Below are positions 1 through 64,000 of a DNA stretch of 64,000 nucleotides, in pieces. Positions within the stretch are counted from its first letter, which is position 1, and every line of letters starts with the position of its first letter. Origin of the DNA: Branchiostoma floridae. Lineage: Eukaryota > Chordata > Leptocardii > Amphioxiformes > Branchiostomatidae. The DNA lies in the NCBI RefSeq assembly GCF_000003815.2, contig NC_049985.1:1391410-1455409 (forward strand), read 5' to 3'. The position numbers were made by a program, and so were the translations under genes. A model generated the notes under the pieces. The model was not told the origin of the DNA. It did not search any database and saw only the letters and a program-made list of their open reading frames with translations.

Positions 1-332
1 TACTGTGTGGTTGAGTTGGTATGACCTGGAATGTCGGCAGATGATATTATGACACCCTGTATTTAGTCATCTATATAGAACATTTCCCTTATTGTGCTTT
101 GCCCTTCAACGTCTGTTAGGCCACTACTTACTATATTCTGTATCCCAGATACTGGCTCAATCACTTAACCATATTGGTAACGCGATGTCAAAACGTGTGC
201 ACTTCAACTTCATCATGAAAACTGTCAATTATTCATTTTGTTTGTTTCCTTTGTATTTTTCATTGAGACTGTGGAATTACAATCCTAAGTATTTTACCCT
301 TTTGTTCTTTCCTACGTCAGCTTAGCACCCAC

Positions 333-1141
333 CTGAGGTCCCCCACAGGCGGAGCGGCGTAAGGAATCCCCTTGAATGTGAAGACGCGGTCAAAGACGGC
401 ATTTCCGACAACAGAGGAGGTCAGGAACTCTGAACCTCTCACGTCGCCATGAGTAGTGGAGACAACAGCGGCGTCTGGAATTCAAATCGGTCAATATCAT
501 CACAACTTTTCGTCAAAAGGATATCTGGTATCACCGATCATTCGTCAACAAATTATGTTTCCCTCTTAACATTAGGTGTGATGATTCAAATTCCTCCCTT
601 TTCTTCACTGAAAAAATGGACGATTCTGAAAATTAAAAGGAAAGTCTATGAAGCTTCGTTTTCCAAGACTTCCAAGCTTTTCCAGCTGACTCTGTCTGTC
701 TTGCTTGTAGAGACAGGCAAATGTGTCTGTTGCAGAAGTAAACCTTCTTTCCAGGCAGATTTACCAGCGGTATAAGTTAGTATCAAAGCTGGCAAAGGAG
801 TGCACTGTTGGCAAAAGGAGTCATCACTTATTCAGCCACTGATGGCATATAGTAGTATCAAAGCTGGCTAGCTGTCTAAAAGGAGTCATCAGCCACTGGT
901 GGCATAAGATAGTATCAATGCTGGCTGAAGAGTACAGCTGGCCAAAGGGAGTCACCAGCCACTGGTAGCGAAACACGCTACTGGGCCGACGTCATTCCTC
1001 TGACAGCTTTTGATGCTATCTCATGCTACCGTAGGATCTGCTTGGAGATTAAAGTAAAGCCACCCCACCTGATCCGCCTGTAAGAACCAGGATCATTGCT
1101 ATACAGACGACAAGCACGCGGAGACCCCGAGAGCTAGCCAT
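333..1141 (-). CDS. Gene A: type-B carboxylesterase-like, 5' exons only (partial)
   Basis: Only the first two coding exons are in the window: exon 1 at 1069-1141 and exon 2 at 333-474. Positions 1-332 are intron 2; exons 3-10 lie beyond the left edge. Exon 1 encodes a signal peptide (hydrophobic run LVVCIAMILVLTG). I chose the ATG at 1139-1141 because it aligns with the only good start in paralogues B and I; an in-frame ATG at 1163-1165 would add eight residues, as in gene F. Exon 2 encodes the N-terminal strand with [12 protein letters not shown], typical of the esterase family. Exon 1 ends in phase 1 and exon 2 in phase 2, as in all paralogues. The upstream region closely resembles that of gene F on the other strand. 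Whether the gene is intact cannot be seen. Confidence 0.85.
746..1051. mobile_element. Inverted-repeat MITE in intron 1 of gene A (family with TAATCTCCAAGCAGATC ends)
   Basis: The right end reads GGATCTGCTTGGAGATTA and the left end is a diverged inverted copy. Inside, a unit of about 60 bp containing AGTATCAAAGCTGGC and GTCATCAGCCACTGG is present about three times. Related copies lie at 30688-30852 (same intron of gene F) and 50814-51008 (beside remnant H). The right end stops 18 bp from the exon 1 splice donor. Confidence 0.6.
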
Positions 1142-1173
1142 CTCGACTAGAATGGTCGTTGGCATCGAATAAG

Positions 1174-1191
1174 CCACACGACCTTTGTCCC
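1174..1191 (-). promoter_or_regulatory. Conserved 5'-flank motif of the array, gene A copy
   Basis: Read on the minus strand this is close to TGGGACAAAGGTCGTGTG, about 35-50 bp before the start codon. Near-identical blocks sit at the same place in B, E, F, G and I. AAAGGTCR resembles a nuclear-receptor half-site, but binding is untested. It could instead be conserved 5' UTR kept by recent duplication. Confidence 0.4.
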
Positions 1192-1802
1192 ACCTGACCT
1201 CCACGTTCCTTTACGTTACGTCATGTACACAGTTCGTGTTCAATCTCCAAGCAGATGTTTGAACTGAATGTAGAATCGTGTTCTGAGTGCCCACTTACCT
1301 ACCATAGAATGCAGTGTTAGGTTACATGTACAAGGACACGTCTTTAGTGAGATTATGCTATGTTAAAGTGGGACAACTACCAAACCCCACACAAGAGTAG
1401 ACTAGTCTGCATGCTCTTTTCCGTAAGGTGTACGCAGCCTATTTTTATTTCCCGTAACTTGTAGGGAAAATCATCTAGTCTACGTAATTCGTAGCAAGGC
1501 GATCAAATTTAGCGTAATTGCCTTCCTTGATTTAGCGTAATATGTTGGGGGTTCTTCTAAATTCAGCGTAAATCGTTGCTCCCCCCCTCTCCAAGAAAGG
1601 GTCAGAAGAAGCACTTGGGAGAGTATCAGTTGCGTCTGGGGTTTATATATTTATTAGCGAATGTCTGGGGTTTCCTGATAAGTGAGCCGTGTGGCCACGA
1701 GGTGTGGAATGTGGAGACCGAGATCTGGTGTGGTCTACTCGTCCTTACTACATACATGACATAACGGACCCTACGAAAAAGTCAGAGTTCATGATGTAAT
1801 TA
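1192..1802. other. 5' flank of gene A, no gene seen
   Basis: No coding potential is recognised. The segment matches the 5' flank of gene F (about 29880-30540) in inverted orientation, up to the border of the transposon at 1803. It contains the block AATCTCCAAGCAGATGTTTG near 1242, which recurs upstream of genes F and I. Confidence 0.6.
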
Positions 1803-2693
1803 TTAACATGCATTGGCATAATACCGGTCATAAGCCTTATACCGGTCGATTAAAAATAGTGGAACTTAAAGAGATCTACACATGCAACAATAGTTATTTC
1901 TGAGGTATGCACACTTCAGACATCTAGGTGTCCAATACATCATTTACAAAGCATCGATAACAATGCATTCGAAGACAACAAGGCCAAAAGTTTTCAGGTC
2001 ATTTTCGGGGCAGGCGAGCTCGTCGTGGGACAAACACACTGTCACGTTCATCGCCAGATTTGTAGATAATAATCACATGTGCTCACGGCACAAGACGAGC
2101 ATGATTCAACAGCAATCTTGAATTTCTTTTGGTGACCTACAACTCGTGTAAAAGTGTGAGGAACCGTTGCATTATCGCCCGGATCTACGGCTGAATGGGT
2201 CAAATTGAACGTACGCCGCCATTTTCCCGCCATTTTTAATGCTACGGCCAGCAGCAAAGTTTTACGTCATAGCGGTTGTGACGGACCAAAATTAAATGAA
2301 AATTCTTGTCAGTATACGCCCATTTTCTCATGACTTTTTGTATGCTCATGCAGATTTTTATTTTGTGCAACTACTAACAGGAAAGAAAGGAACAACAGAG
2401 GATGTATAAAGGTACATAGCGGCAGTTAATTGTGCCGTGTTTCGTTCGGCCGGTATAGTGCACCCCCTTCCAACCACGCGCCCGTTCTCCGTGCAATTCC
2501 GCTGTGTGTTCCAATTACGATATTATGTTTTTAGCAGGACCAGAGAGACAAAATAATTTACACAGAAGAAGTGGCAAATGTAAGCTGTAACAGCAACATG
2601 TAACTGGAGAAAATGATGCGTTGATCATTTGCCAAATTAGCATTGCTTGAGAAATTGCAGTAAACCGACCGGTATTATGCCAATGGATGTTAA
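1803..2693. mobile_element. 891-bp inverted-repeat transposon between genes A and B
   Basis: The ends are inverted copies: TTAACATGCATTGGCATAAT on the left and the complement of the same motif, with one mismatch, ending at 2693. The repeat runs on into ATACCGGTC. TTAA at both borders would fit a piggyBac-type target. The paralogous interval upstream of gene F (about 29840-29870) lacks the element: there GATGTAACC runs directly into the sequence that follows the element here. No long open frame is present inside, so it is non-autonomous. Confidence 0.65.
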
Positions 2694-2812
2694 CCAGAAG
2701 AAACAGTCTTGACAGTTAGGATCTGGGAAAAGGGTGCTGCCCCTATTCACAATGTGCACTATATATTGAGAGGTCAAACAACGATTGAGTACAAAGATTT
2801 TCTTTATTCATC

Positions 2813-2818
2813 TCACCG
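2813..2818 (-). terminator. Candidate poly(A) signal AATAAA for gene B
   Basis: TTTATT on the plus strand reads AATAAA on the minus strand, about 70 bp past the stop codon of gene B. Confidence 0.5.
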
Positions 2819-2885
2819 AATAGCTTTTAAGAGGACAACAATATTGCTGCCGTTAACCTGTCATACGGGGACTGTGACCAGAACA

Positions 2886-5800
2886 TCAGGCCAACAGATA
2901 GAAAACAAGAAACGTAAACGCCAGAACAGAAAGGCTACACGAAGTCTCGCGAGTCCCATGGCTGGCACGGTTAGAGTGGACATGCTTTCCCATCAGCCTC
3001 GGCACCTCCTCGTTCCAAAACTTCATGTTGGACTCCCGCAGCTTGACGTCAGCTGATGACGTCACGTCCAGCTTCAGGTAGGACTGAGATGACGTCATGA
3101 AACGTGGCCAGTTCACCATGTCACGCATGCGCGCCGCTCCTGTCGAGTCATTGGGGTCCCTTTAGAAAAAAAAAGAAATATCTCAGGCATCCGTGAAATA
3201 TCGTCCGTCTTATAGAATTAAAGTTCATCCATTATGCAAATGATAATCAAATGCGTCCATTGACCACTGTCTTCCTTAAAACAAGCAAATGGAAAATCTA
3301 TAAGTTACAGGCAGACAAAAACAAAACCTCCCCGGGCCCCGTGAATTAGTAGCCTCTTCCATTGACCCCGTGACCTGTCAGGACTGAGGCATTCCAACAC
3401 TCACTTTTGTGGTGATCCATGTACTAACCTCCTACTCACTTTCTTCCACACTACTTATAGTATTTTTGAATACATACAAACACACAAGAACACAGACATC
3501 TAGACACGGAGGCAAAGTTGTGTCCACTTACCCGTTAGTGGCGAAGTTGACCCAGTACGCCATCATGTCCAGACTCAAGTCCCTCTCCTCCTGGGTGAAG
3601 CTGTACTTCCAATTTGAACCCTTGTCGTCACGCAGAAGCGGGAGGCCAAATAGGAAGAACAGGTCGTCACCGTGGTCAACTCCTACATACGGTGGACGGA
3701 AGGAGAAGACCGACGCTCTGTGCTGCAGCTCGTACTGGTACACTCGACTAGAGGCTGCGCAGGGAAACAATGTCAATGTAATACTAAGACTTAAGACATG
3801 TATAACTTTGTCTACTACGCCAAGAAATATTATTCATGGTACATGTAATGTACATTTGAACACCCAAAAGGCTGTATGTCACCATATGTGGATATTACAT
3901 TGTTTGTTTGTTTGTTTGTTTGTTTGTAGGTCTGTTCATCTGTTTCACTTATCCGGGAAACCGCGTAATATACGAAGACTTAGACGCGTGTCAGTACATG
4001 TACAGTAGAGGCATTCTGAGTACATAGCTTTAAAAGATCGTTTGCTGCTAGATGTGCAGGTCGTTCAGTGTAGTATAACCAGCTGCTGGCAAGCAGCATG
4101 CCTGTGAAGCTGGTGTGTTACGCTGAAGGGTGGTTATATCAGCTATAGATACAAATACAAATAGAAGAATGGATAGTGTCACATTTCTTTTACTTTACCA
4201 CCTGACAGCAAAGAACATGAGCCTCCCCTACCCTCCCACGCTACTGCCAGCATGCCTGCCTCGGTCTTCGCCATCATGACTGTTTGTGAAGTGAAAAAGG
4301 CGTCCATCAGGAGTTGCTTGAACTGGTCGCGCAGGTAGATCGGATCGTCCGCCATGTCGGGGTCCAGGTACTGGTCTATCGCAGGCTGGAGGATCATGTC
4401 AACACTACCGACCTGTGCAATAAGAATAGATAAGAATAGATGATAAGTAAGTCTAGATCTTGGTCAATGATGTCTATATAATCAAGAATGATCAAGAACT
4501 AACAACATTCTCACAAGTTAATCTAAAATCAGTCTACAATCTATTCACAATTCAAGTCTTCAGACAGCTTTCACATATTCCTGGATAATATCATATGATA
4601 TATGGTAGAACTTTCACAGTGCAATAATGCATAAACTTGCATATTCACACTATTGGCCTGAAAGCTCCTAACGCGCACAAAATGTATCGTAAATAAGCAA
4701 AAATGATCTCTGAAAGTTTAAATGTTTTTTATATAGATTCAACCAGCAAAAGGGTCTCTTACCAGGTACTGGTCGACTACCTGTTGCAGAAGGAACGGAA
4801 GGTTGCTTTCAAACTCTGCCCGGGTCATCCCGTCTGCGTCTATAAACGGAAATTCTGCCGCCAGTTCGTACCCAACCTCGTCGTTGTTGGTGCCCAGAAG
4901 GTAGTCCACTCTGTTGATGAACTTGTGGTTCATCAGGTCCTGTGATAACAACAATGTAGATTGGTATGAAAACCGTTCTTGAAAAAAACTGAACATTGTC
5001 CCAACACAAAAGAGATTCATTATCAGTGTACGTATAACCACATTCATACTTGTAATACTTGGGACACACTGTCTAATTGAACAATATTAAGATATTAGAG
5101 ATCATTAGACACTGAGCAAGATGACTTCGTCAAGGGAATTAAAAACAGAAGCTATGTACACCAGGACCCATTAGCCTTAATGAAACCGAGCAGGGGATGG
5201 ATACCAGCTTCCACCCACTGTCAATAACGCCAATGAGGCAATGCAGTCTGTTGTGTGTTGAGTGCTACACCCCCCCCCCCCAACTAGTATGTGGAATGGT
5301 AGGACCAGAGGGGGTCAGAGAGAGAAGAAAAGTAGGTCAGTCTGGATGGGGGATCGAGTGAGGCGAGTCAGGGAGAAGTTGGCCATGTGACGAGAGAAGA
5401 GGAATAAAATGCACTCATATCTAGACCGTGTGTCTTGTGAACTTGACTGTGAACCTTACAATGGCGTTGTCGGCAGGATGATCTAGAGTCTGGATGGAAA
5501 GAGCGAGAGAGGCCAGGGGCACTCATGGAGTGAGTGATGGGGAAGTTGGCCATGTGACGAGAGAAGTCTAGATCGGGTGTGTTGTGAACTTGACTGCGAA
5601 CCTTACACAGTCAAAAGCATGAATCGAATTACATCACCATGGGTTCACTGGCTGATGCGTTTAGCACCCTGTACCATTCTATAGCACCCTGTACCATTCT
5701 ATAGCACCCTGTACCATTCTATAGCACCCTGTACCATTCTATAGCACCCTGTACCATTCTATAACACCATGTGTCATTCTATTCAACATGAATCAAACTA

Positions 5801-8800
5801 GACACATTGTAGGTTTGGCAGACGCAATAAAGCATCATTCTTACCCAAGGAGCCTGTAAGAGGAACCTGCCATCGATGACCGCGAACGGAACCATCAGTG
5901 ACGGGAAGACCTCAGTCGGTAACCTGTCAGGGACAAACAATATTGCCATCAAGATCATCTGTATCTGTATCTATATAGCCGGTATAACCGCCCGTCGGCG
6001 TAACACACCAGCTTCGCAGGCACGCGGTGCGGCAGCAGCTAGTTATATTACACTGAACGACCTGTCACACCTAACTTTTGCACATCTATCTGCAAGCGTT
6101 CTTTAAAACTATGCAGAGAAGATGCCCCTACTGTGCTTGGTGATAACAAGTTCCACTCTATGATAGTTTTGGGAAAATACGAATTTATAGTTTATTGGTC
6201 ATTTTGTACATCATGCAAACTCTAGACCTTTTCCTTCTGTCTTCAAGTGATGTCCACTGCAGATCTGTTTTCATTTTGGTAACGCTAGCATCCATGTTAT
6301 ATGAGACTTATGGCGTAGTTTGATTTGTCATATACTGTAGAATTTTATGATCAAAAACAATTTTCGTATATTATTACCAAATTTAGGATCGGAGTTTATG
6401 TTTATAATGTAGAATCATTTCAAATTTTACTTCCACGTCAAGCAAGCTATAGTAGTGGCCCGGACATTGTTGAAATCAGTCTTTCTTCAATACTTTCCAT
6501 GAATTAAAAAATGGAATATTATGATGAACATACCCTCGGAGACAGCTCATCATGTCATCGTAGGAGTCCGTGCTGCAGTTCAAGCTAAGGGCGAGGTTTT
6601 GTGTTTGTGTGATGTCGCCTTTCTGTACGACTGGAACTCCCGCCACGCCGCTCTGAGAGATGGCCCGGTGGAACAGTCCCGTTGCCATGGGAGACATGAC
6701 GAGCAGAGAAACAGTATAGCCACCAGCTGACTCCCCAAATATGGTGACTCTGTCGGGATCTCCTCCGAAGTTCCGGATGTTGTCTCGTACCCACTCCATG
6801 GCCTTTATCTGTGACGGTACAGGTATGGTTTATATGTCAATGTGATGAACGACAGGTGACTGAGACAACAATTGGTCAAATTCAAGATTGACGATGTTGT
6901 ACAATACATTGTGCAAATCAGGAAGGACAGAAGTCCAGACAGACTACACTCATCGCTAACAGGAGGATCTAGAAATAATCTAACCGCATCCAAGAGACCA
7001 AAGTTGCCCGGTGCGTCGTCGTCCAGGGTCGGTAGGAAGCCCAGGTTACCCAGCCGGTAGTTGATGGTTACCATGACGACGTTATGGAGTGACGTGGGGA
7101 TCTCAGCCGGGTAGGTGTCGGCAGCGCCGTTGTACCACCCCCCGCCATGGATCCACACCATCACCTGAAAAAGATGATATATATTAGCTTGAAAGTTTTA
7201 CTTGGTGACATCCGTTACGAATAATGCTTTCTTCAAAACGTATCTCTAGTGTACATAATATTAAGTTCCCAGGTCACAAAGTTTCGTCGAATGATGTTAA
7301 CATACTTCTTTCGATCACATTAATGATCTGGCTAAGGTATTCTCAAGTTATATGTAGAGAGAGGACTCGCATTTGGTAAGTGATAATCTAATCTTAATTT
7401 GTAGAGAACTCAACAAACTTAAATCAATAAAACAAAGGCGACGATATCTCACAGGCAGGTTGGCAGTGGCGGACACGTTTGGAGTGTACACGTTCAAGAA
7501 CAGGCAGTCCTCGCTGCTGGCGTTACTGCGATACGCAAAAAGTTCGTTGTAGATCGGCTGATCCAGCGTGTATTCGACTTGTGGACATCTGGACCCAAAC
7601 GCTGTGACGTCACGAATACCTGTCCAGCTGGCGGGGTCCTGGGGAGGACGCCACCTAGCGGAGAACAGAAAAATGTTTAGGGCAAAGGTCACTATTATAC
7701 TCGTCTGTTTAAGACTTGTAGATTTGGAGATAAGATAATTATATTTATATGGATGCAAAAGTGCAGAGCATAAATTTCTTTGACGAAAGGTTTTGCTTCG
7801 CTATGACCGCTTCATACCCCTAGTATGAAGTAGTCCGTCCCTGACCTGACGTCATCAAATTCAAAATGGCGGCCGTATGGAAAATGTTTAACTTGGAGTT
7901 TTCGTACTTGACATACTGGGCTACTGTGTAGATGAGTTAGTATGGCCTGGAATGTTCACGAATGAGATGACATCCTTTATTAAGTTATCTTAATACCGAA
8001 TTCCCTTATGCTCTACTTTGCTCTTCAAGAGAAACGTCTGTGAGACCGCTCACTCTGTAACAGTTTACTGCTGTATCCACGATTCTGGATAAAACACCTA
8101 CCCATATGCTCACGAGATGTCACCTGCACATAAAATTTATTTATCATTTGTTCATTCTTCAAGTTTATTTTAGGTGACTTTGTAATAAAATGGTAAGTAT
8201 TTAACCATTACGTTTTCCTTCCTCGACCTGATACCCACCTGAGGTCCCCCACAGGCGGAGCGGCGTAAGGAATCCCCTTGAAGGTGAAGACGCGGTCAAA
8301 GACGGCATTTCCGACAACAGAGGAGGTCAGGAACTCTGAACCTCTCACGTCACCATGAGTGGTGGAGACAACAACGGCGTCTGAGACAAATGTCGATATC
8401 GTTACAACTTCTCAACAAAAAAAACTCTCAAAGTTGTAAAGTCTCCGACCATCCATCCATCCATCACAAACTTATTTTTCATTCACGTTAGATTCACAGC
8501 AAAAGTAATTAAACATTATATAGATAAATAAGTTACTTCAGCTACGTTTACTCTGCCTTGGTAGACCCTGCTCAGCTGAAAACTGTGCCAAAGGTTACTG
8601 TTCAGCGACCTCCTGCATTATAATTACGCAACCTTCACCTTTACATATGCAATACACTTCTAAATCGGACTAAAAGCTTAAGAGGATACATCCTATCTGA
8701 ACTATCATTGCTTTTCAAGTAAGTGGGCGTATAACGTTAAATCTTGGGCGTATAATGTTCTTGGGAACACGCCATGTCAAGTTAAAGGAATTAAGACTGG

Positions 8801-8978
8801 AGCCTGCTACAGTCGGGATAGATTGTGTTTGACTTGTGTAGAGAGTACTAAGTGAATTTGTACGCTAAAGAAGTAAAACTGACCACAGCTTACCTGATCC
8901 ACCTGTAAGAGACAAGATCACCACTGTACAGACAAACACACAGAGAGTACTCCGGGAGGCACAGTGTATGCCGGCCAT
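2886..8978 (-). CDS. Gene B: secreted/GPI-anchored type-B carboxylesterase-like protein, complete
   Basis: Ten coding exons, in order of translation: 8894-8978, 8239-8380, 7453-7654, 6985-7164, 6534-6808, 5845-5923, 4763-4939, 4232-4412, 3532-3754, 2886-3159. They join without a stop into 605 codons. Seen: signal peptide (residues 1-25), [11 protein letters not shown], oxyanion hole HGGGW (about 149), nucleophile Ser about 230 in GESAGG, Glu about 342 (NNDEVG), His about 468 (DHGDD), so the Ser-Glu-His triad is complete. The end is a hydrophobic tail (VLAFTFLVFYLLA) after a small-residue stretch, typical of a GPI-anchor signal. Paired Cys flank the loop of exon 3 and part of exon 5, as in the family. 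A Trp matching the choline site of acetylcholinesterase is not evident, so a general ester hydrolase is more likely. The ATG at 8976 is preferred over a more distal in-frame ATG because the hydrophobic core then starts properly. Substrate unknown. Confidence 0.92.
3899..3927. repeat. (GTTT)n microsatellite
   Basis: About seven tandem GTTT units in intron 8 of gene B. A similar tract lies at about 11857-11880 at the same place in gene C. Confidence 0.9.
4045..4150 (-). repeat. Interspersed repeat family 1 (AGCCGGTATAACC), partial copy
   Basis: Diverged, truncated reverse copy of the roughly 200-bp repeat also found at 5956, 11995, 17605, 22085, 42725 and 54708. The shared core contains AACACACCAGCTTC and CAGCAGCTGGTTATA. 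Confidence 0.6.
5371..5609. repeat. Local tandem duplication in intron 6 of gene B
   Basis: The block GAAGTTGGCCATGTGACGAG, followed by GTGAACTTGACTG, occurs at about 5374-5460 and again at about 5542-5608 with small differences. A run of about 14 C lies just upstream at 5268-5281. No coding meaning is seen. Confidence 0.7.
5661..5780. repeat. 20-bp minisatellite, six units
   Basis: The unit ATAGCACCCTGTACCATTCT is repeated about six times head to tail in intron 6 of gene B. The inner units are identical and only the outer two diverge, so the expansion is recent and length polymorphism is likely. Confidence 0.95.
5956..6160 (+). repeat. Interspersed repeat family 1, long copy
   Basis: Starts with CTGTATCTATATAGCCGGTA and runs through the CAGCAGCTRGTTATATTAC core to GTGCTTGGTGATAACAAG. 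Best preserved together with the copies at 54708 and 22085. No RNA polymerase III A/B boxes or open frame are evident, so the class is unknown. Confidence 0.65.
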
Positions 8979-9016
8979 GTCGTCAGGAACGTTCTTTGTA
9001 TTTGCAAAATTTGAGT

Positions 9017-9034
9017 AACACGACCTTTGCCCCA
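9017..9034 (-). promoter_or_regulatory. Conserved 5'-flank motif, gene B copy
   Basis: On the minus strand TGGGGCAAAGGTCGTGTT, about 40 bp before the ATG of gene B, same layout as in genes A, E, F, G and I. Confidence 0.4.
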
Positions 9035-9308
9035 CCTCACAACTGCGGGTGTTACTTTGCATTACGTCATGTACACAAACCAATTTTGCGACTGAAGATC
9101 GTTTTCGGAGTACCAGTTAAACGTTGAATAATTGGGAGTCAGAAACACTGGACGGACTGTTTACAAACGTGGGATATTTACACACATTTAGGTATCTGCT
9201 TGGAGATTCTTCCTCACACAGAGCCAATTCTTTATAGTTACGTTGACTGACAAAACTACAGCCTCTCGCCCGGCCCTTCAAAATCCCAATGTATTATTTA
9301 CTTACCAG

Positions 9309-10063
9309 AAAGTTAGGGGTACAACCCGCCGTACGTGCAATTTGTCCGTACGTTGTTTTGGAGGCCGCGTCCGCCACGTATTTCTGAAAACGTTCAGGCT
9401 GTACAGGGCAGGCGCGTCGCCCGTACTGGCACGTACGGGGGGCGAATCCACAGCCCGATGGCACACAATAGGGGTGGGTACCGGTACAGCAAATTCAGGT
9501 CCAGGTCCGGTTCAGGTCCAGAGGATCAGGTCCAGGTCCGGACGTGAACCTGGACCTGATTCAGTATGTGATGACTTGTGAAGGGGTGATACTCAAAAGA
9601 AATCTGTTTCTTGAGTATTCGACTCCCACTGGCGTTTTGAAATCCTACAAGTCTAACTGCCTCTGTACGGTTGACTTTAAAACTTGGTAGAAATGACTAT
9701 AGACTCTACTCTACTTCGTTCGTTTATTTTCTTCGACCGGTAAGCCCCAAAACGTGTGAATGCCTGATCATATAATCTGTTCATTTTCCAATAGGTCCAT
9801 CACCCGGTCCACCAAATTTTTTCAGGTCCGTTTTTTCCGGACCGGTCCAATAAGAAAAAACGGTTTAGTATCGGTACACTGTACCGGTACCCACCCCTAT
9901 CACACAAAGTTTTGCCTGCACGTAAAGTTCTACGGCGTGTCTGCGCGCTCCAAAATCCGTGGGATTCCCGACGGAGTCTGTACGGAGGCGGTACTTACCA
10001 TTTACGGATCCCAAAAGATTGCCCACGTATTTGCACGTACGGCGGGTTGTGCCCTTAGCTTAA
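9309..10063. mobile_element. Inverted-repeat MITE split by a nested hAT-like element
   Basis: The outer element has ends based on ACAACCCGCCGTACGTGCAA and its inverted copy, finishing in CTTAGCTTAA. An uninterrupted copy lies at 55278-55604. TTAA is at the right border here and at both borders of the other copy, which would fit a TTAA target. The outer element is interrupted at 9469-9899 by a second transposon. It lies in the 5' flank of gene B. Confidence 0.75.
9469..9899. mobile_element. Nested hAT-like MITE
   Basis: The ends are TAGGGGTGGGTACCGGTAC and its exact inverted copy. The neighbouring CACACAA is present on both sides, giving a 7- to 8-bp target duplication as usual for hAT elements. 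The interior is rich in CAGGTCCAGGTCCGG repeats. No transposase frame. A related end fragment lies at 53630-53685 inside gene I. Confidence 0.75.
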
Positions 10064-10813
10064 CCGGAATTCCAATTTGTGCCTGACCCCCATGCTCATG
10101 GAAAGTTTGTTGCCACCTAGCGTTCCTTATCCAAGCAGGTAGGGACTCCAAAGCTTGCTCTGGCTAAGGAATGTCCCACGACTTGCCTTTAGAATTTCTT
10201 GGGTTTTGATGAATATGTTAGTTGCGTTGTTAGGGAAGGAGGCAATCAAATGAAAATGAATTGGATATACTTAGTCACAGCCGCAAAATTGGAACAATAC
10301 TGATGTTTAAAAAGTGTCTTAGCGATGGATAAGTTGTGAGTGGTATATATGTGGAGAGTGCTGGAAAGGGGTCTTACTACCTAAAATGTCAAAAGTGTTA
10401 TTAGCTTTACCTTCCATATACAGTAAAAGAGGCATTTGAAACAGAAAATCGAAAACAATAAACTCATCATGTTTAATTTTATTGCCTGCTCAAGAGAATA
10501 TCTCTAACCTCTATTTTCCATCAGTTGCAACATCCGTTATGAACAAAAGGACAAACAGGTTTAGAGAAAGTACTCCGTGTATTGTACACATAGTATCAAT
10601 TACATTGACATTACGGCTTAAGTCATCATCAGCAAAACATGCCAGGCACATTTTCCAATAGTGGCAACCCTTAAGTACAGATGCACGGATGCCCACGGAA
10701 ATTTGCTATTTTCATCTGACGACGATTTTGATCAGAATCTCAGGTAGTACTGTTGATAAAACGTTTCGCCAAGGGGTCTAAATTTAAGGATGACGACTGT
10801 GTCCAAGCCAACC
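10064..10813. other. 3' flank of gene C, no gene seen
   Basis: Between the nested MITE and the stop codon of gene C. Parts (GCGATGGATAAGTTGTGAG near 10323) recur downstream of genes F and I, so this is duplicated 3' flank. A minus-strand AATAAA (TTTATT at 10478-10483) could be the poly(A) signal of gene C, about 330 bp past its stop. Confidence 0.5.
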
Positions 10814-13800
10814 TCAGGCCAACAGATAAGAAACAGCCAACGTGAGCACCAGAACAGCAAGGCTGCACGAAGTCTCGCGAGCCCCAACGCTGAAATCTGC
10901 CCTGGCGCGGTGGTTGTGGACATGCTCTCCCATCAGCCTCGGCACCTCCTCGTTCCAAAACTTCATCCGGGACTCCCGCAGCCTGACGTCAGCAGATGAC
11001 GTCACGTCCAGCTGGAGGTACTCTTGGGATGAAGAAGTGTAACGTGGCCAGTGGAACATGTCACGCATGCGCGCTGCTCCTGTCCAGTCATTAGGGTCTC
11101 TGTAAAAGAAAGGGAGAGAAAGAGAGAGAGAGAGGGAAAGAGAGAGAGAGTGTGAGTGAGTGAGTGAGTGAGCATGCATCAGAAAACTTAGTATGTCTTT
11201 GCATCGAAATTCGATTGCATCAATGCGCAGCTATCATCGATTCTCGCTGGTATTTTTCTTTAACAGTTCATCGATCTGGATTTCATTTTCAACCACATGA
11301 CTCACACTACGCCATCAAGCCCCTGTCCCACAGTCGACGGTCTTGGGCCGTATATGTTAATCGCTAGAAAGTTACCAAATCTAGAAATCGCATAATGCAA
11401 CCGGGTTTTTTTTCTCACTTGGAAAAATCTACCTCATCCCTTGGTTGGGGCTCAGAACACAGGGCGTATTACTGCCGAAATGTAAGTTTTCCATCGTTTT
11501 TCCTGCTACCAGACAATGGAAAAAGCATATATTTACGCACCCGTTAGTAGCGAAGTTGACCCAGTACGCCATCATGTCCAGACTCAGGTCCCTCTCCTCC
11601 TGGGTGAAGCTGTACTTCCAATACGAACCCTTGTCGTCACACAGAAGCGGGATGCCGAACAGGAAGAACAGGTCATCACCGTGGTCAACTCCTACATACG
11701 GCGGACGGAAGGAGAAGACTGACGCGCTGTGCTGCAGCTCGTACTGGTACACTCGGCTGGAGGCTGCGTAGAGAAAAAGTTCAACATCAATATTTCATAT
11801 ATGTACAAGACCGTATTCATATTGTGCACCTAAATCTCACCACGCTGCCACCATCTGTTTGTTTGTTTGTTTGTTTGTTTGCTTCACACCTCCGGGTAAC
11901 CGCCTAGCTAGTGCACAATAATTTTAAAAGATACCTACAATTTTCCAACCATCATTATCGTCATCTGACATGAATGAAGAATGGCAGGCTGCTGTGACAG
12001 GGTACGTGTAATATAACCAGCTGCTGCCGCGCCGCGTGCCTGAGAAGCTGTTGTGTTGCACCGAAGGGTGTTTAGCGCTATACCGGCTATACAGGAGAGA
12101 TATTCAAATTCAAGAATGATATAGTGTCATACTTTGGTTTGTTTTACCAACTGATAACTACAGCACAACAAGAACGTGAGACTCTCCTACCCTCCCACGC
12201 TACTGCTAGCATGCCTGACTCGGCCTTTGCCATCATGACTGTCGGTGCGGCGTAAAAGGCGTCCATCAGGAGTTGTTGGAACTGGTCGCGCAGGTAGATC
12301 GGATCGTCCGCCATGGCGGGGTCCAGGTACTGGTCTATCACAGGCTGGAGGATCGTGTTGACACTGCCGCCCTGTGGGATATCAAAGAGAGGAGAGGGGG
12401 ATGACCAAAGAGGCGAAATAGGTTCAATGAAGTCTCAAACGTGAATTTTCACAGAAAAAGCAACAACAGAAACTGGGTTTTGTATTCATCATTTACAGAT
12501 GCATCTTTCACAACATCGGTACCTTTACACACCAGATGTTGTAAGGTATGTTCAAAACCATTCAATATCAACATTCAACAATACCCGAAGTTGCATACTA
12601 ATACTTTGGTCAAAGAAGATCTCTGAAAGAAAAGATGCCTGAAAGTTTAATGATTTTAAAATTTCAGCCAGCAAAAGTGTCTCTTACCCAGTACTGGTCG
12701 GCAATTGTTTGAAGAGGGATCGGTAGGTTAGTTTCAAACTCTGCCCGGGTCATCCCGTCTGCGTCTATGAACGGGAAGTCTACCGACAGTAAGAGCCCGA
12801 ACTCGTCGTTGTTGGTGCCCAGAAGGTAGTCTACCCTGTTGATGAACTTGTGGTTCATCAGATCCTGTGATAACGTAGGTTAGTGAACGTGTTGGTTTAA
12901 AAAGATAAGATTTGTCCAAACAGCACAGTAGGTGCAATGTGTCATTCAAGCATCATTCTTACCCAAGGACTTTGTAAGAGGAACCTGCCGTCGATGACCA
13001 CGGGCCAAGCCATGAGTGTCAGGAAGTCCTCGCTCGGTAACCTGTCACGGGCAAACGATAATCAGCATTTTCAGACTGATTGAACAATCAAGACCAAAAT
13101 ATATAGCAAGACTAACATCGTTATGTACATATTATGGACTGTAGTTTTTTCAAACATGTTTATTTGCATTTTTATAACCTTTGCAGAATCATCTAAAGCT
13201 TCAACCCTGGTCCTGCTGAGATTTTTTTCCAATGTACCCCCCCACACACACACACACACAAGCTGGTCAATCAATGAATAAGTAAAATTTGACCTATTCT
13301 GTGATTCTGCTGCAGATTTGCTAAGGTATGCCACATTTAGGCGAGAAATGCCCCGAATCTTAGAGTCTGGTGACTTTTCAGCAATTGCAAGCTTTCTCCC
13401 CCCATCGACTCGGACTAATTATTAATCAAGATAAAACACCAACAATACCGTACCCACCCACCCCTCCCTGAACATACCCTCTCAGGCAGCTCATCATGTC
13501 ATCGTAGGAGTCCGTGCTGCAGTTCAAGCTAAGGGCGAGGTTTTGTGTTAGTGTGATGTCGCCTTTCTGTGCGACTGGAACTCCCGCCACGCCGCTCTGA
13601 GAGATGGCCCGGTGGAACAGTCCCGTTGCCATGGGAGACATGACGAGCAGGGAGACGGACCAGCCTCCAGCTGACTCCCCAAATATGGTGACTCTGTCGG
13701 GATCTCCTCCAAAGTTCTGGATGTTTGACTGCACCCACTCGAGAGCCTTTATCTGTAAAAGGAAGGAGGTCATCAGTCACTGTGACTCAGACAATTGTTC

Positions 13801-15358
13801 TGGCCAAGTTCAAGATTGAAGATGCTGTGCAAGACTGCGTAGTGTATACCAGAAATCGCAGAAACAAAGACAGGCATACTACACTCATGCCAACAGTCAG
13901 ACAAGCAACAAGCAATACCCCGCTCCTTTGTAGCGAAGTTATGAAGGGATAAAACTTAAACTTTTATGTAGAGGAAAGAATCTAACCGCGTCCAGAAGCC
14001 CAAAGTTGCCCGGTGCGTCGTCGTCCAGGGTGGGCAGGAAGCCCAGGTTACCCAGCCGGTAGTTGATGGTTACCATGACGACGTTATTGAGTGACGTGGG
14101 GATCTCAGCCGGGTAGGTTGAGCTACTGCCAAAGTACCATGCCCCGCCATGGATCCACACCATCACCTGAAACAGATAATATATATTTCGAGAAAATTCC
14201 ATCTGCTAAGACATATTATGAAGAGAGCAATGGATAAGTAGTAGGCATCCGTCCATATCGAAAGATGATGGTAGTGTTCTCTGGATTTAGGCTGCTTACA
14301 GCGTCTACTGTGGCTCTGTAAGCCAATCCTCGCATGGCAGTCGCAGCAACAATTGGGTCACACGAAACCAGAGTAATGAAGTTGCTGTCTCTCTTTACGT
14401 TTTTGTCGCAATGGATCAAGTCGAATCTTCTGATGTCTCAAGTTTCCGAAATGAGCAAATCTTATTATAGTACATTTTTTATTCTCCTGTCGATTCGACA
14501 GATGAGGAGGCAGACAGGCCTGTCTGCCTGACCTGCACATGACTTTTTAGGTACAGTACATAGATATGTAAACGGTAACTTCTTCTCAATCCTGTGATCT
14601 GGCTAAAGCATTCTCAAGGAAATGGACGTTCCAAAAATAGTTTGCCTCACAAATTTGCACGTTTGTATAGTAAAAACCTAATTTGTAGATGCCGCAATGC
14701 TCATGAACAACCTTCAATCAATACAACAAAGGCGAGGATATCTCACAGGCAGGTTGGCAGTGTCGGACACGTTTGGAGTGTACACGTTCAGGAACAGGCA
14801 GTCCTCGCTGCTGGCGATACCGCCGGATCCCAGGACCTCGCCGTAGATGGGATGAGGCAGCGGGTATTCGACCTGTGGACATCTGGCCCCGAACTCTGTG
14901 ACGTCACGGACACCTGTCCAGCCGGCGGGGTCCTGAGGAGGGCGCCACCTAGCGGAGAACAGAGGGGATGTTCAGAGTCAAGGTAACTAATTTATGCAGG
15001 AAGTCTACCAGTAGCCTATTTAATACTTACAAACTCAAGACTTGCCCTGAATATATTATGTCGTATCGTATTAGAAAGCGCACATTAGATTTCTTAAAAA
15101 AAATATATTGGCACAATTTTTTGTAAGCTGTAAATTATCCACTTGTTAATTCCTTTGTAATAAAAATGTTAAGTATTGAACCCATTTGTTCCTTCCTTGC
15201 TCCATCTAGCACCCACCTGAGGTCCCCCACAGGCGGAGCGGCGTAAGGAATCCCCTTGAAGGTGAAGACGCGGTCAAAGAGGGCATTTCCGACAACAGAG
15301 GAGGTCAGGAACTCTGACCCTCTCACGTCACCATGAGTGGTGGAGACAACAAAGTCGT
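10814..15358 (-). CDS. Gene C: type-B carboxylesterase-like, signal-peptide exon not found
   Basis: Nine exons matching exons 2-10 of the paralogues, all in phase: 15217-15358, 14747-14948, 13987-14166, 13478-13752, 12963-13041, 12688-12864, 12191-12371, 11541-11763, 10814-11099. No stop or frameshift is seen. Catalytic residues are present: Ser in GESAGG, Glu in NNDEFG, His in DHGDD. The oxyanion motif is HGGAW rather than HGGGW; Ala at the third position occurs in related esterases. The C-terminus has a GPI-type tail ([15 protein letters not shown]). Exon 1 could not be recognised in the 480 bp between exon 2 and the stop codon of gene D. The gene therefore lacks a visible secretion signal: exon 1 may be lost, highly diverged, or far upstream. 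Confidence 0.82.
11111..11172. repeat. (AG)n/(TGAG)n microsatellite beside exon 10 of gene C
   Basis: AG-rich tract followed by GTGAGTGAGTGAGTGAG directly upstream of the exon 10 acceptor. On the minus strand it gives a long pyrimidine tract that can serve the splice site. Confidence 0.9.
11995..12105 (-). repeat. Interspersed repeat family 1, partial reverse copy
   Basis: The core ATAACCAGCTGCTGCC and TAGCGCTATACCGGCTATAC in reverse orientation, at the same place in gene C as the copy at 4045 in gene B. It was therefore probably duplicated along with the gene. Confidence 0.6.
13243..13260. repeat. (CA)n microsatellite
   Basis: About nine CA units after a C run, in intron 5 of gene C. Confidence 0.9.
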
Positions 15359-15838
15359 CTGGAACAAATGTCGATATCGTCTCCTTATTTTCTCTTTATA
15401 TATAGTATGGAATTAAATGACATGCAAGAGGAACAGACGTCGTTCGACTCACCAACCAATGATGTAAGATGCAACGTTACAAACTTCTGTTACTCGCACA
15501 TACTCATAAACCAGTCACCATCATTAATATCATCATCATCATCATCATTCTTAACAATTGATCTAAACTATTATACAACATCCAATGTAGTGTTAGATGA
15601 GAACTAAAATCCTATTAAAGTCTTCGGTGGTATTTCCATCAGTAATTGTGCCTTTGTATCAACGGCAATGAAAGGCACATGGAGCAATATGATTCTACAA
15701 CGTTGTTCATCATTCAGAAGATGTCAGGTCGAACATGTCTTGTCCCTTGCCAGCAGTCCGCCGAAAAAAAATTGCAAGGCTAGGCAGGGTCAGTTAGGCA
15801 ACCGGAAACATGGCATTTCCCCTGCACGCAAGAACAGA
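15359..15838. other. Short gap between genes C and D, no exon 1 recognised
   Basis: No minus-strand start followed by a hydrophobic stretch and a phase-1 donor is visible here, unlike all other genes of the array. It holds an (ATC)n tract at about 15530-15548. The conserved TGGGACAAAGGTCG motif is also absent. Confidence 0.5.
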
Positions 15839-18800
15839 TCACCCAAACATGCTACAACTGAAAATGCTTTGAAGAAAAAGACACAACGTAGATTTCTTAC
15901 CGCCAACGGCGATTACATCCTTTCCCATCAGCCTCGGCACCTCCTCGTTCCAAAACTTCATGTTGGACTCGCGAATCTTGACGTCAGCAGATGACGTCAC
16001 GTCCAGCTTCAGATAGGATTGAGATGACGTCATGTAACGTGGCCAGGTCACCAGGTCACGCATGCGTGCTGCTCCGGTGAAGTCACTAGGGTCACTGTAA
16101 GATAATATGAGAATGTAAGGGGAAAAATAACAAAGCGGAAAAATTATATAGCAATGTGGAGTGCTCATTCCTTGAAAAAGACTCGTTGGACCGTCAAAAT
16201 CCAATTCAAAGTCCAATCTTTGTTGGGAATTACAATTCAACTTTGCTTCAGAGCAAACTTATGTAAATTTGTGATTCAAAGAACATAAATCCCGATACCC
16301 GTTAGCGGCGAAGTTGACCCAGTACGCCATCATGTCCAGACTCAGGTCCCTCTCCTCCTGGGTGAAGCTGTACTTCCAGGAGGCGCCGGTGTCGTCACGA
16401 AGGAGCGGGATCCCGAACATGTAGAACAGGTCGTCGCCGTGGTCAGCTTTGGCGTAGGGAGGTCTTTCCGGGGAAACCGACGTCGTGTGGTGCTGGAACT
16501 CGTACTGGTAGACACGGGCAGTGTCGTGCGCTGTGAGGGAAGGACAGAAAGTGTCAATTTCAAAACTTCAAAACTACAACATTTTCGAGAAAACGAAGGA
16601 TGTTTCCCTCTAGACTACCTTATATTTGCTGTAACAGCTGATATCTTGTTCGTATTTGCCCTGGCTTACTGGCATACCTGACACGCCCCGACCGAAGTCA
16701 GGTACCCTGGGTTCAGTGAATTTAAGTGAAGAAGGTCGTGTAAAGTGCCTTTCCCAAAAGCACAGCGTCGGGGGTACCGCGGGGATAGAACTCGGGACCT
16801 ATACTAGTAGATTCCGAGTCGAACGCTCTACCAGTTACGCCACACACGACGCCACGAGGGTTGAAAGGAGATGATGATGACAGGGAATCTTTCGCGGTGC
16901 CCAACAGCCATTCCAAATACAGTACTAAAGACTGATGATGATGATGAGATGATATAGAGAGAGAGAGAGAGAACTGGTTTATTTATTTAAACACACAATG
17001 CCATGTACAAGATTATAGTCCGAGGACTAAATTGCCTCGTACATTGTACAGGAGAGGCTGGCGCTTAGGACTAAACACAATGGAATGTCCTGCCTAAGTG
17101 CCTTAATCTAAATATACTTATCACAATTTTCACTAAACTTTACAATTTAAAATTGTGGGTCTACACACCATCAAGTAAATATATATCTATGTCAATTATA
17201 AAATCGATCTCATTCTGAATGATTAAAATGTGACACTTCAAAGACTAGTGTGAGTTTAACAGATCGATACAATAAGGCAGCGTGGTATTCCTGAAACGCG
17301 ATGTTCGGCACTTAAACTGGCTGACCTGCCACAGCCTGCGCCATGAGCACAGTCGTTGCGGTGAATCTGTAGTCGGTCATCAGCTGGATAAACCGGTCAC
17401 GTGTGTAGATCGGGTCGTCCGAGTCGGGGTTCATGTACTGGTCTATCACGGGCTGCACGATGTTGTCTACATTGCCGTCCTGGGGAAAGGGAAGAGTGAC
17501 AACATGAAAACGGAGGGCTTGGAGGAAAATTTGTTATCTGCCTACAGGGTGAGCATTCACACCCAGAGAAGTTTTGTGTACCTAAGTACAGGTTTCCCCT
17601 CAGAGTATCTATCTGTATCTGTATCTATATAGCCGGTATAACCGCCGTTCGGCGTAACACACCAACTTCACAGGTACGCGGCGCGGCAGCAGCTGGTTAT
17701 ACTACACTGACTGACCCGTCAAACCTGACTTTTGTGGATCTCTCTGCAAGCGTGCGAATTTTTTAACACATCACTAGGTTTGTAACTCTGGCACTTGAAG
17801 GCATGACAGTTTCAAGTCTGTTCAGATTATGAAGGAAGCCAGAATTTGTCGGGTCTAAACTTAACACTCACAGGAAATTGGGCGGCGATAAAGTTGAGTT
17901 GGGCAGGCAGAATCTCCTCGAACACAGTCCTGTCCAGGCCGTCCGCGGTCACCTGCGGGACTGCAGCCAATAGCCCGTAGCTGAACTCGCCGTCCATGGT
18001 ACCCAGGAGGTAGTCTACCTCGTTAACCTGCTTCTTGTACATAATGTCCTGGATTAAAATGGGAATGAAACATTAAAATGTCATATACTAGTAGTGGATT
18101 TGTATGAGGTAGTATACATGGATTCAGGCGTTCTGGGTTTGAACCATCCCAGCAGGTGCCGAAGGAAAAGGCACCAACCATCGACAAAGATATAACATAC
18201 TAGCAGCCTTCTCCATTACAAGGCAGTTTTTGCAAGGCATACGATTGAAGACCTCAAGAATATTTCAGCTTGTGATCGTTCAACGTATGTAATCGTACCC
18301 TTGCTGTTTTACATTAAGTCTTATATTTGGCCTTTGTCGGTCAGTATTTGCCATGGTCTAAACATATATAATCAGTTCTACAGCCATATGACTAAGCAGT
18401 CCTATTCGATAAAGCCACTCTCTGTCACATGAGGCACATCTACAAACTGAACAACACAAGACTAGGAGATAGCACGAGACAAGACAAGACTTGATAGAAA
18501 AAACCTACCCACAGATCGTCTGCATCTGGTAAGAAGGATCCTCCGACTATCGGAACCGGAGCATCAAGTTCCAACAAGTCGTGGGCTGGTTTGCTGGGGA
18601 CGAGAAAAAATCTTGTTTGAGAAGTAACTAAAGTCGTACATCTTTGCCCAGTGAACTTTATTTATCAGTAAAGAAATTTTCAAGATATTCAACATTGATG
18701 GACTGGTGCTATCTTGGGGATTAGACATCCAGGTGATACGATACGCCTAGAAGCATTTACTCAAGCAACTGGATACGATTTTGGAAACGGGTTGTACCTT

Positions 18801-21369
18801 CGTAGGCAGCTCATCATGTCATCGAAGGAATCCATGGGGCAGTTCAAGGAGGCGGCGAGATTTTCTGTTTTTGCGGTGTCTCCCCTACGACTGGCCCCGA
18901 GCCCGGCCACGCCGCTCTGAGAGATGGCCCGGCGGTACAGCCCTCGTGTCTCCGGGGACATGACGAGCAGGGAGACCCCCCAGGCTCCGCCGGACTGGCC
19001 GAAGATGGTGACTCTGTCGGGATCTCCTCCGAAGTTCCGGATGTTCGCCTGAACCCACTGGAGAGCTTTCGCCTATAATGGAAATGTGATTTCGTGTTCA
19101 ATGATAATGATTTCTCACTTGGCAATCTGGGCAGATGGTTCAAGAAATTTTCTGTTTTTTTTTTCTCTATATCATTAATGTGGGCACTTAAAACTCACCA
19201 TGTCCATTAGCGCAACGTTGCCGTCAGTTTCGGCGTCCCGGGTCGGCAGGAAGCCCAGGTTACCCAGCCGGTAGTTGATGGTTACCATGACGACGTTATT
19301 GAGTGACGTGGGGATCTCAGCCGGGTACGTGTCTGCACTACCTATCGCCAGACCTCCTCCGTGTAACCACACCATGACCTGGGCCGGCAGAACAATGAAA
19401 ACGTCAACAACAAACAACACATTGCTACCCCTCGCCATTTCCTCCTTTGTCTCTCTCCCTGCCTCTTTCTCCGTCTCCCTGTCTGTTTCTGTCTACCTCT
19501 ATCTAGCTGTTCCCCAATAGCTCTGTCTCTCTTTCCCTCTCTTTGCCTCTCCTTATCGTTTGTCTCCTTCTATCTTTCTACGTATCTCCGCATCCCATAT
19601 CCCTCTAAGTCCTTTAACAGTTACCTCTCACTCCTTTTCTGTCTTTCACTTGTCATGCTGTCTATCTGTCTACCAGTCTCTGTCTTACCGGCAGATCCGC
19701 AGTGGAGGCCACGTTAGGCGTATAAACGTTCAGGAACAGGCAGTCCTCGCTGCTGCTGTTGCTACGGAACGGGCCGGACAGCTCGTACAGAGGCGAACCT
19801 GGCGGAAAAGGCATCTCCACAACCTGCGGGCACCGGGCTCCGAACTGGGCGGCGTCCCGGACTCCGGTCCAGCCGGCCGGGTCCTGGGGAGGGCGCCATC
19901 TGGGGAGACGGGAAAATTTTGCCATTTATTTTAGTCTTAATTGTGGATTTGGCTTCGAAGGGCATACAGCCTGGACTGGTGGTAATTATAAAGGGATGTA
20001 CCTACTGACAAGGACAATATAGCAGTTTAAGCTGAGATTTCCATTTAAGTAAAAAGTATTGGTCGTGAAGAGGACGCCATCTGGGAAGACTTTCATTTAT
20101 TATAATTCATTGCCAGATAGATCCTGCTGCTCGCTATGATGAAACCTATTCCCATCGCAGACTTGTAACAGCGGTGGCATCTTGGCAGAGGGGTGTGGGG
20201 TAGTTAGCCTTAAGAGCCTACACCTCCAAGCACTTAGGTGCTGGTGCCATGGTCAGAGAGAAACCACGTCGCAGATGGAGTAGCAGAGACCCTCCGTACA
20301 CATGGCCTGCCGGGAAGCCACTCACACCTGGCAGCAGTATGGTGACTACACCTCTACGCGACAATCCCTTAGTATTTCTCAATAGTAAAGGGGTTCTACC
20401 GGGCAGTTCACTGACTGTTTTTTTTTTTTTTTGCACTTTCGGGCGTTACCCCTACGTGACTCCGTGGAACACCCTGCGGCCCCCGTTGTATGTTTGGGCC
20501 CGGTCGGACCCCGAGTTGATATTAAGTCGGACTTAAAATGAACCCGGGGCCTGGTAACAAAAATGCCGTTATCTACCCGGTATAAACCTGACTCCCCAGA
20601 TGGCTACTCGCCTGGAAGTATGTTGACTACACCTTCCCATGACGCTTCATAAGGAAAAAGCGGACATATAAAGTATACTATAGAAGTGTTTCTTTGATGC
20701 ACCGCGTCAGACTCACCTGAGGTCCCCCACAGGCGGAGCGGCGTAGGGAATCCCCTTGAAGGTGTAGATCCGGTCAAACACAGCGCCCCCTATGAACGAG
20801 GTCGGTAACTCCACTCCGTTCACTTCTCCATAGGTGGTGGGGACCACAACTCCGCCTGGATTCATGAAAGATCATCAATAACAAGTGATCAATTGATTAA
20901 TAGATTGATCTGTATTATTTACTGTTTATTTACAGCAAGTCAATTTTTCGGCCCAGTTTAGGATTTAACGTCGACTCAATCTTACTGGTCAAACTCCCGG
21001 GTACAAAGTGCAAAAGTCGTAACCACAATCTTGTTACATACACAAAATGAGACCAAAGCATGTCCAGAACAAAAGATATAAAAACTAGCACACTTAACGT
21101 TACTATGTAAGAGTGGTTTCTGCCACAGTGTCAGTAAAAGTCGTTACCGGACATACCACTATATGGCAAGTTTTGTTTGGGTCGTGGAGACACTAAATTG
21201 AGCTGTAGAGCTGTCGTACATGAAATAGATGTAGAAGATATAATACAAGTACACCATGCACCGCTGGAAACTGCAATAAGATCATGTCCAACCCACCTGC
21301 GAGCCCCAGCAGCGCCGCCAAGACGACCACGTCCCCGACACCTGAGGTTTTACCTGCACGCCGGCCCAT
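15839..21369 (-). CDS. Gene D: divergent type-B carboxylesterase-like protein, complete
   Basis: Exons in order: 21297-21369, 20717-20855, 19689-19899, 19199-19378, 18798-19072, 18509-18593, 17872-18048, 17326-17479, 16299-16530, 15839-16094, joining into 593 codons. It has the same ten-exon plan but is the most diverged member. The nucleophile elbow reads GQSGGAW (Ser about 228) instead of GESAGG, Glu is about 342 (DGEFS), His about 462 (DHGDD), and the oxyanion hole is HGGGL. The triad is present, so activity is likely, perhaps with a different acyl pocket. Exon 1 encodes a distinct signal peptide (core VVVLAALLGLAGG). Exon 8 is 27 nt shorter than usual. The C-terminal tail (STLCLFLQSIFSCSMFG) is only weakly hydrophobic. 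Just before it stands GGCGGTAAGAAA, which could be a donor to a further unseen exon, so the last 18 residues are uncertain. Confidence 0.88.
16673..16854 (-). mobile_element. tRNA-derived SINE, 3'-truncated copy
   Basis: On the minus strand it starts near GTGGCGTAACTGGTAGAGCG (A-box-like) with a decayed B box, followed by the family body GGGAAAGGCACTTTACACGA. Copies at 27345 and 34739. In intron 8 of gene D. A (GA)n tract follows at about 16957-16972. Confidence 0.7.
17605..17765 (+). repeat. Interspersed repeat family 1 copy
   Basis: CTGTATCTATATAGCCGGTA through CAGCAGCTGGTTATACTAC to CTCTGCAAGCGTGCG, in intron 7 of gene D. Confidence 0.65.
19440..19690. repeat. CT-rich low-complexity tract
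   Basis: Imperfect CTCT/TCTC sequence filling intron 3 of gene D. On the coding (minus) strand it is purine-rich. Confidence 0.7.
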
Positions 21370-21414
21370 CGTGATCGTGTCTCTAACAAATGTGAACTCT
21401 ACTCGGGAAGCGCC

Positions 21415-21424
21415 CTTTTATATA
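21415..21424 (-). promoter_or_regulatory. TATA box of gene D
   Basis: Minus strand TATATAAAAG, about 45-55 bp before the ATG at 21367-21369. This predicts a transcription start only about 15-25 bp before the start codon. None of the other array genes shows such a box at this place. Confidence 0.55.
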
Positions 21425-22333
21425 CCTTTGCTGAATGCAAAACAACAGATGATGTCATTTGCCAATTCAAACTAAGGCGTCATATGTTTACCATCTCTAC
21501 TAAGAACAAACACTGACAGACTGAGAAACAATAACTTTCTCTGAATCGAGACAGTATATTGCCAACTGATCTTGGGTTTTAAGAAGTTTTTGATCTCTTG
21601 CTTCCAATTATTTTCAATTTCCGCATGAAGACCTTTTTCTCCCTATGATAAACATTTAATGGAATGCCGTGGATATGAAGTGCACTAATTGTTCTGAATG
21701 GTGAACTCAATGTTGTAAAGAATCCCGCGGATGTGTAGATTGATCTAAGAGTTTCTTAAGTGAATGACCTGTAGCACGTTCAGTGCGTAAAGGTGAATGA
21801 CCATATATGGTCATCACGGTCCCAACCAGATATTACGCACAGCTCAGCTCAGGTCCCAGAGAGTTTGCCATATTCGGGCATGAAATTGCAATAAACCGGA
21901 TTTGTACACCATACATTGCGAATTAAGCAGTGAGCATTCTCATTTTGGTAAGTTGCCGTCAAATGTTAAAAGGTGTCACACTGGCATATTCTGATCTCCA
22001 AAGGGGCTAAATTGGCATTCGGAAAACTTTCAACATCTTCAATTTCAACATCTCCTTAGACATTTGGTGACTGGAATTGCAAAGTCACTGTACTGCATCT
22101 GTATCTGTATAGCCAGTATAGCTATATCCTTTGGTGTAACACATCAGCTTCGCAGGCACGCGAGGCGGCAGCAGCTGGTTATACTCAACGACTTGTCCCA
22201 TCTAACCTTTGCACGTCTATCTGCAAGTATTTTTAAAACTATCCAGTGAAATTCCTATACTGTTCATGGTGATAACAAATTCCACTCCACTGTTTACATG
22301 ACCTGACGCGACGAAACAGCCGCATTTGCCAGT
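21425..22333. other. Head-to-head intergenic region of genes D and E
   Basis: About 900 bp between the two divergent 5' ends, a possible shared control region. It contains one family-1 repeat (22085-22290). Nothing else is recognised. Confidence 0.5.
22085..22290 (+). repeat. Interspersed repeat family 1 copy upstream of gene E
   Basis: CTGCATCTGTATCTGTATAG through the CAGCAGCTGGTTATACTCAA core to TGATAACAAATTCCACTCC. It ends about 45 bp before the conserved motif of gene E, so it forms part of the proximal 5' flank. Confidence 0.65.
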
Positions 22334-22351
22334 TGGGACAAAGGTCATGTT
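22334..22351 (+). promoter_or_regulatory. Conserved 5'-flank motif, gene E copy
   Basis: TGGGACAAAGGTCATGTT, 30 bp before the ATG. This copy has AAAGGTCA, the full nuclear-receptor half-site form; the others have AAAGGTCG. Confidence 0.45.
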
Positions 22352-22380
22352 ATTCTTGTGTAGGGAACGTTCTGGTCGAC

Positions 22381-25300
22381 ATGGTTGCCTCCCGTGCGTT
22401 TAGCGTATTTACAGCGGTGATTCTATTTCTTACAGGTGGATCAGGTGAGATTTATTTTACGTCTTTGGCGCACATGTTCACCTGTTGTTCTCTAGAGGCA
22501 GGACACAATCTGCCCCGACGATATCATGTCCAAGAATTCCATGAACTCGTCTTCGAAACTGTGTTCGAGTAGGTGCCTCGAGCACGTATCAGCCTCATTT
22601 CTCGAACTTTTGGTTCGTTTGAACAGAGAAATACGTTTACCTACCTACCTACCTACCTAGTCCCTTGACCTCCAGGTCGTTGGGGGGACAAGGTAGACAT
22701 GAAGATCGAGAGTTGCCTCCAGGTTCGTCTCTCCCAAGCCAGGGTTAACCTCTCCTGTAGGCTGAGGCCTGTCCATTCAGGGATGTTGTCTTGCCAAGCT
22801 TTTCGCTGCCGTCCACGGCGACGTTTAAGAACATCTATATGCCCACTTACATGACTTTACAAACGATGATACTTCAGAAGAGCTATTTTCTATTTAAGGT
22901 CCGACTTAAGCTTATAAGGTGAAGGTGAAAGGTTGCGTAATTCAGGTGTCACTCCACGGTAACCTTTGACACAATTTTTAGCTGTCAAGGTTGAGAAAAC
23001 CCAGCGACAGAAACTATCTATTATGTCGCCGTGTATCTTTCCTAACGTAAATAAGATGTACTGTTTTGATGGAAGGTCAGAGATTTTACAACTTTGAGAA
23101 AATGTAACGATGCCGACATTTGTTCCAGACGCCGTTTATGTCTCCACCACTCATGGCGACGTGAGAGGTTCAGAGTTCCTGACCTCCTCTGTTGTCGGAA
23201 ATGCTGTCTTTGACCGCGTCTTCACCTTCAAGGGGATTCCTTACGCCGCTCCGCCTGTGGGGGACCTCAGGTGGGTGCTAGGCTGATGAAGAAACAAATG
23301 GCTTACCAAGACGTACATGGTCGCGTTGAAGAATACTTAAGAAATAAAGTTGAAGAGATCCATTAGTCACTTATGTACACAGTTAATAGAATTTTTCATC
23401 AATCAGCGACTGCTTTTTAAAGGTAAACACACGAACCTGCAAATTTTCGATGGCTATCAGTCCACCTTGGTCACGGAGTGACCTAGTTGTCGCGAGAGTA
23501 GCGAGAACTAGGTCGAGATTTGCGTGGATCTCGACCTAGTTATAGTTCTCTCGCGAGAAATATCTTGTTCCGTGACCAAGATGGACTGATAGCCATCGGA
23601 AATTTGGAGGTACGTGTGTTTACCTCACTGATCAATGAAAAATTCTGTTAACCATTAAGAAAGAAATAAATAAATGAAGAATTGGCACAGGCGTGACATC
23701 TCGTGAGCAATTGTGATGATTTTTTTCGATGTTTCACCCAGAAGTGTGACTGCCACCATTTTGATTCTGATAATGTCTGATGACTACTATATGCAAAAAA
23801 TAATGTAGAACCCTGCTAAAAAGCGGATCCTGTGCGCATGCACTGACAGTTGCCCTGAACATTTTCTCTCTGTCCTTCGCTAGGTGGCGCCCTCCCCAGG
23901 ACCCCGCCAGCTGGTCAGGTGTCCGTGACGTCACAGAGTTCGGCTCCAGATGCCCAGAGGCTGAGTTCGCGCCGCCCGATCCACTTTACAACGAGATCAT
24001 GGCGTTACGCGGTAACTCCAGCAGCGAGGACTGCCTGTTCCTGAACGTGTACACTCCAAACGTGTCCGCCACTGCCGACCTGCCTGTGAGTTATCCTTAA
24101 GCTTGTCTTTGTTACATTAAGCCATCGTTCTCTTCCTTATTTCTTACTTACTTACTTTACTTTGGCTGAGATCCCGCCCGAACCAGGCTTGAAAGTGCTC
24201 TCCATCTCGCCCTATCCTCCATCAGGGATTTGATTTCCTTCACATCGGTAAGGTTGGTGTTATGTCTCAGGTTGTCGATGAAGGTCAGCTTTGGTCTCCG
24301 TCGGCTTCCTCCCTTTGATGGTTCCCAGAGTACAATCTTAGAGGCTATGGTGTCTGGGTGCCTGATGCAATGAGCCGCCAATTTCATTCTTCTTGACCGT
24401 ATGATGCTATACATCACTGCACTCTGAATCTATCTATCTATCTAACTTCTAACTAAAATCTATCATCTGTTTCAGGTGATGGTGTGGATCCATGGCGGGG
24501 GATGGTACTATGGGAGTGGTGAAACCTACCCGGCAGAGATCCCCACGTCACTCCATAACGTCGTCATGGTAACCATCAACTACCGGCTGGGTAACCTGGG
24601 CTTCCTGCCGACCCTGGACGACGACGCACCGGGCAACTTTGGTGTCTTGGACGCGGTGAGTTGATTTCCTGAGAAGGAAACTTCCTATTACATTTTTTCT
24701 TCGTTACCTCAAAGAAGTGAGGTATTCTTTTTGTATATTTGTGTCTTAAGTCTGTTGCAATACAGCCATGCCAAACATTCATGATCTTGAACCTGACCAG
24801 AAGAATGGACCGATCTTGAAGCCCCGCCCCGTCATATTCTATTTCGAACACCTCCGTCGAAAACAGCGCTTGTCGGACAGAACTGGCCGCCACCGTTCTT
24901 TAGCTGATAATAACGACTGACCTCTGTTTAGTTTTTTGGCCATGAAATCCTCTCAGACGGCGCCGAAAAAATGCACTGCTTTCTTTGTTGAAGGCTACAT
25001 CCACCGGGTACAGTCGTTAGAGGAGGGGCGGATATAGCTGCGGTAAGGGCGTTATAATTTCAGTCAAAGCGGCAGCAGTATGCGCTCCATATTATTACCT
25101 TGTAGGTAGGCAGGAGTGCACGGTTTCTGACATACGGTCGATGCACGTGTAAAGCAGAGTACATATGTCTGTGACAGGGTTTCTACTGCGTTTTTGCATA
25201 CATAACAGCTGCATGCATGCTCATGATAAAAACGAAATTAAGAAGAAAGCAGCTCGAGCACTCGTGGAGAGGGAGCTTGTACTACACGCCAGATAATAGG

Positions 25301-28300
25301 ACCCTTCTGCAAAGTCTGCTAGACAGTGCAGAGTCCCGTGTCGCATACATACTCTGCTCTACACGTGCATTCTGTCCACCAACAATGTAGTGCTATGCAG
25401 TGGCTCTCCCTGCCAAATTACAAAACAACTATACTCGGTGGGTGTAGTCTTCAACAAAGAATAGCATAGCATTTTTGTTGCTATTTCTGTCCCACTGGGC
25501 TGTTTTTGACGGAGGTGTTCGAAATAGAATATGGTGTTCTACCTGGTTCTATTTGTTCGATATGACGTTCGATCAGGTTCGTTCAATTGTTTCAGTCACC
25601 TGTCATTCATCACATTGACTGATGAACTGTCACAGTCACTGTCACTGTCCTGTCACAGATAAAGGCCCTCGAGTGGGTGCGAGACAACATCCGGAACTTC
25701 GGAGGAGATCCCGACAGAGTCACTATATTTGGAGAGTCAGCTGGAGGCTATACTGTCTCCCTGCTCGTCATGTCTCCCATGGCAACGGGACTGTTCCACC
25801 GGGCCATCTCGCAGAGCGGCGTGGCGGGAGTTCCAGTCACACAGAAAGGCGACATCACACAAACACAAAACCTCGCTCTCAGCTTGAACTGCAGCACGGA
25901 CTCCTACGATGACATGATGAGCTGTCTGCGAGGGTATGTTCATCGTGGCATTCTATATAAATAAACCGATATGAAAAGTCGATATGAAAAATAAGTCGAT
26001 ATGAAAAGTGTAGAAAAATACTGCTTACATCTGCAGAGTGTCCGATCCAATACAGCAATAGAACTAGTCAATCAATTCATTTGAAGATAGATGAGGAATG
26101 TTATCGATGAATGTTAGACATCCAGGTAAAGAGTAACTCAAGGAACTGGGTATGATTTTGGAAACGATCAGACCACTACCTTTCGTTGTTGACACTGAGG
26201 AGTTTTCGCAGAAACAGATTTTATGCCCTGACTATGAATTGGAAATGAAGGCAAATTCATGATAGTCCAATAGGACAAAATAAAAAGACTATGTTGATGC
26301 AAATCAACTTCTATTTCTTGAGGGCAGGAGCTAACGTCTTGTCCCGGGATGGGAGCGCAAAATCCAAAGTGCCGGAAACTTCCCTACGTAGACCCGTATT
26401 TCTATTGAGAGTGGGATGGAGGAATACCTTTTGTTCTGACAGGTTACCCAGTGATGACGTGTTCACGCTGATGCGTACGTCCGTGGTCATCGATGACAAG
26501 TTCCTCCTGCAAAGTCCCTGGGTGAGAATTATGCTTAGTTTGCTGTGCATGTTTGGCATACCTAAACTGCGTCGTATGGTACTAGATTATCATAATTGTA
26601 CAGGTTGCTAAGTGCATCACTCCCGCCATCAGCCGAATCTATGGCAATGAAGATGTTGTTTCATCCTTGTCGTTGACTGCATTGTCACGTTGCCATTGTC
26701 GACAGTGGATAGAAGTCGGTACCAATCCGCTACCGTTTAATGATGGAACCAATTGAGACGTTTCAATACGCTAAGGCAGTTCGACTTTTGGATGTGAATT
26801 AACTCAATCGTTTGTGCTATAATCTTTTTCACAATAACGTAAATGTACCCATATTTTTATACTAATCTATAATTTACATCATTCTTCCAGACTCCAGAAA
26901 GAGTAGTGACGTATCTGTCATTAATGGAGATCCAAATCAAACCAAATCAATCTATATGTCTTTTTTTACAGGACCTAAGGAACCACAAATCCATCAACAA
27001 GGTAGACTACCTCCTGGGCACCAACAACGACGAGTTCGGGTACTACATGTTCTTCGGGTACCGGGACATAGCCGCAGACGGGATGACCAGGGCTGAGTTT
27101 GAAACGTACCTGCCGAACGATCTGCAACAGATTGCCGACCAGTATCTGGTAAGAGACGTCTTGACTGCATGACTCAATAAAATATTTAACAGTCAAACGT
27201 CAAAGGAACCTTCTATGGCCAATAGATTTTATATCAAGTCTGCATGATGATAATTCGTCTCTACTTTTTTTTTCCTATTTTGCTTTTGGACAGACGAGGA
27301 CAATGTGGCACTGCACTCAAGTTTTGTAACTTATATTAACAGTGTCACATACACGGTACAGACAGAAGGTACCCAATTTTACACCTGGGTGAAGTGAGGA
27401 AGGTCGTGTAAAGTGCCTTTCCCAAGGGCACAACGTCGGGGCGGGGCACGGCGGGGATCGAACTCAGAACCTCTAGGTTTCGAGCCGAACGCTCTACCAG
27501 TTACGCCACGCCCGACGCCACTTTATAGCATGGCATATAAGGATAATATGAAACCTGAATCTGAAACTGTAAATAATGAACGGCGCATTGTGTATCAGTG
27601 ACCACCGCTACATAAGGACCACCTGGCCACCGTATGAATATGGCTTACATAATTTCTCTATTACGAACAATCCTGACCTGTGGCCACCTATCTACTGTGA
27701 CCAAGGTTGCTTTGGACAGAGCTGACAGTATTCTGAAACTCTGTCGCCTATGTTACTTACTACATAGGGCGGCAGTGTTGACATGATCCTCCAGCCTGCG
27801 ATGGACCAGTACCTGGACCCCGACATGGCGGACGATCCGATCTACCTGCGTGACCAGTACCTCCTACTACTTATGGACGCCTGGTTCGCTTCACCGACAG
27901 TCATGATGGCACAGGCCCAGTCAGGCATGCCGGCAGTGGCGTGGCAGGGTAGGGAGTCTCAAGTTCTTGTACTAAAAAAAAAGCTACGCTGTCACTTGAT
28001 AAAAAGAAGAAAATATCTTGTCACAGCGCTCAAATCACAGATCATTTGGAATCGTATTTTATCTTGCGTCAACGATAACAGACTGCTATTCATCGGCCAT
28101 GTCAAGTTTCGATTGTGATGACTGCGAAATGGCACGTGTTTTATAAAATGACGAATCCATTCGCTGTCGCGTACATTTTACAGTATAAAGTTGTCTACAA
28201 ACCTATCTGTTGTTGCAGTGGAAAACTTCACCATTTTACGTTCTGGAAATTATTAATTATCTGGAAAGTTGACTTGTATCTCTACGCAGGCTCCAGCCAA

Positions 28301-29450
28301 GTGTACCAGTACGAGCTGCAGCACAGAGCGTCGGTCTTCTCCTTTCGTCCGCCGTATGTAGGAGCTGACCACGTCGATGATCTGTTTTTCGTGTTCGGCA
28401 TCCCGCTCCTGCGTGACGACACCGGCGCCTCCTGGAAGTACAGCTTCACCCAGGCGGAGAGGGACCTGAGTCTGGACATGATGGCGTACTGGGTCAACTT
28501 CGCAACTAACGGGTGCGTGGATCTACCCTTGTCTCCGTGTACCGGGGTTTTGTTTTCTGTGTGTCCGCACTTATTTGATTAGAGTGACAAAATGTGAAGG
28601 GTGGAGCTGATTTAACCAGGAACTGGCAGGATGTGACACTGTGTGTGCGTGTGATTTCCCGCTGGCTGTCAGGATGCGGTAGCACTATTCATTTACAGAC
28701 ATTCAAGGTCATGGGGTCAATGGAAGAGCCTACTTATTCACGGGGTGGTATTGGTTTTGGTCCGTCCGTCAGTGTTTTCGCATTTATAGATTTTCCACGT
28801 ACTAGTCACATTCATAGTGAGAGGTAGTGATCAAAAGACACATGTAATATCAATGAAAACCATGTTTGATTTATAGGCGAACTGCATTTTTCCAAGACAC
28901 ACCAGAAACTCGAGAATATTTCAGGGGGGTATGAGATCTTCGAATTCTTGTTTATGTTGTTGTGAGAGAGACCATTCAATTAAAGCGAAATGTACGGGTT
29001 TACAGTAGATTTAACTGTTAGTGAACTGTAAGTAATCCAGCACCAACATTTGATGACAGCTATGTGCTCTTTGATAACGATTGAACAGAACTACAACTGA
29101 TATGACACTCGAGTCTTTTTAAAGCAAAGATGTGATAATCCCCCATCTCTATCCATTTGTCTTCTTTTTTCTCTCCCTCTCTTTACAGAGATCCCAATGA
29201 CTCGACAGGAGCAGCGCGCATGCGTGACATGGTCCACTGGCCACGTTACACCCCTTCATCTCAGTCATACCTGAAGCTGCACGTGACGTCATCTGCTGAC
29301 GTCAGGCTGCGGGAGTCCCGGATGAAATTTTGGAACGAGGAGGTGCCAAGGCTGATGGGAAAGCACGTTTTTAGCGGCGGGACTCGCGAGACTTCATGTA
29401 GCCTTTCTGTTCTGGTGTTCACATTTGTTGTGTTCTATCTGTTGGCCTGA
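22381..29450 (+). CDS. Gene E: secreted/GPI-anchored type-B carboxylesterase-like protein, complete
   Basis: Exons 22381-22444, 23129-23270, 23884-24085, 24476-24655, 25659-25933, 26443-26521, 26972-27148, 27768-27948, 28290-28512, 29189-29450 join into 594 codons. The signal peptide is residues 1 to about 20 (VFTAVILFLTGG). Oxyanion hole HGGGW about 142, Ser about 223 in GESAGG, Glu about 335 (NNDEFG), His about 461 (ADHVDD). The loop after Glu (YYMFFGYRDIAADG) differs from every paralogue. The C-terminal GPI-type tail is VLVFTFVVFYLLA. Exon 9 starts with Gly instead of the usual Ala at its split codon. Introns carry a LINE fragment, a foldback element, a SINE and a palindromic MITE. First gene of the plus-strand run, head to head with D. 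Confidence 0.92.
22640..22815 (-). mobile_element. LINE-like 3' end with (GTAG)n tail
   Basis: Starts at a (CTAC)n run and continues with sequence of the style of a 5'-truncated non-LTR retrotransposon tail (CTTGACCTCCAGGTCGTTGG). Intron 1 of gene E. No open frame retained, so class by resemblance only. Confidence 0.35.
23379..23662. mobile_element. Palindromic MITE in intron 2 of gene E
   Basis: Long imperfect palindrome: GATGGCTATCAGTCCACCTT on the left is mirrored by the complement near 23580-23600, and the arms extend outward through AGAATTTTTCAT. The centre carries TCGCGAGAG and CTAGGTCGAGAT. A half copy lies at 32780-32905 in gene F. The transcript can fold into a stem of about 130 bp. 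Confidence 0.75.
24133..24425 (-). mobile_element. 5'-truncated LINE, C-terminal reverse-transcriptase ORF fragment
   Basis: The minus strand encodes about 86 residues, including RRMKLAAHCIRHPDTIASK and SRRRPKLTFIDNL followed by DRARWR, a pattern typical of the extreme C-terminus of non-LTR retrotransposon polymerase proteins. A (TTAC)n-rich tail at the left border (about 24133-24160) is its 3' end. Sits in intron 3 of gene E in antisense orientation. Confidence 0.75.
24831..25534. mobile_element. Foldback element in intron 4 of gene E
   Basis: The termini CATATTCTATTTCGAACACC on the left and the inverted copy on the right continue inward as an imperfect palindrome (TTCTTTGTTGAAG, GCACGTGTARAGCAGAGTA) with arms of up to about 350 bp. 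No coding frame. It enlarges intron 4 compared with the paralogues. Confidence 0.75.
27345..27521 (-). mobile_element. tRNA-derived SINE copy in intron 7 of gene E
   Basis: On the minus strand: A-box-like GGCGTAACTGGTAGAGCG, B-box-like GAGTTCGATCC, then the body TTGTGCCCTTGGGAAAGGC. 3'-truncated relative to the full copy at 34739-35212. Confidence 0.75.
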
Positions 29451-30544
29451 GGTCCTGCTCACAATTGTCCTAGGGCAGGTTAATGGCAGGAACATTGTTA
29501 ATCTGCAAGCAGCGACACCTATAGGCTGTAGCGCAATGTGAATCAGTCCGAATTGCCTTGAGGAAGGTGTCAAACAGTCACCAAATCGTCGGTGAAAATG
29601 AAAACAATTGCCGTTTTGTAAATAGTCTCTTTATCCCGTGATTTACCAACCACTGTTCACGGTCCTCTGGCGAAACGTTGTATCAACAGTAACGTTACAT
29701 GTGCTACCTTTGAGGATTTGTGAATCATTTCGATAGATTTCAATAAAAGCTTTTTCTATGTTCACAATGGCGTTTTAGTGTTAAACCCCTTATTACATAG
29801 CGCACATTGCGAATAGGGACAGCACCCTTATCCTAGAGGCTGTTTCTTCCGGTTACATCATAAACTCTGACTTTGTCGTAGGGTCCGTTATATCTATAGG
29901 TATGAATAAGTCAACATATTGGGTCTAGAGTTATGTAGAAAGGATGGGTCGACCACACCAGATCTCTGTCTCCACATTCCACACCTCGTGGCCACACGTA
30001 CAGCTCACTTATCAGGAAACCCCAGACATTCGCTAATAAATATATAAATAAATAAACCCAGACGCACCTGATACTCTCCCCATGTCCTTCTCCTGACCCT
30101 TTGCCGGCCCTACCATTAGTCCTCTCCTGTGGGGAGTTGGGGGTTGTCCCACTTCAACATAACACATCACTAATGACACGCCCTTGTACATGTAACCTAA
30201 CACTGCATTCTATGGTACTACGGTAAATGGGCACCGTCATTTAACGATTCTACATTCAGTTTGATTTTTGAACCTTTGTTTATTCATCATATACCTTGTT
30301 TTTTTTCATCATTATTTTGATAAGGAAGAAGCTGCTGTAGCCCCACCGGACGAATTTACAATTTAGTCTTTCGGAAGGGACGTAAAACGGGGGTCTGGTG
30401 TTCGCCTCAGCCTCATTACGCAAAAATTGGTACCTACTGGCTGCAAATAACACACCAGATGTATTATCATTATTTATCAAACATCTGCTTGGAGATTGAA
30501 CACACTGTGTACATGACACAACGTGAAGGAACGTGGAGGTCAGG
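29451..30544. other. Gene E to gene F intergenic region
   Basis: Duplicated counterpart of the B-A interval on the minus strand, without the 891-bp transposon. The first part is the 3' UTR of gene E with its poly(A) signal; the rest is the 5' flank of F, including the block ATCTGCTTGGAGATTG near 30484. No other gene seen. Confidence 0.6.
29742..29747 (+). terminator. Candidate poly(A) signal AATAAA for gene E
   Basis: About 290 bp after the stop codon, in ATAGATTTCAATAAAAGC. The matching block downstream of gene G (TCGATTTCAATAAAAT) conserves the signal. Confidence 0.6.
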
Positions 30545-30562
30545 TGGGACAAAGGTCGTGTT
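30545..30562 (+). promoter_or_regulatory. Conserved 5'-flank motif, gene F copy
   Basis: TGGGACAAAGGTCGTGTT, about 35 bp before the ATG at 30596. About 60 bp of flank around it are nearly identical to gene A. Confidence 0.4.
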
Positions 30563-30595
30563 GTTTTTGCGATGCCAACGACCATTCTAGTCGAG

Positions 30596-33500
30596 ATGGC
30601 CGGCGCTCGGGGTCCCCGTGTGTTTGTCGTCTGTACAGCGGTGATCCTGGTTCTTACAGGTAGATCAGGTGAGGGTGGGTTTTACGTTAATCTCCAAGCA
30701 GATCCTACGGTAGCATGAGATAGTATCAAAAGCTGCAGAGGAGTGAAGTCGGCCCAGGAGTGTGTTTGGCTATCAGTGGCTGATGACTCCCTTTGGCCAG
30801 CTGTATTCTTTAGCCAGCTTTGATACTAACTTATAAATCTGCCTGGAGATTAGGTTTACTTCTTCAACACACAAATTCACCTTCAGCTGGCAAGGCTAGC
30901 AAAACGATGCTTCAGAAACTTTTGTTTAATTTTCCTAATCGTCTATCTGTGCAGTGAAGAAAAGGGAAGAACTCGAATCGTCACTTCTGACATTTAGAGG
31001 GAAGTATAATTTCATGACGAATGATTCCAGATTTTAGCGTCTTATTTAACGAGAACTTGTAATGATATTGACCGATTTGAATTCCAGACGCCGCTGTCGT
31101 CTCCACCACTCATGGCGACGTGAGAGGTTCAGAGTTCCTGACCTCCTCTGTTGTTGGAAATGCCGTCTTTGACCGCGTCTTCACCTTCAAGGGGATTCCT
31201 TACGCCGCTCCGCCTGTGGGGCACCTCAGGTGGGTGTTTGGTGAAGGAAGTAAAGAACAAATGGGTTGTTGAATACTTACAATAGGTGGGCTGACTACTC
31301 TCTTTTGGCAGCCAGGGGCTGAATTGCGAGGAGCTTACAATAGGTGGGGCTATATCGCAAGTGATTTGCGAGTTGCCATTTGGCGCCACTCAGGTGACCT
31401 CAACACGACAGTAATTTCTATCACAAAGTCACGTTGATGAATAAAAAAATCAACAAATGAATGATACATAGTCCACAGGTGTGACAAGTGTGGGCAAATG
31501 GCTAGCAGTGTGCGAAACAAATGTCCAACCCCTTTTTAAAGAAAATCGTAAAATACACATTCTGTCCTGCATCATCCTTATATAAGATTCCATCTGAATT
31601 TCCAAAGAAACGGGCAACTGTAAAACAGCCTGGAACCCTGCCAAAAGTGGACCCTGTGCGCCTACGCAGAATAATGACCTTTGCCAAGAGCATCTCCTCT
31701 GTTCTCCGCTAGGTGGCGCCATCCCCAGGACCCCGCCAGCTGGACAGGTGTCCGTGACGTCACAGAGTTTGGGTCCAGATGTCCCGGTTTTGAGTTCCCG
31801 CGGCCTGATCCGATCTACGCCGAGGTTCTTACATCCAGCAGTCTCGCCAGTAGCGAGGACTGCCTGTTCCTGAACGTGTACACTCCAAACGTGTCCACCA
31901 CTGCCAACCTGCCTGTGAGATATGTTACTAGTAAATAAAAGGCTACATGATGAGCATGGAGACATTATATTACTGTACAGATGTGCATAAAAGCCCTTTC
32001 ACAGAGATCAGAACGCATGTGCGCCGACAAGAATTCTGGGTAATATGTTAAAGGTAAAGGTACCGGAAAAAGAAAACAAAAACCGTCTGGTCGTGGTTAT
32101 ACAAATCGAAACACTGGTCGAGGCATGGACTTATAAAACATTCCACTCAAAGGAATTTGCCACTGATTCGCTGGGTCTTCTTCAACTGTCTGACCCAATC
32201 ACTGTGAACACGTGTCACTCTGTACATGTGACCTCAGCAATGGGTCTAAAATTTCGTTAGAAGCTGATATCACCCCCCGTCTCGGTTGAGAGAAGGTTGT
32301 TATGCCCTGATGTAGATGACCTGCTTTTTCCTCTCAATGTAGTCCAGCAAAACTGTGACCCGGGGACTACATTTAACTCAGATTGATCTCTTTAAATTGT
32401 ATCTTTCCAACATGCATGCTTCATATAGACCACCTTCTGTTTCAGGTGATGGTATGGATCCATGGCGGGGGTTGGGTACGTGGTAGTGCCGACACCTACC
32501 CGGCAGAAATCCCCACGTCACTCCATAACGTCGTCATGGTAACTATCAACTACCGGCTGGGTAACCTGGGCTTCCTGCCGACCCTGGACGACGACGCACC
32601 GGGCAACTTTGGTCTCTTGGATATGGTTTGTTTATTTACTGCCAATAAAAGTTTCCCTTTATCACTTCATCCCAGGGGAATGGTTGTCCGTCTTTATGTA
32701 TCTTTACACCGCTGTCTTTTGATATTGCCTCAATCGTGAATTTGTTCAGAAGATTTAAATTTTCTTCAAGGGATGACTGTTTTTAAACGTAAGGTACATA
32801 CCTCCAAATTTTTGACGGCTGACAGTCCATCTTGTTCACGGAGAGTGGCCTAGTCTCGATCTCGTGAGAGAGCACGAGACTAGGTCCGGCTTGCGTAGAT
32901 CAGTGTAACTGTATTCATGCGTGACTGATGAACCTCTTCAACGTTGTCCAGAAGAGTTTTCTCAGTACCCTGTGACTTTTCACATTGCCCTAACATGACC
33001 CCTACACTGCATTGTCACAGATAAAGTCTCTCCAATGGGTTCAATCCAACATCCGGAACTTCGGAGGAGATCCCGACAGAGTTACCATATTTGGGGAGTC
33101 AGCTGGAGGCATAGCCGTCTCCCTGCTCGTCATGTCTCCCATGGCAACGGGACTGTTCCACCGGGCCATCTCTCAGAGCGGCGTGGCGGGAGTTCCAGTC
33201 GCACAGAAAGGCGACATCACACAAACACAAAACCTCGCTCTTAGCTTGAACTGCAGCACGGACTCCTACGATGATATGATGAGCTGTCTGCGAGGGTATG
33301 TTGTCTGTGGTATTCCTTCTTCAATCAGGTACAGGCCGATTTAGATAGGGGTTGAAGAAAGACAGATGTAGCTACAGCAAGGAGGCTGAATAACCTCCTT
33401 GGCTGCAGAATGTCCTTACCACTGCAGTGACAGAACACAATAACAAGTCGATATGCGTTCTTGACTTATAAGTCAAAGTTTCAGATTAAGGCTTAGGTTA

Positions 33501-36500
33501 TGACATATAATTTTTTTTGAATTTCGAAGCCAACAGTACATAATACCGAATACCGACAGTACATTACGTAGCTAGTTTGACAGATGTTGCCATTTTGATA
33601 TTAGTTGTTCATTGAATTTGAAGATGATGAGTATCGTTTGTTTCTGGCAGGTTACGGAGTGGTGACGTCATGAAGATTGCGCTTCCGTGCATAGTCATCG
33701 ATGGCAGGTTCCTTTTACAAAGTCCTTGGGTAAGAATGATGTTTGATTTTTTTAATTCAACTTAGGACAGACTAGGACGATGTGTCCCTGCTTTCAAGTT
33801 CCTAACTTATTTTAACAGTGCCACTTACAAAGTGCAGTCATAAGGTAAATGTAATATTTTACCCATTCCCAATTACTCAAGCAACTGGATAAAATTTTGG
33901 AAACGGTCAGGCGCATCAGACAGCATCCACTGTCTTTCGTCAGTGACACTGAAAAGATCTGTTACTCTTACAATGAATTGATACTCAATGTCTTTTATTC
34001 CATTACAATTAACGTTATGGACATTCTTGAACTAGTCGAACTTTGATATCCAACATAAAAAATTGGACTCACCGAAATTTTCGACTGAACAGCTCCAGTC
34101 TTTAAGGATGAACAATCCACTGATGCCGTGACGTCACGTTATGCAGATAGAACACGTGACTCGGTGAGCAGTGGATCATAAGTTACAGTACGTCTATGGC
34201 GTCCACCGTTCAGGGATGGTTGTAAAGCCCTGATGTAGATGAAAATGTGCCTGAGTCTTTGATTTCTGTTGGATATTACAATTCCACTAGTTCAGGAATA
34301 TCTTCTACCAACATCGATGCACTTTCAAGTTATAACGTTATGGACACTTTCGTACTAATCTAAATTGTTGTTATATATCACAGGATCTGATGAACCACAA
34401 GTTCATCAACAGGGTGGACTACTTGCTGGGGAACAACAACGACGAGTTCGGGTTCTGGTTCTGGGTCACGTGGACGTCAGGGGCCCCGTACATTGACGCA
34501 GACGGGATGACCTGGGCAGAGTTCGAAAGGTACCTGTCGTACGATCTGCAGGAGATCACCGGATGGTACGAGGTAAGAGGCTCTTGCACTGCCTGGGTCT
34601 AGCATAATTTAGTAATAGTAACGTCTGCAGAATACAGACTAGTTCGTTGGACAGCTTCTGACACTGTGGAAACAAACGAAGCTCTTCAGAGTCCCCGTGA
34701 GTCCCTAACTCACGGTACACATCTACCCAGAAGGGACTCTCATTCGTCCCTTAGCCTGATTAATCAGCCGTAGGGGCAGCACAACATGTTATGCTGTATC
34801 AATAAGCATTTTGGTCCCCTGGCGGCGCCCATCTCCTCTCCGGGGCATGGTGAATAATGTAAATCACCATATGGCTGATACGACACGAAGGTTCGCCAGG
34901 CCTCCGTCCGAGTGATTTGTAGTGAATCAGAAAGAATGGTTTGCTCCATCGTACACCGCACCATCGCACGTGTGGGGGTTCTTTAACGTGAATGGGGTGT
35001 GTCTCTCTCCATACACGGGACCTCCATTTAACTTCCTATCCGAGGGACGGCCCTAGCCGAAGCTAGGTACTCATTTTAACTTGAGTAAAGTGAGGAAAGT
35101 CGTGTAAAGTGCCTTTCCCAAGGGCACAAGATCTGTAACACGGCAGCCGGATTCGAACCCACAACCTCTCGGTGCAGATCCGAACATGCTGCCACTGCGC
35201 CACGCGGTCCCACAGAAGGGACTAGGGGAGCTAAACAGAGCCAGGAGTAGATAGGAGCAGAGACAATCTACTAAAATGGGGACGGTTGAACTCAGCCGAG
35301 TGTCGTTGTGGCCACCTAACCCAAACCATGGGACACATTACACAGGACTGTGTATTAGGCCCCAACATCTCCAACCGGGACCTGCTAGAGGCGAACGAGA
35401 AGGCCGTGGTCTGGCTGCAGTACTGGCACGGAACGATATGATGACGATGACAGGATCACTCGTTTGAAACTCCTTCTCCTCCCTTATCCCACAGGGCGGC
35501 AATATCGACGCGATCCTCCAGCCTGCGATAGACCAGTACCTGGACCCCGACATGGCGGACGATCCGATCTACCTGCGTGACCAGTACCTCAGGCTCCTGA
35601 CGGATGTCTACTATACCGCACCGACATTCATGATGGCGCAGGCACAATCAGTCATGCCGGCAGTGGCGTGGGAGGGTAGGAGAGTCTCATGTTCTTGTGG
35701 TAAAACAGAAGCTAGTAAAAGGAAGAATTGTATGACTTCATATCATTCTCATATTCGAATTAGTGGGTATATTACGAATGCTGAGAAAGCATACTTGATA
35801 AAATATCACAGTGTTTCAGTGACAGACCCTTCTAAATTTGTTGTTCTGTCTTGACAGCAACGACAATGGGCTGTCATTCTTCGGTCATGTCAAATTACGA
35901 CATACATACGACTGGCAAATGGCACGTGTTGAAATCATTGTGCAAGCTCAACCTATGATTGCATACAGTCTGTAGACAGATCATCTGTGCTCTTTGTCGC
36001 TTCCCATGCAAAGAAAAATCTAACATCAATTGTTAGTTGCATTAGAAAAGTTTCGAGTACTTTCGGTAAATCCTGATGCTGAATTGTTTCTCTCCGCAGC
36101 CTCCAGTCGAGTGTATCAGTACGAGCTGCAGCACAGCGCGTCGGTCTTCTCCTTCCGTCCGCCGTATGTAGGAGCTGACCACCTTGAAGACTTATTCTTC
36201 ATGTGGGGCATCCCCCTACTGCGTGACGACAAGGGTTCGTATTGGAAGTACAGCTTCACCCAGGAGGAGAGGGACCTGAGTCTGGACATGATGGCGTACT
36301 GGGTCAACTTCGCCACCAACGGGTGCGTGGATATTTTGAAATCCAAAATCATATCCATTTGCTTGAGTAACTGCTTCTTGGAGTAAAGATGTGTTCACTT
36401 TCTCTTTGTTTCTGTCTTTCCTCTTTTTGTTTACAGAGACCCCAATGACTCGTCAGGAGCAGTGCGCATGCGTGACATGGTCCACTGGCCACGTTACACT

Positions 36501-36692
36501 TCTTCATCCCAAGAGTACCTGAAGCTGGACGTGACGTCATCTGCTGACGTCAGACTGCAGTCCCGGATGAAGTTTTGGAACGAGGAGGTGCCGAGGCTGA
36601 TGGGAAAGGATGTAACCACCGGCAGCGGCGGGACTTCGTGTAGCCTTTCTGTTCTGGTGTTTACGTTTGTTGTTTCCTGTCTGTTGTCCTGA
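30596..36692 (+). CDS. Gene F: secreted/GPI-anchored type-B carboxylesterase-like protein, complete
   Basis: Exons 30596-30668, 31088-31229, 31713-31914, 32446-32625, 33021-33295, 33651-33729, 34384-34572, 35495-35675, 36100-36322, 36437-36692 give 599 codons. An alternative in-frame ATG at 30572 would add eight residues. Oxyanion hole HGGGW about 145, Ser about 226 (GESAGG followed by IAVS, unique here), Glu about 338 (NNNDEFG), His about 468 (DHLEDLFFMWG). Exon 7 is the longest of the array (189 nt) because the loop after Glu is a Trp-rich insert (FWFWVTWTSGAPYIDADG). Exon 6 also differs (MKIALPCIVIDG), so the pocket probably differs. C-terminal GPI-type tail VLVFTFVVSCLLS. Intron 7 carries a full-length SINE and a LINE scrap. 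A decayed duplicate of the exon 10 end follows the stop codon. Confidence 0.92.
30688..30852. mobile_element. Inverted-repeat MITE in intron 1 of gene F
   Basis: Starts TAATCTCCAAGCAGATCC and ends with the inverted TCTGCCTGGAGATTA. Orthologous in position to the copy in gene A (746-1051) but with one internal unit instead of three. Confidence 0.65.
32780..32905. mobile_element. Half copy of the palindromic MITE
   Basis: TACCTCCAAATTTTTGACGG and CTGACAGTCCATCTTGTTCACGG match one arm of 23379-23662, here with a shortened second arm. Intron 4 of gene F. Split motif quoted in parts. Confidence 0.55.
34045..34235. mobile_element. MITE of the AATTGGACTCACC family, copy 1
   Basis: Contains AAAATTGGACTCACCGAAA and GACGTCACGTTATGCAGATA. 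Related copies at 56070 and 56740; the latter has both inverted ends. Intron 6 of gene F. Confidence 0.55.
34739..35212 (-). mobile_element. Full-length tRNA-derived SINE with target-site duplication
   Basis: Flanked on both sides by CAGAAGGGACT (34728-34738 and 35213-35223). On the minus strand it starts TGGGACCGCGTGGCGCAGTGG with an A box (TGGCGCAGTGG) and a perfect B box (GGTTCGAATCC), followed by a conserved body (TTGTGCCCTTGGGAAAGGC). About 474 bp. Lies in intron 7 of gene F. Confidence 0.9.
35284..35440 (+). mobile_element. LINE polymerase C-terminal fragment
   Basis: The plus strand encodes SAECRCGHLTQTMGHITQDC, then about 30 more residues and a stop. The CxCG...QTMxHI...C pattern is typical of the zinc-finger-like C-terminus of non-LTR retrotransposon proteins. 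5'-truncated. Intron 7 of gene F, next to the SINE. Confidence 0.7.
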
Positions 36693-36697
36693 CATGT

Positions 36698-36832
36698 TTT
36701 GAAACGAGGAGGTGGCGAGGCTGCTTCGAAAACATATCCACTCTGAACGTGCCAGCCATGGGACTCGCGAGACTTTGCGTAGCCTTTCTGTTCTGGTGTT
36801 CACGATTGTTGTTTCGTATCTTTTGGCCTGAG
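36698..36832 (+). pseudogene. Decayed partial duplicate of the exon 10 end, just after gene F
   Basis: Six bp after the gene F stop, a second copy of the C-terminal coding segment begins (reading AACGAGGAGGTG), ending in a GPI-type tail (VLVFTIVVSYLLA) and a stop. The Trp codon before the Asn is TGA here, and PRLM has become ARLL. It closely resembles the ends of genes B and E rather than F itself, so it is not a simple slip duplication of F. It could be part of the 3' UTR of gene F. Confidence 0.75.
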
Positions 36833-37623
36833 GTTCTGATCACAGTCGTCGTAAGGCAGGTGAACGCAGCAAATCGACGGCATTCTTGGGGCAGTAGTTG
36901 ATCTGTATTTAAGGCTTGCCAGTATTAGAAAAAATGTGTATCAACTCCATTGATGTTATTTGCGAAATACACATAATGAGTTCATTCTATTCGATTTTCT
37001 GTTTCAGATGTTTCTTTTACTGTGAGGAGGGTAAAACTGAAATATTTTGGTCCTTTATCGAAACCATACACATATATTCCACTTACAACTTACCCATCGC
37101 CAAGACACTTTTTAAACACCAGCATTGTTCCAATTTTGCGGCTAAGCTGACGAAGGACAACCATTTGATTTGTGTTATACACCTGCCTCAATAAACCCAA
37201 TTATCCATCTACATGTAATCATCTTCACTATATTGCAATAAAGCCTATAGCTGAACATCGGTTCATACCATTATCGGGTCATCATAAGATTGAACAAATT
37301 CTAAAGTCCATACTCAGAGCATGCTTTGGAGTCCCCAACAACTTGGATAAGGTCCACTTGGTCGTCAAAGGCAACGATGTTTCAAGAAGCATGGCAGCTC
37401 TTCCTTCATGCAAATTTGACGTTTAAGGACGGTATGCTGCTGTCTTGTCAGTCAACATATGAAGCCTTGGTTTTGGATGGTAAAGAATCTTCAAGCAGAT
37501 GTTGTGTTGGAATATAGTTTGTTGACAGTCCCGTATTTCTGACTTCAACCATTCAACCGTTACTTCGTTGGCAATCAGTAAACAATCTTGACGCAATGCA
37601 AAGAAACAGACACCGTTGTGAGG
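36833..37623. other. Gene F to gene G intergenic region
   Basis: Contains AATAAA near 37190 (CCTCAATAAACCC) and near 37234 (GCAATAAAGCC), candidate poly(A) signals of gene F. Shares blocks (CTTACCCATCGCC) with the 3' flanks of C and I. No gene recognised. Confidence 0.5.
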
Positions 37624-37641
37624 TGGAATAAAGGTCGTGTT
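37624..37641 (+). promoter_or_regulatory. Conserved 5'-flank motif, gene G copy
   Basis: TGGAATAAAGGTCGTGTT, about 37 bp before the ATG. The flank most resembles gene B (AGAACRTTCCTGACGACATG shared up to the start codon). Confidence 0.4.
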
Positions 37642-37677
37642 AGTGTTGGTCCTGTCCCAAAGAACATTCCTGACGAC

Positions 37678-43898
<6,221 letters not shown>

Positions 43899-44769
43899 GG
43901 TCCTGATAACAATCGTCTTGCGCCATGCTAATGGTAGTAACGTTAGTACCATTAGTACCATTAGTAACATTAATGAGTGAAGACCTTTATTGTACAGTTT
44001 TGCCTAACCGAGCTAAGTACAGGTCACAACAAGTCAAAACATATATACATATATAAATGTATCACAAATCTAGAACCTTCTACTTCAAATATAGAAGTTC
44101 GGCTTCTTCTCGCTTCTTGGTAATGGTGAAAATATAGGACTGTATGGGTTTAGCTATGGTTGGTTTGTCAAAACGCATGAGGAATATAAACTTGTCAGAG
44201 CTACCCATGTGTCTAAAATGAGGGAATCTACTTTCTATGTAATCAAATAGAATATTTCTATCATTGGCATACATATCACAATCAAATAATGTTGTTCTCA
44301 TCCTTTGGGTTGAAATGTTGTAGCAACAGTGCTACCTCTCAGGAGTCCTCTCCATCGATTTCAATAAAATTGTCTTCCTCGTTTGTTTACAAAGGCGTTT
44401 TAATCTTGAACCTCTCATTATGTCCTTGGGATCCTTGTCGCTATTCCCAATGGGATGACTCCGATACTATTTGACAGTGTATTATTATTCTTTATTTCAG
44501 AGACTACAGGCCCACATCAATGCATACAATTAAAATCCGGGAGACAAATATATACATATAAATACAGAGTGGGTACAACTGATGAACTGAATGGAACAAC
44601 CGATGGGATACAATATGGTGATGCTAAAGATATGTACAATGGGGTGGTTTGGGCCGCAGGGGTCAAACCATTTAATTAGCTGATCTCCGACCCCCACCAA
44701 TAGGAGAGCAGTCGCCCCCAGATTTTCTAGAGAGAAGACACGTTTCTTCTAGCTCTCGTTTGTTCAAGA
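43899..44769. other. 3' flank of gene G with repeat tails
   Basis: Apart from the poly(A) signal, it holds two segments of transposon-tail style (TGAAGACCTTTATTGTACAG near 43978, TTCTTTATTTCAGAGACTAC near 44489). The ACCATTAGTACCATTAGTA run at about 43946 is a small tandem repeat. No gene recognised. Confidence 0.4.
44363..44368 (+). terminator. Candidate poly(A) signal AATAAA for gene G
   Basis: About 465 bp past the stop codon, in a block homologous to the gene E poly(A) region. Confidence 0.5.
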
Positions 44770-45085
44770 TCGCAACCGAGAAAGCCCAGGTCGAAAAAGT
44801 GCCCAGGTTGTGGTGAACCGTCACTGCGAGGGCCTGGGCAACGTTTCGGAATCGGAGGTCAGCGATCAGGACGATCAGAAAAAAGACGCGCGGTTATCTA
44901 CGAAGACGACACCTCCCCCGCCTGACCCGCAGATGGCGGCGCTACTAAGGCGGCGGGAGGAGTTACACCGGGCCCTGGATTTGAAGAAACTGCAAGACGA
45001 GGTAAAAGCGCTGGAGCTAGAGTTAGCAGGAGCCCATGCCAGCCTGCGAAACAAACCGTCGTCGAGGAAGCATTACCGCTTGTAG
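44770..45085 (+). pseudogene. Fragment of a transposon-like ORF with Cys motif and coiled coil
   Basis: One frame reads KKCPGCGEP near 44800; a +1 shift at about 44820 leads into an open frame of about 85 residues with an acidic stretch, PPPPDPQ, and a Leu/Glu-rich helix ([17 protein letters not shown]) ending in a stop at 45083-45085. No ATG starts the frame. The Cys motif followed by a charged coiled coil resembles N-terminal parts of invertebrate mobile-element proteins. I do not recognise the family; it could also be an unrelated dead gene. Confidence 0.35.
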
Positions 45086-45457
45086 ACAAGATCAACATAG
45101 AGTTGCCAGTAGTTACAGATAGTGAACATGTGTACTTCTGTATTCTTAGAAGACAACTATGCTGACTTCCACATGAACACCCAGACCTTGGTCATGTAAA
45201 CTTGAAACTTTGAAACTTTATTCTCAATCAGCCTTGCAGTCCCTGTATAAGCTGAACTACATTGATTTTACACCACTCATAAAACTCGTCATAACACTTT
45301 AATCAACATCGTTATACTACCTTCTATGATTTAAGATAAAAACAGCATAAAATAATATCAAATATAAGATCTTTAAATTTATTAATATCAGCAGTTGAAC
45401 AGTGAGCTTTGTAGGATAGAGTTCGTGGAATGAAGGTTCCATCTTTAGTTAGGCTTA

Positions 45458-45641
45458 GGTCACATTTCCCAACCGGAACCCTGCCGGGTTGTTTTGACAA
45501 ACGAAACATTACAATGTATACCTAGAAATATACACATGAATCTTATTTTGACATTTTGTGTATTTTGATGCATTTTATATCATTCTTTTCGCTCCCGAAA
45601 GATGCCCGGCCGGGTCCCGGTTCAGAAATGTGACCTAAGCG
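45458..45641. mobile_element. MITE of the GCTTAGGTCACATTT family, copy 1
   Basis: Left end GCTTAGGTCACATTTCCCAA, then CCGGAACCCTGCCGGG; right end is the inverted copy (AAATGTGACCTAAGC). About 185 bp. Other copies at 60020-60237 and 61237-61442. Confidence 0.8.
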
Positions 45642-46174
45642 TTAGTGGCGCACACGGGATGGTTGACATGGCAAAGGTCAGTAATATAAGCATACACCGA
45701 GAGTACATTTTTTATGTTACACAATGATCTAGCCTATCTAAGACTAATAGAAGGCCTTTTCTTCGGAAATATAAGAGATATCTTTGATTAATGAGACAGT
45801 GTAGTGTTCATTAAAATACATATGTGCCAAGTTCTAACTTTAAGTGATTAGGCTCTAACTTGACGTCATCAGACAACAAACTGGCGACATTGTTTGAAAC
45901 TCGAGGTGTCGTCATGTTCTTTGTTTGAATTGGACTTTTTGTACACTTTTTGGACATAGCTAGCGGGGTACTTTTGGATGTTGTAACCTGTAATGTTCAT
46001 GGATGAGGTCATGACATTTGCCTATCTGTTAATTGTTTTGAATATGATTTTGACTTATGTCCACTGGCCTAGATGTGAACGAAGTCGAGTGCGTAAAAAA
46101 ATTATTTCACATGCATGGTTGTCCAAAGACTGTCGTCAATTTAACGTCCTATATTTCCGTGTATGCCCGAGAAC
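45642..46174. other. Gap before remnant H, nothing recognised
   Basis: AT-rich sequence without a convincing exon or repeat; it is 3' flank of remnant H on the minus strand. Confidence 0.4.
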
Positions 46175-49100
46175 TTAGGCAAAGACATAGAACACAACTA
46201 ACATGAACGCGACTACAAAAGGGCTACGCGATGGCCCTCCATTGCTACCTGACCTGACCCCGAGGTTATGGACATGCTTTCCCATCAGCCTCGGCGTGTA
46301 CGTAGCCGTATTGACTTCTTACGGTAGATCTCAAAGAAAACGGTATAGTAAAGCCGCGATGCGTTATATCAGCCTAAAAATGGTTCCCCGTTCTTGGAAG
46401 GGGTTGATAAGTCACGAGGAACTATTTTTGAAAGCTAGACCGCAGTTAGAAGTCATGTAATTACGCCTGAAAGTTGACCAATTTTCAGGGTTTCAGTGGT
46501 GCGTTTCGCTATTGTTTTCGGGACGAGTTACGCACTGCATGGGGTTTTCCGATATACCGGGTTATAGGATAAGGATCAACTGCTTCCGGGTCAACAATAC
46601 TTATAGTGTAGTGTTGTTGCACTATCACCTGGCAGTAACTTTAACACATTTAATGGATTACTGTACTCTTGAGGTTGTTTTTACATACCATACTACAATG
46701 TAGAGGCTTTTCGTTATGGGGGAGGTTTATACGGAATACGGATAGACCGGTGCCATACTACAGGTTTGTAAAAAAAGTGACAGCCTGTACCAATGTCGAA
46801 GCTTTCCCGGCTATCAAGGCAAGTTTATACGGATGGAACAGAGACTTTCTACAATAAAGATTAGCACAGTTCTTGTCCTGTCGAGATTTTACGTTACTAA
46901 GGGAGTTGTATTCAGATACAAATGTGCCATACTACAGGTGTGTCCAAAAAAATTGACACAGTTGTGTCAATGCCCAAGATTTGCGTTCTTAAGAGAGGTT
47001 TGTATGGATCAAACAGAGACTTTTTACATGTGTATCATATAGAATGACACTGTTCTTGTCCTGTTAAGATTTTACGTTATAAAGGGAGCTTTTATTCGGA
47101 TAGAACAGTGCCATACTACAGGTGTGTCAAAACAAATTGACACAGTTGCGCCAATGCCGAAGATTTCCGTTCTTAAGAGAGAAAGTTTGTACGAATGAAA
47201 CAGAGACTTTCTACATGTGTATCATATAGAATGACACTGTTCTTGTCCTGTTGAGATTTTACGTTGTTGAGGGAGGTTTATTCGGATATAATGTCATACT
47301 ACAGGTGTGTCAAAACAAATTGACACAGTTGCGCCAATGCTGAAGATTTGCGTTCTTAAAGGAGGTTGTTACGGATGAAACAGAGACTATTCACATGTGT
47401 ATCATATAGAATGACACTGTTCTTGTCCTGTTGAGATTTTACGTTATTAAGGGAGGTTTATGCGGATGGAACAGTGCCATACTAGAGGTGTGTCAAAAAA
47501 TTGACACAGTTGTGCCAATGCCAAAGATTTCCGTTCTTAGGGAAGGTTGTTACGGATGAAACAGAGACTATCTACATGTGTATCATATAGAATGACACTG
47601 TTTTTGTCCTGTTGAGATTTTACGTTATTGAGGGCGGTTTATTCGGATATAAATTCCATACTACAGGTGTGTCAAAATAAATTGACACAGTTGCGCCAAT
47701 ACTGAATATTTGCGTTCTTAAACTTTAAGAACGCAAATCTTCAGCATTGGCGCAACTCCGGAAGGTTGTTACGGATCAAACAGAAATTTTCTTCATGTGT
47801 ATCATATACAATGACACTGTTCTTGTCCTGTTGAGATTTTACGTTATTAAGGGAGGTTTATGCGGATAGAACAGTGCCATACTAGAGATGTGTCAAAAAA
47901 TTGACACAGTTGTGCCAATGCCAAAGATTTCCGTTCTTAGAGAAGGTTGTTACGGATGAAACAGACACTTTCTACATGTGTATCATATAGACTTACACTG
48001 TTCTTGTCCTGTTGAGATTTTACGTTATTAAGGGAGGTTAATGTGGATAGAACGGTGCCAAACTACTTTTGTGTCAAAAAATTTACAATTTTCATTCTAT
48101 ATGATACAACATGTAGAATGTTCCATCCGTATAAACCTCCCATAAGAACGGAAATCTCTGGCATTGGCACAACTGTGTCAATTTTTTTGACACATATGTA
48201 GTTTGGCATTGTTTTATCCGCATATACTTCCCTTACTAACGTGAAATCTCAACAGGACAACAACAGTGTCATTCTACACTGTACACATGTAGAAAGTGTC
48301 TGTTTCAGCCGTAACAACCTCCTTTAATAACGCAAATCTTCAGCAATGGCGCAACTGTGTCAATTTTTTTGACACACCTGTAGTATGGCATTTATATCCG
48401 AATAAACCTCCCTCAATAACGTAAAATATCAACAGGACAAAAACAGTGTCATTCTATATGATAGACATGTAGAAAGTCTCTGTTTAATCAGTACAAAGCT
48501 CTCTTAAGAACGGAAATCTACGGCATTGGCGCAACTGTGTCAATTTTTTTGACACACCTGTTGTATGGTACTGTTCTATCCAAATAAAACTCCCGTAATA
48601 ACGTAAAACCTCAACAGGACAAGAACAGTGTCATTCTATATGATACACATGTAGAAGGTCTCTGTTTCATCCCTACAAAGCTGTCTTAAGATTGGAAATC
48701 GTCGGTATTGGCGCAACTGTGTCAATTTGCTTTGACACACCTGTAGTATGGCACTGTTCTATCCGAATAAACCTCCCTTTACAACGGTAAAATCCTAATA
48801 GAACAAGAAGTGTCATTCTGTAAGATACACATGTAGAAGTTCTCTGTTTCATCCGTACAAAGCTCTCTTAAGTTAGGAAATCGTCGGCATTGGCGCAACT
48901 GTGTCAATTTGTTTTGACACACCTGTAGTATGGCACCGTTCTATCCGAATAAAACTCCCGTAATAACGTAAAATCTCAACAGGACAAGAACAGTGTCATT
49001 CTATATGATACACATGTAGAAAGTCTCTGTTTCATCCGTACAATGCTCTCTTTAGATTGCAAATCGTCGGCATTGGCGCAACTGTGTCAATTTGATTTGA

Positions 49101-50659
49101 CACACTTGAGTATGACACTGTTTTGTCCGAATAAAACTCCCTTTATAACGTAAAATCTTAATAGGGCAAGAACAGTGTCATTCTTTATGATACACATGTA
49201 GAAAGTTTCATCCGTATAAACCTCCTTTCAGAACGCAAATGTTTTGCATTCGCACAACTGTGTCAATTATTTGATACACCTATATATGGCACTGTGCTAT
49301 CCGCATAAACCTCCATTAATAACGTAAAATCTCAACAGGACAAAAACAGTGTCATTCTATTTAATAAACATGTAGAAGGTCTCTGTTTTATCCGTACAAA
49401 CCTGTCTTAAGAGCGGAAATCTTCGGCATTGGCGCAACTGTGTCAAATTGTTTTGACACACCTGTAGTATGGCACTGTTCTATCCAAATAAAATTCCTGT
49501 AATAACGTAAAACCTCAACATTACAAGAACAGTGTCATTCTATATGATACACATGTAGAAAGTCTCTGTTTCATCCGTACAAAGCTCTCTTAAGATTGGA
49601 AATCGTCGGCATTGGCGCAACTGTGTCAATTTGTTTTGACACACTTGAGTATGGCACTGTTCATCCGAAAGAAAACTCTCTTTATAACGTAAAATCTTAA
49701 TAGGACAAGGACAGTGTCATTCTGTAAGATACACATGTAGAAAGTCTCTGTTTCATCCGTACAAAGCTCTCTTAAGATTGGAAATCGTCGGCATTGGCAC
49801 AACTGTGTCAATTTTTTTGGACACAACTCACGGTAGTATGGCACATTTGTATCTGAATACACCTCCCTTAGTAACGTAAAATCTCGACAGGACAAGAACT
49901 GTATGTACTAATCTTTATTGTAGAAAGTCTCTGTTCCATCCGTATAAACTTGCCTTGATAGCCGGGAAAGCTTCGACATTGGCACAGGCTGTCACTTTTT
50001 TTTACCGACACCTGTAGTAATTGGCACTCAGGTCTATCCGTATTCCGTATAAACCTCCCTCGTAACGAAAAGCCTCTACATTGTAGTCTGGTATGTAAAA
50101 ACAACCTCAAGAGTACAGTAATCCATTAAATGTGTTAAATTTACTGCCATATCACCGACTTAGGTGATCATATGTGCAACAACAATACACTATTAGTATG
50201 GTTGACCCGGAAGCAGTTGATCCTTGTCCTATAACCCGGTATATCGGAAAACCCCATGCAGTGCGTAACTCGTCCCGAAAACAATAGCGAAACGCACCAC
50301 TGAAACCCTGAAAATTGGTCAACTTTCAGGCGTAATTACATGACTTCTAACTGCGGTCTAGCTTTCAAAAATAGTTCCTCGTGATTTATCAACCCCTTCC
50401 AAGAACGGGGAACCATTTTTTAGGCTGATATAACGCATCGCGGCTTTACTATACCGTTTTCTTTGAGATCTACCGTAAGAAGTCAATACGGCTACGTACA
50501 GGCACCTCCTCGTTCCAAAACTGCATCCGGGACTCCCGCAGTCTGACGTCAGCAGATGACGTCACGTCCAGCCGGAGGTACTCTTGGGATGAAGAAGTGT
50601 AACGTGGCCAGTGGTCCAAGTCACGCATGCGCGCTGCTCCTGTTGAGTCATTGGGGTCT
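46175..50659 (-). pseudogene. Remnant H: last exon of an esterase gene, split by a foldback element
   Basis: The minus strand carries an exon 10 in two pieces: 50504-50659 (from the acceptor to FWNEEVP) and 46175-46295 (RLMGKHVHN to the stop). Counted once across the GGC duplication they total 277 nt, in frame, without stops. The tail FVVAFMLVVFYVFA is a GPI-type hydrophobic end unlike the other genes. Exons 1-9 are absent; only about 900 bp separate this exon from the ENPP relic to the right. It is thus the leftover of a further gene copy, or, less likely, an alternative last exon of gene I. With the 4.2-kb insert it cannot encode the normal C-terminus. Confidence 0.85.
46296..50500. mobile_element. 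4.2-kb foldback element with internal tandem repeats
   Basis: Ends TGTACGTAGCCGTATTGACT and the exact inverted copy, flanked by GGC on both sides (46293-46295, 50501-50503). Terminal inverted repeats of roughly 600 bp are nearly identical. Between them an array of units of about 185-190 bp (ACATGTGTATCATATAGAAT, TTGACACAGTTGCGCCAATG) runs in one direction to about 48080 and in the opposite direction afterwards, about seven and ten units. Each unit includes a small palindrome TGTGTCAAN(4-7)TTGACACA. A secondary inversion lies at about 47690-47757. No coding frame, so non-autonomous. High identity of the arms indicates a recent origin or continuing exchange between arms. Confidence 0.9.
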
Positions 50660-50813
50660 CTGTAAAAGAGGGAGGGGGGTGAGAGAACCAAAAGATTAGA
50701 ACCTCTTCGCACCTCTGCGGATGTCTGAACATGAGGCTGTACATCACTCGACACTGGTGAAAATGAGTACCTAGCTTCGATTAGGGATGTCCTGTCGGAT
50801 AGGACGTTAAAAG

Positions 50814-51008
50814 TAATCTCCAAACAGGTCCTACGGTAGCATACGATAGTATCAAAAGCCGGCTTAGGAGTGTGTTTTGCTAGCGGGGATCTGCCTCCAC
50901 TGAAACAGGGAGGAGCATGCAAATGGAAAATGGACACCTCTTGGCTGACTAGACTCCTTGGCCAGTTTGGTACTATCTTATGACATTGTAGGATCTGCTT
51001 AGAGATTA
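50814..51008. mobile_element. Inverted-repeat MITE next to remnant H
   Basis: TAATCTCCAAACAGGTCCTA on the left and AGGATCTGCTTAGAGATTA on the right; same family as in intron 1 of genes A and F. Its position suggests that what remains here is intron 1 sequence of the deleted gene H, joined to its last exon. Confidence 0.55.
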
Positions 51009-51581
51009 GTTAAACAGACGTCCTGTAGATGTGTTGGAGGAGAGCCGCACCTGGAGCACGTCCAACCACGCTTATTGGAAAGAGCATTGGGTTTTTACCG
51101 GCGTGAGCTAATTAAGGGTTAATGACCCACCCAGAGGTGTATTTGCATCGACACTGGTGTCGATTCATTCTGGCCAATCAGAAGGAGCTATATACACCGG
51201 GCTCCATCCCAAGCTTAGGATACTATCTTATGCCACAGCAAGGGCTGATTTGTGATTATAATGCGTTGGGTTTTCGGGGAATCAATTGAAATCAATTCCC
51301 AGTCGCCTTTCTTTACAGTTATTCTCGTAGTTGTCTTAGCGATGGGTAAGTTGTAACGCAGCATTCGTGTAATGTCTGAAAAAATGTCATACTTGAAATA
51401 TGTGCAAATTGTTTTCAACCTTGCATGTAACTTTTATTAAATTTGAAACAAAAAAATTAAGATTTGAACTGACCAGGTATAATCCTGTTGCTTTTTATTT
51501 GATAAGCAGGTCTAACGTTAAATTGTCTTTATCATACGTTGTACAAGATCTAGAAGATTGATTAAAAAAGTCCAGAAGAAG

Positions 51582-52017
51582 TCACAATGTACCTGTGCGT
51601 ATTTCGCATGATGAATTCAATACTATTGTTATTACGACTAATGTCAGCAGCAACGAAACGTGTTGGTCATATTCTGTAGTTTCCTGGAAACTCACTGAAG
51701 CTAGCAGATCTGCTACTTCTGATAGGGTTCCGTTATTAGGTACATGCTTTCTCCGTTAGTTTTGTCTATTGAATCAAATCTAATTACTATACGTCGCCAT
51801 TGTTATGACTTCTAATAATGTATTTCGTTGCTAGTTGTTGTTTGTATGTTTTTTACTAATTCATTTCTAACTGTACCCTAAAGTTGGCCTTGTAAATTAT
51901 GCATTGATTCTGCATGCCCTACAGATTTATTCTGTAAATCTATAATAAATGATAAGTAAATAAAATGTTCTATCCCGCGGATCGCGCTCACAAGAGGGTA
52001 AATGTGGACGTGATTGA
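51582..52017 (-). pseudogene. Relic of the ENPP terminal exon, split by an insertion
   Basis: Two blocks match the last ENPP exon at 61751-62008. Block 51969-52017 encodes FNHVHIYPLVSAIRGIE (intact gene: FDSVHIYPLMCAVLGVE). Block 51582-51738 continues with PNNGTLSEVADLLASV and EYD. A sequence of about 235 bp is inserted between them. Where the intact gene has TAA after EYD, the relic has CAA and reads on into a hydrophobic stretch (HVSLLLTLVVITIVLNSSC) before a TGA at 51582-51584. The rest of the gene is not found, so it cannot be functional. Confidence 0.8.
51735..51968 (+). mobile_element. Insertion within the ENPP relic, LINE-tail style
   Basis: AT-rich piece ending TCTATAATAAATGATAAGTA followed by AATAAA, resembling a 3' end of a non-LTR retrotransposon with a short repeat tail. 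No coding frame and no clear target duplication. Confidence 0.35.
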
Positions 52018-52273
52018 ACTTCATTCGTCACATTCACTGTCGTCCCAAGACTGAATAATGTCGTAAATTGGCAATCCTAAACCTGCCCTACGATTAGTAA
52101 TGTCAATTAATCGAATTAGGCAAAGAGGCAACAAGCTTGAACCCTAGCTACAACAAAATAACTGCACAAAGGCTACCAGACCTAACACTGGGGTACACAT
52201 CTTACGCAAACTAGAATTTGTGATTATAGAGTCTTTGGAGACTATCGCTACAGTGACGAAAGTAGCCAAAGGT

Positions 52274-55200
52274 TCAAAGTTCATCCGACCCGGCGGTTCG
52301 AACCTCCCTTCCCATCAGCCTCGGCACCTCCTCGTTCCAAAACTTCATCCGGGACTCCCGCAGCCTGACGTCAGCAGATGACGTCACGTCCAGCCGGAGG
52401 TACTCTTGGGATGAAGAAGTGTAACGTGGCCAGTGCACCATGTCACGCATGCGCACCGCTCCCGCAGAGTCATTGGGGTCTCTGTAAAAAAGAAGGAGAG
52501 AGAAAGACAGATATACAGAAACAGAGAGTGTGAGTGACAGAGGAATAGAGAGAGAATCAGAAGATTGGTATCTCTTTGCATTGAAGAGACCAGAGTATTA
52601 TATCAGTTGTAGATCTAGAACTGTTATTTCTAAGAAATACGTTAGAATGTACTCACTGCAGCATATAAGATAGGCTCACTTACCCGTTAGTGGCGAAGTT
52701 GACCCAGTACGCCATCATGTCCAGACTCAGGTCCCTCTCCTCCTGGGTGAAGCTGTACTTCCAGGAGTTGCCGGTGACGTCACGCAGGAGCGGGATGCCG
52801 AACATGAAGAACACGTCATCACCGTGGTCAACCTTTACGTACCTACAGGTAGAAACAGTATAGGAGTAAAACTTTTTTTTTTATATCTAAGACGTCTGAA
52901 GCGATTTTTTATCTTCTTCCTGTTACTTCTACCCTGGGAAGAAGAATCCATTGTGACCCCGATGGCATCCCTGATGTTCACGTTCAAGGTTTTACCCTGG
53001 GTGACCAAAGACGGTGCGCCTAGGACATGCTAGCAATGCCCCGGTGCACGCATGCGCGCTTGAACTTAACACCCTCCTCACTAGCTGACCCTTGCTTCAC
53101 AGAGTCTGGAGAAGGCCAGCTGGATAATGGGGATAGGTTACTTCATGTCATGCAAGAGAATCTCGTAAAATGATCATGTGTATAGCCCAAGTAAGTGTGT
53201 GCCTTTTTGTTTTAGTTAATATGGATATAAAAACGCACTACGTTCTTAAAAAAGTACCCCGTAGAGAGGCCTCCAGGAAGGATACCGAAGTACATACATA
53301 TGAAATCACTTGTTAGTGGAAATATCAATATAACAATTTCCGAGCAAACGTTTACGTACGGCGGGCGGTAAGAGAAGACCGACGCGCTGTGCTGCAGCTC
53401 GTACTGGTACACTCGACTGGAGGCTGCGTAGAGAAGCAATTCAACGTTAATCCAAGAAACAAAAGGGGACCGAGTACCGAACCATGACGTACACGTGCGC
53501 CAACATAACTCCAATCTAAATATTGTCCATCGATTACAACTCTTAGCTCTCTACTAGAGAGATAACTGTAGAACCAATCTGAGATTGGACCATTACCCCG
53601 TTTCATCCGCTCATAAGTTTTCACAGATATTAAGGTCCAGGTCCGCACCTGAGCCAGAATTTTCTGTACTGGTACCCACCCCTACCTGGCATACCTGCCT
53701 GTGCCTGCGCCATCATGACTGTCGGTGCGGTGAACCACGCGTCCGTCAGGAGTTGGAGGAACTGGTCACGTCGGTAGATCGGATCGTCCGCCATGGCGGG
53801 GTCCAGGTACTGGTCTATCACAGGCTGGAGAATTCTGGCGACACTGCCGTCCTGAAGGATAATAGAGAAGAAGGACTATACAAAAGTCTCGATCATGGTC
53901 AATACTATTGTAGCCTGAAAGTCCATCGAAGAATTATTGAATTGCAAATGTATTGTATTTCTTATCATTTCTGATAATGTGTGTAGTTACTAGGTACTAC
54001 GTACATATTTCTTCGCAATTGTGCCACTGAACTGTCGGCTATGGTACATAGAATAAATGAATCGCTAAGTAGGAATTATATTCCCCTTACCGGGTACTGG
54101 CCAGCAACTTGGTGCAGTTCAAACGGCAGGACAGTTTCCAACTCCGACCTCGTCATCCCATCTTCATCAACGTATTTCAAATGGTGTCTTTCTGAAAGGG
54201 AGAACCCGAACTCGTCGTTGTTGGTGCCTAGAAGGTAGTCCACCTCTTTGACCTGCTTCTTGTGCATCAGGTCCTACATTTCATAGAAAAAAAACACACT
54301 AAACTGACATGTGTATTATGGCTCTCGAGTCCTCTGGTTTTCTTTGACCACTTGTTTTACACGAGTAGAGAACTGGCAGAAGATTAGCTGCGGACGGTCT
54401 TTGGCATTTTGAATTTCTTTCAAAATACGTCAGGCATTGTCTCGATCATGGTTAATACTACTATAGCCGAACGCGATGTCACATTGATCTCAAATTTCGC
54501 CATCAATGATCTACATTATCAGTTTCAGTATGTATGTCATGGGTGAACGGCCGTAAGGTCGTCATGCACATGCAGTCGTCATAGTTACCATCAGAGGGAT
54601 GTCATTCCGGAAACGCTATCGACAGCATGAACAGATACAACACAATCATTGCCAAAGTCACAACAGATGTTCTTATCCATTAACAGAATCATAATCGACA
54701 CGTCATGATATCTGTATCTATATATAGCAAGTATAACCGCCGTTCGGCGTAACACACCAGCTCCGCAGGCACGCGGCGCGGTAGCAGCTGGTTATATTAC
54801 ACTGAAAGACCCGTCACACCTTACACATCTATCTGCAAGCGTTCTTTGAAACTACCCAGATGCCCCTACTGTGCTTGGTGATAACAAATTCCCCTGTACG
54901 ATAGTTCTAGATGTGGTAAGTTGTGATCTTTAAAAGATCCGTGACGAACCATTCTTACCCAAGGACTTTGTAAGAGGAACCTGCCGTCGATGACCACTGA
55001 CGGAATCATCAGCGTCAAGAGGTCCTCACTCGGAAGCCTGTCAGGAGCAAACGATATTTCTAAACCATTATATCAGGTTGGAAAATTGCTACATAACAAG
55101 GTTGTTTACTGATAACCAGGAACTATCAATATACAATAAACAGACAAAGCTTAAGTTTCTGTGACTGTTTGTCACCTTACTCAGGGCAATGCTGATTGGT

Positions 55201-58200
55201 CATAATCCATACTGCAGCTAGGTGTCGCTGTCAACAATGCGGTCTCAAACGTCAAGTATTACCCTATATGCGGCCCCTTAAGCTAAGGGAACAACCCGCC
55301 GTACGTGCAAATACGTGCTGTGTACGTGCCACAACGTGGGCAATCTTTTGGGATCCGTACGTGGTAAGTACCGCCTCCGTACGAACTCGAAGGGAATTCG
55401 ACGGATTTTGGAGCACGCAGACACGCCGTAGAACTTTACGTGCATGCAAAACTTTGTGTGCGGATTCGCCCCCCGTACGTGCCAGTACGGGCGACGCGCC
55501 TGCCCTGTACAGCCTGAACGTTTTCAGAAATACGTGGCGGACGTGGCCTACCAAAATAACGTACGGACAAATTGCAGGTACGGCGGGTTGTGCCCTTAGC
55601 TTAACGTAAAGCATTGTCGCATACAAGGATACCTGTTATCGTATACACAAACTTAGATATTGTCCACTGCAATTACTAAAGAAGTTACACAATTATTAGT
55701 CACTTCTTAAGAATGTGGTCCCAGCCGTGTCTGAATCTATATTATCCCTTCAGCATTGTTCATGACTGGAATAGATTTTCATTGTACATACATGTAGATC
55801 CTGGTTGTGAATACAAAAACTTCCTTTCCCAATAATTCTTAACACCCGTGTTAACAAAATGCAAGAACAAACATAGCCCTTTTTGACACACTACAGCGCA
55901 AGCAAAAATATATCCTGTAAAGCCCATCTGTAGTCTTGACAAACTCTTCGAGTCTATTTCGTTGCAATTACTCTGATATAAAAATTTACACTGTGACAGA
56001 AAATTTAGCTTCCAAGTCAAGTATTATTCAAGATCTGGATCAACGTTCAACGTTGAAGTGTAATTTTTAACACAAAGAATTGACATCCTCAAATTTTCGA
56101 CTAATCATTGGCGGCATGGCCAAATAAGTACATGAGCAATCCTCTAATGATTTTGTGACGTCACGTTATGCACATAGAGCATGTGACTTGTCGAGCAGTG
56201 AATCATAAGTTTCAGAGAGTCTGTAGTGCCCCCCGTCTCTGTTGAGAATGACATCTAGCAGCGCAGATGAACCTTCAGTTATCATTTGTTCATGATGTAC
56301 AGAATTGTACATACCCCCTCAGACAACTCATCATGTCATCGTAGGAGTCCGTGCTGCAGTTCAAGCTGACAGCGAGGTTTTGTGTTTGTGTGATGTCGCC
56401 TTTCTGTGCGACTGGAACTCCCGCCACGCCGCTCTGAGAGATGGCCCGGTGGAACAGTCCCGTTGCCATGGAAGACATGACGAGCAGGGAGACAGAGTAG
56501 CCTCCAGCTGACTCTCCAAATATGGTGACTCTGTCGGGATCTCCTCCGAAGTTCCGGATGTTCGCCTGAACCCACTCGAGGGCCTTTATCTTCATGTATT
56601 ATAGGACATATCATTCATAATCAAAGTCAGTCGTACAATATAGTGGATGCTGTCTGGTAAAATATGAATACAATAAGTAAATAGTGAACAAAGAAATTAT
56701 TAGAGTTTAGCTTGAATGTTCATCTGTGTTGGTAGAAGTCATTATCAAACTAGTTAAACTCTGTAATATCCAACACCAAAATTGGACTCACCCAAATTTT
56801 CGACTGAACACCATAAGTCTCTGTCAAGGAATGAACAATCCACTACTGTCGTGACGTCACGTTATGCAGATAGAACACGTGACTCAGTAAGCAGTGGATC
56901 ATACGTTGCAGGAAGTCTATGGGGTTCAGTCGAAAATCCGGGTGAGTCCAATTTTTGTGTTGGAAATTACAGTTTAACTAGTTTAATAATCATTAAAGCT
57001 GGCAGACACATGAGAGGGGGAGAGAAATGGGGAGAGAGAGGTAGAGACAGAAAGACAGGCACACAAATAGATAGGAATTCAAGCAAGCCAAACAATGCTT
57101 TTATTGGGAGAAAATAATCTAACCGCATCCAGAAGCCCAAAGTTGCCGGGTGCGTCATCGTCCCGGGTCGGCAGGAAGCCCAGGTTACCCAGCCGGTAGT
57201 TGATGGTTACCATGACGACGTTATGGAGTGACGTGGGGATCTCAGCTGGGTAGGTTGTACCACTGCCACCCATCCAACCTCCACCAGGGATCCACACCAT
57301 CACCTGAAACAAACGGGACATACATACATCCATTGTAGTTCCACATAGATACGAATGGGTGGTCGCATAGCGTCATATGGTGGCATGAAATAAGCAAGGT
57401 CGAAACAATAAGAAAAGTCATGAAGCTAAAAGTACTTTGCAAAAAATCCAGTTTCCCTTGCCAATATAAACTTCAGTTGTAACAATTCTAATGGACATCA
57501 GGGCATACTTTTATCATTGTATTAAAGGTAAAGATATCTCACAGGCAGGTTTGCAGTAGCGGATACGTCTGGAGTGTACACGTTCAGGAACAGGCAGTCC
57601 TCGCTGATGGCGATACCGCCGGATCCCATGACCTCGATGTGGATCGGACCAGGCAGGGGAAACTCGTACTGTGGACATCTGGAGCCGAACTCTGTGACGT
57701 CACGGATACCTGTCCAGCGGCTCGGGTCCTGGGGAGGGCGCCACCTAGCGGTGGCAAGAGGAACGTACAACAGAAAACCCTAGGCCTTTTGTACGTCTTT
57801 TAAACACTGCGCGATGTCACTCTCACAGTAAATTCAACAGATCATTTATTTATTGCCCTCGCCAAGAAGGTTATGTTTTCGACGCCGTGACTTTTATAGT
57901 TTGGACAATAGAGAAGATGTTCAGATGGTATGATTTATGCAGTAGTATTATTGCGGACCTTTACTTTCAAAATCAATAAGAAATATTTATGTTACGACAC
58001 TCGAAAAGGTTATTGTTATCATTTGGCAACGTCATGAGGTCGTGAAGTTCATCGATTCGTGTTGGTGCTCTTCGCTGCGTATTGATATGCTTATTTATTT
58101 ATTCATTTATTTATTAGGATTCTCCATATATGGAGGGTATGTTCTTTCCTTCCTCCACCTAGCACCCACCTGAGGTGCCCCACAGGCGGAGCGGCGTAAG

Positions 58201-60334
58201 GAATCCCCTTGAAGGTGAAGACGCGGTCAAAGACGGCATTTCCGACAACAGAGGAGGTCAGGAACTCTGAACCTCTCACGTCGCCATGAGTGGTGGAGAC
58301 GACAACGGCATCTGGAAAGTTGTGTACCCATATAACGTTACATATGCATCGTTAACTTTTCTCGTCAAAAAGAATAGCCAGTGAGTAGTCAGTGAGTACC
58401 ATCCTGGCTCAATCCTTTTGCTTGCTAACCACGGCAAGTGAAAGTATTGAACCAGAGGTCACTACGGAGGATGGTACTCACTGACTACTCAGGCTATCCT
58501 TTTTGACGAGAAAAGATAACGATGTAACGTTACAAAATGGCTACTAAAAGGACGCTCAAAGCTGTAGAATGTCCAGTTTATCACCACCAGATTATGTTTC
58601 CCGCGTAACGGTAGCATGCCCGTAGCCAGGGGGGGTTCGGGGGGTTCGGAAGAACCCCCCCACACGCTCAAAGGTCCGCTTTTTCACACTCAAAGGTCCA
58701 CTTTTTCACACCCAAAGGTCCACTATTTCTTGTCCAAGATTTTTTTTCAAAGACATGACTGATTTGCATTTTTCACTGATCGACATTTCATTCAATCTTA
58801 GTGATTCTATCAGCAAAATTTGCCCTAGAAAGTGCAGGAAATGGCTTTACAGAGGGTCCAGATTTCAAAATTTACCTGGACCTCCATTGCGATATCTCGC
58901 ACCATTGGTGTCGGACTTGGTGAAAATATTTCGGGGGAGTCGGCCTCAAAGACTTATGCCAAAAGCCTTCTGTATTTTAATAGAAATCCCATTACAGTAA
59001 ACTTAGCCAGTGAATTTTGCCCGTCAAAATGCAGGAAATGGCGTGTTAGAGGGTCAAGATTTCAATTTTTTCCGGGGGAGCATGCCCCCGAACCCCCCTA
59101 GGAAGCTCACGCCTTCGGCGTGAGTCTCGCGCCTGCGGCGCTCGATGGTCCCATAAATACTATAAAGAACCCCCCCAACCAAAATCCTGGCTACGGGCAT
59201 GGGTAGGAGCTTTGAAATGCCCTTTTTTTGGCTTTACGCCATGATGCCACCTATTACACGGATGACATCTCATAGAATACCAAAATTAATTTCAATGTCA
59301 AAGAAGAAAATCTGAAACAACCAAACTACAGAGTCTATTGTTCTATATAGAACTATTACTATATAGCATCAAGGGTCATGAATATTTTTAGAAAGTCAGT
59401 TCCACAGCAATCTGCTAGGTGGGTTCGAGCATACACATACAGTATTCCCTCGTCATATCTGTCACTTATAGATCAACACGGCAGCACACACAAAGGATGC
59501 AAAACCAGGACGTCCTGTTGCAGTACCCAGGTGAACCACCAGAGGACCCCAAAACACATTAAAATTACAGGGTTCACAACACCCATGAACCAAATGTCCT
59601 CGCAATCCATCTAGGGGTTCTGAAAGACCCCGGTTTCTTATCCTGGACCCAGCAGTTGACCCCCACCCCCACCGGACTACATAAACAACCTAGTCTGTCT
59701 GGTAGCCAGAAACAATGGTGGGAACAAATGATCACAGATTAGCGTAAGATTCAAATATTTGTCTGTACTCATTTCAGACCATATAGAATGACCCAGATAA
59801 TCGGAAGAGTGTTACAAAGTCCAAAATGGTTCAGTCATACAGTTTGAGTTACCTCCTCGCATGATCAAGACAATGCTATCTGTAAATTTCAGTCTTCGTA
59901 AAATACTAATAAACCTTGTTCAAATTTCAACTTACATTACTAAATCAGCCCTGTCAAAGTTCATTAGTATCAACGTGTCTACTGGTATCTAAATTTCCAA
60001 CTTGAAAATGTCTAGTTCATAGCTGAATCGGCCTTGTTTGGCCCAGGTCCAATTCAAACCGGGGCCCGACCGGGATGTTTAAGGAAACGAAAAATTTACC
60101 AAGGAATATCATTACGCTCATGACTAATTTTGTTTACGTTCTCTTTGTTTTGTTGCCTTTTTTTATCATATTACTCGTTTCCGAAAGGTACCCGACCGGA
60201 CCCCGGATTGGGAATTGAGACCTAAGCCTTAGTTTTGTGTGTATGAAAATTGCCTCACCTGATTTACGCGGAAGAACCAGCAGAATCACCACCGTACAGA
60301 CGACAAACGGACGGAGACCCCGAGCGCCGGCCAT
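52274..60334 (-). CDS. Gene I: type-B carboxylesterase-like protein ending in SDEL, with an extra intron
   Basis: Exons: 60259-60334, 58170-58311, 57543-57744, 57124-57303, 56315-56589, 54959-55037, 54091-54273, 53686-53851, 53360-53423 with 52684-52842, and 52274-52481; 577 codons without a stop. Exon 9 is split by a new intron, yet its parts total 223 nt, the array standard. Exon 8 is 15 nt short (loss of AVAWE before ASSRVYQ). Ser about 227 (GESAGGYSVS), Glu about 339 (NNDEFG), His about 462 (DHGDD). The oxyanion motif is PGGGW instead of HGGGW. The signal peptide is present. After MGREVRTAG the chain ends SDEL with no hydrophobic tail, so a soluble, possibly ER-retained product is expected, as in vertebrate carboxylesterases that end in HXEL. 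All splice sites are GT-AG. Confidence 0.9.
52843..53350. mobile_element. 508-bp insertion acting as a new intron in exon 9 of gene I
   Basis: TTTACGTAC is duplicated on either side (52834-52842 and 53351-53359). On the coding strand one copy gives the donor (GCC, then GTACGT) and the element end gives the acceptor (TTTCTACCTGTAG), so splicing 52843-53359 restores the pre-insertion sequence exactly. A pyrimidine-rich run precedes the acceptor. No terminal inverted repeats or coding frame are recognised, so the type of element is unknown. No other paralogue has an intron here. Confidence 0.85.
53630..53685. mobile_element. hAT-like terminal fragment forming the exon 8 donor of gene I
   Basis: On the coding strand the intron begins GTAGGGGTGGGTACCAGTAC, matching the TAGGGGTGGGTACCGGTAC end of the element at 9469-9899. 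AGGTCCAGGTCCG further in also matches. Only one end remains, about 55 bp. Confidence 0.7.
54708..54905 (+). repeat. Interspersed repeat family 1, long copy
   Basis: ATCTGTATCTATATATAGCA through CAGCAGCTGGTTATATTACA to GTGCTTGGTGATAACAAATT, in intron 6 of gene I, the same intron as the copy in gene B. Confidence 0.65.
55278..55604. mobile_element. 327-bp MITE with TTAA borders
   Basis: TTAAGCTAAGGGAACAACCC at the left, and the inverted GGGTTGTGCCCTTAGCTTAA at the right. Uninterrupted copy of the outer element at 9309-10063, in reverse orientation. Rich in TACGTGC motifs. TTAA borders suggest a piggyBac-like origin. Intron 5 of gene I. Confidence 0.8.
56070..56240. mobile_element. MITE of the AATTGGACTCACC family, copy 2
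   Basis: Diverged copy (TGACGTCACGTTATGCACAT, GAGCAGTGAATCATAAGTTT), intron 5 of gene I. Confidence 0.5.
56740..57000. mobile_element. MITE of the AATTGGACTCACC family, copy 3, both ends preserved
   Basis: Palindromic ends: CAACACCAAAATTGGACTCA on the left, TGAGTCCAATTTTTGTGTTG on the right, with homology extending outward (CAAACTAGTTAAACT). Intron 4 of gene I. Confidence 0.75.
58345..58525. repeat. Hairpin-forming inverted repeat in intron 1 of gene I
   Basis: CTTTTCTCGTCAAAAAGAAT and CAGTGAGTAGTCAGTGAGTA are mirrored by ACTCACTGACTACTCAGGCT and TTTTTGACGAGAAAAG. Arms about 55 bp around a loop of about 60 bp. Starts only about 35 bp from exon 2. Confidence 0.8.
58616..59200. mobile_element. 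585-bp inverted-repeat element in intron 1 of gene I
   Basis: Starts ATGCCCGTAGCCAGG and ends CCTGGCTACGGGCAT. Inside, AAGGTCCACTTTTTCACA recurs, a block GTCCAGATTTCAAAATTT is repeated diverged near 59045, and CTCACGCCTTCGGCGTGAG is a perfect hairpin. No complete coding frame. Confidence 0.8.
59201..60019. other. Intron 1 of gene I, remaining part
   Basis: No exon or repeat recognised. Confidence 0.4.
60020..60237. mobile_element. MITE of the GCTTAGGTCACATTT family, copy 2
   Basis: AAACCGGGGCCCGACCGGG on the left, CCCGGATTGGGAATTGAGAC with CTAAGCCTTA on the right; diverged ends. Stops about 20 bp before the exon 1 donor of gene I. Confidence 0.7.
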
Positions 60335-60373
60335 GGTGACTAGAATAAATGTCTGTTGGTATTGCACAAAAAC

Positions 60374-60391
60374 AACACGACCTGTGCCCCA
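60374..60391 (-). promoter_or_regulatory. Conserved 5'-flank motif, gene I copy
   Basis: Minus strand TGGGGCACAGGTCGTGTT, 40 bp before the ATG. An ATGCAAAT octamer lies about 25 bp further upstream (60416-60423), not seen in the other genes. Confidence 0.4.
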
Positions 60392-60619
60392 GTTGACAAC
60401 AGGAACTAACTGACTCATTTGCATCAACTGTGTATTGGCTTTGTTTCCTATGGACATCCAAGATTGTCTTCAGCTTGACTTTGCTTTGCCTTTTGTTTTC
60501 TATTGGAATCCAAATTGTCCTCAGCCTAAATTGTCTGACAATACAACCTTTTCTATTGGACATCCAAAAATCTCTTCATTTATAGTTAGGGTATAACGAA
60601 AACTGGTGGATGCCGGTTG

Positions 60620-60720
60620 AAACGTCTGACCAAGGACCGTTTCACAAACCCTATACAGTTGCTTGAGTAACTCACTGACTTTTGGGCGTATCTTATTACC
60701 TGGATGTCTAGCCTACATCG
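60620..60720. repeat. Dispersed repeat (TTACTCAAGCAACTG family)
   Basis: CAGTTGCTTGAGTAACTCAC and GGGCGTATCTTATTACCTGG. The same blocks occur reversed at about 18722-18792, 26125-26200 and 33880-33960, always ending near ATTTTGGAAACGG. Unknown class. Confidence 0.55.
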
Positions 60721-61236
60721 ACGGACCACTGTGATAGCCTCTGTGACTGTTTCCATTAGTTATACGTAATATACACAGTCTTGCGACTTTGCAATGTGTG
60801 TGAAAAAAATCTCCAAGGCAGGTGTTTGAATTGGAGACCATACCGTTATCTGAGTGCCCAGTGACCTATTATAGCGCATACACAGTCTCGACTGGGGTGT
60901 TCGTTGGTATTGCAAAAGAATAAGAGGACCTTATTTTCACATGACCACCGCATTAACCCCCTCAACAAGCGCTAGGAAGTATGAAATATCAGTTCTATTA
61001 ATTTTTTACACACAGTTTCTATCAAACTCGGTTTCATGTAGCTGAGTCTTCACTCCCTCATTATACCATGAAATATACTACGATATGACACGAACTTATC
61101 CATTCCTTTACTCCATCGCTTTCTTACTCACTCATTCACTCACTCACACCTACACATTCACACACAATGTAGAGGAATAATCAACTGGGGAGTAACTGAT
61201 AAGCATTGGGAGGGTGGGACCATAAACGGTCGTGTT
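60721..61236. other. Upstream flank of gene I
   Basis: 60808-60890 matches the flank of gene A at about 1243-1320 (AATCTCCAAGGCAGGTGTTT, CTGAGTGCCCAGTGACCTA). Downstream of that, a decayed block resembling a second 5' flank (GTTCGTTGGTATTGCAAAAG) is seen. No coding exon. Confidence 0.45.
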
Positions 61237-61442
61237 AGGCTTAGGTCACATTTCCAAACCGGGGCCCGACCGGGTAGCTTACAGGAGCAAAAAGAATGAT
61301 ATAAAAGACTTCAAAATACATATAATGTCAATATAAGATTCATGGGCATGATTTGTGCATATTTGTAGGTATAAATTTTAATGATTTGTTTCTTAAAACA
61401 TCCCGGCCGGGCCCCAGTTTGCAAATGTGACCTAGGCCTTAT
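61237..61442. mobile_element. MITE of the GCTTAGGTCACATTT family, copy 3
   Basis: GGCTTAGGTCACATTTCCAA with CCGGGGCCCGACCGGG on the left; inverted CCCGGCCGGGCCCCAGTTTG and AAATGTGACCTAGGCCTTA on the right. About 205 bp. Confidence 0.85.
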
Positions 61443-61750
61443 GTGGCTGAGACGTGCCCCTTATTTTGTCATGAAATATTTGAAATAGAAAATCAAAATT
61501 TGAACTCATCATATTGCCATAATAAATAGCTAGATTTATTGTCCACTATAAGGTGAGAGTCGGTAAAGGTGATTATACCTGTTCTTACAACCCATCCACC
61601 TCTGTGGTGGAATTTAAGAAACAAGTAAACAAAGTTGTTGATTATTCAAGATCTATATGATAGACAAACAAGTCTATAAGACTTCACAATGTTCTTATGT
61701 ATATTGCACACATTAAGCATCAGGACATCTGTCAGTAGCTACGAAACGTG

Positions 61751-62751
61751 TTAGTCATATTCTCTAGTCCCCTGGCAATCCACTGAAGCTAGCATATCTG
61801 CTACTTCTGTCAGAGAGCCGTTATTCGGCGCAGGTTCCACCCCGAGGACCGCGCACATGAGAGGGTAGATGTGGACGGAGTCGAACGGGTCGGGTCGCGC
61901 GTAGCCCCGCCGGAAGTTCGGCCCCCACGCCCGGAACAGTGCCCGCATGGCCGGGTCGCGGTTGTCGTACCCGTGCTCTCCTTGGTATTGTAAGGCTCCT
62001 GAATACCGCTGTAGTAGAAAAGGATCGTTAGAAGAGATACAAAAACCTGAAGCTCCGCTGCATTACTTTGGAAACCCGCTAGGGGTTCTCCTAGCAAACT
62101 CTATCCAATCAACAGCTTTTAGAGTTATGCACACACACAGACAAACGCACCTAAAGCATAACCTTCTTGTCGAAGGTCATGTGTAATGTGCTGTGCTGTG
62201 CGCCAATACAATTTTTCGTGGTAGCTGAAGTGCGATGTTTTTTCAAACCAAATTTACCATACTTGTCATTATCAAGATTACTTTGGGGCATATCTTATAG
62301 AATCACAGAAACACAGAATAGAAGGCAAACTCAATTGGTATGAACAATAGGTGTTTTTTTTCGACATGTAGAAACAAGGAAAAAGGAGACTAGAAATACC
62401 TACCGAGTACATGACGTATCCGGAGTCCTAATACTAATAAAACTGTGAAAGAATTCACCACAACCTTCCTCAACTTTCCAGCATTTATGGACGAACGAGG
62501 AGCTGATTACCCTTAAAATCACATAATTTGCAAATCATAGAAAATGTGTTTTTCGTTTTCCCATTCTTAAAAAAATCAAAAGAAGTCATCCAAGAGTACG
62601 TACCGAGTAGATGACGTACCCAGGGTCCGCCGTGGCCAGGATGTCCGTCATGCGGGGATGGTTGGCGTAGTGGAATCTGGTCGGGAAGTCCTCCTTGTAG
62701 TAAACCGTCATGTTGGTGTGGCTGCCGGCCAGCGCGGCGTACACCTCCTCC
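61751..62751 (-). CDS. ENPP-family ectonucleotide pyrophosphatase/phosphodiesterase, last two exons (partial)
   Basis: Exons 62604-62751 and 61751-62008, phase-0 junction (VIYS joined to RYSGALQ). Motifs include MTVYYKEDFPTRFHY, RMTDILATADPGYV, GEHGYDNRDPAMRALF, VHIYPLMCAVLG and PAPNNGSL; this is the C-terminal part of the catalytic domain of ENPP enzymes, closest in style to ENPP4/5. In the family the His of GxHGYDN is a zinc ligand. The enzymes split phosphodiester or pyrophosphate bonds of extracellular nucleotides. The chain stops with EYD shortly after NNGSL, without a membrane segment, whereas ENPP4/5 have one; the relic at 51582 reads past this point into a hydrophobic stretch. The acceptor of exon 62604-62751 is weak, so its start could shift by a few bases. 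Upstream exons lie beyond the right edge. Confidence 0.85.
62404..62427 (-). pseudogene. Duplicated end of the ENPP exon, 24 nt plus donor
   Basis: The minus strand reads DSGYVMYS followed by GTAGGT, matching DPGYVIYS and GTACGT at the end of exon 62604-62751. Nothing further of the exon remains, so it is a leftover of a partial exon duplication in the following intron. Confidence 0.65.
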
Positions 62752-64000
62752 CTTCAAGTCAAATCAAATCTCCGTCAATTTAACATCAAATCTTTTCCCA
62801 GTCTTTGAAGCTTAAAAAAGGCAATCTACCATTTCTTGGCAAGTTAACGTTATAACGTTATAATTAATAGTTTCACTGTTTTAAATCTGTATCATAAGAG
62901 AAGATTATTTATGTTTCCTTTAGTCTTGTAATCTGTATGTCCGTAAGTTTATCATTTGGTGTTTGTTCGAACCATTGATGGTTAATCCAAATAGGGCTAA
63001 AGGGCATCTTGATGAATCTTACTGCTACTGTCAGTCAGTCTATGCAATGTATGACATGTGACTAATCAGCCGCCACGCCACGTCGAGAGTTCGAGGCTTT
63101 TTTATTTTCCTTCCGCGAGAGAAAGTAGTCCGTTCTATGACTACGGCAGTCAACACCCCCTACAGGAAAGCTTATCGCAGGAGTACATAGCCTTTTATCT
63201 TACTAATTTCAAGTTATTTACAATATTTAGGACTCATTTGTTATGTCTACGGATTTTTGAACCGATAGTGTATCGTTTTCCCGTCAAAAATGCGGCCCGA
63301 AATCTCGTGATTTTCGTGTAATTTCCCCTCATATTTTTTACCTGTTGTAGATTTCAAACCAACAGGAATTTGGGACCACCAGAAAGAGCAAACATTGTAG
63401 TTTCTGTCGGTATAAGACTCATCATAGATTTTGAGGGCGTAATGCAAATGCCGCCAATCCGCGCGAAGCCATGTCATAATTTTGACTCTAGAATAGAACG
63501 CCCCAGATTTGGCTTTTCCAGTAATCATCGACTCTGGACAGGTCTTCGTCCCATAGATATCAAATCTTGACCGGAACCAAGCTAACAGTGGTCCCCCGTA
63601 TATAAATTCCAACTTTCAAGTTGATATGCCAATCCGAGATGATATAAATCTAACTTCAAAAGTTATAACTGACTGCCGTAGCGAACCGCGCGCCGTTTTG
63701 GGACAGTTCTACGTTCCATGACCCCCGGGTGTTGGGACCACTTGCAAGAAAGCTTGCTGCTTGAGGTTACAACTATCTATATTCATCATTTCATCGCATA
63801 TACAACTTTAAAGCTTCTCACTTCACTCCTTTGGATTTTTAGCAGATTTGTCTAGCTGTATCCATTTGATTTTATAACCTGAAATCAGTTGATTTTAGTG
63901 CAATTTCCAACGCTTTTTTTTACCTCGTGACAGATTTGAAAACAAACGGAAAATTTAGTGCACAGAATAGTCCGAATTCTATTCTTTCAGTAGGTATATG
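62752..64000. other. Right edge: ENPP intron with two diverged copies of a repeat
   Basis: No further ENPP exon recognised. TTTTTACCTGTTGTAGATTT and the text after it (about 63335-63420) recurs diverged at about 63917-64000. GTTAACGTTATAACGTTATAA at about 62843 is a small palindromic run. Function unknown. Confidence 0.4.

Follow-up and report, generated by a model that had tools for sequence, protein, structure and literature searches.

The window, the whole stretch of 64,000 nucleotides of the Branchiostoma floridae genome analysed here, contains gene I, a member of an array of fifteen neighbouring carboxylesterase genes. Exon 9 of gene I is split by a 508-bp insert, at 52843-53350, between perfect 9-bp direct repeats. 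The features of the gene, in window coordinates and in the order of its transcription, are:

60259..60334, minus strand: probable exon 1, with signal peptide MAGARGLRPFVVCTVVILLVLPRKS; position derived manually
58170..58311, minus strand: exon 2
57543..57744, minus strand: exon 3
57124..57303, minus strand: exon 4
56315..56589, minus strand: exon 5, with the GESAGG motif and an unusually poor acceptor
54959..55037, minus strand: exon 6
54091..54273, minus strand: exon 7
53695..53851, minus strand: exon 8
53360..53423, minus strand: exon 9a, 64 nt
52843..53359, minus strand: candidate new intron, 517 nt, GT-AG, putatively spliced
53351..53359: first (upstream) copy of the 9-bp repeat, source of the candidate 5′ splice site GTACGT
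52843..53350, minus strand: 508-bp insert, with no second copy found except for the nested LINE 3′ fragment
52938..52991, plus strand (antisense to gene I): 3′ terminal piece of a non-LTR retrotransposon lying within the insert, 54 bp, repeated elsewhere
52834..52842: second (downstream) copy of the 9-bp repeat, reading GTACGTAAA on the coding strand, in the Tyr-Val-Lys codons
52684..52842, minus strand: exon 9b, 159 nt, carrying the His of the DHGDD motif
52274..52481, minus strand: exon 10, ending in -GREVRTAGSDEL and stop

The host protein was assigned to the carboxylesterases of type B by a full COesterase domain (PF00135, residues 28-554, E 1.1e-137) together with the GESAGG and DHGDD motifs. 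Exon 9 encodes the stretch with the DHGDD motif, whose histidine, presumably catalytic, is residue 27 of the exon 9 peptide; the insertion point is codon 21 of the same peptide. No stop or frame break was found across 537 aligned codons, and omega was about 0.35, indicating purifying selection. This omega averages the whole period after the sisters diverged and may predate the insertion. The gene also has a signal peptide, the catalytic motifs and an -SDEL end and, the insert apart, looks functional. The acceptors of its exons 5 and 7 scored below all 105 array acceptors, which could reflect decay of gene I. The intron-4 acceptor (56590-56620, minus strand), ATACATGAAG, has no pyrimidine tract, unlike that of eight aligned sisters.

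Several other features were observed around gene I. Intron 4 holds a repeat with inverted ends (56741-56990). The exon 8 donor of gene I is CAG/GTATGC (here and below, a slash marks a junction), and in seven other array genes it is CAG/GCATGC, a GC donor, six times and CAGTCATGC once. Downstream, on the same strand, lies a lone exon 10 (50500-50658, minus strand) with a pyrimidine-rich acceptor and the end EEVP/GTACGTAG; it would be either what is left of another gene or, for gene I, an alternative last exon. The stretch 46376-50420 holds about 3.4 kb of ~182-bp tandem repeats bounded by inverted repeats of 247 nt that are 98% complementary. The arms of the inverted repeats seem to extend beyond the reported ends, and the structure may be one composite mobile element.

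The 9-bp repeat, TTTACGTAC, is present at 52834-52842 and 53351-53359. Across the insert, the coding (minus) strand of gene I reads CCGCCCGCC/GTACGTAAACG...CTACCTGTAG/GTACGTAAAGG. The direct repeat is perhaps 13 bp long, with 12 of 13 positions matching (AACCTTTACGTAC versus AACGTTTACGTAC). Excising 53359-52843 (517 nt, GT-AG) leaves 64 + 159 = 223 nt with an open frame. The repeat copies are identical at 9 of 9 positions (or 12 of 13), and this identity is the sole handle for dating the insert. The near sisters A, B, C, E and F have TAT at a codon that reads TAC in both repeat copies and in several more distant array genes. A preliminary description of the sequence had reported the insert and its flanking duplication, the in-frame restoration of 223 nt of original sequence after removal of 52843-53359, a GTACGT donor supplied by the duplicated copy, an acceptor supplied by the end of the insert, and an unbroken exon 9 in sisters B, C, D, E, F and G. 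We recovered each of these exactly.

Junction repeats of this length were not seen in the other introns of the array. Among 96 established array introns, those for which donor and acceptor could both be placed, none had an in-register repeat of at least 7 nt. The longest was 6 nt, found seven times and always in the intron after exon 2, and repeats of 5 nt or more occurred in 9 of the 96. Random GT..AG pairs had a repeat of 9 or more in 39 of 300,000 draws. The 9-bp junction repeat is not due to chance.

The insertion site was unbroken in 14 of the 15 array genes, gene I alone being split there. When the exon 9 peptide was compared with the genome, 84 matches with E up to 1 were obtained, all 108 candidates having been scored; setting aside the two halves of gene I and the two halves of a paralog on C5 left 80 others. 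All 80 cross the site, starting at or before query residue 18 and ending at residue 73 or 74. As read from the table, each spans at most about 240 bases and therefore crosses the site without an intron, the lowest-scoring rows being poor matches. The DNA was also inspected for 30 loci. Distant weak matches on C16 and C13 run over the site as well; on C16, the exon apparently starts just a few codons upstream of it. The 508-bp insertion is thus real and specific to the gene I lineage, with a target duplication and an exact GT-AG fit; within this genome its polarity is from an unbroken to a split exon, and the frame is exact. By comparison with the paralogs in this genome, the gain in the gene I lineage is well supported, in agreement with the preliminary description, which had argued for a gain and not a loss.

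We also considered an old intron kept in gene I and lost from every other copy. The C5 paralog does have an intron within the same exon. However, that intron lies 28 nt further downstream and in phase 0 (VDHSDE/VF), a different phase, so it is not the intron of gene I, and a common intron was rejected because the sites differ. When 616 of the 620 nt of the C5 intron were searched, the gene I insert was absent among the best 40 of 2685 candidates. With all 80 other matches running over the site, and with a perfect 9-bp repeat that exceeds the range of the 96 established introns, an old intron is highly improbable. The C5 intron (L041 4083-4702; C5:25072082-25072701) appears to be an independent change in the same exon; it is partly filled with multicopy repeats, the matches to which reach neither end of the 616 nt searched, and by eye it has short motifs in common with the repeat in intron 4 of gene I.

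For the source of the inserted DNA, genome searches were made with the whole insert, with both parts outside the LINE piece and with the right-hand 100 bases. None returned a second copy, in a search that skips simple and very common words and in which lack of a match is not proof of rarity. Neither a donor locus nor a repeat family was found by these searches. The preliminary description had likened the insert to introner elements; this likeness was not borne out, as no other copy was found in the genome, the nested LINE piece aside, and an introner family, being multicopy, was rejected. No terminal inverted repeat of the kind expected for a cut-and-paste DNA transposon was found beyond chance (score 16, reached by 287 of 1000 shuffles). 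Of the 17 stop-to-stop pieces that overlap the insert, 8 were compared with Pfam and gave no significant match (best UQCC3, E 0.13), and the region 52600-53500 gave no Rfam match at E values up to 1. Matches between the insert and the rest of the window did not exceed 14 bases when exact and 20 when mismatches were allowed, and a local origin within the window was rejected.

The 54-bp piece nested in the insert had at least 39 other matches in the genome, at 85-93% identity, among the best 40 of 64 candidates. In several of these copies it closes a reading frame (...EWRRRIHCDP) and leads into a short tail, which in some of them contains CAAGGTT units. One copy with a long open frame encodes a reverse transcriptase (RVT_1), which identifies the piece as the 3′ end of a LINE. 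It is flanked by 9-bp repeats of its own (TACCCTGGG, at 52930-52938 and 52993-53001), an arrangement that fits a separate, 5′-truncated LINE insertion. Without this piece and one of its repeat copies, about 445 bp of the insert remain otherwise unmatched.

The insert might be a non-autonomous transposon, introner-like or Mutator-like, of which it is the sole recognisable copy; such an origin would be compatible with splicing. A 9-bp target duplication is typical of Mutator-like elements, and fits here. Introners may draw their donor from the duplication (PMC9860276). Against a transposon stand the searches with the whole insert, its flanking parts and its right end, the shuffles for inverted ends and the eight pieces compared with Pfam, all described above, and we regard this origin as unlikely.

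The splice signals of the candidate intron are present but poor. The donor, GCC/GTACGT, gave a U1 duplex score of −3.1, a weaker pairing than that of any of the 95 array donors compared, which are those outside gene I (median −8.0, weakest −4.3); this score is independent of training. By position weights the donor ranked above 3 of the 95, and of the 4195 GT on the window minus strand 21% reached or exceeded its score. The training sites of these weights are homologous and come from a single array, and the weights favour array-like sites. For the donor set, the first GT within 6 nt in phase was taken, seven exon-8 donors without GT being excluded; the acceptor set was assembled in the same way. 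The proposed acceptor outranked about 5-6 of the 105 array acceptors and beat 97% of the 3786 AG on the window minus strand. Ordinary-strength splice sites, which support but do not define an intron, were thus not found.

Other splice sites may compete with the proposed ones. Two acceptors inside the insert, with exon starts at 52933 and 52996, scored 9.0 and 6.95 versus 4.54 for the proposed acceptor. Joined to the 53359 donor, the internal acceptors 52933, 52996, 53105 and 53119 all yield stops. The downstream repeat copy, TAG/GTACGT at 52842, is a strong donor (U1 −7.9) exactly at the proposed acceptor. Joined to the proposed acceptor, donors 53404 and 53383 would keep the frame but shorten the protein within exon 9, and donor 53257 would keep the frame and lengthen the protein. 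Donor 53404 scored 3.24 versus 1.93 for the proposed donor by position weights, and both 53404 and 53383 pair with U1 even more weakly (−1.7 and −2.8). Retention of the intron leads to a stop inside the insert and to loss of the DHGDD histidine.

We regard an intron gain in gene I as probable. An insertion followed by ordinary spliceosomal removal that restores exon 9 is, as a whole explanation, given a probability of roughly 0.6, a figure for real splicing that is a judgement and not a computation. A less probable, though serious, explanation is that the insertion is a recent loss of function in a redundant gene, perhaps on one allele, and that the GT-AG fit is coincidental. The donor weaker than all those compared, the two better acceptors inside the insert and the poor acceptors at exons 5 and 7 would all fit such a loss, and by a rough reckoning an exact GT-AG fit would arise by chance in a few per cent of insertions with a 9-bp duplication. 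Amphioxus heterozygosity, given as 3.2-4.2% (PMC12862219), leaves room for such an allele. The 537 uninterrupted codons, the purifying omega, the signal peptide and the -SDEL end argue against a disabled gene, although an intact coding sequence is also compatible with a very recent loss, and the rank of the proposed acceptor among the AGs of its strand argues against coincidence.

Under the reading that we prefer, insertion with splicing, about 445 bp would have entered exon 9 in the gene I lineage and duplicated a 9-bp, perhaps 13-bp, target. The likeliest route would be repair of a staggered break; otherwise, the insert may be an element without another recognisable copy. The LINE tail with its own 9-bp repeats is carried inside the insert. 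A latent 5′ splice site (GTACGT) may be provided by the duplicated target, which codes for Tyr-Val, and a pyrimidine-rich 3′ splice site by the end of the insert itself; if the spliceosome removed these 517 nt in the ordinary way, the mRNA would be exactly as before. Since retention brings in a stop and removes the DHGDD histidine, mis-spliced transcripts would probably be cleared by nonsense-mediated decay. Splicing, decay and the repair route are what we infer from the DNA of this one assembly. More tentatively, and at less than even odds, all this may describe a chordate intron at its first stage: a one-off repair insertion and not a mobile family, weakly spliced from a cryptic Tyr-Val donor, shielded by nonsense-mediated decay and by fourteen sisters, with a LINE tail aboard and possibly still polymorphic.

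Similar insertions have been reported in other animals. In Daphnia pulex, 90 neointrons were described by comparing population samples with outgroups; 33 direct repeats, 4-12 bp long with the copies on opposite sides, were ascribed to staggered-break repair, and 55 of the 90 had internal repeats from secondary events (PMC4202315). Gene I resembles these in its recent insertion into an exon, in the repeat of exon bases at the opposite end, with one copy exonic (9 bp, or 12 of 13), and in its internal repeats. It differs in being one case in one assembly, known from DNA alone, with the empty site provided by sister gene copies, whereas in Daphnia it is provided by alleles (PMC4202315). Among 307 novel Drosophila introns from nine species, weak splice sites, more stops on retention and a mostly unknown source were reported, with 6 further examples of splice-site repeats of at least 8 bp (PMC2809761). 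The gene I insert is alike in its weak sites, in its stop on retention, in that the searches found no source for it and in its long repeat; unlike that set, it is a single case with putative splicing (PMC2809761).

Introners are multicopy families, in which a donor from the duplication and an acceptor from the insert are one arrangement (PMC9860276). The gene I insert has this arrangement, with its 3′ splice site from the insert and its 5′ splice site from the target duplication, but no other copy of it was found; the word Branchiostoma is absent from the main text of that paper (PMC9860276). In notothenioid fishes, introns 3 and 5 of slc26a2 derive from an element present in many copies, which has inverted ends and is flanked by 4-nt repeats, and intron 3 was later enlarged by a second element (PMC12357937). 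Gene I shares with this case a chordate host, a recent exon insertion, direct repeats, GT-AG at the repeat and a second element. It differs in its 9-bp repeats, in having no inverted ends and no second copy found, and in that its second element is a LINE tail (PMC12357937). A review lists seven proposed routes of intron gain, transposon insertion and break repair included, and cautions that repeats of at least 5 bp are likewise present at 26% of conserved Drosophila introns (PMC3443670). With no second copy found, no inverted ends beyond chance and no significant Pfam or Rfam match, the gene I insert does not resemble an introner and resembles most the break-repair neointrons of Daphnia and Drosophila. 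The Daphnia, Drosophila and notothenioid cases being published, the earlier statement that gene I is unusually clean in an animal was too strong; gene I stands out by how many of its tandem sisters are without the insert.

No paper on this locus was found among the titles listed from the open-licence literature on intron gain in amphioxus or Branchiostoma and on carboxylesterase clusters; since only titles of open-licence papers were covered, the locus may already have been described. To our knowledge, few young chordate introns are well documented together with an available empty site. Should the insert of gene I not be spliced, it would be no more than an ordinary insertion that disrupts a gene, and a warning that a perfect GT-AG fit by eye does not prove an intron. 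The insert represents a known kind of neointron candidate, useful through its many sister copies. If it is spliced, the first steps of intron birth, namely weak splicing, decay of failed transcripts and later strengthening, would be measurable against fourteen neighbouring genes without the insert.
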